Assembly: GCA_025354645.1 (NCBI GenBank)
Contig: JANXML010000018.1
Span: 1 to 40,429 of the forward strand
From: Arcicella sp.
GTDB lineage: Bacteria; Bacteroidota; Bacteroidia; Cytophagales; Spirosomataceae
Direction: 5' to 3'
Length of the DNA: 40,429 nucleotides
Of this stretch, positions 1-40,429 are shown piece by piece; positions within the stretch are counted from its first letter, which is position 1, and each line of letters begins with the position of its first letter. Position numbers and translations under genes: made by a program. The notes under the pieces were generated by a model. It was not told the DNA's origin. It made no database searches and worked only from the letters and a program-made list of their open reading frames with translations.

Positions 1-65
1 ATTTAGGAAAGAGGTCTAATACTAAAAAACAAGTAAAAAAGGTGCTTTTTTTTGTAAGCATACCT

Positions 66-73
66 TAACTTTG
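66..73 (+). promoter_or_regulatory. Possible -7 promoter box for odhA
   Basis: TAACTTTG matches the Bacteroidota primary-sigma -7 consensus TAnnTTTG and lies 75 bases before the odhA start codon. A TTG at the usual 17-19 base spacing upstream is not clear: the region is a T-run, with a TTG only 11 bases away. The call rests on the -7 box alone. Confidence 0.35.
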
Positions 74-148
74 TCTTCTGTAATCAAATTTTGAAATAAA
101 AACGTATAATCTTACGTATAAACAGCAAAGATTAACGTAAAATTTATA

Positions 149-2905
149 ATGGATCAATTTTCATACATTGCCAACGCCGATACAGCTGCGATTTCTGACC
201 TCTACGAATCGTATTTGAAAGACCCCAATTCAGTAGATATTAGCTGGCAAAATTTCTTTAAGGGTTTCGATTTTCATGCTTCTTTCAATGGTTCTAACGA
301 AACTGTAAACGGTCAAGCGAAAGGCACAAATGTTGCTTCTGCACCCGTTGATTCTTCGATGGTTCAGAAAGAAATGGCGGTTATAAGCCTTATCAAAGCC
401 TTCCGTTCTCGTGGACATTTATTGGCAAAAACCAATCCTATTCGTGATCGCAAAGACCGCCGTCCGAGGTTAGATTTGAAAGATTATGCCCTTTCAGAAG
501 CTGATTTGGATACCGAGTTTCAAGCGGGTGTTTTTTTAGGAATTGGAGCGGTTTCATTACGCAAAATTCTTGAATCACTAAACAAGATTTATTCGGGTTC
601 AATTGGTTTTGAATATATGTACATCCGTGAGCCAGAAGTGAAGGAATGGTTGCGGGCAAAAATTGAAAAAGAAGCCTTAGCTTTTAGTCCTTCAATTGAT
701 GAAAAAAAACAGATTTTAGAGAAACTCAATGAAGCGGTTGTTTTCGAGAACTTCTTGGGAACCAAATACTTAGGGCAAAAAAGATTTGGTTTAGAGGGTG
801 GCGAAACCACTATCCCAGCCCTTGATGCAATCGTGAATCGTTCGGCAGATTTAGGCGTTCAAGAGGTCATGATTGGTATGGCTCACCGTGGACGTTTGAA
901 CGTACTTGCGAACATCATGCACAAGTCGTATGATGCTATTTTTGATGGTTTTGAAGGTAATCTTCCCGACCAAATTCATGGCGATGGCGACGTAAAATAC
1001 CACTTGGGTTATTCATCAAAACACATCACTCCGTCGGGGATTGAGGTGTCGATGAAATTAGCTCCAAATCCCTCACATTTAGAGGCGGTAAATCCTTTGG
1101 TAATCGGTTTTTGTCGAGCCAGAGCCGATGCCCATTATGAAGGTGATTACGACAAGATTCTTCCGATATTAATTCACGGAGATGCAGCGGTTGCAGGACA
1201 AGGAATTGTGTATGAGGTTACGCAAATGGCGAAGTTGAAAGGTTACGAAGTGGGTGGAACCATCCATTTTGTGATTAATAACCAAGTAGGTTTCACCACA
1301 GATTTTGAAGATGCACGTTCGGCAATTTATTGCACAGACGTTGCCAAGATTATTGACGCTCCAGTTTTCCATGTAAACGGTGACGACCCAGAGGCAGTGG
1401 TTTTTGTGTCGAAAATGGCAGCAGAATTCCGTCAGCAATTCAATCGTGATGTATTTATTGACATGGTTTGTTATCGAAGAAACGGACACAATGAGTCTGA
1501 CGAACCACGTTTTACGCAACCAACTTTATACGCAAATATTACGAATCACTTGAATCCGAGAGAGTTATATAATCAAAAATTGATTGCTCGTGGAGATATT
1601 GATGCAAAGTTAGCAGGAGAAATGGATTCTGAATTTAAGGCAGAATTACAGGCTCGTTTGGATTTGATTAAACAAAAAATTCGTCCAGAATATCATCCTT
1701 TAAAATTGGATAATCGTTGGGCAGAATTGAGATATGCACAAGATGGTGATTTTGAAAATTCTCCTAAAACGGGTATTTCAAAAGAATCTATTGATAAAAT
1801 TGCGGTGGCACTTTCAAAATTACCCGAAGGATTTGCCGCTTTAAAGCAAATAGAGAAAGTTTTAGCGGATAGAAAAGCTTATTTTGAAAACGGTTCATTA
1901 AACTGGGCAACTGCCGAGGCTTTGGCGTATGGTTCGTTGTTAATTGATGGAAATCCTGTGCGTGTATCTGGTCAGGATGTGCAAAGAGGGACATTTTCGC
2001 ACCGTCATGCTGTACTTCATGAAGCAAATACCAATGAATCTTATATTTCATTGAATCATATCCAACCAGAACAAGACCAATTACAAATCTATAATTCATT
2101 ACTTTCTGAATATGCAGTTTTAGGTTTTGAATTTGGATATGCACTTGCTAATCCAGATACATTAGTGATTTGGGAAGCACAATTTGGTGATTTTGCCAAT
2201 GGTGCTCAAACGATGATTGACCAGTTTATTGCTTCTCACGAATCTAAATGGGGAACTATGAATGGTTTGGTAATGCTTTTGCCACACGGTTATGAAGGTC
2301 AAGGACCCGAGCATTCAAACGCTCGTCCCGAAAGATTTTTGCAATTAGCCGCTGAGGAAAACATGATTGTGGCGAACATAACAACGCCCGCTAATATTTT
2401 CCACGCTTTGCGTCGTCAATTAACTTGGCGTTTCCGTAAGCCTTTGATTGTGATGTCACCAAAATCATTGTTTCGTAATCCAAAAGTAATGTCGCCTATT
2501 TCAGAATTTGTGGATGGCTCATTCCAAGAAGTTTATGGTGATACTTTTGCCGATGCGAAAAAGGTCAAAAAAGTATTGTTATGTTCTGGAAAGATTTATT
2601 ATGATTTACAGGAAAAGCAAGAAAAAGATGGTCGCACGGACGTTGCGATTGTTCGTGTAGAACAATTACATCCATTTCCAGCAAAAAAAGTGCAGGCTGA
2701 ATTAGATAAATATCCAAAGTCAAAAGTATTGTGGGTTCAAGAAGAACCTGAAAATATGGGCTATTGGTCGTTTGTGATTAGAGATTTTGGTTGGAAAGTT
2801 TTTGATAGTTTAATGGCCCGTAAAAAATCAGCTTCTCCAGCAACAGGCTTTATGAAAATTCACACGGCTGAACAGACGGAATTGATGGATAGGGCGTTTG
2901 CTTAA
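149..2905 (+). CDS. odhA: 2-oxoglutarate dehydrogenase E1 component
   Basis: Thiamine-diphosphate-dependent E1 subunit of the 2-oxoglutarate dehydrogenase complex. It decarboxylates 2-oxoglutarate in the TCA cycle and passes the succinyl group to the lipoyl arm of E2. The 918-residue length is normal. The N-terminus carries the E2-binding signature (DPNSVDISWQNFF near residue 30). Further in are MAHRGRLNVL, the ThDP-binding stretch starting GDAAVAGQG and continuing to INNQVGF, and HSNARPERFLQLA in the C-terminal transketolase-like half. The start is the only ATG that gives the conserved N-terminus. The E2 and E3 genes follow on the same strand but not directly: small gene insertions separate all three. 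The symbol sucA is equivalent. Confidence 0.97.
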   Translation: MDQFSYIANADTAAISDLYESYLKDPNSVDISWQNFFKGFDFHASFNGSNETVNGQAKGTNVASAPVDSSMVQKEMAVISLIKAFRSRGHLLAKTNPIRDRKDRRPRLDLKDYALSEADLDTEFQAGVFLGIGAVSLRKILESLNKIYSGSIGFEYMYIREPEVKEWLRAKIEKEALAFSPSIDEKKQILEKLNEAVVFENFLGTKYLGQKRFGLEGGETTIPALDAIVNRSADLGVQEVMIGMAHRGRLNVLANIMHKSYDAIFDGFEGNLPDQIHGDGDVKYHLGYSSKHITPSGIEVSMKLAPNPSHLEAVNPLVIGFCRARADAHYEGDYDKILPILIHGDAAVAGQGIVYEVTQMAKLKGYEVGGTIHFVINNQVGFTTDFEDARSAIYCTDVAKIIDAPVFHVNGDDPEAVVFVSKMAAEFRQQFNRDVFIDMVCYRRNGHNESDEPRFTQPTLYANITNHLNPRELYNQKLIARGDIDAKLAGEMDSEFKAELQARLDLIKQKIRPEYHPLKLDNRWAELRYAQDGDFENSPKTGISKESIDKIAVALSKLPEGFAALKQIEKVLADRKAYFENGSLNWATAEALAYGSLLIDGNPVRVSGQDVQRGTFSHRHAVLHEANTNESYISLNHIQPEQDQLQIYNSLLSEYAVLGFEFGYALANPDTLVIWEAQFGDFANGAQTMIDQFIASHESKWGTMNGLVMLLPHGYEGQGPEHSNARPERFLQLAAEENMIVANITTPANIFHALRRQLTWRFRKPLIVMSPKSLFRNPKVMSPISEFVDGSFQEVYGDTFADAKKVKKVLLCSGKIYYDLQEKQEKDGRTDVAIVRVEQLHPFPAKKVQAELDKYPKSKVLWVQEEPENMGYWSFVIRDFGWKVFDSLMARKKSASPATGFMKIHTAEQTELMDRAFA

Positions 2906-2935
2906 AGTTTAAACCGATTTTAGGAATCGAAAATA

Positions 2936-3136
2936 ATGTCAATAGAACGTATCAATAATGAATTTTTAATTAAAATACCTGCGTCAATTGATATGGGCAT
3001 TTTGCAACAATTTTTAGATTATGTTCAAGTCAAAACAATTTCTTCACAAAGTAGTGCATCAGATGAAGAAATCTTGAAAATTTCTGAAGACATAAATAAA
3101 AATTGGTGGATTAAAAATAAACAACATTTTGTCTAA
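2936..3136 (+). CDS. Putative antitoxin of a PIN-domain toxin-antitoxin pair
   Basis: This 66-residue protein lies directly upstream of a PIN-domain gene; its stop codon shares one base with the next start (TAATG). Size, order and coupling are those of an antitoxin that binds and neutralises a PIN ribonuclease. The N-terminal half (IKIPASIDMGILQQFLDYVQ) looks like a short strand followed by a helix. The C-terminal half is acidic and ends in a tryptophan-rich KNWWIKNKQ stretch that could wrap the toxin. I recognise no classic DNA-binding fold with certainty. The gene begins only 30 bases after odhA, so it is probably read from the odhA transcript. Function is inferred from context. Confidence 0.6.
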   Translation: MSIERINNEFLIKIPASIDMGILQQFLDYVQVKTISSQSSASDEEILKISEDINKNWWIKNKQHFV

Positions 3137-3576
3137 TGAAAGTTGTTATTGATACGAGCGTGATAATGAGTGCCTTGATGAGTTCACAAGGTAGAGTGGC
3201 AGATGTTTTAATGAATCCGATGAATGATTTTGAAAAGTATTCTTGCTACTTTATGCAAGTTGAAATTTTTAAGCATAAACAGAGAATTCTCAGATATTCA
3301 AAATTAGAAGAATCAGAATTATTAGAAGTTGTTTATCTGACTTTAAAGAAGTTGAGTTTGGTAAATGAGAATCAAATAAGTTCAGAGAATTGGCAGATTG
3401 CGGATGAATTGACAAAAGATGTTGATAGTAAAGACATAGCTTTTGTAGCTTTATCACTTCAACTGGATGCAATTTTATGGACGCTTGACAGGAAACTCCA
3501 AGAACATCTCATTAGCAAAGGTTTTACAAATGTGGTAAATACTTATGAGTTAGAACAGTTATTTCATAGTAGATAA
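3136..3576 (+). CDS. PIN-domain ribonuclease, putative toxin
   Basis: A PIN-fold protein of 146 residues, resembling the 'putative toxin-antitoxin system toxin component, PIN family'. PIN toxins are Mg-dependent ribonucleases held inactive by the partner antitoxin. Candidate acidic active-site residues are D6 in VVIDTSV, E43, D97 or D100 in DVDSKDIAF, and D118 in WTLDRKL, in the usual PIN order. The gene is coupled to the upstream 66-residue gene and sits between odhA and odhB, an unusual place for a toxin. Its product could instead be a non-toxic PIN nuclease. The RNA target cannot be told from sequence. Confidence 0.8.
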   Translation: MKVVIDTSVIMSALMSSQGRVADVLMNPMNDFEKYSCYFMQVEIFKHKQRILRYSKLEESELLEVVYLTLKKLSLVNENQISSENWQIADELTKDVDSKDIAFVALSLQLDAILWTLDRKLQEHLISKGFTNVVNTYELEQLFHSR

Positions 3577-3626
3577 ATTTATAACAATACATTACAAAAG
3601 GATAACCAAAAATCCGAAATTGAAAT

Positions 3627-5273
3627 ATGGCAATTGAAATGAAAGTTCCGCCCGTTGGCGAATCAATAACCGAGGTAACTATCGCTACTTGGAATAAAAA
3701 AGATGGCGATTTGGTAAAAATGGATGAAGTTTTGTGTGAATTAGAATCAGACAAAGCCACTTTTGAACTCCCTGCCGAAGCAGAAGGAATCTTAAAAATC
3801 GTTGCCAAAGAAGGTGATACGCTTCCCATTGGAGCTGTTATTTGTACGATTGAAACAAGTGGGGCTTCGGCGGTCGGCGGTCAGCCGTCGGCATCGGTAG
3901 AAGACATCAAGGTTGTAGAAACCGTGCCATTATCACCCACGCTTGAACCAGCACCAGTTGCCGAAAGCCCAAAGCCGAAAGCTGAAAGCCAACAAGTTAT
4001 TGAAATAAAAGTTCCAACCGTTGGTGAATCAATTACGGAAGTAACAGTTTCATCTTGGAATAAAAAAGAAGGGGATTCTGTGATGATGGACGAAGTTTTG
4101 TGTGAATTAGAATCAGATAAAGCTACTTTTGAATTACCATCAGAAGTTGCTGGAACCTTACATATTGTAGCAGAAGCAGGTACTACTTTGGCAATTGGAG
4201 CGGTCGTGGCTACGATTACCGTTGGAAGCACCCTAACCCCCAGTGGAGGAACTGCGAATCCAACAGACAAGGTAGAAAAAGCGGTTTCACCAGCTCCCCC
4301 ATCGGGGGCGGGGGCGACCGACGCTTCGGGGGCTTCGGACTCTTACGCCGCTGGACATGCTTCACCAGCCGCCGCAAAGGTTTTAGCTGAAAAAGGAATT
4401 GATGCAGGTTCTGTGTCGGGTACAGGCGTGGGTGGACGTATTACAAAAGAAGATGCACAGTCGGCAGTCAGCGGTCAGCAATCGGCGGTCAGCAGTCCTG
4501 TGATTCCAACCCCATCGGTTATTATAACTCCTGCACCAATTGCGGTTTCAACGCCACAATCAACGAGCGGAAATCGTAATCAACGTCGTGAAAAGATGAC
4601 TTCTTTACGCAAAACCGTTGCTCGTCGTTTGGTTCAAGTAAAAAATGAGACAGCAATGTTGACAACTTTCAATGAAGTTGACATGAAGCCAATCATGGAT
4701 TTACGTGGAAAATACAAAGATAAATTTAAAGAAAAACATGGTGTTGGCTTAGGGTTTATGTCATTTTTCACGAAGGCAGTTTGCGTTGCTTTAAAAGAAT
4801 TCCCAGCCGTGAACGGTGCCATTGATGGTGAAGAAATTGTGTTTAACGATTATTGTGATATTTCAATTGCGGTTTCAGCTCCGAAAGGTTTAGTAGTACC
4901 CGTTATCAGAAATGCCGAGAATTTATCATTGGCAGGCATTGAAAGTGAAGTCGTACGTTTAGCGACTTTGGCTAAAAATAATAAATTGACTTTGCAAGAA
5001 ATGTCAGGTGGAACCTTCACGATTACGAATGGTGGAGTTTTTGGTTCAATGCTTTCAACGCCAATTATCAATGCTCCACAAGTGGCAATTTTAGGAATGC
5101 ACAACATCGTTGAACGTGCCGTAGTGGTTGATGGTCAGATAGTTGTGCGTCCAATCATGTACGTAGCGTTGTCTTACGACCATAGAATTGTTGATGGAAA
5201 AGAATCCGTTTCGTTCTTGGTAAGAGTGAAACAGTTATTGGAAGACCCAACTCGTTTATTGTTGGATGTTTAA
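3627..5273 (+). CDS. odhB: 2-oxoglutarate dehydrogenase E2, dihydrolipoyl succinyltransferase, two lipoyl domains
   Basis: Core E2 subunit that transfers the succinyl group from E1 to CoA. Domain order: lipoyl domain 1 (about 1-77, ESDKA with lipoyl-lysine K43), linker, lipoyl domain 2 (about 125-202, lipoyl-lysine K165), linker, peripheral subunit-binding domain (about 245-285, [15 protein letters not shown] and [12 protein letters not shown]), linker, and a catalytic domain ending with SYDHRIVDG, which carries the catalytic His and Asp. At 548 residues it is well above the roughly 400 of single-lipoyl OdhB. The two lipoyl domains are close copies, indicating internal duplication. The linkers are unusual: several stretches are encoded by low-complexity repeat words (listed separately). 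The symbol sucB is equivalent. PdhC is the main alternative, but the neighbouring E1 is an OGDH. Confidence 0.93.
3867..4497 (+). repeat. Stutter-repeat words encoding OdhB linkers
   Basis: Three blocks in the odhB linkers are made of one short word repeated with changes. About 3867-3897 is CGGCGGTC/CAGCCGTCGGC words; about 3961-3991 is GAAAGCC/AAAGCCG words; about 4457-4497 is CAGTCGGCAGTCAGCGGTC-type words. Between them, about 4290-4340 has G- and C-run words (CCCCCATCGGGGGCGGGGGC). They encode Ala/Ser/Gly/Pro-rich linker sequence in frame and differ in composition from the neighbouring lipoyl domains. Confidence 0.65.
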
Positions 5274-5340
5274 AGTATTAAGTATCAGGTATTATGTATT
5301 AAGTAATGAGAATCGTCTTTGTACTTAATACATAATACTT
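5274..5340. repeat. Inverted stutter repeat after odhB
   Basis: The segment begins immediately after the odhB stop and consists of variants of AGTATTAAGTA. Positions 5287-5305 and 5322-5340 form a 19-bp inverted repeat with 18 matches and a 16-base loop. A related word, 5275-5293, recurs exactly but inverted at 6335-6353. The hairpin could stop or stabilise transcripts, but it has no T-run. Confidence 0.75.
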
Positions 5341-5355
5341 TGTGCATGTAAAAAT

Positions 5356-5592
5356 ATGGAAAATCAAGTATTAAGTTTTGAGGAAATAAAAAAGCTCTTT
5401 CCTGATGAATGGGTGCTTTTAGGGAATCCTAAATATAGTGATGATGATTTGGACGTTATTTCTGCAACTGTTATTATCCATGATAAGAATAAACACGAGC
5501 TTATTAAAAAACGAGTTCGGTGGAGAGATACATATCATTCCGCTACGACAGTTTACACAGGTATATTCCCTAAAAAAAGGTATTTATTGTGA
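5356..5592 (+). CDS. Small conserved protein paired with a retropepsin-like protease
   Basis: A 78-residue cytosolic protein with no signal peptide or membrane segment. Features are FEEIKKLFPDEWVLLGNP near the N-terminus, an acidic SDDDLDV turn, and a basic C-terminus (PKKRYLL). Its last codons overlap the GTG start of the protease gene by four bases (GTGA), so the two are probably translationally coupled and functionally linked. From memory, similar small proteins precede aspartyl-protease genes in other bacteria, but I could not check this and no function is known to me. It could be a substrate, partner or inhibitor of the protease. Confidence 0.7.
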   Translation: MENQVLSFEEIKKLFPDEWVLLGNPKYSDDDLDVISATVIIHDKNKHELIKKRVRWRDTYHSATTVYTGIFPKKRYLL

Positions 5593-5984
5593 AAGTTTTT
5601 AAGTTTAAGGTAGTTCCAACAACAGGAGCGATAGTTGTTAAGGCGTATGTAAATGGGTACAAACTCAATCTTTTATTAGATACAGGAGCAACTAATACTA
5701 TAATTGACTACAATATTCTTTTAATGTCTGAAATTGAATATATGTTTGTTAATTCAATAGACCAGCCACTATTTGAGACTGCCAGTGGAATTATTAATGC
5801 TCAGTGGGTTAATGTAGATTCTTTTATCAGTTTAGGAATTCATAATGTCGAATTTAACTTTGCCACCTACGATTTCTTATTAGAAGGAATTATTCCTGAA
5901 TATGATGGAATGTTAGGCTTAGATTTTTTCCAGAATAACAAAATTTGCATTGACTTCGTAAAATCAGAAATAACTATTTCTTAA
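5589..5984 (+). CDS. Retropepsin-like aspartic protease
   Basis: A single-domain, 131-residue aspartic protease-like protein. The catalytic signature LLLDTGATNTIID is near residue 30 and the second hydrophobic-glycine element is MLGLDFFQ near residue 115. One domain carries one DTG, so like viral retropepsins it would need to dimerise to be active. There is no signal peptide or membrane segment, so it is probably cytosolic. The start is GTG, overlapping the stop of the 78-residue gene (GTGA), and the downstream gene begins 15 bases after its stop. The substrate is unknown; the coupled upstream product is the obvious candidate partner. Confidence 0.8.
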   Translation: MKVFKFKVVPTTGAIVVKAYVNGYKLNLLLDTGATNTIIDYNILLMSEIEYMFVNSIDQPLFETASGIINAQWVNVDSFISLGIHNVEFNFATYDFLLEGIIPEYDGMLGLDFFQNNKICIDFVKSEITIS

Positions 5985-5998
5985 CCATTATTAAAACG

Positions 5999-6292
5999 AT
6001 GAATTTAATCAAATGGGATTATTTAACCGTTCTGGCAGATATTAACCCAACTGTTTTTGATGTAAATGGAAAACGTGGAGTCGATGCTAAATTAATAAAT
6101 GATATGTTGGCAAAATTTGGAGCCGAAAGTTGGGAATTGGTCAATACGACATCCATTAATTCAGCGGGAACAACCATTCAAATTTCTTTTATTTTCAAAA
6201 AAATAGGTACTGCCAAAACCAACAGTGAATTCCGCAGAATTGGATTTGATATGGATGGAGACGGTGAAAATGAAATAGTTAACAGAGTATAG
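5999..6292 (+). CDS. DUF4177-like small protein
   Basis: A 97-residue soluble protein resembling DUF4177 proteins, which have an aromatic start (WDYLTVL here), a helix containing the N-x-x-L-x-x-x-G pattern (NDMLAKFGAESWELV) and a final strand (IQISFIFKK). The function of that family is not known. The C-terminus adds a tail with DMDGDGENE, which resembles a short Ca-binding loop but could be chance. It lies 15 bases after the protease gene and is probably co-transcribed with it. It is the last gene of the three-gene group inserted between odhB and lpdA. Confidence 0.6.
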   Translation: MNLIKWDYLTVLADINPTVFDVNGKRGVDAKLINDMLAKFGAESWELVNTTSINSAGTTIQISFIFKKIGTAKTNSEFRRIGFDMDGDGENEIVNRV

Positions 6293-6334
6293 ATTTTAGA
6301 TTATACATAAAATAAATGCAGGTAAAATTTACTC

Positions 6335-6353
6335 AATACCTGATACTTAATAC
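6335..6353. repeat. Inverted copy of the odhB-downstream repeat
   Basis: These 19 bases (AATACCTGATACTTAATAC) are the exact reverse complement of 5275-5293. The copy ends just before the lpdA start codon. The two copies bracket the three small genes at 5356-6292. An upstream in-frame ATG at 6316 would translate through this repeat, which is why the lpdA start is placed at 6361. Confidence 0.75.
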
Positions 6354-6360
6354 ATTAACA

Positions 6361-7761
6361 ATGCAATACGACGTAATAGTAATCGGTTCGGGACCTGGTG
6401 GATATGTTTCTGCCATTCGTTCAGCACAATTAGGCTTGAAAACTGCCATCATTGAAAAATATAATGTCTTGGGTGGAACTTGCCTAAATGTAGGCTGTAT
6501 TCCCTCAAAAGCCCTTTTGGACTCTTCGGAGCATTTTTATAATGCCGCTCATACTTTCGCAGAACACGGAATTGAGATTCCTGCTCCCGTGGTGAATATG
6601 ACGCAAATGATTAATCGTAAATCGGGCGTGGTCAAGAAAATGAACGATGGGATTACGTTTCTGATGAAAAAAAATAAAATCACGACCTACATTGGTCTTG
6701 GTTCATTTGTGGATAAAAACACCGTTAAAGTGTCCAAAGCCGATGGGACTTCGGAAGATATAACGGCTAAAAATATCATTATTGCTACGGGTTCAAAACC
6801 AACCGTTTTGCCTTTTATGCCCGTTGATAAAAAACGAATTATCACCTCAACCGAAGCATTGAACTTGCCTGCCGTTCCAAAAACGATGGTTGTGGTTGGG
6901 GCTGGTGTAATTGGGGCTGAGTTGGGTTCAGTTTATGCTCGTTTAGGTACGAAAGTGAGCTTTGTGGAGTTCGCAGATTCGATGATCCCAACAATGGACA
7001 AATCAATGGGCAAAGAATTGCAAAAAGCCATCAAGAAATTGGGCGTTGATTATTATTTCTCTCATAAAGTGACCAACATTGTTAATAATGGTGATGATGC
7101 AACCGTTACTGCTACTAATTCAAAAGGTGAAGAAGTAAAATTAACGGGGGAATATGTCTTAGTCTGCATTGGTCGTCGTCCATATACAGAAGGCTTGAAT
7201 TTGGAAGCCGTTGGAATCAATATGGACAGAGGAAAAGTGGTTGTGGATGAGCATACTTTACAAACAAATGTGCCAAATATCTACGCCATCGGAGATTTAA
7301 TTCGTGGGGCAATGTTGGCTCATAAGGCAGAAGAAGAAGGCGTTTTTGTGGCAGAAACTATCGCAGGACAAAAACCTCATATCAATTATAATTTGATCCC
7401 TGGCGTAGTTTACACATGGCCCGAAGTTGCCTCAGTTGGCAAAACCGAAGAAGAATTAAAAACGGCTGGCGTTGCCTACAAATCGGGTTCGTTCCCTTTC
7501 AAAGCCTTGGGACGGGCTACGGCTTCGATGGATACGGACGGTTTAGTGAAAGTATTAGCCGATAAAACTACGGACGAAATTTTGGGTGTACACATCATTG
7601 GTGCAAGAGCCGCCGATATGATTGCGGAGGCGGTTGTGGCGATGGAATATCGTGCTTCGGCAGAAGATGTGGCTCGTATGTCGCACGCTCATCCGACTTA
7701 TACGGAGGCGATGAAAGAGGCGTGTTTAGCGGCTACTGAAAATCGGGCTTTGCACGCTTAA
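6361..7761 (+). CDS. lpdA: Dihydrolipoyl dehydrogenase (E3)
   Basis: FAD- and NAD-dependent E3 subunit that reoxidises the dihydrolipoyl arms of E2. From the start at 6361 it has 466 residues, normal for the family. Visible elements are the FAD-binding GSGPGGY (residues 9-15), the redox-active disulfide C41/C46 in GGTCLNVGCIPSK, the NAD-binding GAGVIGAELGSVYARLG, the second FAD motif IYAIGDL, and the C-terminal His-Glu dyad in HAHPTYTEAMKEA. An in-frame ATG at 6316 would add 15 residues encoded by repeat sequence ahead of the conserved MQYDVIVIGSG, so it was rejected. The enzyme may also serve pyruvate dehydrogenase or glycine cleavage. Confidence 0.96.
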   Translation: MQYDVIVIGSGPGGYVSAIRSAQLGLKTAIIEKYNVLGGTCLNVGCIPSKALLDSSEHFYNAAHTFAEHGIEIPAPVVNMTQMINRKSGVVKKMNDGITFLMKKNKITTYIGLGSFVDKNTVKVSKADGTSEDITAKNIIIATGSKPTVLPFMPVDKKRIITSTEALNLPAVPKTMVVVGAGVIGAELGSVYARLGTKVSFVEFADSMIPTMDKSMGKELQKAIKKLGVDYYFSHKVTNIVNNGDDATVTATNSKGEEVKLTGEYVLVCIGRRPYTEGLNLEAVGINMDRGKVVVDEHTLQTNVPNIYAIGDLIRGAMLAHKAEEEGVFVAETIAGQKPHINYNLIPGVVYTWPEVASVGKTEEELKTAGVAYKSGSFPFKALGRATASMDTDGLVKVLADKTTDEILGVHIIGARAADMIAEAVVAMEYRASAEDVARMSHAHPTYTEAMKEACLAATENRALHA

Positions 7762-7778
7762 TGTTTGAGATATTTACA

Positions 7779-7814
7779 AAAAAGGGCTTCTCAACACATT
7801 CAGAAGCCCTTTTT
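7779..7814. terminator. Bidirectional terminator between lpdA and the lipoprotein gene
   Basis: A perfect 13-bp stem (AAAAAGGGCTTCT, 7779-7791, with 7802-7814) and a 10-base loop, flanked by A- and T-runs on both sides. It lies between convergent genes and can serve both. Confidence 0.9.
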
Positions 7815-7825
7815 AAAAAATTAAA

Positions 7826-8269
7826 TTATTTAATTAAAGAATAATAATACTTAACTGTATCTTGTGTACTTCCGACTTTTTCCAAGTAAGCTGATGCTTC
7901 GAGAGTTGGAATGCTTAAAAAATTTATTTTATAAAATCGTTCTTTATTCCCAGAATATCTCATTAATATCGTCATATTCTTAGTACTCATATCTGCATTT
8001 CTCCCCCTATCTCTGGTATATGTTTGAACGAGTATGCTATCTTTAAAAACATTTTCAAAGTCATAAATTCTATCATTTCCAATTTCTATAACTTCTGAAT
8101 AACCTATTTGAGTGTCTGCCTTCATATTTTTGGGTGAAACAATTTTAGTAAGTTTCCATTTACCCATCAAATATCCACTAATTGGTCCTCCCGAAGTAAA
8201 TCCGTTATCCTCCTCACAACTCCATGTTATGAGAAAAATTATTCCAAAAATTAATATTATTTTTTTCAT
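7826..8269 (-). CDS. Small lipoprotein of unknown function beside a C10 peptidase
   Basis: A 147-residue protein starting MKKIILIFGIIF, with a hydrophobic signal segment ending in TWSC, a plausible lipobox whose Cys would be lipidated. CEEDNG follows it, so the mature protein begins acidic. The remainder is about 125 residues, mostly strand-forming, without a family I recognise. The ATG at 8269 is preferred; a GTG at 8278 would add three residues. It starts 23 bases after the C10 peptidase stop and is probably in the same operon. Small proteins next to C10 peptidases are often their inhibitors (streptopain with Spi; Bacteroides fragilis pairs), so an inhibitor role is possible but unproven. 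Confidence 0.65.
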   Translation of the reverse strand: MKKIILIFGIIFLITWSCEEDNGFTSGGPISGYLMGKWKLTKIVSPKNMKADTQIGYSEVIEIGNDRIYDFENVFKDSILVQTYTRDRGRNADMSTKNMTILMRYSGNKERFYKINFLSIPTLEASAYLEKVGSTQDTVKYYYSLIK

Positions 8270-8273
8270 TTTC

Positions 8274-8309
8274 TTCACGGTCTAATTCCTGTTCACGGTC
8301 TAATTCCTG
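8274..8309. repeat. 18-bp tandem duplication at the C10 peptidase stop
   Basis: TTCACGGTCTAATTCCTG occurs at 8274-8291 and again exactly at 8292-8309. On the minus strand it encodes the last residues and stop of the C10 peptidase (GIRP-stop); the second copy repeats these codons in the gap before the lipoprotein gene. It looks like a recent slippage duplication. Confidence 0.9.
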
Positions 8310-9600
8310 CAATCATGTGCATAAAAGTATTGTAGTTAGTACCATTTGGGGTAAAATTACCAACACTGTACCATCCATTAAAATCTCCATGCCAACCCCA
8401 ATTCATATCGTAGTATTCAAATGACGAAGTATTACAATCGTGTGTATCACAGTTATATTCTGAATAATTAATTTTATATAAGCCGTCACAAATCCAAATA
8501 TGATAATTTTCAAAATTTGTTATTGATCCACTTGTTCCCCACAAAATTACAGGAAATCCTGACATAATTTCATTGCGAACTACATTCATATTAAGGTCGG
8601 AGGAGCTTCCGTTTCCAGAATACCCATAATTACTCAATGCATTTGGAATATTCCACGGATAAGAAAAGGTATTAGTTGTACCAGCGAATCCATAAATAGA
8701 ATTAAGTCCTGATGCACTGCCACAGTATATCATTAATCGTGCTAATTCCCATTGATCAGGAGTAGAAGGATTACAATCATATCTACTTGAATTATTTGGT
8801 ATTCCAGCATAACTAAACCAACCAGGTTTCTGATAATAACGCATTATCTGTGCAAGAGCAACGGGACCACAACCAGCATTGTATCTATTGCAAAAATTTG
8901 CATTTGGACAAGCATTTAGATACCCAGTAGAATAACCTCCTTGTCCCCAATTAGTGTTTACAAAAGGTCCATAAGTATTGGTGGAAGTATGACACATAAA
9001 TTGTCCAGTGGTATACCACTCATAACAATTAGTATTGGAAACTCTGCCACCTTTTTTAGTGGGTAAATTCAATTCTTCTTTCAAATATTCTTTCCAAGCC
9101 TTCACAATGACAGGGTCTGCATCCTTGTTATCTTTTTTTATAACTTTGATTTTATCTTTTGATTCATCAAACCATTGTCTTACACCATCTGGTATTTCTT
9201 TCGTCTCAAAGCTACCTTTATCAGCAAAAGCCAAAACAGGAATTGTTCTTAAATCAGCCGAAATGATAATAAACCCCCCCTTTGCATAATTCAAAACGTG
9301 AAATAGAGGAGTTTTATTTTCATCCACAATGGTTTCCTTTTTATCTACATCAGTGTTTGTAACAATCCTTGCTTTTTTTGAATCGATACTTTTGTTAGAA
9401 GTTAAGTCATATTTACTGGCAACTTGAATAGCATCATATAAACTGACTTCAAAAGGTCCTTTTTTGATTTTAAGAACTTGCTCATCAACGGGTTTACATC
9501 GAAAGAGGAAAATTATGAAGAAAAATGAAACATACAGAAATTTTCTTGAAGAAAGAAAACTTGTAATACTTCTAAAAGTAGCAATTAATAGAGTTTTCAT
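8293..9600 (-). CDS. C10 family (streptopain-like) cysteine peptidase
   Basis: A secreted protease of 435 residues. An N-terminal hydrophobic segment (VSFFFIIFLFRC) suggests a signal peptide or lipoprotein signal. A propeptide-like region follows (about 50-165; HVLNYAKGGFIIISADLRTI resembles the C10 pro-domain). The catalytic domain has WGQGGYSTGYLNACP, then C244 in NAGCGPVALAQIMRYYQ as the probable nucleophile, and H367 in NYHIWICDGLY as the probable catalytic His. MNWGWHGDFNGWYSVG matches the Trp-rich stretch near the C-terminus of the family. Streptopain has G-H-A around its His, so this is a divergent member. There is no type IX sorting domain. The small lipoprotein gene follows it in the same direction. 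Confidence 0.85.
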   Translation of the reverse strand: MKTLLIATFRSITSFLSSRKFLYVSFFFIIFLFRCKPVDEQVLKIKKGPFEVSLYDAIQVASKYDLTSNKSIDSKKARIVTNTDVDKKETIVDENKTPLFHVLNYAKGGFIIISADLRTIPVLAFADKGSFETKEIPDGVRQWFDESKDKIKVIKKDNKDADPVIVKAWKEYLKEELNLPTKKGGRVSNTNCYEWYTTGQFMCHTSTNTYGPFVNTNWGQGGYSTGYLNACPNANFCNRYNAGCGPVALAQIMRYYQKPGWFSYAGIPNNSSRYDCNPSTPDQWELARLMIYCGSASGLNSIYGFAGTTNTFSYPWNIPNALSNYGYSGNGSSSDLNMNVVRNEIMSGFPVILWGTSGSITNFENYHIWICDGLYKINYSEYNCDTHDCNTSSFEYYDMNWGWHGDFNGWYSVGNFTPNGTNYNTFMHMIAGIRP

Positions 9601-9936
9601 GAATTTTAAAGTTTAAAAAGTTTAGCCTACTTTTTTAGGGCTTTTCAGCGGATGCCCCTACCATATATTCAAGAAGATTTGATAGCGTAATTGAAAATTT
9701 ATAAATTAAACGCTTAGTGGAGTAAATGATTGATCAATTATTAATTTGACAAATGTTATTTTTTTTTTCAATATTCCAAACATTATTATGATTATTTTAA
9801 GATTTTACTGAAATCATAATATTTGAATAACATAACGATTTTAGTAATCTTGATAAAATTGATAATTTAATTGCATTAATGATGAAAAAGTTATCTTTAC
9901 ATGAATTTTACAAATACCAACAAATCAACAAAATCC
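9601..9936. other. Divergent intergenic region between C10 peptidase and GH20 genes
   Basis: These 336 AT-rich bases separate two divergent genes. They hold a promoter for the GH20 gene near the right end (listed separately). The left part is the leader of the peptidase and contains an imperfect G/C-rich patch around 9637-9660. No coding sequence or other clear element was seen. Confidence 0.6.
9871..9899 (+). promoter_or_regulatory. Bacteroidota-type promoter for the GH20 gene
   Basis: TTG at 9871-9873, 18 bases, then TATCTTTA at 9892-9899, close to the TTG-N17-19-TAnnTTTG consensus. Transcription would begin a few bases downstream, so an in-frame ATG at 9901 would lie at or before the transcript start. 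This supports the ATG at 9937 as the true start. Confidence 0.55.
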
Positions 9937-11835
9937 ATGAAAAAAATATTATTTCTATTATTAACTTCCCTCACAACTTTTGCCCAAAACAACATCATCC
10001 CAGCACCAGTGAGTTATGAAATGTCTAACTCAGGCGGAATGAGTATGTTTATGCTGGATTCTCGTACAAGTATTGACGTGACGGATAATAATCCAGATGC
10101 CAAAAAAATTGCCGAAAACTTTGTGAGTTCTTTGGGATTCATGGGCGGACAAAAACCCGTTTTCAAGAAAGTTGAGAAACCAACGGCTCAGGATAAAGCA
10201 ATAATTTTCACCATCAATAAAACGCCAAATGCACAATTAGGGAATGAAGGATATACACTCGATGTTACGGGTGAAACCATCAAAATGACTGCCAATAAAC
10301 CCGCAGGATTATTTTACGCTATTCAAACACTTCGTCAAATGATGCCTCCACAGGCTGAAAACAAAGAATTTTCAATGGGAATGTTTCCGATTATGGGCTG
10401 TAAAATAACAGATTATCCCCGTTTTGGATGGCGTGGTTTGATGTTGGATGTGAGCCGTCATTTTTTTACGAAAGAAGAAGTGAAAAACTACATTGATTTA
10501 ATGGCTCGTTACAAATTAAATACCTTTCATTGGCATTTAGCGGATGATAATGGTTGGAGAATTGAGATAAAATCCTTGCCAAAATTAACCGAAATTGGAG
10601 CATTTAGAGTGGTGAGAAATGGCGGTTTTGGCAATCGTGATAACCCAAAAGAAGGCGAACCTGCTACATACGGAGGTTTTTATACTCAAGAAGATGTGAA
10701 AGAAATTGTGGCGTATGCCAATGAAAGAAACGTAACGATTGTTCCTGAAATTGATGTTCCTGGACACAGTATGGCAGTTTTGGCGGCTTATCCAGAATTA
10801 TCTACTCAAAAAGAATTGAAGCGGTACGTAAATCCAGGAACAAATTTTATTGATTGGAGTAATAAAAAATTAATCATAGAAAATACGCTTGACCCATCAA
10901 ATGAAAAAGTTTATGAATTTTTGGACAAAGTATTTACGGAAATGGCTCCCTTATTTCCAAACAAATATATTCACATGGGTGGCGATGAGTGCTTTCATGA
11001 TTTTTGGGAAAAGGATCCTAATTGTCAAGCACTTATGAAAAAAAATAACTTGAAAGATACGCATGAATTGCAGAGTTATTTTGTAAAAAGAGTAGAAAAA
11101 ATTATCAATAAAAAAGGTAAAACTTTGATTGGTTGGGATGAAATTTTGGAAGGCGGATTGGCTCCAAATGCCACCGTAATGTCGTGGCGTGGCATGAAAG
11201 GTGGCATTGAAGCGGCAAAGCAAAAACACGATGTAGTGATGTCTCCAACAACTTTTGCCTATTTGGATTATACGCAAGGCGACCAATCGGTTGAGAAGCC
11301 AATTTATGCCAGTTTATCTTTGAAAAAAGCCTATTCTTTTGAGCCAGTCCCTGATAGTACGGATGCAAAATATATTTTAGGTGGACAAGGAAATCTATGG
11401 ACGGAACAGATTCAAAACTATCGCCATGCCTTGTATATGACCTATCCACGGGCATTTGCGATTGCTGAAACCACTTGGAGTCCAAAAGAAAAAAAGGATT
11501 GGGATGGATTTATGGCAAGAACAGAAAGTCATTTCCAGCGTTTTGATATTGCTAATTTGAAAATTTCGAAGGCAGTTTATGATGCCATCCTTACGCCAAA
11601 AAAAGATGGTGAAAAACTGATGTGTGAAATAACTAATGACCTGAAAGGAGTCGATATTTTCTATACTACGGATGATTCTTTCCCTGATAAATTTTCGCCA
11701 AAGTACTCGGCTCCAATTGAAGTTCCAACGGGTCCAGTTACTTTAAAAGTAGCAACGTATAGAAATGGACAACCTTTGGGCAGAATGCTAAGTATTTCGA
11801 GAGTAGATTTAGAGAGCAGAATTAAAAACCAGTAA
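9937..11835 (+). CDS. Beta-N-acetylhexosaminidase, glycoside hydrolase family 20
   Basis: An exported enzyme that removes terminal N-acetylglucosamine or N-acetylgalactosamine from chitooligosaccharides, glycans or peptidoglycan fragments. From 9937 it has 632 residues with a clean signal peptide (MKKILFLLLTSLTTFAQ). An N-terminal alpha-beta domain (about 20-150) precedes the TIM barrel, which starts near GWRGLMLDVSRHFF. The catalytic pair D350-E351 lies in HMGGDECF; D is the residue that assists the substrate acetamido group and E the general acid. A C-terminal CHB_HEX-like domain (FYTTDDSFPDKFSPKY, then VATYRNGQPLG) ends the protein. An upstream ATG at 9901 would place 12 polar residues before the signal peptide and was rejected. 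Confidence 0.94.
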   Translation: MKKILFLLLTSLTTFAQNNIIPAPVSYEMSNSGGMSMFMLDSRTSIDVTDNNPDAKKIAENFVSSLGFMGGQKPVFKKVEKPTAQDKAIIFTINKTPNAQLGNEGYTLDVTGETIKMTANKPAGLFYAIQTLRQMMPPQAENKEFSMGMFPIMGCKITDYPRFGWRGLMLDVSRHFFTKEEVKNYIDLMARYKLNTFHWHLADDNGWRIEIKSLPKLTEIGAFRVVRNGGFGNRDNPKEGEPATYGGFYTQEDVKEIVAYANERNVTIVPEIDVPGHSMAVLAAYPELSTQKELKRYVNPGTNFIDWSNKKLIIENTLDPSNEKVYEFLDKVFTEMAPLFPNKYIHMGGDECFHDFWEKDPNCQALMKKNNLKDTHELQSYFVKRVEKIINKKGKTLIGWDEILEGGLAPNATVMSWRGMKGGIEAAKQKHDVVMSPTTFAYLDYTQGDQSVEKPIYASLSLKKAYSFEPVPDSTDAKYILGGQGNLWTEQIQNYRHALYMTYPRAFAIAETTWSPKEKKDWDGFMARTESHFQRFDIANLKISKAVYDAILTPKKDGEKLMCEITNDLKGVDIFYTTDDSFPDKFSPKYSAPIEVPTGPVTLKVATYRNGQPLGRMLSISRVDLESRIKNQ

Positions 11836-11872
11836 TTAAGTAACATCTTGATTTTCAAAAACTTATAATGAG

Positions 11873-11901
11873 CTTCCCGAAAGCAAAAAACTTTCGGGAA
11901 G
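11873..11901. terminator. Hairpin between GH20 and histidine kinase genes
   Basis: CTTCCCGAAAG (11873-11883) pairs perfectly with CTTTCGGGAAG (11891-11901) across a 7-base A-rich loop. It lies between convergent genes, so terminator is the natural reading, but no strong T-run follows. The same CTTCCCGAAAG/TTTCGGGAAG words recur in the element at 36008-36162. Confidence 0.6.
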
Positions 11902-11949
11902 TTAAAAATCGGACATAAAACTTAATTTTATAATACTTCTAAACATTTA

Positions 11950-12993
11950 TCATACCTCCAAAGGCAAAATAATTGTTGCAACTACAAATCCATTCGTTTC
12001 TTCAATATTAAAATTTGCCCTTTCGCCAAAATTAATTTTCAACCTTCTTTTTAAGTTTTCAAGCCCTATACTTGTGTTGTTATAGGAAAAATCAGAACTG
12101 TAATTAAGTGAACCTGTATTAATCACTTTTAAACTCAAATTATTTCCCTCTTTTTCTGCAGATACTTTAATAATTCCGCCATTTTTGAGTTTTCCAATTC
12201 CATGTTTTACGCCATTTTCTGCTAAAATTTGTAGGCAAAAAGGCAGCACTTTATAATGCCTTAATGAAATTGGAATATCAATTTCAATTTTCATTCTATC
12301 TTCAAATCTAATCTTTTCGATGGATAAATAATTATCCAATATTTCAACTTCTTCACCTAAAAATATATTTTCCTTTAAATTAGTTTTTAAGGAAAGTCTC
12401 AGTAAATCAGATAGTTGTCCGATGGCTTCACGTGATTGTTTTGGTGCCGTTAACACCAAGGCTTTTATTCCATTTAGGGCATTGAAAAGAAAATGTGGAT
12501 TCAATTGTTTACGTAAACGGTCGAGTTCAGAATCTTGTAATGAGTTTTCAAGTTCGATTTCCCGCTCTGTTGAAATTCTTGCGTACCTAAACAAATGATA
12601 GCCGAGAAACCACGGTAGCGAATCCCAAATACAGTCAATTAAATAAGCCCAACGCATCTCGAGTGTATATTCTTTGTCTTCCCAATATTTATAATGATAA
12701 ATAAAATCGTGAGAATTTATTAAGAAAAATATGCCTCCTGTTACTATCACACCGAATAAAGGTGCAAAAATTAGATAAAAACGGTTTTGCTCGATGGGAT
12801 TAATTCTGTTATAAATGAGCCGATATAAATAAGTTAAACCAACCATTGAACAATAATGGAAAAGGTAAAAAACAATAAGATTGAATGGACTTACTTCTGG
12901 TAATTTATAAGTGGGAAATGTAGAATAAATCAAATCAATTGCCCACCATGAAAGGTGCAATTTCCAGAACAGTTTTTCCTTATTTTGGTACAT
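11950..12993 (-). CDS. LytS-type sensor histidine kinase
   Basis: A membrane histidine kinase of the His_kinase (LytS/YehU) family, 347 residues. The first 140 or so residues hold about four hydrophobic segments (for example NLIVFYLFHYCSMVGLTYLY, IFAPLFGVIVTGGIFFLI). A helix then leads to the phosphoacceptor QLNPHFLFNALNGIK (His at about residue 168). The C-terminal ATPase domain shows LAENGVKHGIGKLKNGG (N-box) and GLENLKRRLKINFG. These kinases usually sit next to a LytTR response regulator, but none is adjacent: coaBC lies upstream on the other strand. The only LytTR gene in the window is at 17590 and lacks a receiver domain. The signal sensed is unknown. Confidence 0.92.
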   Translation of the reverse strand: MYQNKEKLFWKLHLSWWAIDLIYSTFPTYKLPEVSPFNLIVFYLFHYCSMVGLTYLYRLIYNRINPIEQNRFYLIFAPLFGVIVTGGIFFLINSHDFIYHYKYWEDKEYTLEMRWAYLIDCIWDSLPWFLGYHLFRYARISTEREIELENSLQDSELDRLRKQLNPHFLFNALNGIKALVLTAPKQSREAIGQLSDLLRLSLKTNLKENIFLGEEVEILDNYLSIEKIRFEDRMKIEIDIPISLRHYKVLPFCLQILAENGVKHGIGKLKNGGIIKVSAEKEGNNLSLKVINTGSLNYSSDFSYNNTSIGLENLKRRLKINFGERANFNIEETNGFVVATIILPLEV

Positions 12994-13194
12994 AGAATTG
13001 CGTAAAAAACGTAGATTTACTGGAAATTACTACCATTTAATTCGTTTAGCAACAAATGATAACTTTAAATTTTTTAAATACAATAATTTCGTTTCTAAAA
13101 GTATAATGAATATTATAAACGTAAAATTGGTTAAATACTTTACTCAAAAGGAAATTGAGTTTATCGTTTCAGAAAATATATATGAATGTCTTGT

Positions 13195-13202
13195 TAAATT
13201 TG
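13195..13202 (+). promoter_or_regulatory. Possible -7 promoter box for coaBC
   Basis: TAAATTTG fits TAnnTTTG exactly and lies about 30 bases before the coaBC start. No TTG occurs 17-19 bases further upstream, so this is a half-match. Confidence 0.3.
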
Positions 13203-13230
13203 TCAAATTGGTAATTGTGAATTGAAATCA

Positions 13231-14445
13231 ATGTTTAGAAATAAAAAAATCATCCTCGGAGTTTCAGGAAGTATTGCAGCGTATAAAATTGCGTTTCTTA
13301 CTCGGCTTTTAATTAAAGAAGAAGCAGAAGTACAAATTATTATGACTCAAGCGGCAAAGGAATTTATTACGCCTTTAACTTTGGCAACGCTCTCTAAAAA
13401 ACCCGTACTTTCGGAATTTGTAAAAGACCAAACGGGAACTTGGAACAATCATGTGGATTTGGGATTGTGGGCGGATATAATTCTGATTGCCCCCGCAACG
13501 GCTCATACGCTCGCAAAATGTGCCAATGGAATCTGTGATGATTTGCTGACTGCCGTGTATCTTTCAGCAAAATGTCCCGTAATGTTTGCTCCTGCCATGG
13601 ATTTGGATATGTACGTTCATCCGAGTACAATTGAAAATCTCAGAAAGTTGCAATCTTTTAGTAATCAGATAGTTAAATCAAATTTTGGAGAATTAGCGAG
13701 TGGATTATTGGGTGAGGGAAGAATGGCTGAACCAGAAGAATTAATGGAAATACTGGCAAAACATTTTTCGGAAATTGAAATGCTGAAAGGCAAAAAAGTA
13801 TTAATCACTGCTGGACCAACCCAAGAACCGATTGACCCAGTACGTTTTATTAGCAATCATTCAACTGGGAAAATGGGTTATGCCATTGCTGATAAATTTG
13901 CGAAAGCGGGTGCAGATGTTACGCTTGTCAGTGGACAAGTAGCTTTAAAATCTCCTGATTCAACGATTAATTTAGTGAAAGTTCGTTCTGCAAAGGAGAT
14001 GTTTGAAGCATCGAAATTGTATTTTGAAGATGCAGATATTATTGTTTTATCCGCTGCGGTGGCAGATTATACGCCTTCGGTGGTTGCCGATAAGAAAATA
14101 AAGAAGAAGGAAGAAACGTTTAATATTGAACTAACCAAAACCGTTGACATTGCCAAAACTCTGGGAGCAACTAAACGTCCAGAACAGTTGATGGTTGGAT
14201 TTGCTTTGGAAACCGATAATGAAGTAGAAAATGCTATTGGGAAGATAAAATCAAAGAATTTGGATATGATTGTCTTAAATTCCTTGCAAAATGCGGGGGC
14301 AGGTTTTGGACACGATACTAACAAAATCAGCATTATTAAAAGAGATGGCACAATGATTGATTTTGATTTAAAATCTAAACAAGATGTGGCAGTTGATATT
14401 GTGGCAGTAATCAGTGAACATTTGGCATTTATCAGTGAGCAGTAA
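13231..14445 (+). CDS. coaBC: Bifunctional phosphopantothenoylcysteine decarboxylase/synthetase
   Basis: Two-step coenzyme A biosynthesis enzyme (also called Dfp), 404 residues. The N-terminal flavoprotein (CoaC) domain has GVSGSIAAYK, the catalytic His region NNHVDLGLWADI, IAPATAHTLAKCANG, and APAMDLDMYVHP. The C-terminal CoaB domain begins near KVLITAGPTQEPIDPVRFIS and shows the NHSTGKMGYAIA nucleotide-binding stretch. A TTG at 13222 is in frame, but the ATG at 13231 gives the conserved start. The last codons and stop lie in the left arm of a long inverted repeat (14431-14479). porD follows, a neighbourhood common in Bacteroidota. Confidence 0.96.
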   Translation: MFRNKKIILGVSGSIAAYKIAFLTRLLIKEEAEVQIIMTQAAKEFITPLTLATLSKKPVLSEFVKDQTGTWNNHVDLGLWADIILIAPATAHTLAKCANGICDDLLTAVYLSAKCPVMFAPAMDLDMYVHPSTIENLRKLQSFSNQIVKSNFGELASGLLGEGRMAEPEELMEILAKHFSEIEMLKGKKVLITAGPTQEPIDPVRFISNHSTGKMGYAIADKFAKAGADVTLVSGQVALKSPDSTINLVKVRSAKEMFEASKLYFEDADIIVLSAAVADYTPSVVADKKIKKKEETFNIELTKTVDIAKTLGATKRPEQLMVGFALETDNEVENAIGKIKSKNLDMIVLNSLQNAGAGFGHDTNKISIIKRDGTMIDFDLKSKQDVAVDIVAVISEHLAFISEQ

Positions 14446-14668
14446 ACAGTTATCAGTTGGGCGGCGAACCGTAAACCGTCATTACAAGTGGCGTTTCTTC
14501 TGTTGGTAACACATTCATTATCAAATTTTACAAAACCATTTTTTTTATGAAACTATTTCATATTATTAAAAACAAGATAGTCATTCCATTCACTGATAAC
14601 TGTTCACTGTTTACCGTTTACGGTTCACGGTTCGCCGCCAGACTGATAACTGTTTACTGTTTACTGAT
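14431..14668. repeat. Long inverted stutter repeat spanning coaBC end and porD start
   Basis: Arm 14431-14479 and the reverse complement of 14620-14668 match at 44 of 49 bases. The left arm contains the last codons and stop of coaBC; the right arm lies inside porD, in its signal-peptide region. The porD start codon (14547) is in the 140-base loop. A partial third copy (words CTGATAACTGTTCACTG) lies at about 14591-14619. Words such as ACTGTTTACTG and GGTTCACGGTTC repeat with small changes. Confidence 0.9.
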
Positions 14669-15536
14669 AAATGGAAACTGTACATTTGCCCAAGAATTGA
14701 ATTGTAAAGTAACTATTTCAACCGACCAATTGCAGGTGAATGAACAACGTGGGGCAACCACCATTTACGCTGAAATTCAGAACGTTATTCAAGAATTTTT
14801 GAATAATCGCCGATGGACAAATGATAATTTTTCTACCGAAGAAAAGATTAATTGTTCGTTATCCATCATTATGACAAAGGCAACTGCGGGGGGTGATTAT
14901 GAGGCAAATGCTAATTTCCAAGTCAGACGACCCATTTATGGGACTGGTTATGAAACGGTTTTATTGAATTACGTTGACAAAAGTTTTAATTTCAAATACG
15001 TTCAGGGAACTCCTTTGACGTATAATGACAATAATTTCAACGATAACCTTACGCAAATGTTAGCTTTTTATGCTTACGTTGCCTTGACATTTGACTATGA
15101 TTCTTTTGGTAAAATGGGTGGAACAAACTACGCTCAAAAAGCATTAAATGTAGTTAATTTAGCCCAGTCGGCGGGCGGTGCTTGGACGGCTTCAAGTGAT
15201 ATTCGGAATCGTTATTGGGTTTCCGAGAATCTTTTAAATCAGCAATTGCAACCACTGAGAGAAGGTTTTTATACTTATCATCGTTTGGTAATGGATAATT
15301 ATGCCACAAATCCTGCGGGCGGACGTAAGCAAATTACTGAATATTTGAACCAGATTAAACAAGTGAGTCAAACTCGTCCTGGGCAAGTTTGGTATCGTTT
15401 ATTTTTTGAAGCAAAGTTCTTGGAATTAATCAGTATTTATGGTGATGCCCCCTTGGACGAACGCAAGAAAATTGTCCCACTCCTATCTTCATTAGACCCA
15501 AATAATTCAGAGGCATATCGGAAATTGGGGAAATAG
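14547..15536 (+). CDS. porD: PorD-like (DUF4835) type IX secretion protein with repeat-derived N-terminus
   Basis: A DUF4835 family member, 329 residues, from the family named PorD in the type IX secretion and gliding machinery of Bacteroidota. The mature part begins near AQELNCKVTIS and includes QNVIQEFLNNRRW, NFQVRRPIYGTGYET and MLAFYAYVALTFDYDSFG, which I recognise as typical. The leader is abnormal: ordinary members have about 20 residues before AQELNC, here there are 48. Residues roughly 16-41 (TDNCSLFTVYGS and following) are encoded by the repeat at 14591-14670. Its end (LITVYCLLINGNCTFAQ) may still act as a signal peptide core. The C-terminal KLGK and stop lie at the start of the next repeat region. 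Confidence 0.85.
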   Translation: MKLFHIIKNKIVIPFTDNCSLFTVYGSRFAARLITVYCLLINGNCTFAQELNCKVTISTDQLQVNEQRGATTIYAEIQNVIQEFLNNRRWTNDNFSTEEKINCSLSIIMTKATAGGDYEANANFQVRRPIYGTGYETVLLNYVDKSFNFKYVQGTPLTYNDNNFNDNLTQMLAFYAYVALTFDYDSFGKMGGTNYAQKALNVVNLAQSAGGAWTASSDIRNRYWVSENLLNQQLQPLREGFYTYHRLVMDNYATNPAGGRKQITEYLNQIKQVSQTRPGQVWYRLFFEAKFLELISIYGDAPLDERKKIVPLLSSLDPNNSEAYRKLGK

Positions 15537-15704
15537 GGATTAGGAAATAGGAAATAGGGATTAGGGATAATCGACTTTTAATCTCATAAGTTCCATAATT
15601 TTAAATCTGTTACTCAATTACCTAATCCCTAATTTGCCCAATTACCCAATCCCTAATCCACCTAATTCACCTAATCCCTAATTTACCCAATCCCTAATCC
15701 CTAA
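15524..15704. repeat. GGGATTAGG/CCTAATCCC stutter repeat between porD and NFACT gene
   Basis: The left part (15524-15570) repeats AATAGGGATTAGG words and the right part (about 15616-15704) repeats CCTAATCCCTAATT words, so the two halves are complementary; for example 15524-15544 pairs with 15621-15642 with few mismatches. The left part includes the final porD codons and stop; the right part ends three bases before the NFACT start. The middle (15571-15615) is ordinary AT-rich sequence. Confidence 0.85.
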
Positions 15705-15707
15705 AAA

Positions 15708-17255
15708 ATGCAAACCAACTATTATTTCCTCCGTCAATTATCAAAACTCCTTGAAACCGAGTTAGTTGGAATGGTGATGGCTGAGTGTTTTTCACAGGAA
15801 AAAGATGAGCTTTTAATTGGGTTTTGTACGGACGGGAAACAATGGCGACACAAGCGGGATTTTTACATCAAAGCCGCACTTCATCCCGATTTTGCCTGTC
15901 TGAATTTCCCCGAAGATTTCAAAAGGGCGGGTCGTAATTCAGTTGATTTATTCAAGGAACTCATTAATTTAAAGGTAATTAACGTTCGGCAGTTTTTGAA
16001 TGAAAGAGCTTTTGGCATTTATTTTGAGAACGATTTTGTATTACTTTTCAAGATGTATGGTAATCGATCGAACGTGATTCTTTTGCATGAAAATAAAGTA
16101 ATTGACCTGCTTCACAATAAATTAATTGCAGATAATAATATCGACATCGACACACTCGACCGTGAAATTGACCAAAGTAAAGAAGGCTTTTTAACTAATG
16201 GTTTGAAAGCAACTTTCCCAACTTTCGGTAAAGAAATTACGCAATATTTTCAGACCACCCAAAGCCCCACCTGGAAAGATATTGAGGCACTTCTTTATCA
16301 ATTAAACAACCCCATTTTTTATCTAAAAACCCTTGATTTTCAGCCCGTTTTATCTCTGATTAAAGAAGGTGGCGAGATTCAAAAAACCTTTACTGACCCA
16401 ATTGAAGCCAGTAATAATTTCTATTATGCCTTCACTCGAATTAATGTTTTTGATAAAGAAAAAGCCGTTTTAATCAAGGCATTATTGAAGCAGAAAACTC
16501 GTTGTCAGATTTATATTGATAAGAATTACCAACAACTTTCAAGCAACGAAACGGGTATTAAACACGATGAAATTGCGAATATTATTATGGCAAATCTTCA
16601 TGCCATTCCAGAGCGAACAGAAGTAATTGAATTGTACGACTTTTATCGAGATAAACCCTTGAAAGTCAGATTAAAACCTGATTATTCACCCCAAAAAAAT
16701 GCGGAGAATTATTACCGAAAATCCAAAAATGAAAAGATAGAAATTCAGAAATTAATGGAAAATATCGAGGCAAAAGAACAAGAATTAGCCGAGATTGACC
16801 AGCAAATTCAGACGATTGAGAACATTGAGACATTGAAAGAATTTAGAAAATTTCAGAAGGCTAATCAATTAGAAACTTCTCAGAAAAATGTGGAGACGGT
16901 GCAGGATTTATTCAAGTATTTCAAGTTTGAAGGTTACGAAATTTTAGTCGGTAGAAATGCTAAAAATAATGACCTCCTCACCCAACGGTATGCCCGCAAG
17001 GATGATATGTGGCTCCACGCCCGTGATGTGGCAGGTTCGCACGTAGTGATTCGGAAACAGGCGGGTAAAAATTTTCCAGTAAACGTTATCGAACGTGCCG
17101 CTGGATTGGCTGCTTATTTTTCTAAACGCAAAAGCGATACGCTTTGTCCTGTGATTGTTACGCCTAAAAAATTCGTCAGAAAAACCCGTGATTTGGGCGA
17201 TGGACAAGTTATTGTGGAAAAAGAGGAAGTGATTATGATTGAGCCAATGCTGTGA
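15708..17255 (+). CDS. NFACT-family RNA-binding protein (RqcH/Rqc2-like)
   Basis: A 515-residue member of the NFACT family, whose characterised bacterial member RqcH binds obstructed 50S subunits and adds alanine tails to stalled nascent chains. Layout: NFACT-N domain (about 1-200, with LLIGFCTDGKQWRHKRDF and YGNRSNVILLHENKVID), a helical middle with a long coiled coil (about 340-400, KIEIQKLMENIEAKEQELAE and following), and the NFACT-R (DUF814) domain with YEILVGRNAKNNDLLTQRYA, DDMWLHARDVAGSHVVIR and CPVIVTPKKFVRK. Whether the Bacteroidota form tails peptides is not shown by sequence. The start codon directly follows the repeat block at 15524-15704. Confidence 0.9.
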   Translation: MQTNYYFLRQLSKLLETELVGMVMAECFSQEKDELLIGFCTDGKQWRHKRDFYIKAALHPDFACLNFPEDFKRAGRNSVDLFKELINLKVINVRQFLNERAFGIYFENDFVLLFKMYGNRSNVILLHENKVIDLLHNKLIADNNIDIDTLDREIDQSKEGFLTNGLKATFPTFGKEITQYFQTTQSPTWKDIEALLYQLNNPIFYLKTLDFQPVLSLIKEGGEIQKTFTDPIEASNNFYYAFTRINVFDKEKAVLIKALLKQKTRCQIYIDKNYQQLSSNETGIKHDEIANIIMANLHAIPERTEVIELYDFYRDKPLKVRLKPDYSPQKNAENYYRKSKNEKIEIQKLMENIEAKEQELAEIDQQIQTIENIETLKEFRKFQKANQLETSQKNVETVQDLFKYFKFEGYEILVGRNAKNNDLLTQRYARKDDMWLHARDVAGSHVVIRKQAGKNFPVNVIERAAGLAAYFSKRKSDTLCPVIVTPKKFVRKTRDLGDGQVIVEKEEVIMIEPML

Positions 17256-17589
17256 AGCCTTGATGGAACGCAGATGGATGCTTCGCAACGCAAATTTAAA
17301 AAGATTTTTTATCTGAATATAAAACACTAATTATTCTTAAAATACCAAAAGCCCCTACAAATTAGGGGCTTTTTTATTTATCTCCCCTCCACTTTTTACG
17401 TAAAAACTACCAATTATCCTCCCAAAACCACCACATTCAAATTGGTGATTTCTGGCATACTATTTTTCTTCAACTTTGACCGTTAATCAAAAAATTTGAC
17501 ATTTCATACCCCCTAATATTCGGGATATGAACGTACTTTTTTTTCAATCAACTTTGCCCTAACGTTTTATCTAAAACCCTAATAATCAA
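17256..17589. other. Intergenic region between NFACT and LytTR genes
   Basis: These 334 bases hold a repeat-like patch just after the NFACT stop (about 17263-17315: GGAACGCAGATGGATGCTTCGCAACGC followed by an AAAAAGATTTTTT palindrome), then the NFACT terminator (17347-17376). The rest is an AT-rich leader for the LytTR gene with a weak -7-like CAACTTTG at 17549-17556. No coding sequence is evident. Confidence 0.6.
17347..17376 (+). terminator. Rho-independent terminator after the NFACT gene
   Basis: AAAAGCCCCT (17347-17356), a 7-base loop, AGGGGCTTTT (17364-17373) and a run of six T from 17370. It is a textbook intrinsic terminator about 90 bases after the stop. Confidence 0.92.
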
Positions 17590-17937
17590 ATGAATAATTA
17601 TGACATCACTCATACCTGCGAAATCTTGCGGGGATGGCTTCACTTCAAAAGGAGTAGAAAATCAATTAATTTATCGGAGATTATCATGCTCCGTGCGGAT
17701 GTGAATTATACTACTTTCTACTTAAAAAGTGGAAAACAATTTCTGTCTGCCCGTTCCATCAAACTATTTGAAATTGTATTAGAAGGACACGGCTTTGTCC
17801 GAACACATCGTGCATACATAGTGAACCGTGAACATTTATTGAAATGTGACGAATTAACAGAAAGTATTTTTTTAAGTAATAATCTCACTGCCTTAATTTC
17901 CAGACGGAGAAAGGGGAATTTAACTTTTCAATCTTAA
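17590..17937 (+). CDS. Stand-alone LytTR DNA-binding protein
   Basis: A 115-residue protein that is essentially only a LytTR DNA-binding domain. Family features are IIMLRADVNYTTFYLKSGKQ (strands 1-2), LSARSIKLFEIVLEGHGFVR, and RTHRAYIVNREHL, the most conserved stretch. The end (ALISRRRKGNL) is basic, as expected for the last DNA-contacting strand. There is no receiver domain, so it is not a normal phosphorelay response regulator. It lies 11 bases before the giant surface-protein gene and probably shares its transcript, making that gene its likely target or partner. The orphan LytS kinase at 11950 could be related but is 5 kb away and has no receiver to phosphorylate here. Confidence 0.9.
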   Translation: MNNYDITHTCEILRGWLHFKRSRKSINLSEIIMLRADVNYTTFYLKSGKQFLSARSIKLFEIVLEGHGFVRTHRAYIVNREHLLKCDELTESIFLSNNLTALISRRRKGNLTFQS

Positions 17938-17948
17938 TTTTAGAAAAC

Positions 17949-20900
17949 ATGAAAAAAAATTTACTTTTTATTACTGAGAAATTGAGCAAAATGTTTTGGT
18001 TGCTTTCAGCAATTATTTTTATTTCATTTGGGGTGAAGGCTGGGAAGTTGGGTGTTGTTCCCACAGTAACATATACTACGGAAAACGTTGCGGCTGGAAA
18101 TGTGTTGCAGGGGACTTATCCAGGTACCATACTTTACATACTTAAAATTCAAGCAAGTACCGATGCCGCAAATGTCAGTTGGATAAATTTTACACCAACT
18201 GGTAGCTTTACAAGTACAGATATTTCTCAATATAGTCTTTATTGGAATACTACTAATTCATTTACTGGTGCTACTTTAACACAATCAGTAGGTTCAGGAA
18301 CTGGAAGCGGTGTTTCAAAAACTATTAATGCCGGTTCTACTAACATTCCAGCGGGGCAATCAAGATATTTTTTTATAGTTGCCGCAATCAGTTCAACAGC
18401 GGTAGATGGACATACTATAAAAGTGAATGGCTCGGCAAATCCTGCTACTGCGGATATTTATCCAGCACCAATAATTGTAAATAGTCAAACTGATATTGCG
18501 GGTATTCAAACGATTACAGCACCTAAACCAACCGTGAGTACAGAATCATTAGCCGCATCTAATGTTTTACAAGGAACTAACAATACCCAAATTTATATTG
18601 TAAAAATTATCGCAACATCTGGACCATTAGTTTTTAGTTCATTAAAAATAAAAACGTTGGGTACATATACTCCTTCTGACGTAGGTTATTTTCAAATCTA
18701 CAAAGGCTTAACCAATTCATTTGCCTCTGCTACCTATTTGGGTTATCATGGTTTGTCAATAACAGGCAGTGGGCAAATAATTACATTGGGTGGCTACACT
18801 GAAACTATTCCTATGGGCGAGGCAAGGTATTATTTTATAACTGCAAATATAAGTTCAACAGCAACGGACGGTCATACCATAAAAGTTGATGGTTCGGCAA
18901 ATCCAACTGAGGTTGTTGGATATACCACTACACCAATAATTATAAATAACCAAACTGATATTGCGGGAGTTCAAACCATAACAGCACCAAAACCTACGGT
19001 CAGTACAGAAACATCACCTGCATCTAATGTATTGCAAGGTTCAAATAATAATCCTATTTATATTGTAAAAATTGAAGCAACATCTGAACCTCTTACTTTT
19101 AGTTCATTAAAAATAAAAACATTGGGTACATATACTGCATCTGATGTTAGTTATTTTCAAATCTATAAAGGCTCAACTAATTCATTTGCCTCAGCTACTT
19201 ATTTGGGCTATCATGGTTATTCAATAACGGGGAATGGGCAAATAATTACATTAGGAGGTTATTCAGAAACTATTCCTATGGGCGAAGCAAGGTATTACTT
19301 TATTACAGCAAATATTAGTGCAACAGGTATAGATGGGCATACTATAAAAGTTGATGGCTCTGCAAACCCTCTCGAAATAGCTGGAAATACTACTCCTGTT
19401 ATTGTGAATAATCAAACTGATATTGCGGGAGCTAAAACTATTGTAGCACCGAGAGTAACTTATACAACTGAAACTGTACCTGCATTATCAGTACTCCAAG
19501 GTGAGCAAAAAGTTTTGGTTTATACCTTAAAAATAGCCTCAACAACGCATCAAGTCAATCCAAGTGCTATCACTTTTAATATTACAGGGAATTATACAAA
19601 TAATGATGTCCAATATTTTCAAGTATGGACAAATACTACTAACACATTAACGGGTGCAACAAATACAGGAACAAATACTTCAAATTCAACAGGCTCTGGG
19701 GAATCTTTTTATCAAGGGGCTGCCACAACTATTCCAGTTGGAGAATCAAGATATATATTTTTGACAGCATCTCTTAAACCCACGGCTATTGAAGGACATA
19801 CAATTAAAGTAAACGGTTCTTCAAATCCTGTTAATGTCGTTTTCAATTCAACCAATCCTATAGTTACCAATAATCAAACTGATGTGACTGGAATTCAAAC
19901 TATTGTGGCACCGAGAGTAACATATACAACTGAGTCAGTACCTCCACTAAATGTATTACAGAATGACCCAAAAGTATTGATTTACACCTTAAAAATAGCC
20001 TCTACGACTCACCCAGTAGGCGTTGGGCTTATTTCTTATAACATCACTGGCACTTATACGAATAATGATGTTCAATACTTTCAAGTATGGACAAATACTA
20101 CTAACACATTAACGGGTGCAACAAATACAGGTACTAATACTTCAAATTCGACTGGTACGGGAGAAGTATTTATCCAAGGAGCTGCGGCAACAATTCCTTT
20201 TGGGGAGTCAAGGTATTTTTTTTTAACTGCACTTTTGAAACCTACCTCAATTGTTGGTCATACAATTAAAGTAAATGGTTCAGTAAATCCAATAATAGTT
20301 ACCTATAATTATGTAACACCAATCATCACCAACAACCAATCCGACATCGCAGGCAAACAAACCATCGGCACGCCATTATTCACTTACACAACTGAATCTT
20401 CAACTGCCAAAATCATTGCCAAAGGCACTGCAAACCATCCTTTTTATACTTTAAAAGTAGTAGGTGGCTCAGTGGGTGGCACAATCACCAATTTGTCAGT
20501 TCAAACGGCGGGTACTTATAATGGGAGTGATATTGGGAGTTTTTCATTATACAGAAACAGTACGCCAAGCATCACAGGGGCAACTTTGCTGGCAACGGAC
20601 AATACTTCAACGGGTAATGGCGAAACGCTAACTTTCCCAACGGGTTACGTGGAAATTGATGCGGGTACAACCACTTATCTCATCGTGAGGGCAAACGTAA
20701 ATTCGGGTGCTACTTCGGGTAATACTTTTTTTATTAACGGTGGAGCAAATCCTATCACCACCACCAATAGTGGTTTGGTTGCCACCATTACCAACAGTCA
20801 AACCAACGTAGCGGGTATTCAAACCATTGGTGTTCCGCCTACTTTTACTTCCGTCATTTCAAATATTGCGGCAAATACTACGGTAAACTTATGTACGGCA

Positions 20901-23891
20901 GTGGTTAATTATACACCCACCACCGCAGGTTCGCCCACGCCAACACTTTCCTATATTTTCACGGGAGCAACCACGGGAAGTGGCAGTGGTTCGGGAAGTG
21001 GTGCAGTTTTTAATAAGGGCGTAACGAATGTAGTAATCTCAGCAACGAATGCCTGTTTACCCGATGCTACACAAAGTTTTACGGTTACAATTTCTGATGC
21101 ACAATTACCCACCATCACCGCCCCTGCCAATGTAACTGCCACCACCAATACGGCTTGTACGGCAACTGGGGTGGTTTTAGGAACGCCCACAACGGCGGAT
21201 AATTGTTCGGTGGCATCGGTTACTAATAATGCTCCAACGGCATTCCCTTTGGGAGTTACCACAGTAATCTGGACTGTTACGGATGGTTCGGGAAATATTA
21301 AAACGGCTAATCAAACGGTAACGGTTACGGATAATATTTTACCCACCATCACCGCCCCTGCCAATGTAACTGCCACCACCAATACGGCTTGTACGGCAAC
21401 TGGGGTGGTTTTAGGAACGCCCACAACGGCGGATAATTGTTCGGTGGCATCGGTTACTAATAATGCTCCAACAACATTCCCTTTGGGAGTTACCACAGTA
21501 ATTTGGACGGTTACGGATGGTTCGGGAAATATTAAAACCGCTAATCAAACGGTAACAGTTACGGATAATATTTTACCCACCATAACGGCTCCTGCCAACG
21601 TTACTGCTACAACCAATACGGCTTGCACAGCAACGGGTGTAGCTTTGGGTCTTCCAACAACGGCTGATAATTGTTCGGTGGCTTCAACCACCAATAATGC
21701 ACCAACGGCTTTCCCAATCGGTGTTACAACGGTGGTTTGGACGGTAACGGATGGGGCGGGAAATATTAAAACCGCTAATCAAACCGTGACCGTTACGGAT
21801 AATGTTTTACCAACCATCACGCCTCCTGCCAATGTCACAGCAAACACCAATACAGCTTGTACGGCAACTGGGGTGGTTTTGGGAACTCCCACAACGGCGG
21901 ATAATTGCTCCGTTGCATCCACTACAAACAATGCTCCAACGGCTTTTCCATTGGGTGCAACGACGGTGATTTGGACGGTTACGGATGGTGCTGGAAATAC
22001 GAAAACGGCAACGCAAACGGTAACAATTACGGATAATGTTTTACCCACGATTACGGCACCTGCCAATGTGATAGCCACGGGTTGTACCTCTGCAACGGGC
22101 GTAGTTTTGGGTACGCCCACCACAGCGGATAATTGCTCGGTTGCTTCCACTACCAATAATGCACCGACCACTTTTCCAGCGGGTGCAACAACGGTAACTT
22201 GGACGGTTACGGATGGGTCTGGAAATATAAAAACGGCAACACAAACGGTCACGGTGGTTGATAATATTTTACCAACCATAACGGCTCCTGCCAACGTTAC
22301 TGCTACGACAAATACGGCTTGCACGGCAACAGGAGTAGTTTTGGGAACTCCGACTACGGCAGATAATTGTTCGGTGGCATCGGTTACTAATAATGCTCCA
22401 ACGGCTTTTCCATTAGGTGCAACAACGGTGGTTTGGACGGTAACGGATGGGGCGGGAAATATTAAAATCGCTAATCAAACCGTGACCGTTACGGATAATA
22501 TTTTACCAACCATCTCGGCTCCTGCAAACGTAAATGCCACGACAAATACGGCTTGTACGGCAACTGGTGTGGCTTTGGGAACGCCTACAACGGCTGATAA
22601 TTGTTCGGTTGCATCCACTACAAACAACGCCCCAACGGCTTTTCCATTGGGTGCAACAACGGTGATTTGGACGGTTACGGATGGCTCGGGAAATACAAAA
22701 ACCGCAACGCAAACGGTAACAATTACGGATAATGTTTTACCAACCATTACGGCACCTGCCAATGTGAATGCCACAACAAATACGGCTTGTACGACAACAG
22801 GCGTGGTTTTAGGCTCACCCATCACAGCGGATAATTGTTCCGTTGCTTCAACCACCAATAATGCTCCGACCGTTTTTCCCTTGGGAATAACTACGGTAAT
22901 TTGGACGGTTACTGACGGTGCGGGAAACATTAAAACCGCTAATCAGACCGTAACAATTACGGATAATACTTTACCAACCATAACGGCTCCTGCGAATGTG
23001 ACAGCCATCATCAATAGTGGTTGTACGGCAACGGGTGTAGTTTTAGGAACTCCGACAACTTCGGATAATTGCTCGGTAGCTTCAACTACCAATAATGCAC
23101 CAACAGCATTTCCAATTGGTGTTACAACGGTGGTTTGGACGGTAACGGATGGGGCGGGAAATATTAAAACCGCTAATCAAACCGTGACCGTTACGGATAA
23201 TGTTTTACCAACCATTACTGCCCCTACCAATGTCACAGCCACAACAAATACGGGTTGTACGGCTACTGGTGTAGTTTTGGGTACGCCTATAACGGCTGAT
23301 AATTGTTCCGTTGCATCCACTACTAACGACGCTCCGACAGCTTTCCCATTGGGTGCAACAACAGTAATTTGGACGGTTACGGATGGTTCTGGAAATACAA
23401 AAACCGCTACGCAAACGGTCACGATTACGGATAATATTTTACCAACCATAACGGCTCCTGCCAATGTAAATGCCATAACAAACACTTCTTGTACAGCTTC
23501 TGGGGTGGTTTTAGGTTCACCAATCACGGCAGATAATTGTTCAGTAGCTTCAACCACTAATAATGCTCCAACTACTTTTCCAATTGGTTCAACAACAGTA
23601 ATTTGGACGGTTACGGATGGGGCTGGAAATACAAAAACTGCCAATCAAACGGTTACGGTTACTTCGAGTGGAGGCAGTAGTAGTATTGTTATTTCAACTC
23701 AATCGGGTGATTGGAACACGCCATCAACTTGGCAATGTGGGGATTTACCAACGGCTACGAAAGTGGTTCAAGTTCAATCAGGACACATTGTTAATATTAG
23801 TAGCGATGTTCATGCGAAAGATGTCAAATTCTTAGGCACTGGAAAACTCAACTATACGGGAACGGCAGGAAAGTTATTTTTAAATCAATAA
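17949..23891 (+). CDS. Giant secreted repeat protein with six 155-residue modules and eleven HYR repeats
   Basis: A 1980-residue exported protein. A signal peptide (MFWLLSAIIFISFGVKA at the end of the leader) is followed by six related modules starting near residues 37, 193, 348, 502, 656 and 810. A divergent HYR/PKD-like module comes next (about 964-1052), then eleven HYR-type immunoglobulin-like repeats from residue 1053, each starting LPTITAPANV and ending TVTVTDN. The last 65 or so residues (SGDWNTPSTWQCGDLPTATK, then HIVNISSDVHAKDVKFLG) resemble a short beta-helix start seen after HYR arrays. HYR proteins are usually adhesins or extracellular matrix-like filaments. No type IX C-terminal sorting domain or LPXTG-like anchor is visible; the protein ends abruptly at KLFLNQ. 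High Thr/Asn and few charged residues fit an extended surface stalk. Confidence 0.9.
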   Translation: MKKNLLFITEKLSKMFWLLSAIIFISFGVKAGKLGVVPTVTYTTENVAAGNVLQGTYPGTILYILKIQASTDAANVSWINFTPTGSFTSTDISQYSLYWNTTNSFTGATLTQSVGSGTGSGVSKTINAGSTNIPAGQSRYFFIVAAISSTAVDGHTIKVNGSANPATADIYPAPIIVNSQTDIAGIQTITAPKPTVSTESLAASNVLQGTNNTQIYIVKIIATSGPLVFSSLKIKTLGTYTPSDVGYFQIYKGLTNSFASATYLGYHGLSITGSGQIITLGGYTETIPMGEARYYFITANISSTATDGHTIKVDGSANPTEVVGYTTTPIIINNQTDIAGVQTITAPKPTVSTETSPASNVLQGSNNNPIYIVKIEATSEPLTFSSLKIKTLGTYTASDVSYFQIYKGSTNSFASATYLGYHGYSITGNGQIITLGGYSETIPMGEARYYFITANISATGIDGHTIKVDGSANPLEIAGNTTPVIVNNQTDIAGAKTIVAPRVTYTTETVPALSVLQGEQKVLVYTLKIASTTHQVNPSAITFNITGNYTNNDVQYFQVWTNTTNTLTGATNTGTNTSNSTGSGESFYQGAATTIPVGESRYIFLTASLKPTAIEGHTIKVNGSSNPVNVVFNSTNPIVTNNQTDVTGIQTIVAPRVTYTTESVPPLNVLQNDPKVLIYTLKIASTTHPVGVGLISYNITGTYTNNDVQYFQVWTNTTNTLTGATNTGTNTSNSTGTGEVFIQGAAATIPFGESRYFFLTALLKPTSIVGHTIKVNGSVNPIIVTYNYVTPIITNNQSDIAGKQTIGTPLFTYTTESSTAKIIAKGTANHPFYTLKVVGGSVGGTITNLSVQTAGTYNGSDIGSFSLYRNSTPSITGATLLATDNTSTGNGETLTFPTGYVEIDAGTTTYLIVRANVNSGATSGNTFFINGGANPITTTNSGLVATITNSQTNVAGIQTIGVPPTFTSVISNIAANTTVNLCTAVVNYTPTTAGSPTPTLSYIFTGATTGSGSGSGSGAVFNKGVTNVVISATNACLPDATQSFTVTISDAQLPTITAPANVTATTNTACTATGVVLGTPTTADNCSVASVTNNAPTAFPLGVTTVIWTVTDGSGNIKTANQTVTVTDNILPTITAPANVTATTNTACTATGVVLGTPTTADNCSVASVTNNAPTTFPLGVTTVIWTVTDGSGNIKTANQTVTVTDNILPTITAPANVTATTNTACTATGVALGLPTTADNCSVASTTNNAPTAFPIGVTTVVWTVTDGAGNIKTANQTVTVTDNVLPTITPPANVTANTNTACTATGVVLGTPTTADNCSVASTTNNAPTAFPLGATTVIWTVTDGAGNTKTATQTVTITDNVLPTITAPANVIATGCTSATGVVLGTPTTADNCSVASTTNNAPTTFPAGATTVTWTVTDGSGNIKTATQTVTVVDNILPTITAPANVTATTNTACTATGVVLGTPTTADNCSVASVTNNAPTAFPLGATTVVWTVTDGAGNIKIANQTVTVTDNILPTISAPANVNATTNTACTATGVALGTPTTADNCSVASTTNNAPTAFPLGATTVIWTVTDGSGNTKTATQTVTITDNVLPTITAPANVNATTNTACTTTGVVLGSPITADNCSVASTTNNAPTVFPLGITTVIWTVTDGAGNIKTANQTVTITDNTLPTITAPANVTAIINSGCTATGVVLGTPTTSDNCSVASTTNNAPTAFPIGVTTVVWTVTDGAGNIKTANQTVTVTDNVLPTITAPTNVTATTNTGCTATGVVLGTPITADNCSVASTTNDAPTAFPLGATTVIWTVTDGSGNTKTATQTVTITDNILPTITAPANVNAITNTSCTASGVVLGSPITADNCSVASTTNNAPTTFPIGSTTVIWTVTDGAGNTKTANQTVTVTSSGGSSSIVISTQSGDWNTPSTWQCGDLPTATKVVQVQSGHIVNISSDVHAKDVKFLGTGKLNYTGTAGKLFLNQ
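18057..20838 (+). repeat. Six tandem ~155-residue modules
   Basis: The modules start at about 18057, 18525, 18990, 19452, 19914 and 20376, so spacing is nearly constant (154-156 codons). Each begins P-x-(V/F)-x-(S/Y)-T-E, has a middle YFQ(I/V) or SLY strand and ends NNQTDIAGxQTI. Modules 2 and 3 are a close pair, as are 4 and 5; 19617-19669 and 20079-20131 are identical over 53 bases. Confidence 0.9.
21105..23666 (+). repeat. Eleven tandem HYR repeats of 234 bp
   Basis: Units start at 21105, 21339, 21573, 21807, 22041, 22269, 22503, 22737, 22971, 23205 and 23439. All are 78 codons except the fifth (76). Units 1 and 2 differ at only about six of 234 bases, indicating very recent duplication. 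Units 3/6/9, 4/7/10 and, more weakly, 5/8/11 share distinctive residues, suggesting a three-unit (about 702-bp) higher-order period. Each unit has two conserved Cys (TACTATG and ADNCSVAS) that could form a disulfide. Confidence 0.95.
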
Positions 23892-23898
23892 AACCCAA

Positions 23899-23928
23899 AA
23901 AGAGGAGGTAATTAATCACCTCCTCTTT
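23899..23928. terminator. Bidirectional terminator between convergent genes
   Basis: AAAGAGGAGGT (23899-23909) pairs perfectly with ACCTCCTCTTT (23918-23928) across an 8-base loop. It begins 7 bases after the giant-protein stop and ends directly against the stop of the convergent DUF4230 gene. The T-run is short, but A and T tracts flank both sides. Confidence 0.8.
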
Positions 23929-24561
23929 CTACAATTTTTCAAACCCAATCTGCTCACTCAACAACCTCTGCTCCTCTTTCATTGGCAATTGAAAATCAAT
24001 ATTCCAACCCATCGAACTTGCCATTTGGCTCAACATAACCACAGCCTGTTTTTTCGCAATTTTGGGTAATTCACTGGCAATAGCTTTGGTTTGCATCGTC
24101 TGTTTTGCATCCGCTAATAAAGCAGTATATTCTTCATTTTTAAACATATTGAAAAGTCCTTGGTCAATGTCATAGAATTTGTAATCTGAATCCGTACTCA
24201 AAATTTCGGGTTCTGGAAACTCTTCTATAATCATAGTTCGATTGCCTTCTTGCCAACGAATTTTCACTTTCGCAAAATCAAATCCTACTAAAACCTTTGC
24301 TTTTGCCACGATTAAAGCCTTTTTATTCATGGTGGTTAAACCAAATAAAACCTCTTTTTCAGAACTGTGATCGTATATTTCAGAAAAGTGTCCTTCTGCC
24401 AAAACAACTTTAAAAACCTTTTCGATTCTTTCTAATAAAACAGTAGATTCGTTTTTGATGAGTGTCGCCTGCTTAAAAGTAAATTTATTATACACTGAAA
24501 AAATACCGAAACCAGCGGCTATTCCAATTAGACAAAACAAAATATTTAGGATTGATAACAT
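23929..24561 (-). CDS. DUF4230 domain protein
   Basis: A 210-residue protein with one N-terminal membrane segment (MLSILNILFCLIGIAAGFGI) and the rest outside the membrane. The body matches DUF4230 as I know it: VFKVVLAEGHFSEIYDH, KKALIVAKAKVLVGFDFAKV, an IRWQEGNRTMIIEEFPEPEI strand pair, and a helical end with ALLADAKQTMQTKAI. DUF4230 has no established function; its domain has an AsmA/prohibitin-like strand-helix character by my impression only. It is transcribed alone, convergent with the giant repeat protein. Confidence 0.85.
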   Translation of the reverse strand: MLSILNILFCLIGIAAGFGIFSVYNKFTFKQATLIKNESTVLLERIEKVFKVVLAEGHFSEIYDHSSEKEVLFGLTTMNKKALIVAKAKVLVGFDFAKVKIRWQEGNRTMIIEEFPEPEILSTDSDYKFYDIDQGLFNMFKNEEYTALLADAKQTMQTKAIASELPKIAKKQAVVMLSQMASSMGWNIDFQLPMKEEQRLLSEQIGFEKL

Positions 24562-24809
24562 AATTTTAAATTTTAAGAGCCTGATTATTAACTATTTAAC
24601 ATTATCTATGGCAAAATTTTTAAAAACATCTAATAAATTCTGAATAGTAAATTTTAAACCAAATAAAGTTTCAACAATTACCCCGTTTTCAGAACCTTGA
24701 AATATACATTTTATTAGAAAAAATAGTAAATAAATGGTAATTTTGAAGTCGAAATTAATCAATTATTTCATACTGTTATTCCAAATAACCAATTAAAACA
24801 CAACAACCC

Positions 24810-26450
24810 ATGCAACAACACGGATTACAAACTTTTGATTATTTAGTTTTTCTGTTCTATTTCATTCTGGTATCAAGTTATGGCTACTGGATTTATAACA
24901 AGAAAAAAGCAAAAGAAACTAACACAAAAGACTTCTTTTTGGCGGAGGGTTCACTTACGTGGTGGGCAATTGGTGCATCTCTAATCGCCTCAAATATCTC
25001 TGCCGAACAAATGATTGGGATGTCTGGAAACGGTTTTTCGATGGGGCTTGGCATTTCTACTTACGAATGGATGGCAGCGGCTACATTATTAGTGGTTGCA
25101 GTATTTTTCATGCCTATTTATTTAAAAAATAAAATATCAACCATGCCTCAGTTTTTGAGTCAGCGTTATAATAAAACGGTGAGCTTAATCATGGCAATTT
25201 TCTGGTTGATTCTTTATATTACGGTAAATTTAACAGCAATTCTTTATTTAGGAGCATTGGCAGTATCAGAAATATCGGGAATATCATTTTATACTTGTAT
25301 GGTATTATTAGCCGTTTTTGCCGTAATAATCACCATCGGAGGAATGAAAGTAATTGGCTTCACAGACGTTATTCAAGTGTTTTTCTTGGTAATTGGCGGT
25401 TTAGCGGCTACCTATTTAGCTTTAACTTTGGTATCTGGAACGGATGGATTGAGCGGCTTGGTTGATGGTTTTAAAATGATGACTGCAAATCACGATGATC
25501 ATTTTCACATGATTTATAAAGATAATCCAGACCCTCACGCTCATTCAAATTATATGTCGTTGCCAGGTCTAACCGTACTTTTTGGCGGTATGTGGATTGT
25601 GAATTTAAACTATTGGGGTTGCAATCAATACATCACGCAACGGGCTTTGGGTGCGGATTTAAACACTGCCCGAAAAGGTTTATTATTTGCTGCATTTTTG
25701 AAATTATTAATGCCAGTAATCGTAACGTTGCCAGGAATTGCCGCTTACGCTTTATATCAAAAAGGCGGTTTTCAACAAGAAATGTTGGATGCAACGGGTC
25801 AGTTTAATCAAGACAGAGCTTATCCAGTATTATTAAATTTATTACCCGCAGGTTTGAAAGGGCTTTCGTTTGCAGCTTTAACGGCGGCAGTTGTGGCTTC
25901 ATTAGCGGGTAAGGCAAACAGTATTTCAACCATTTTCACCCTTGATGTTTTCAAACCTTATTTCGCCAAAGATATGTCGGAAAAGCAATTGGTTTGGGTT
26001 GGAAGAATTGTGATTATCGTAGCCATGATTTTGGCAATCGTGGTTTCTCCATTCATGGGAATTGATAAAAAAGGTGGTTTCCAATTCATTCAAGAAATGA
26101 CGGGATTACTTTCACCTGGTATTTTTGCCGCTTTCATTATGGGATTTTTCTGGAAAAGAACAAACTCGGCGGGTGCATTTTTTGCAATTGTAGGTGGTTT
26201 TCTGATTGCCTTAGCGATGCACAACAACTGGCTCCCAGGCACAGATTGGACTCAAATGCCTTTCCTCGACCGTATGGGATGGGTTTTTGTGATATGTATT
26301 TCCGTAATGTTTATCTTAGGATTTGTATTACCTGATGAGAAAAAAGGATTAGAAATTGATGCTTCAATGTTTAAAACTACGCAAGGTTTTGCTATTGGTG
26401 CTGGGATTGTGATTCTTACCTTGATTGGTTTATATACTTATTTCTGGTAA
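24810..26450 (+). CDS. Sodium/solute symporter (SSS family, SGLT-like)
   Basis: An inner-membrane Na+-coupled transporter, 546 residues with about 14 hydrophobic segments, the usual SSS length. The core signature WWAIGASLIASNISAEQMIGM (about 50-70), followed by GISTYEWMAAATLL, closely follows the pattern of Vibrio SGLT and its sugar-transporting relatives, so a sugar substrate is likely. FLSQRYNKTVSLIMAIFW and GKANSISTIFTLDVFKPYF also match. The loop with NHDDHFHMIYKDNPDPHAH (about 230) is unusually rich in His and Asp. The next gene, after a terminator, is a DUF5916 outer-membrane protein, so there is no clear sugar-use operon to name the substrate. Confidence 0.92.
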   Translation: MQQHGLQTFDYLVFLFYFILVSSYGYWIYNKKKAKETNTKDFFLAEGSLTWWAIGASLIASNISAEQMIGMSGNGFSMGLGISTYEWMAAATLLVVAVFFMPIYLKNKISTMPQFLSQRYNKTVSLIMAIFWLILYITVNLTAILYLGALAVSEISGISFYTCMVLLAVFAVIITIGGMKVIGFTDVIQVFFLVIGGLAATYLALTLVSGTDGLSGLVDGFKMMTANHDDHFHMIYKDNPDPHAHSNYMSLPGLTVLFGGMWIVNLNYWGCNQYITQRALGADLNTARKGLLFAAFLKLLMPVIVTLPGIAAYALYQKGGFQQEMLDATGQFNQDRAYPVLLNLLPAGLKGLSFAALTAAVVASLAGKANSISTIFTLDVFKPYFAKDMSEKQLVWVGRIVIIVAMILAIVVSPFMGIDKKGGFQFIQEMTGLLSPGIFAAFIMGFFWKRTNSAGAFFAIVGGFLIALAMHNNWLPGTDWTQMPFLDRMGWVFVICISVMFILGFVLPDEKKGLEIDASMFKTTQGFAIGAGIVILTLIGLYTYFW

Positions 26451-26457
26451 AATTTTT

Positions 26458-26500
26458 GAACCGCAAGGACGGAAAGACGCAAATATTTTTTAAATATTTT
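26458..26500. repeat. GACGCAAA-type repeat word after the symporter
   Basis: ACCGCAAGGACGGAAAGACGCAAATATTTTTTAAATATTT-type sequence: a short GACG/GGACGG word repeated with changes, then an AT palindrome. It belongs to the same stylistic class as the other stutter repeats in the window and lies directly before the terminator hairpin. Confidence 0.45.
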
Positions 26501-26537
26501 AACGCTGGTTGGGTTTTGAATCCAGCCAGCGTTTTTT
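26501..26537 (+). terminator. Rho-independent terminator after the symporter gene
   Basis: AACGCTGGTTGG (26501-26512) pairs with CCAGCCAGCGTT (26522-26533) with one G-U pair and a 9-base loop, followed by six T. Confidence 0.92.
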
Positions 26538-26582
26538 GTATGAAAACAGCTAATACCAGTTTTTTACAATTTTAAAATTCTT

Positions 26583-26590
26583 TACCTTTG
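26583..26590 (+). promoter_or_regulatory. Possible -7 promoter box for the DUF5916 gene
   Basis: TACCTTTG matches TAnnTTTG and lies 23 bases before the start codon, after a terminator that insulates it from the symporter gene. The upstream TTG is not clear; TTT is present at that position. Confidence 0.45.
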
Positions 26591-26613
26591 CATTTGAAAA
26601 TCATCAACAACTT

Positions 26614-28869
26614 ATGAAAATAATTTACTGTTTTATCTTGCTTTTGTACTCCTTTAAAACCTTCGCTCAAGATATATTTTTACCTGATTCTATTAAAAAA
26701 AATATTGAAGCAACGCCTATAAATATCCGCTTAAAAATAGACGGAAAATTGGATGAATCCATTTGGAACCAAGCCAAAGAAATTACTGATTTTGTGCAGA
26801 TTGAACCCAATCAAAAAGAACCAGCTAATCAAAAAACAGTTTTTAAATTAATGTATAATGCTGATTATCTGTACGTTGGAGCAATTATGTATGAACCCAA
26901 AGGTAAAAGAGCCTTGCGTGTTCCCAACCTCCAACGTGATTTTGATTATAACGGAAGTGACCAAATCGGTATTTCAATTGATGGTTTTAACGATGAGCGA
27001 AATGCGATGGTTTTTATGGCAAATCCCTACGGTTCGCAACGTGATTTATTAACTTTTGATGATCAAGTTTTTGATACCGATTGGGATGGATTGTGGCGTG
27101 TTCGTACCTCCCGAACCGACACCGCTTGGGTTGCCGAATTTGCAATTCCTTGGAAAACGCTTCGTTATCAACAAAATAAAGAAGCTCAAACTTGGAGTAT
27201 AAATTTTTTCAGACTTCGGAGAATGACCAATGAACAAACCGCTTGGTCGGCGGTTCCAAGAGCATTTTCTCCTTCAAGGATGCAATATGCAGGGAAATTA
27301 ACAAATATTCAGGCTCCTCCACCATCACCCAATGTGCGTGTACAACCTTATATTTTAATGTCAGACAGTCGCTTCAATGGTTCAGAATTATACAACAAAA
27401 AAGACGGTTCATCGGTGAAAATTGGCGGAGAAATTAAGTGGGCAGTAACCCCAAATACAGTTGTTGATTTGACTTACAACACAGATTTTGCTCAAGCCGA
27501 TGCGGATAGGCAAGTAAACAATTTGACTCGTTTATCGGTATTTTTTCCAGAACGCCGACAGTTTTTCCTTGAAAATGCTTCCCTTTTTGCCACTGGATTA
27601 TCACCAATTGATGATTTTTATGGAGGACAACAAATAGTGCAACCATTTTTCAGCAGAACCATCGGTTTAAGTTCAGACGGGCGACCTATTCCAATTGAGG
27701 CAGGTTTTAGGGTCGTAAATCGTTCCTTAAAAAGTAATTCTGGATTATTATATGTTCGTCAACGAGAAGCTGATAATAGTTTAGCGACTAATTTTTTCGT
27801 GGGAAGATATTCACAAAATATTGGTAAACAAAATAGAATTGGAGGGATAGCCACTTGGAAAAATGATGCTTTGAACGAGAATATAACGGGTTCAGTTGAT
27901 GGCTTTTTTAGGGTTAACGAAAGTACCACTATAAACACGATGGCGATGGTTTCGGAAGGAACAGGGCAAAAAACAGGGTATTCTGGTTACTATCAATTTT
28001 ATCACAAAGGTATAAAATGGCAATATTGGTTAAACCAAAGCATTGTAAATCAGGACTTTAATCCAGAAATGGGCTTTGTGGCTCGCCCAAATGTTATAGA
28101 AAATACAACGGGTTTTTATTGGTTGAATCGTGGCAAGTGGTTGCCTAAATTCATCCGTGCCTTTGAACCTGGAGCATTTTATTTGAATTACTATTCTGCC
28201 TCAACTGGCAAATTGGTTGAAGAACAATGGAACACAAATCCAATCTGGTTTACCTTACAGAATGGCGGAGCTTTTGGTGTTTTCACCAACACATTTTATC
28301 AACTACTTGATTATACCGACGGAACTGAACCCCTATCTTTTTTCAATGTGAATATTCCAGAAGGAAAATATAACTACAACCGATTTAGTGTTATTGCTTC
28401 AACGGACCCATCGAAAAAGGTTTCATTTTTTGTGAATGCTGAAACTGGAAAATATTATAACGGAGATTTAACGACGATTTCAGGAAATTTCACGATTGCA
28501 CCAGTACCTCACATATCAATTCAAGGGCGTTTTGCAAACAATAATTACCAGAATTTGGGAGTAAAAAATGAATCGGGCAATAATCAGCTTTATACCCTTT
28601 CAGGACGTTTTGCATTGAACCCAAGAGTGCAATTAATTGGGTTTTATCAACACAGTTCAATTAGTAATTTTGATGTTTGGAATATTCGTTTTTCGTGGGA
28701 ATACAAACCACTTTCGTTTATTTATTTAGTATTTAATCAACGTGGATATGACGATTTTAGAACACAATTATCAAACGATGGGTTAAGAAGACGAGTAATG
28801 CCTGAACAATTATCAAGGCAAAACGAACAGCAAATCATAACGAAGATTTCTTATTTGAAACAATTTTGA
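26614..28869 (+). CDS. DUF5916 outer-membrane protein with CBM9-like N-terminal domain
   Basis: An exported protein of 751 residues with a signal peptide (MKIIYCFILLLYSFKTFAQ). A carbohydrate-binding family 9-like domain spans about 35-230 (IDGKLDESIWNQAKEITDF, then YNADYLYVGAIMYEPKGKR and DTAWVAEFAIPWKTLRY). The DUF5916 region follows and begins with VRVQPYILMSDSRF. It then has FFPERRQFFLENASLF, a hallmark of the family, and many amphipathic strands ending in aromatic residues (IRFSWEYKPLSFIYLVFNQRG near the C-terminus), consistent with an outer-membrane beta-barrel. The ligand is unknown. It is monocistronic by its surroundings, with a convergent PIN gene three bases after its stop. Confidence 0.9.
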   Translation: MKIIYCFILLLYSFKTFAQDIFLPDSIKKNIEATPINIRLKIDGKLDESIWNQAKEITDFVQIEPNQKEPANQKTVFKLMYNADYLYVGAIMYEPKGKRALRVPNLQRDFDYNGSDQIGISIDGFNDERNAMVFMANPYGSQRDLLTFDDQVFDTDWDGLWRVRTSRTDTAWVAEFAIPWKTLRYQQNKEAQTWSINFFRLRRMTNEQTAWSAVPRAFSPSRMQYAGKLTNIQAPPPSPNVRVQPYILMSDSRFNGSELYNKKDGSSVKIGGEIKWAVTPNTVVDLTYNTDFAQADADRQVNNLTRLSVFFPERRQFFLENASLFATGLSPIDDFYGGQQIVQPFFSRTIGLSSDGRPIPIEAGFRVVNRSLKSNSGLLYVRQREADNSLATNFFVGRYSQNIGKQNRIGGIATWKNDALNENITGSVDGFFRVNESTTINTMAMVSEGTGQKTGYSGYYQFYHKGIKWQYWLNQSIVNQDFNPEMGFVARPNVIENTTGFYWLNRGKWLPKFIRAFEPGAFYLNYYSASTGKLVEEQWNTNPIWFTLQNGGAFGVFTNTFYQLLDYTDGTEPLSFFNVNIPEGKYNYNRFSVIASTDPSKKVSFFVNAETGKYYNGDLTTISGNFTIAPVPHISIQGRFANNNYQNLGVKNESGNNQLYTLSGRFALNPRVQLIGFYQHSSISNFDVWNIRFSWEYKPLSFIYLVFNQRGYDDFRTQLSNDGLRRRVMPEQLSRQNEQQIITKISYLKQF

Positions 28870-28872
28870 TAA

Positions 28873-29289
28873 TCACTCTTCCATTTTTTTAATAATTTCT
28901 AAAAATTCTTTGAGAGTCAATACTTTAACTTTTGGAAAAGGAATATCTTTTAAAACTTTGAAATGACCATCCACAATTACAACGTAATCAGATATGGAAG
29001 ATATAGCAGTATCTACAAACTTATTATCGTCATGGTCTGAAATAATAAGCTCCCAACGATAGAAAATTTCGGTATGGATTGAATTACGTTGTTTTAAAAT
29101 AAGTTCTAATAAATTTTCCGAAATTTCAGCGGTCATTTTTTCCGCAAATATTTCTGAATATTCATTAAGAATTTCAGTTGAAATAACTAATTCAAATTTT
29201 GTATTACGAAAAGAATCAAAAATTGGGCGAAAGGGTGATAATTTAGGAATGATTGCCAAGAAGCAATTTGTATCAATAACAACTCTCAT
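28873..29289 (-). CDS. PIN-domain ribonuclease, putative toxin (second pair)
   Basis: A 138-residue PIN-fold protein. Acidic residues in PIN order are D6 (RVVIDTNCFLA), E43 (EILNEYSEIF), D88 and D93 (HDDNKFVDTAI) and D107 (VIVDGHFKVL), all compatible with a Mg-dependent ribonuclease. The SDHDDNKFVDTA pattern with VVIVDGHF marks it as another 'putative toxin-antitoxin system toxin component, PIN family'. It shares only general PIN features with the pair at 2936-3576 and is not a recent copy. The start overlaps the antitoxin stop by one base. Confidence 0.85.
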   Translation of the reverse strand: MRVVIDTNCFLAIIPKLSPFRPIFDSFRNTKFELVISTEILNEYSEIFAEKMTAEISENLLELILKQRNSIHTEIFYRWELIISDHDDNKFVDTAISSISDYVVIVDGHFKVLKDIPFPKVKVLTLKEFLEIIKKMEE

Positions 29290-29501
29290 TATTTGTGTAG
29301 ATAAGGGGTTCTAAGATGTTCGCCTAACCACTCATCTACTTTTGAAGCTCCCCAATTATTTTGATCAAAAAGTTCATCTACTTTTACATCAATTTTCTGA
29401 GCAAAATAATCAGCTAAAAGTTGTTGTATTTCCAAAACCTGGCTTTCTGGAAGAGGTCTTGAAAAGGTTTTTAATATTTCAAGTTGAAGATTGCTTAACA
29501 T
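29289..29501 (-). CDS. Putative antitoxin of the second PIN pair
   Basis: A 70-residue protein upstream of, and coupled by one base to, the PIN toxin. It has MLSNLQLEILKTFSRPLPES, a helix with LEIQQLLADYFAQKIDVKVD, and a Trp-containing end (NNWGASKVDEWLGEHLRTPY). I recall this pattern (helix - LADYFA - DELWE - NW) from small Bacteroidota antitoxins, but have not verified it. An upstream in-frame ATG at 29519 would add six residues; the MLSNLQ start fits the remembered pattern better. Confidence 0.7.
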   Translation of the reverse strand: MLSNLQLEILKTFSRPLPESQVLEIQQLLADYFAQKIDVKVDELFDQNNWGASKVDEWLGEHLRTPYLHK

Positions 29502-29554
29502 GATTTTTTTTACAAACATAATAAAAAATGAACTCTTAAACGAACTTGAAAAAT

Positions 29555-29935
29555 ATGGATTTTAATAAAATCTCTATCCGTCCAATCATAACTTTTGAAA
29601 AAGAGGCTGAAAGTGAATTTGAAAAATTTCAGAATGAGGTATTACGTCCTGTTTTGAAATTACAAAATGATTTACTCTTTGAAATCTTCAAAATCTACGC
29701 AGATAAGCGTAAAGGCTCTTTTTATAAAATTTCCGAAAAAGAGCAAATGATTTACATCGACCAATGCGTTCGGAAAGACATGAAGTTTAAGCATTATCTC
29801 GAAGGTATCGTTACAGGAATGTTTACACTTGAAGAATACGCCAGATTTATGGAAAATGAAGAAGAATTGACCAAAAGAATAATTAATTTATTAGTACAAA
29901 GATTACAAAATCAGTTTAGAACTGAAAGTAAATAA
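29555..29935 (+). CDS. Conserved small helical protein, function unknown
   Basis: A 126-residue soluble, mostly helical protein (MDFNKISIRPIITFEKEAES, FQNEVLRPVLKLQNDLLFEI, KDMKFKHYLEGIVTGMFTLE, then INLLVQRLQNQF). I recognise the pattern from other Bacteroidota genomes, where it is sometimes labelled glyoxalase. Nothing here supports a glyoxalase fold or metal site, and I do not use that name. A TTG start at 29546 would add three residues. The start is divergent from the antitoxin gene; the stop overlaps the convergent MBOAT gene by 20 bases. It is probably a stand-alone gene. Confidence 0.75.
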   Translation: MDFNKISIRPIITFEKEAESEFEKFQNEVLRPVLKLQNDLLFEIFKIYADKRKGSFYKISEKEQMIYIDQCVRKDMKFKHYLEGIVTGMFTLEEYARFMENEEELTKRIINLLVQRLQNQFRTESK

Positions 29936-31391
29936 ATTGTGCTGGTTCGTCATACATTCCTAAGAATAAAATTGCCAAAATTATTCCGTAATAAAGTACC
30001 CACCGAACCATTAATGGGCTTTGATTTAGCGTATTCCTTAAGCTTCTTCCACGCTGTTTAAGATGCACTATTTCCATCACAAGTATTGCAAAAGCTACCA
30101 TTGCAAAATTGGTAATTCCTTTTCCTAAAAATACATTTTTTTCGATAAATTCCTTATTATTAAGCTGTTGCAGTTGCTCGCCAATTCCCGAGAACAGATT
30201 TCCTGCAATATAAAAAGCCTCTTGAATTTTGGAAGCACGGAAGAAAATCCAAGCGAAAGCAACCAAACAAAAAACTGTAAAAATCTGAACTATTTTGTAG
30301 AGAAAAGGCAGTCTATTTATACCGAATAAGCCCCTTAATTTGTTCCTAAAATTCACCGTTAGGTTTGCAAAAATAAGGTAAAATCCGTGAATTGCTCCCC
30401 ATATTACAAACGTCCAACTTGCTCCGTGCCATATTCCTGATACCAAAAAGACGATAAAAAGATTGTATTCTCTACGCCATTTTGAAACCCGATTTCCGCC
30501 TAATGAAAAATACAAATAATCTCTGAACCAAGAAGATAATGAAATATGCCAGCGTCGCCAAAATTCTGAAATTGTTTTTGAAAAATAGGGACGGTCGAAG
30601 TTTTTCATTAATCTGAAACCCATCACTTGTGCTGAACCAAGTGCAATATCTGAATACCCTGAAAAATCACAAAAAATTTGAATTGAAAAAAAAATAGTGG
30701 CTACAATTAATGGAATTCCATGATAGTTGTAAGGATATTTATAGACCATTTCAACCATCACAGAAAGACGGTCTGCAATGACAACTTTCTTAAACATTCC
30801 CCAAACCATGAGTTTTAATCCGTCCGTAACTCGCTGATAATCAAAGTCATGCTTCTCATAAAATTGATGAATCACATTTTGCGGACGCTCAATCGGACCT
30901 GCCACTAATTGCGGGTAAAACATTACGTATAAGGCATAAATTCCGAAATGATGCTCGGCTTTTTGGTTGCCACGATAGACTTCAATCGTGTATGACATTG
31001 CCTGAAAAGTATGAAAAGATAGCCCGATTGGTAGTAAAATATCTAAGAATGGAATAGGGTTTTTGAGATCAAATCCTTCTAAAAGCCACGTAAAATTCAG
31101 ATTCAAAAAATTATAATATTTAAAAATTGCCAGCACCCCAATATTAGCAATGAGACTCAATGTAAGATAAAATTTACGCTTTTCCCCCTCAGATTGTTCA
31201 ATATAAATTCCTGCGAAATAGTCAATTACGATTGTAAAACCTAAAATTAGGATATAAATAGGCTTGAAGACCATGTAGAAATAGCAACTTGCAATCAGCA
31301 ACAAAGCCCAACGAAAACGATAAGGCAATATGAAATACAAAATCGTAACGATGGGAAAGAAAATAAGGAATTCTATAGAGTTAAAAAGCAT
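29916..31391 (-). CDS. MBOAT family O-acyltransferase (AlgI-like)
   Basis: An inner-membrane acyltransferase, 491 residues with about ten hydrophobic segments. Family marks are MLFNSIEFLIFFPIVTILYF at the N-terminus, QLVAGPIERPQNVIHQF, FCDFSGYSDIALGSAQVMGF, ISEFWRRWHISLSSWFRDYL and SGIWHGASWTFVIWGAIHG, which holds the essential MBOAT His. AlgI/PatA-type MBOATs pass acetyl groups across the membrane to a periplasmic SGNH partner that modifies polysaccharide or peptidoglycan. The SGNH gene lies upstream in the same direction, 224 bases away, and looks like that partner. NamZ, a muramidase, sits one gene further, suggesting peptidoglycan or envelope glycan as the target. Confidence 0.93.
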   Translation of the reverse strand: MLFNSIEFLIFFPIVTILYFILPYRFRWALLLIASCYFYMVFKPIYILILGFTIVIDYFAGIYIEQSEGEKRKFYLTLSLIANIGVLAIFKYYNFLNLNFTWLLEGFDLKNPIPFLDILLPIGLSFHTFQAMSYTIEVYRGNQKAEHHFGIYALYVMFYPQLVAGPIERPQNVIHQFYEKHDFDYQRVTDGLKLMVWGMFKKVVIADRLSVMVEMVYKYPYNYHGIPLIVATIFFSIQIFCDFSGYSDIALGSAQVMGFRLMKNFDRPYFSKTISEFWRRWHISLSSWFRDYLYFSLGGNRVSKWRREYNLFIVFLVSGIWHGASWTFVIWGAIHGFYLIFANLTVNFRNKLRGLFGINRLPFLYKIVQIFTVFCLVAFAWIFFRASKIQEAFYIAGNLFSGIGEQLQQLNNKEFIEKNVFLGKGITNFAMVAFAILVMEIVHLKQRGRSLRNTLNQSPLMVRWVLYYGIILAILFLGMYDEPAQFIYFQF

Positions 31392-31615
31392 GGTTTTTAA
31401 TGAATCAATTAATTTCTGTGTAAGTTCAATGCTGCAATTTCCAAAAAGGTGAAAATGGGTATCATAAAAGTAATTATCTGAATATATTCCATCTTAATTA
31501 TTTTTATGTACCAGTCCTGATTAAAATTTTTCAATTGATAGTAGAAGTATCAATTGGTTTTCATTAGATGAATTATGCTTGTTGCAAACGGCAATTTATT
31601 AACTGTAAACTCCAC

Positions 31616-32569
31616 TCATATCCCTTCCTGTTCCAATAATTGAATCAATCTTGATGAAAATATTCTACGTCCTTGGGAATTCAAATGAAAGGGATTATCA
31701 TAAAAATAGCTATCGTCCATTACAGAATTCTCTGGATTTCCTAATATCGAAAATTTCAAATTATTTCGATATTGTTGTTCAATTTTCTTGATTACAGGCA
31801 TATTTTTTTCAAAACCACTTTCCACGTAACTCGGAAATGTAAAAAAAACAATTACACCTTTTTGTTTTGCAAAAATTTCAAAGTCATTCAAATCTTTAAT
31901 TTGTCCGCTAAATTCCACATCCTTTGAAATTTCTGGAACATCAAATTTAGGGTTTGGATTATTCAAATGACCCAATAAATCGCCATTTTTAGCAAAGCAT
32001 TTTCTAAAAAAAACGGACGTTGTATCCTCAATACTAATTGGTCTTGTACGGGTTCCAGACCAAATCTCACCCATTAATAATTTAAAATCAGTCAATCTAT
32101 GCACGGTATATGCCCCAACTTCTTCAAAAAAAGACGTGAAATGCACCCAATTTTTGGCGGGTGGATAAAAGTCGGCAGCCATCAATTTTTCTTCATTAGA
32201 ACCTTTAGATTTAATAACATATTCCAACGTAATTAATACAATATCGCCTTTTCTAACACTTGCTTTCAACTGGTCCATCATAAATCGGCTTCCCAATTTG
32301 AAGTGAAGTGAGGCATTTACGACGGGTATTTCCAATTCGTTCGACAAGAAATCACTATCAACTCCAAATGACATACTCGACCCACTCATCAAAATCAATC
32401 GGGGCGAAGATACAGAATCCAATAAGTGCATTTTGTCAGAAATAGTTGCCATATACGTATTTCTGGCACTTGGGTTAAAAGCTAAATCTAACCTTCTTAT
32501 TCCTTCAATTAGAATTAAAGGCACCAAAGCAATGAGTATGATTCGTGTAAAAAATTTTATAAGTTTCAA
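31616..32569 (-). CDS. SGNH-type periplasmic protein, probable MBOAT partner
   Basis: A 317-residue protein with one N-terminal membrane anchor (IKFFTRIILIALVPLILI). SGNH features are the nucleophile block LMSGSSMSFGVDSDFL (Ser near residue 63) and, at the C-terminus, FYDNPFHLNSQGRRIFSSRL, whose D-x-x-x-H arrangement fits the catalytic Asp and His. Spacing and order match AlgJ/AlgX/PatB-like O-acetyltransferases that finish the transfer begun by an MBOAT protein. A GDSL esterase removing acetyl groups is the main alternative. It lies 46 bases after NamZ and upstream of MBOAT in the same direction, so a common transcript is likely. Confidence 0.8.
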   Translation of the reverse strand: MKLIKFFTRIILIALVPLILIEGIRRLDLAFNPSARNTYMATISDKMHLLDSVSSPRLILMSGSSMSFGVDSDFLSNELEIPVVNASLHFKLGSRFMMDQLKASVRKGDIVLITLEYVIKSKGSNEEKLMAADFYPPAKNWVHFTSFFEEVGAYTVHRLTDFKLLMGEIWSGTRTRPISIEDTTSVFFRKCFAKNGDLLGHLNNPNPKFDVPEISKDVEFSGQIKDLNDFEIFAKQKGVIVFFTFPSYVESGFEKNMPVIKKIEQQYRNNLKFSILGNPENSVMDDSYFYDNPFHLNSQGRRIFSSRLIQLLEQEGI

Positions 32570-32615
32570 GTGATTATTGTGTTGTGATTATGGGTTATAT
32601 TTTGTGGGAAATCAT

Positions 32616-33788
32616 TTATAATTCATACAGCAAATATTTCTTCCGAATCGTTTTATATTTATCCAAATCAACCTTCCAAGAAGCCCGAATCTGCGTTTCA
32701 TTCATTCCAGCGATGATTTGCTTTCTAATCGTATCGCTTCCAGCCAATTTATCAAAAAACGAAGGACTACTAAAAAACTTGGCTTTGTTGTCTGACTTCT
32801 GATAATAATCAATCACATATTTCAAGGTAAATGCTTGATTTCGAGCATCAATTTTTGATAAATCTTCGCCATAACACAACTTTCCTTTTTGTGGTGGATT
32901 CTTCGCCCCAGGTTTATCTTCGGGCGTAAAAGTAAAACTTCCATTCTTGGGATTTGGCGAACCAATTACCTGAAATTGCTTATCTGTTCCACGTCCAACG
33001 CTTATATCAGTTCCTTCAAAAAAGCAAATGGAAGGATATAAAAGCATGGATTGCAGATTGGGCAAATTGGGCGAAGTAGCAATTGGCGGATTATAAGGCG
33101 TTGAATGTTTATAACCTAAACACTTGATAATCTGAACATTACATTTTTTATTTCCAGATAACCAACCTTCCCCATTAATCATTTGAGCCAATTCGCCAAC
33201 CGTGCAACCATGAACCACTGGCACGGGATTTAAACCCACGAATGAAGCAAATTTCTTATCCAAAACTTGTCCATCCACATAATGACCATTCGGATTTGGT
33301 CGATCCAAAATCAACAATTTTTTCGATTGTTCCGCACACGCTTCCATGACATAGTGCATCGTGGATGTATAGGTGTAAAACCTTGCACCAACGTCTTGAA
33401 TATCAAAAATCACCACATCAATCCCTTGTAATTGAGCTGCAGAAGGCTTTTTGTTACTTCCGTATAAAGAAACAATCGGCAAACCAGTTTTTTTGTCCAC
33501 ACCATTTGCCACGTGTTCGCCCGCATCAGCCGTTCCTCTAAAACCATGTTCGGGAGCAAAAATAGTCTTTATTTTTATGCCTAACGAAAGCAAAGAATCC
33601 GCCAAATGCGTTTTCCCAATCGTTGAAGTATGATTCACAACTAAAGCAATTGTCTTTCCTTTTAAATCAGAAACATATAGATTGGTCTGTTCAGCACCTA
33701 TTTTTAGAGATTTTTGGGCATCGGCTTGGGTCGAAACACAGGCAAATGTTATAAATACTAATGTGAAATTTATGACTAATTTAAACAT
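32616..33788 (-). CDS. namZ: NamZ-like exo-beta-N-acetylmuramidase (DUF1343)
   Basis: A secreted glycosidase, 390 residues with a signal peptide (FTLVFITFACVSTQADAQ). It has the family features IALVVNHTSTIGKTHLADSL, IFAPEHGFRGTADAGEHV, VVIFDIQDVGARFYTYTSTM and FFEGTDISVGRGTDKQFQVI. Characterised NamZ enzymes (Bacillus subtilis, Tannerella forsythia) cleave terminal N-acetylmuramic acid from peptidoglycan fragments, for cell-wall recovery. In this window a ROK sugar kinase and a GH20 hexosaminidase could take part in the same recycling, but they are not in this operon. Its first codons overlap the end of the Rpn gene by eight bases. Confidence 0.9.
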   Translation of the reverse strand: MFKLVINFTLVFITFACVSTQADAQKSLKIGAEQTNLYVSDLKGKTIALVVNHTSTIGKTHLADSLLSLGIKIKTIFAPEHGFRGTADAGEHVANGVDKKTGLPIVSLYGSNKKPSAAQLQGIDVVIFDIQDVGARFYTYTSTMHYVMEACAEQSKKLLILDRPNPNGHYVDGQVLDKKFASFVGLNPVPVVHGCTVGELAQMINGEGWLSGNKKCNVQIIKCLGYKHSTPYNPPIATSPNLPNLQSMLLYPSICFFEGTDISVGRGTDKQFQVIGSPNPKNGSFTFTPEDKPGAKNPPQKGKLCYGEDLSKIDARNQAFTLKYVIDYYQKSDNKAKFFSSPSFFDKLAGSDTIRKQIIAGMNETQIRASWKVDLDKYKTIRKKYLLYEL

Positions 33789-34683
33789 TGGCTCTTAGTT
33801 GATTGATTTTCTCTTCGGATAATCCTGTTAATAAAATTATTATACTATTCGATAAATTTTCAATGATAGCTTTTTTGGCAATTTCAATATTACGAGATAT
33901 CATTCCTTCTTCTCTTCCTTGTTGTCTTCCTTCTTCTCTTCCTTTTTGCTCTCCTTTTTTTTCTCCGTCCAAAAACGCTGTGTTAGTTACATTAGTTAAG
34001 TCTCTGTAATACTTTAAACTACTTTCATATTCGGCAAACTCTTGCTTTGAGAACTTCGCAATTTCAGCGGCTTTAAAAAGTTTTTTAAATATTTTTTCTT
34101 GAAATCTATCAGGAATATTATCTAAGCGATGAAGATTCTTAAAGACGTATAGCCATTTATCGAAATGCGTTACAAGATCATATTCTTCTTTTTTAAAATT
34201 AGGCATTTCCAAATAAATGTAGGTCAATTTATCGTAAAACACTTCACAATTTTGGTTTTTCAATTGAACCACGTGAAGTACCTGTTGTTCTTCTCTATCT
34301 TCTTCAAAAACAAAATCTAAAATTCCAACGGTATAAACTGCCGATAGTTGAAAATCCCATTCGCCTCTCAATGCCTGTTCTTGTATTGGAAAGGTGGAAT
34401 AATAAATGCTTCTTTCTTTAAAAAAATTCTGTTTGGCTTTCTGAATTTCTACAATAAATTTATCGCCTTTTTCGCTTGTACAGTACAAATCGAAAATTGC
34501 TTTTCTATCAAGGCTTGTACTACCTAAAAATTCGTTTTTGGTGTAAGTTAATTCTTTTATTTTATGCTTTTCTGGAAGGATTTGATTCAAAAAATCTATC
34601 ATCAAATCCTTATTTGGCTCAGTACCAAACAGTTTTTTGAAGCCAAAATCTGTGAAAGGGTTGATATATTTATCTTTAAGCAT
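33781..34683 (-). CDS. Rpn family recombination-promoting nuclease/putative transposase
   Basis: A PD-(D/E)XK nuclease-fold protein, 300 residues. It begins MLKDKYINPFTDFGFKKLFG, the family start. The nuclease core has DRKAIFDLYC and KFIVEIQKAKQNFF (Asp, then Glu-x-Gln/Lys) and YSTFPIQEQALRGEWDF. Known members (Escherichia coli RpnA) cut DNA and promote recombination; their native role is debated and some are linked to phage defence. A run of Gly-Glu-Lys-Gln-Arg repeats near residues 250-275 is encoded by a TTC/TTCTT microsatellite (33899-33968). An upstream start at 34749 would overlap the divergent LolC/E start and add 22 residues without family similarity. The end overlaps namZ by eight bases, an odd host for a mobile-type gene. 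Confidence 0.88.
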   Translation of the reverse strand: MLKDKYINPFTDFGFKKLFGTEPNKDLMIDFLNQILPEKHKIKELTYTKNEFLGSTSLDRKAIFDLYCTSEKGDKFIVEIQKAKQNFFKERSIYYSTFPIQEQALRGEWDFQLSAVYTVGILDFVFEEDREEQQVLHVVQLKNQNCEVFYDKLTYIYLEMPNFKKEEYDLVTHFDKWLYVFKNLHRLDNIPDRFQEKIFKKLFKAAEIAKFSKQEFAEYESSLKYYRDLTNVTNTAFLDGEKKGEQKGREEGRQQGREEGMISRNIEIAKKAIIENLSNSIIILLTGLSEEKINQLRANV

Positions 34684-34747
34684 ATTTTTGATTTTTACAT
34701 TAAAATCAACGTCATTTGTACGATAAAACAAATTTACAAAATACCGC

Positions 34748-35968
34748 ATGAATTTTCCCTATTTCATTTCTCAACGCATCCAAAATACTAAAACTTCCTC
34801 ATTTTCTGGCACAGTTACAAAAATTGGTGTGGGTAGTATTGCCGTTGGTTTGGCAGTAATGATTTTGGCTTTTGCGGTATTGTTTGGGTTTAAAGAAGCC
34901 ATAAACCAGAAAATTTTTAGCTTGGCAGGACACATCAAAGTTGCCAAATTTTCCGCCAACGAATCCTACGAAGAATATCCCATTACGAAGCAAACAGATC
35001 TATTCAGAAATTATAAAAATATTCCAGAAATTGCTCATTTACAGACCGTTATCCAAAAAGCAGGCATTTTGAAAACTCGTCAAGATATTTTGGGCGTAGT
35101 GATGAAAGGCATTGGTAAAGACTTTGATTTCGAGCGTTTTCAACCCAATATTATTGAAGGAAAACAGATTGAATTTTCAGATTCTACGTATTCAAAAGAT
35201 ATTTTAATCAGTAAAATCATCGCTAATAAACTCCAACTAAAAGTAGGCGATTCACCGATTATTTATTTTTTAAACGCCACTGACCGTCCACGAAAATTAG
35301 TAATTAAAGGTATTTATGAAACAAGTTTAGAAGAATTTGATAAAAATCTCATCATTGGTGATATGGGCTTGATTCAGCGAATAAACGCCTGGGGAGCCGA
35401 TTCAGTGGGAAGTTATGAGATTTACGTCAAAGATTTTGAGCAATTGGACGCTACGGCGAAAGTGGTTCAAGATAAATTACAACCCGACATGAAATTGGAT
35501 AAAATCACGGATACTTTTATGGGTTTGTTTGACTGGTTGGGAATGTTAGATAGAAATATGGTGATTTTCTTGACCCTGATTTTGTTCGTGGCAAGTTTCA
35601 ATATGATTTCAATTTTGTTGGTTTTGATGTTGGAAAGAACTCCGATGATTGGCGTTTTAAAAGCTCTGGGAGGCAATGATTGGCAAATTAGAAAAATCTT
35701 TTTGTGGAGTGGTTTTCAGATGATTTTCAAAGGGTTGATTTATGGAAATGTGTTAGGAATTGGCATTTGTTTTCTTCAAAAATACTACAAAATTATTCCC
35801 TTAGATGCTGCAAATTATTACATGAACACTGTTCCGATTAGCTTAAATTGGTGGGTAATTTTATTATTAAATTTGGCAACAATTTCTTTGGTGATATTGG
35901 TTTTAATCATTCCAACCTTCGTCATCACCCGCATTGAACCCGTGAAGGCAATTGTGTTTCGGAAGTAA
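34748..35968 (+). CDS. LolC/LolE-like ABC transporter permease (FtsX domain)
   Basis: An inner-membrane permease of 406 residues with the FtsX/MacB arrangement. One N-terminal membrane segment (about 26-50) is followed by a periplasmic domain (about 52-265) and three C-terminal membrane segments. The most typical stretch is ERTPMIGVLKALGGNDWQIR with IFLWSGFQMIFKGLIYGN. LolC/E work with the LolD ATPase to release lipoproteins from the inner membrane toward LolA. No ATPase lies in the window, so the partner must be elsewhere and the exact member (LolC, LolE or other) is open. It is divergent from the Rpn gene across a 64-base gap that must hold both promoters. Confidence 0.88.
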   Translation: MNFPYFISQRIQNTKTSSFSGTVTKIGVGSIAVGLAVMILAFAVLFGFKEAINQKIFSLAGHIKVAKFSANESYEEYPITKQTDLFRNYKNIPEIAHLQTVIQKAGILKTRQDILGVVMKGIGKDFDFERFQPNIIEGKQIEFSDSTYSKDILISKIIANKLQLKVGDSPIIYFLNATDRPRKLVIKGIYETSLEEFDKNLIIGDMGLIQRINAWGADSVGSYEIYVKDFEQLDATAKVVQDKLQPDMKLDKITDTFMGLFDWLGMLDRNMVIFLTLILFVASFNMISILLVLMLERTPMIGVLKALGGNDWQIRKIFLWSGFQMIFKGLIYGNVLGIGICFLQKYYKIIPLDAANYYMNTVPISLNWWVILLLNLATISLVILVLIIPTFVITRIEPVKAIVFRK

Positions 35969-36007
35969 TTTGTGATTAAAAGTTAAAAATTTGAGATAGA
36001 AAGACTA

Positions 36008-36162
36008 AATACACTGTTAAGTAAATAGCTTTCATTTTTATTTAAAAAATTATTCGCTGGACAACTTCCCGAAAGTTTTTTCTACCCGCAATGGATATTG
36101 TTTCGGGAAGTTAATTCGGGTTGAATTTTCGGGAAGTAAAGAAACTTACTTAACAGTGTATT
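36008..36162. mobile_element. 155-bp element with perfect 17-bp terminal inverted repeats (MITE-like)
   Basis: AATACACTGTTAAGTAA (36008-36024) is exactly the reverse complement of 36146-36162. The 121 bases between carry three CTTCCCGAAAG/TTTCGGGAAG words (about 36064-36074, 36100-36110, 36129-36138), the same word as the hairpin at 11873-11901. No clear target-site duplication was found. It fits a miniature inverted-repeat element, or a nested stem-loop serving as a terminator for the convergent neighbours. Confidence 0.6.
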
Positions 36163-36179
36163 AAATTTTTAATTCTTAA

Positions 36180-37079
36180 TTACAACAAAGCCGCCCCAAA
36201 AACGCCCGCACTGTCTCCCAAAAGCGGTTTTATGATGGGCGTAGATAGTTTTTTATTATTGAAAATATATTTTTTAATTCGTTCGTAACCTTCCGAATAC
36301 AACAAATCAATGTTGCCTACACCTCCACCAATCACAATCAAATCGGGGTCAAGAACGTTGATTAAAGTTGAGATTCCACGACCATAATATTCTAACATTC
36401 TATCAATCGTTTCTTCGGCAATGGGGTCAGATTTGGCTTCGTATCTTTCTAAGATTTCCTTTAATTTCAGATTATTACCCGATTTTTTTTCGTAAAATAA
36501 TTCTAAACCCGTTCCTGAAATCACTTTTTCAACGCAACCCGCCTTTCCGCAATAACAAGGTTCGCCGCCTTCTTCGATGATGTTATGTCCCCACTCTCCT
36601 CCAATTCCGTGATGCCCGCCAATGACTTTCCCGTGAACCACCAAACCGCCGCCCACGCCCGTACCCATGATTACCCCAAAAACTAATTCAGCGTTGGGAT
36701 AATTTTTACCTGCTCCCATCAAAGTTTCTGCCAACGCAAAGCAATTCGCATCATTCGCCAATTTCACGGGAATACCCAACGCCTTTTCCAAATCCTGATT
36801 CATGGGTTGTTCATTCATGCAAACCGTATTAGAGTTTTTCATGCGTTGCGTTTCAGGATCAATTACGCCAGGCGTTGCAAAACCAATTTTATTAGGTCTT
36901 TCACCCAATTCCTCCGAAACCAAGTCAACCAACTTAACGATCTGATTAACAATGTGTTGATACCCTTTTTCAGCTTCCGTTGGTACACGTTTTCTGATAA
37001 TTACTGATAAATTATTTTCGCTATCTAAAACGGCACATTCAATTTTTGTACCGCCCAAATCAATACCCCAAAGTTTCAT
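36180..37079 (-). CDS. ROK family sugar kinase
   Basis: A cytosolic sugar kinase, 299 residues. It has the N-terminal phosphate-binding GIDLGGTKIECAVLD, an MGTGVGGGLVVHGKVIGG stretch, the catalytic Asp in LANDANCFALAE, the substrate-binding GGEWGHN, and the zinc-binding CYCGKAGCVE with His upstream, the ROK signature. The C-terminal half has LINVLDPDLIVIGGGVG. ROK kinases phosphorylate glucose, fructose, N-acetylglucosamine or related sugars; substrate cannot be told from the motifs. Given GH20 and NamZ in the window, an amino-sugar kinase is possible. It is convergent with the permease gene across the inverted-repeat element and has its own leader upstream. Confidence 0.92.
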   Translation of the reverse strand: MKLWGIDLGGTKIECAVLDSENNLSVIIRKRVPTEAEKGYQHIVNQIVKLVDLVSEELGERPNKIGFATPGVIDPETQRMKNSNTVCMNEQPMNQDLEKALGIPVKLANDANCFALAETLMGAGKNYPNAELVFGVIMGTGVGGGLVVHGKVIGGHHGIGGEWGHNIIEEGGEPCYCGKAGCVEKVISGTGLELFYEKKSGNNLKLKEILERYEAKSDPIAEETIDRMLEYYGRGISTLINVLDPDLIVIGGGVGNIDLLYSEGYERIKKYIFNNKKLSTPIIKPLLGDSAGVFGAALL

Positions 37080-37082
37080 TTC

Positions 37083-37116
37083 AATTATGAATTAAAAATT
37101 ATGAATTAAAAATTGC
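37083..37116. repeat. AATTATGAATTAAAA tandem repeat upstream of the ROK gene
   Basis: Two to three imperfect copies of AATTATGAATTAAAA lie just upstream of the ROK gene, in its leader. Style and AT composition resemble the other stutter repeats. Confidence 0.6.
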
Positions 37117-37217
37117 AAGATTTTGAAAACGGTCACAAGTTCAACAACATTGAAAACATTTATCATCAAAACCTTCACTCTATAATTCTAAAATAAGAAC
37201 GCCAGCCACATCAATTC

Positions 37218-38249
37218 CTACTTCTTATATATCCAATTAATTTTACTTAAAATCGCTTCATCTTGCGTAAATCCACGGACATATTTTTCAATAAATTCAC
37301 CGTCTTTTTTATCAATACTTTTCAATCCTTTGTAAAAAGTATCAATCAATTCAACCGCTTTTTCAGGCTGATTTGTGTTGAATAAAACTTTCGTTTCGGG
37401 TAATAGAAAACGCCCAGCAATGGATTGTTTTTCAATGCCAATTTTACGTAACGTTTCTTTCATCTCCGTTATTTTATCCAGCGAAAAACTATTGGCACGA
37501 CTACTATACAAACTGTACATCACCGTATTTTCAACCGTCGAGACCACATCTTTTTTAGGATATTTTGCGTAATAAGTTTCCAAATTATTTACTACGTGCT
37601 TAAAAAGAGGGTTTTCATCGTCGATAACTACTTTTTGTAAAACCAAAAAATTCATTGGATTCTGAAAATTTGTGCTTGCTTGTTTTTCCGCAAAAGCATT
37701 CATGGCTTCAATATTTCCAGTCGTATCACAAATCATTCTGCAATTATATCCATACTCAATCAAGAAATTATCGTCACGAACACCTTGTTTAAAATAGTTC
37801 TTCCACGAAGCCGAATTCTTAGCTGGGTCAGTTGCACGATCTGCCATTTCTTTGAGCGATTTTTCATTATTTTGTTCATCACCCGAAACTTGAATGTGCA
37901 TCAAATTTTCATCTTTATCCCAAAAAGACATCATGGGCGTTGAAAGCACATAAATATTGTGCTTCTTCCGAAATTCACGACCTTCGGTCGAGTTCACTTC
38001 CACTTGATACGAGATAAATTTTTGATTAAAATATGTCCCAACATTTGGGTTCGTGTCAAAGGTTTTTTTGAAGTTTTCGCAGTGCGGACAACCAATGGCA
38101 TAAATTTCCACAAAAACGGGTTTATTTTGCTTTTGAGCTATTTCAAAGGCATTTTTCAGACTGGTTTTTACGAATTTAATGCCTTTTGTTTGGGCGTTAA
38201 GGTTAAGCGTAAAAAGCAATGCAAAGGCAACAATACTGTTTTTTAACAT
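37218..38249 (-). CDS. Secreted thioredoxin-fold protein
   Basis: An exported 343-residue protein with signal peptide MLKNSIVAFALLFTLNLNAQ. The thioredoxin-like domain follows (about 15-145): KNAFEIAQKQNKPVFVEIYA, then the redox pair in GCPHCENFKKTFD, and the cis-Pro region LSTPMMSFWDKDEN. CPHC is typical of periplasmic thiol-disulfide proteins of the DsbA-like type, but the surrounding domain looks like the YyaL/DUF255-style thioredoxin found in Bacteroidota. The C-terminal 200 residues are helical and unassigned. An upstream ATG at 38282 would add basic residues before the signal peptide. It is likely co-transcribed with rsgA (43-base gap). Role: probably periplasmic protein thiol repair or reduction. 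Confidence 0.85.
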   Translation of the reverse strand: MLKNSIVAFALLFTLNLNAQTKGIKFVKTSLKNAFEIAQKQNKPVFVEIYAIGCPHCENFKKTFDTNPNVGTYFNQKFISYQVEVNSTEGREFRKKHNIYVLSTPMMSFWDKDENLMHIQVSGDEQNNEKSLKEMADRATDPAKNSASWKNYFKQGVRDDNFLIEYGYNCRMICDTTGNIEAMNAFAEKQASTNFQNPMNFLVLQKVVIDDENPLFKHVVNNLETYYAKYPKKDVVSTVENTVMYSLYSSRANSFSLDKITEMKETLRKIGIEKQSIAGRFLLPETKVLFNTNQPEKAVELIDTFYKGLKSIDKKDGEFIEKYVRGFTQDEAILSKINWIYKK

Positions 38250-38291
38250 GGGTCTTATTTTTAATTTTTTTATTAGATACAAGCAAAAACC

Positions 38292-39215
38292 TTACCGTCT
38301 ATTATCGTCATCGTCCATCATACTCAAATAACTGGAATAACGACTTGCTTGTATTTCTCCTTCTTTAACTGCTTGTAAAACAGCACATTGAGGCTCGCTG
38401 ATGTGTTTACAATTATGATATTTGCACTTGTTCAATAACTCTCTCATCTCTGGAAAAAAGTGCGAAAGTTCGGCTTTTTCAATATCAATTAATCCCAATT
38501 CCTTGATGCCTGGCGTGTCAATAATATAAGAATTTTCGGAGATTTCAAACATCGTTGAAAAGGTTGTTGTGTGAACACCTTTATTGGCAAAAGTTGAAAT
38601 TTCCAAGGTTTTTAAATTCAAATCAGGAGCAATTTTATTGACCAAAGAAGATTTTCCAACGCCCGAATGACCTGAAATTAGCGAAATTTTATCCTTCAAA
38701 ATATCCTCAAATTGTTGAATTCCTTTTCCTGTTGTGGCAGATGTAAATACGGAAGGATAACCAATTTCATGATACATCGTTGCCAAGTCAATCATGTGTT
38801 CTTTATCATCTTCCGAGAGCAAGTCAATTTTGTTAAAAACAATGATGGTCGGGATTCTAAACGATTCTGCCGAGACTAAAAATCTATCCAAAAATCCCAA
38901 AGAAGTTCTTGGAAAATTTAGGGTAATAATAATGATGGCTTGATCAAGATTTGCCGCTAAAATATGCCCATGAGCCGTTTTATGGACAGATTTACGAATA
39001 ATATAATTTTCTCGTTGGGTTATATCATGGATAATTCCCGTATTTTCTTTTTCGTCTTCAATGTCAAAAAGCACTCTGTCTCCGACCGCAATCGGGTTGG
39101 AGGTTTTGAGTCCTTTTATTTTAAATTTTCCTCTTAAACGGCACTTCCAAGTATGTTTGTTTTCGTCTAAAACTTCATACCAAGAACCCGTCGAACGCAT
39201 CACTAATCCTTTCAT
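38292..39215 (-). CDS. rsgA: Ribosome small-subunit-dependent GTPase A
   Basis: A circularly permuted GTPase (YjeQ) acting in late 30S ribosome maturation, 307 residues. An N-terminal OB-fold (about 1-70) is followed by the G motifs in permuted order: FNKIDL (G4), then GHSGVGKSSLVN (G1, P-loop) and DTPGIKELG (G3). The C-terminal zinc finger has Cys and His at CKYHNCKHISEPQCAVLQAV. The start codon overlaps the stop of waaA by four bases (ATGA), so the two are probably translationally coupled. A thioredoxin-like gene follows. Confidence 0.96.
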   Translation of the reverse strand: MKGLVMRSTGSWYEVLDENKHTWKCRLRGKFKIKGLKTSNPIAVGDRVLFDIEDEKENTGIIHDITQRENYIIRKSVHKTAHGHILAANLDQAIIIITLNFPRTSLGFLDRFLVSAESFRIPTIIVFNKIDLLSEDDKEHMIDLATMYHEIGYPSVFTSATTGKGIQQFEDILKDKISLISGHSGVGKSSLVNKIAPDLNLKTLEISTFANKGVHTTTFSTMFEISENSYIIDTPGIKELGLIDIEKAELSHFFPEMRELLNKCKYHNCKHISEPQCAVLQAVKEGEIQASRYSSYLSMMDDDDNRR

Positions 39216-40429
39216 ATTTTCAAATTCAACACATATTCAATTATTTTATCCGTCCCTCCTAAATTATCTTGAACGTATTTTTTAATTATATCAGATTTCT
39301 GTTTTCTTAAATCCAAATCATCATATAATTTCTCAAATTCTGAGGCAAATTCATTGATATCATTAATGGCTTTTGCCACCGTAATTCGTTCTAAATCAAC
39401 CGCTTCCTGAAATTTTATGTAGTTTTTATTACCAAAAAATATCGGTAATCCAAACGTGGCGGCTTCCAAAATATTGTGTAATCCTTTGCCATAGCTCCCT
39501 CCTATCCACGCAAAATCAGCGTATTGATAAAGATCAGAAAGCATCCCGATATTATCAATTATCAATGTTTTGTACAGAAAAGGGTTTTCGTAATCAAATT
39601 CCACTTCTCCGATATCGGAATGTTTGAGGGTGTTTCCATTCAAGACTTTTATCCAACTTTCAATTTCTTGTTGATTTATCTCATGCGGAGCAATAATTAC
39701 CTTTAGTTCTCCCGCAAAATTATTCAAAAATGGAACAATTACCTCGAAATCTTCATGCCAACATGAACCAATAATCAATAATGGTTTTCCAGCTCGAAAA
39801 GAATCTACTGCAACGTGCTTACGGGATTTTTTTACAATCTCAGCAACTCTATCAAAACGAGTATCTCCGCCGATAGTAACATGCTGAATACCAATATTTT
39901 GCAACAAATCCATGGATGAATTATTCTGCACAAAAATTTGGTTAAAGTACGTTAATATATTTCGATGAAATCCGCCATACCATTTAAAAAATACTTGGTC
40001 GGGTCGGAAAATAGCGGAGAAGGAAATGACTGGAATATGTTTCTCGTGAAGGATTCTGAGGTAATTGTACCAAAATTCGTATTTCACAAAGAAAGCAATG
40101 GAAGGATTTATTTTTTCAATAAAATCTCGTGCTTTTAAGGGCGTATCAATGGGTAAATAACAAATAAAATCAGCCCCAGCATAGTTTTTACGCACTTCAT
40201 AACCCGAAGGAGAAAAAAATGTCAATACGATTTTATAATCAGGAAAGGTCTCTTTAAACTTTTCCATAACGGGTCGTCCTTGTTCAAACTCACCGAGGGA
40301 AGCACAGTGGAACCAAGCGGTTTTCGTTGCTCGATGTTCGTTTTTCGATGTTTGTTGCTCGAACATCGAAAAACGGACATCGAGCATCGAAGAACGTCCA
40401 TCAATCCATAATTTTGCCTTTTTATTGAA
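39212..40429 (-). CDS. waaA: 3-deoxy-D-manno-octulosonate transferase WaaA (KdtA), 5' end beyond the window
   Basis: Transfers Kdo from CMP-Kdo to the lipid A precursor during LPS assembly. The reading frame is open to the window edge, so the start is missing. The edge residues (FNKKAKLWIDGR) match the conserved start region of this family, and AWFHCASLGEFEQGRPVMEK resumes the family further on. Other typical stretches are FFSPSGYEVRKNYAGAD, FFVKYEFWYNYLRIL, IGGSYGKGLHNILEAATFGL and PIFFGNKNYIKFQEA. Between WIDGR and AWFHC lie about 26 residues encoded by a palindromic repeat (40329-40385) where the family has a helical linker. An ATG at 40387 opens an apparent start inside that repeat; it is not the real start. 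Coupled to rsgA by a four-base overlap. Confidence 0.95.
   Translation of the reverse strand, partial: FNKKAKLWIDGRSSMLDVRFSMFEQQTSKNEHRATKTAWFHCASLGEFEQGRPVMEKFKETFPDYKIVLTFFSPSGYEVRKNYAGADFICYLPIDTPLKARDFIEKINPSIAFFVKYEFWYNYLRILHEKHIPVISFSAIFRPDQVFFKWYGGFHRNILTYFNQIFVQNNSSMDLLQNIGIQHVTIGGDTRFDRVAEIVKKSRKHVAVDSFRAGKPLLIIGSCWHEDFEVIVPFLNNFAGELKVIIAPHEINQQEIESWIKVLNGNTLKHSDIGEVEFDYENPFLYKTLIIDNIGMLSDLYQYADFAWIGGSYGKGLHNILEAATFGLPIFFGNKNYIKFQEAVDLERITVAKAINDINEFASEFEKLYDDLDLRKQKSDIIKKYVQDNLGGTDKIIEYVLNLKI
40329..40385. repeat. Palindromic stutter repeat in frame inside waaA
   Basis: 40329-40352 and the reverse complement of 40362-40385 match at 23 of 24 bases, with a 9-base loop. Words of the type TCGATGTTCG and AACATCGAAAAACG repeat with small changes through about 40322-40400. 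The reading frame of waaA continues through without stop or frameshift. Confidence 0.92.

Follow-up and report, generated by a model that had tools for sequence, protein, structure and literature searches.

Palindromic repeats that lie in frame in protein-coding genes are most familiar from Rickettsia and Wolbachia. The Rickettsia palindromic elements (RPEs) are, in the available part of the source, palindromic repeats of ∼150 bp that lie in frame in unrelated genes, each with a conserved peptide (PMC10969869). Wolbachia-like palindromic elements are placed in addA, addB, and priA in the text accessible to us (PMC4224334). Arrays of the heptamer TAACTGA are reported from Beggiatoaceae, Cyanobacteria, and five Bacteroidetes in the available portion of a further study (MacGregor 2015, PMC4679880). 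The same portion gives 169 direct sets against "one indirect repeat" in the main genome, mostly upstream of starts, together with one set of two repeats in a putative purC gene and other heptamers alongside. For Nematomorpha mitochondria, the accessible text describes coding palindromes in which both arms encode conserved residues and names template switching as one possible mechanism (PMC6649704). A search of titles and abstract openings in the open-licence literature found no earlier description of in-frame heptad hairpins in Bacteroidota, and no paper was found for five peptide strings in the open-licence literature.

The locus analyzed here lies in a 40,429-nucleotide stretch of DNA (the window), which is an entire contig (C53) of a 5.36-Mb, 392-contig genome of the genus Arcicella and ends within waaA. 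The preliminary description reported a near-perfect inverted repeat with a 9-base loop inside waaA, with the frame open on both sides, and this was confirmed. The two 35-nt arms are 89% complementary and 9 nt apart (Table 1), and the core arms (40323–40352 and 40362–40391) pair at 28 of 30 positions. With a score of 24 (+1/−2 scoring), the palindrome is the top inverted repeat of the window for loops up to 30; 20 second-order shuffles of the window yielded scores of 14 at most, and the palindrome is beyond chance. The predicted RNA fold has an energy of −40.7 kcal/mol for the coding strand and −51.3 kcal/mol for the other strand. The minus-strand frame is open across the palindrome and reads FNKKAKLWIDGR-SSMLDVRFSMFEQQTSKNEHRATKT-AWFHCASLGEFEQGRP. 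On the coding strand the palindrome can be written as the heptads CGTTCTT CGATGCT CGATGTC CGTTTTT CGATGTT CGAGCAA CAAACAT CGAAAAA CGAACAT CGAGCAA CGAAAAC. The AlphaFold model of the window part of WaaA has a mean pLDDT of 89.9, but residues 1–30 are at ∼60, and so the linker is poorly determined in the model. No Rfam family matched the window at the gathering score, and an exact 20-base search of viral_contigs gave no match.

A second contig, C367, is identical to window positions 40290–40429 (140 bp, palindrome included) and adds an upstream part of waaA (...LYNLSIYCYQIIIWLVSP). Past this overlap the two contigs diverge (VMEKFKETFPDYK against VIEKFKETFSDYK), probably as strain variants in a metagenome assembly. 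Because both contigs have the identical 140 bp, C367 is no independent proof of the palindrome. The heptad inverted repeat at 14415–14684 reaches from the end of the coaBC-like gene into the N-terminal region of the DUF4835 gene, where it seems to encode part of a signal peptide.

Table 1. Positions of repeat features and associated genes in the window
Feature	Position	Strand	Remarks
Heptad array, in frame, linker 1 of SucB/OdhB-like E2 protein (ORF 3627–5273)	3867–3892	+	lag-7 score 11.5
Second in-frame heptad array, linker 1 of SucB/OdhB-like E2 protein	3960–3989	+	lag-7 score 15.5
Heptad array, in frame, linker before catalytic domain of SucB/OdhB-like E2 protein	4458–4497	+	lag-7 score 10.5
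Heptad hairpin, arms 14415–14479 and 14620–14684 (65 nt, 86% complementary)	14415–14684	.	spans coaBC-like gene end and DUF4835 gene start region
Intergenic heptad-like fold-back, TAGGGATT... facing ...CCTAATCC	15534–15698	.	read by eye
waaA (KDO transferase; KdtA), 5' end cut by contig end	39212–40429	-	open frame of 405 aa; Pfam PF04413, E = 7.8e-44; PDB 2xci, E = 1.9e-17
WaaA linker SSMLDVRFSMFEQQTSKNEHRATKT, between KLWIDGR and AWFHCASLGEFEQGRP	40319–40393	-	own lag-7 tandem score only 7.5
Arm 1 of heptad hairpin	40318–40352	.	inverted-repeat detection
9-base loop of heptad hairpin	40353–40361	.	
Arm 2 of heptad hairpin	40362–40396	.	inverted-repeat detection

WaaA was present in 57 of 59 genomes, among them the source genome and all seven congeners (G001–G007; G001 is A. 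rosea and G007 is A. aurantiaca DSM 22214). In the linker that separates KLWIxGR from AWFHCASLGEFEQ, five of the seven congeners scored clearly for 7-base tandem repeats. Three have units of the CGATGTT family (G002, G004, and G007, with lag-7 scores of 17, 16.5, and 15), one has units of the CAGAACT family (G005, 15.5), and one is weak (G003, 9.5). The linker of G004 is 69 bp longer than the otherwise similar linker of G007. Low scores were obtained for the source linker (7.5), G006 (6), G001 (2), and four other genera (1–6, with 6 in G035); control lags in the seven-lag panel reached at most 5.5. The source copy, with its score of 7.5, was assigned to the heptad family by its palindrome and by similarity, not by that score. 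A heptad repeat read by eye in the G006 linker was withdrawn, its score of 6.0 being like that of G035. In a tree of four proteins the source genome groups with G003, G005, and G006 (support 93; the other two key nodes have 90 and 80), and therefore the heptad type in WaaA does not simply track phylogeny. The single-gene trees are weakly supported.

In another collection of 80 WaaA loci, a lag-7 score of at least 10 was reached in three (G004, G007, and Runella defluvii), and none of the 80 reached 10 at lags 4, 5, 8, 10, 11, or 13. The R. defluvii linker has approximately ten GGCAAAG-like heptads (score 35.5) and is the only such non-Arcicella locus among the 80; the R. limosa linker has no lag-7 stretch. 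The inserted peptide had been thought to be without counterpart in the family, a claim that fails within the genus, as G002, G004, and G007 have a diverged linker of the same family. The possibility that relatives share the linker, which had been named as counting against an insertion, is borne out in part, by the diverged linkers of these three congeners; outside Arcicella, only R. defluvii among the 80 loci reaches a lag-7 score of at least 10, and with another heptad.

The repeat is dispersed in the source genome. A 92-base query gave at least 125 matches (E up to 10, strands of one place counted separately, 40 of 107 candidates scored), and a one-arm pattern of the CGATGTT family gave 219 matches against none for its backwards control. 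The case raised beforehand, that no related palindromes would be found elsewhere in the genome, is excluded by these counts. Relatives of the CGATGTT family occur at dozens of loci, mostly in spacers. Sixty-one repeat loci were used, some of them overlapping, and 40 of 43 further listed regions were taken in (C355, C358, and C382 were left out). An element of at least 4 units was yielded by 49 loci, giving 63 element rows, 60 of them distinct. The layouts were F then R (21 rows), R then F (3), F only (16), R only (22), and other (1), a count that is biased because the loci were chosen for their likeness to a palindrome.

In all three genomes tested (source, G005, and R. defluvii), the heptad of the WaaA linker belongs to a family dispersed in that genome. 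In relatives of the source genome the one-arm CGATGTT pattern gave 71 matches in G002, 34 in G004 (control 1), 7 in G007, 3 each in G003, G005, and G006, and none in G001, G008, or G012. The CAGAACT unit gave 45 matches in G005 when up to 3 mismatches were allowed and 16 when the limit was 2; under this stricter limit the other nine genomes gave a single match, in the source genome. The 3-mismatch matches in G004, G007, and G008 mostly represent different heptads, namely CATAACT or CACAACT. The backwards control gave 4 matches in G001, 1 in G003, 6 in G007, and 1 in G008. GGCAAAG gave 99 matches in R. defluvii (control 0) and 4 in R. limosa (control 7). Among 395 genomes of the phylum, with no congener included, three CGATGTT units at up to 2 mismatches gave 33 matches in the source genome and 1–5 in each of 8 other genomes. 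These few matches are background, as the backwards control matched 7 genomes, and the CGATGTT family is rare across the phylum. Several of the GGCAAAG matches in R. defluvii (G449; locus L198) are regularly spaced within contigs, for example at C5:414980–415276. One ∼280-bp CACAACT array is found in G008 (C6:2746880–2747159), although sampled G008 spacers have no lag-7 signal.

Sampled spacers showed an excess of identity at lag 7 of 2.7 in the source genome, 2.9 in G005, 3.9 in G007, and 1.6 in G001, over backgrounds of 0.22–0.33. The corresponding lag-8 values were 1.6, 2.3, 2.2, and 1.3. The lag-7 signal was absent from three of four sampled other genera (G012, 0.4; G008, 0.6; G011, 0.9) and present in the fourth, G033, a 56% G+C genome of the same taxonomic family, whose values over a background of 1.07 were 2.5 (lag 7) and 3.1 (lag 8). 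Tandem segments with a score of at least 14 numbered, at lags 7 and 8 respectively, 20 and 0 in the source genome, 2 and 8 in G001, 11 and 4 in G005, 35 and 7 in G007, 10 and 7 in G033, 0 and 2 in G008, and 0 and 0 in both G012 and G011. The period is accordingly not strictly 7: lag 8 is raised in the source genome, G005, and G007 and leads the tandem segments in G001. Octamer segments exceed heptamers in the A. rosea samples (L312–L331) at that score, and G033 (L342–L351) has heptad fold-backs of its own plus an equally strong lag 8.

Neighboring heptad arrays were inverted relative to each other in 10 of 11 cases in the source genome, 6 of 9 in G005, 9 of 15 in G007, all 11 in G033, and neither of 2 in G001. 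The 5' array was the more GT-rich in 31 of 36 inverted heptad pairs, with only 6 of 10 in the source genome. This GT-first polarity was seen only in inverted heptad pairs; across all spacer hairpins there was no consistent bias.

Fourteen of the 60 distinct elements of the source genome lie within mechanical ORFs. Eight were accepted as in-frame copies and are spread over seven genes. These encode WaaA, RecF, MetH, an acyl-CoA dehydrogenase, a PD-(D/E)XK-family protein, a molybdopterin oxidoreductase, and a DUF11 protein with two copies; RecF and MetH were so named from our interpretation of the Pfam matches. The other six (L067, L068, L070, L088 twice, and L091) were set aside because they lie ahead of the probable start or are ambiguous; the L068 gene resembles secA and the L070 gene resembles purC. 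In a 395-kb sample of the source genome, from contigs with known copies but away from the listed copies, 7 of 39 lag-7 segments lay well inside ORFs, other units among them. At other lags (multiples of three excluded), the same sample had one in-ORF segment each at lags 13 and 14 and none at lags 4, 5, 8, 10, 11, 16, 17, 19, and 20. Segments well inside ORFs at lag 7 were 0 of 6 in G001, 2 of 18 in G005, 0 of 41 in G007 (400 kb sampled), and 1 of 15 in G033. Frequent in-gene copies have thus been demonstrated in the source genome alone, and not in G007.

The loops concerned were scored in relatives. The acyl-CoA dehydrogenase loop had lag-7 scores of 22.5 in the source genome, 13 in G005, 10.5 in G004, 9.5 in G003, 5.5 in G007, 5 in G002, and 3 in G006; a motif search did not find it in the G005 paralogue, G012, G001, or G008. 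For the RecF loop the scores were 20.5 in G002, 11.5 in the source genome, 7 in G004, 5.5 in G005, G007, and G001, 3 in G003 and G006, and 2 in G008, and a motif search did not find the loop in G012. The MetH loop scored 14.5 in the source genome and at most 5 in the other nine. Heptads read by eye were withdrawn for the acyl-CoA dehydrogenase of G007 and G002 (only 5.5 and 5), for RecF of G005 and G007 (5.5 each, the same as G001), and for the MetH loop of the congeners. Within the window, the two linkers of the SucB-like protein that carry arrays scored 15.5 and 10.5 in the source genome, 18 and 14.5 in G005, and 12 and 10.5 in G002, with at most 5 in the seven other genomes where they were found; no control lag exceeded 7.5, a value that came from G002. 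Linker 2 of this protein gave no lag-7 signal in any of the six genomes where it was found. The motif search missed linker 2 in G003, G001, G012, and G008 and linker 3 in G001.

None of the six frames of a CGATGTT tandem array has a stop; the translation is RCSMFDV in one direction and NIEHRTS in the opposite one. Of the 16,384 heptads, 8,264 form tandem arrays that lack stops on both strands, and 5,992 form arrays that lack them on a single strand. Stop-free heptads are therefore common, and an open frame alone is no sign of selection. Each of the 36 distinct non-ORF elements of at least 42 bp was open in some frame, whereas shuffles predict 29.0.

These data establish that the repeat exists with the period and layout described, that it is dispersed and has in-frame copies in several genes, and that related species have different families at the same loops. 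We favor, on balance, the reading that the waaA palindrome is one copy of lineage-specific heptad hairpins that multiply in the genome and fill unconstrained DNA. Such hairpins would be short runs of 7-base units, frequently opposed by an inverted run, that occupy spacers among other places. Copies in surface linkers of proteins would survive where the coding strand has no stop and the gene gains or loses a multiple of three bases overall. Since 7 and 3 have no common factor, a heptad array without stops on one strand can be read through in each frame of that strand, always as the same 7-residue peptide, which makes survival in genes easy. Template switching or inter-locus copying in replication or recombination, and not a dedicated transposase, may drive the spread; the linker peptides are presumably translated and nearly neutral. 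The evidence supports a repeat class whose hallmarks are its period and layout and not any particular unit. Repeats of this class multiply inside a genome, are unlike in related species, and have in-frame copies in protein linkers. In our view they are neutral or selfish DNA, of which selection in loops retains the copies that are in frame and free of stops.

In our judgment it is unlikely that the repeat is a genuine mobile element like those of Rickettsia or Wolbachia, a palindrome moved whole by a transposase in trans. Such an element would account for the in-frame palindromic copies in unrelated genes, for the many copies and their inverted layout, and for the source MetH loop, which is 18–20 residues longer than in the seven congeners, none of which has heptads there. 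However, element length is not fixed (28–136 bp by the detector), no conserved ends were seen, the unit at the same WaaA site is different in G005, and none of six loci of the Y1 transposase family had more than 2 clustered heptads in the flanks examined. The resemblance to RPEs that the preliminary description proposed holds in part. The Arcicella repeats are likewise palindromic and dispersed, with related palindromes elsewhere and in-frame copies in core and other unrelated genes, as in the RPE and Wolbachia elements. In contrast, they are built of heptads, form no single conserved element of ∼150 bp with a conserved peptide per family, differ in unit between congeners at one site (CAGAACT in G005), and belong to another phylum. 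The Arcicella repeat behaves like RPEs but does not look like a member of that family, its period being fixed while its unit changes. The dispersed extragenic palindromes also recall REP palindromes with their RAYT transposases; this association was rejected, as the largest heptad cluster flanking the six PF01797 matches in the source genome had 2 units.

A slightly less probable explanation than the mobile element is that functional hairpins (terminators, mRNA 3' stabilizers, or protein-binding arrays) are selected in spacers and the in-gene copies are by-products. The stop-codon end of a neighboring mechanical ORF lies within 10 bp in 21 of the 63 element rows, the predicted fold is stable, and heptamer arrays elsewhere have been proposed, in the accessible parts of two reports, as regulatory sites (PMC4679880, PMC4692102). 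Against selected function stand the different units of related species, the occurrence of elements in all orientations between genes as well as inside ORFs, and the missing signal in three of the four sampled other genera.

Plain slippage microsatellites, of local and independent origin at each site, are very improbable. Heptameric repeats are reported as over-represented in many bacteria (PMC4692102, available part), some G007 arrays are perfect tandems, and lag 8 occurs too; yet one unit recurs at many loci of a genome and is rare in relatives, and neighboring arrays are mostly inverted, which slippage alone does not produce. An assembly artifact or chance can practically be dismissed: the window stops 30 bases past the repeat, at a contig branch point, but separately assembled congeners have repeats at the same site and the palindrome lies far outside the shuffle scores.

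The heptad hairpins that we prefer as the explanation share with the TAACTGA system, in the part of that report available, the dispersal of 7-base arrays in spacers with other heptamers alongside, and the TAACTGA unit itself (canonical AACTGAT) is the commonest in the G007 sample (7 of 35 arrays). Unlike the TAACTGA arrays, within the same limits of the source, they mainly form inverted pairs, comprise many units, and lie in frame in several enzymes. Neighboring arrays are mostly inverted in the source genome, G005, G007, and G033 and not in the direct orientation of the STRR/TAACTGA type. With their inverted layout and their in-frame copies in a number of enzymes, the Arcicella repeats extend what is known of heptamer repeats. 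Another system also has short tandem repeats within a functional gene, but there the gene is an RNA gene and the phylum is another one. The repeats of that system are heptamers. The Nematomorpha palindromes, as far as the available text goes, are similar as inverted repeats inside genes, whereas the Arcicella ones lie in unconserved linkers.

A Bacteroidota genus thus does something like the in-frame palindromes of Rickettsia and Wolbachia, with seven-base units. In these genomes repeats seem to overwrite DNA that is free of constraint, including that of protein linkers. A bolder idea, to which we would give only a small chance, is that some process writes DNA in steps of about seven (sometimes eight) bases whatever the unit sequence, makes fold-back arrays, and keeps rewriting spacers and core-enzyme linkers; a repeat generator would then be the author of protein loops, with selection acting only as a filter. 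The relatives with different units at the same loops, partly named species (A. aurantiaca, A. rosea, and R. defluvii), form a series for site-by-site comparison of gain, replacement, and decay of repeat-derived protein segments, and they pose the question of why seven bases. Elsewhere in the window, a single long ORF (17949–23891), encoding a large repeat-domain protein, contains ∼12 copies of a 234-bp direct repeat (20928–23795) and five earlier copies ∼462 bp apart (18345–20291).
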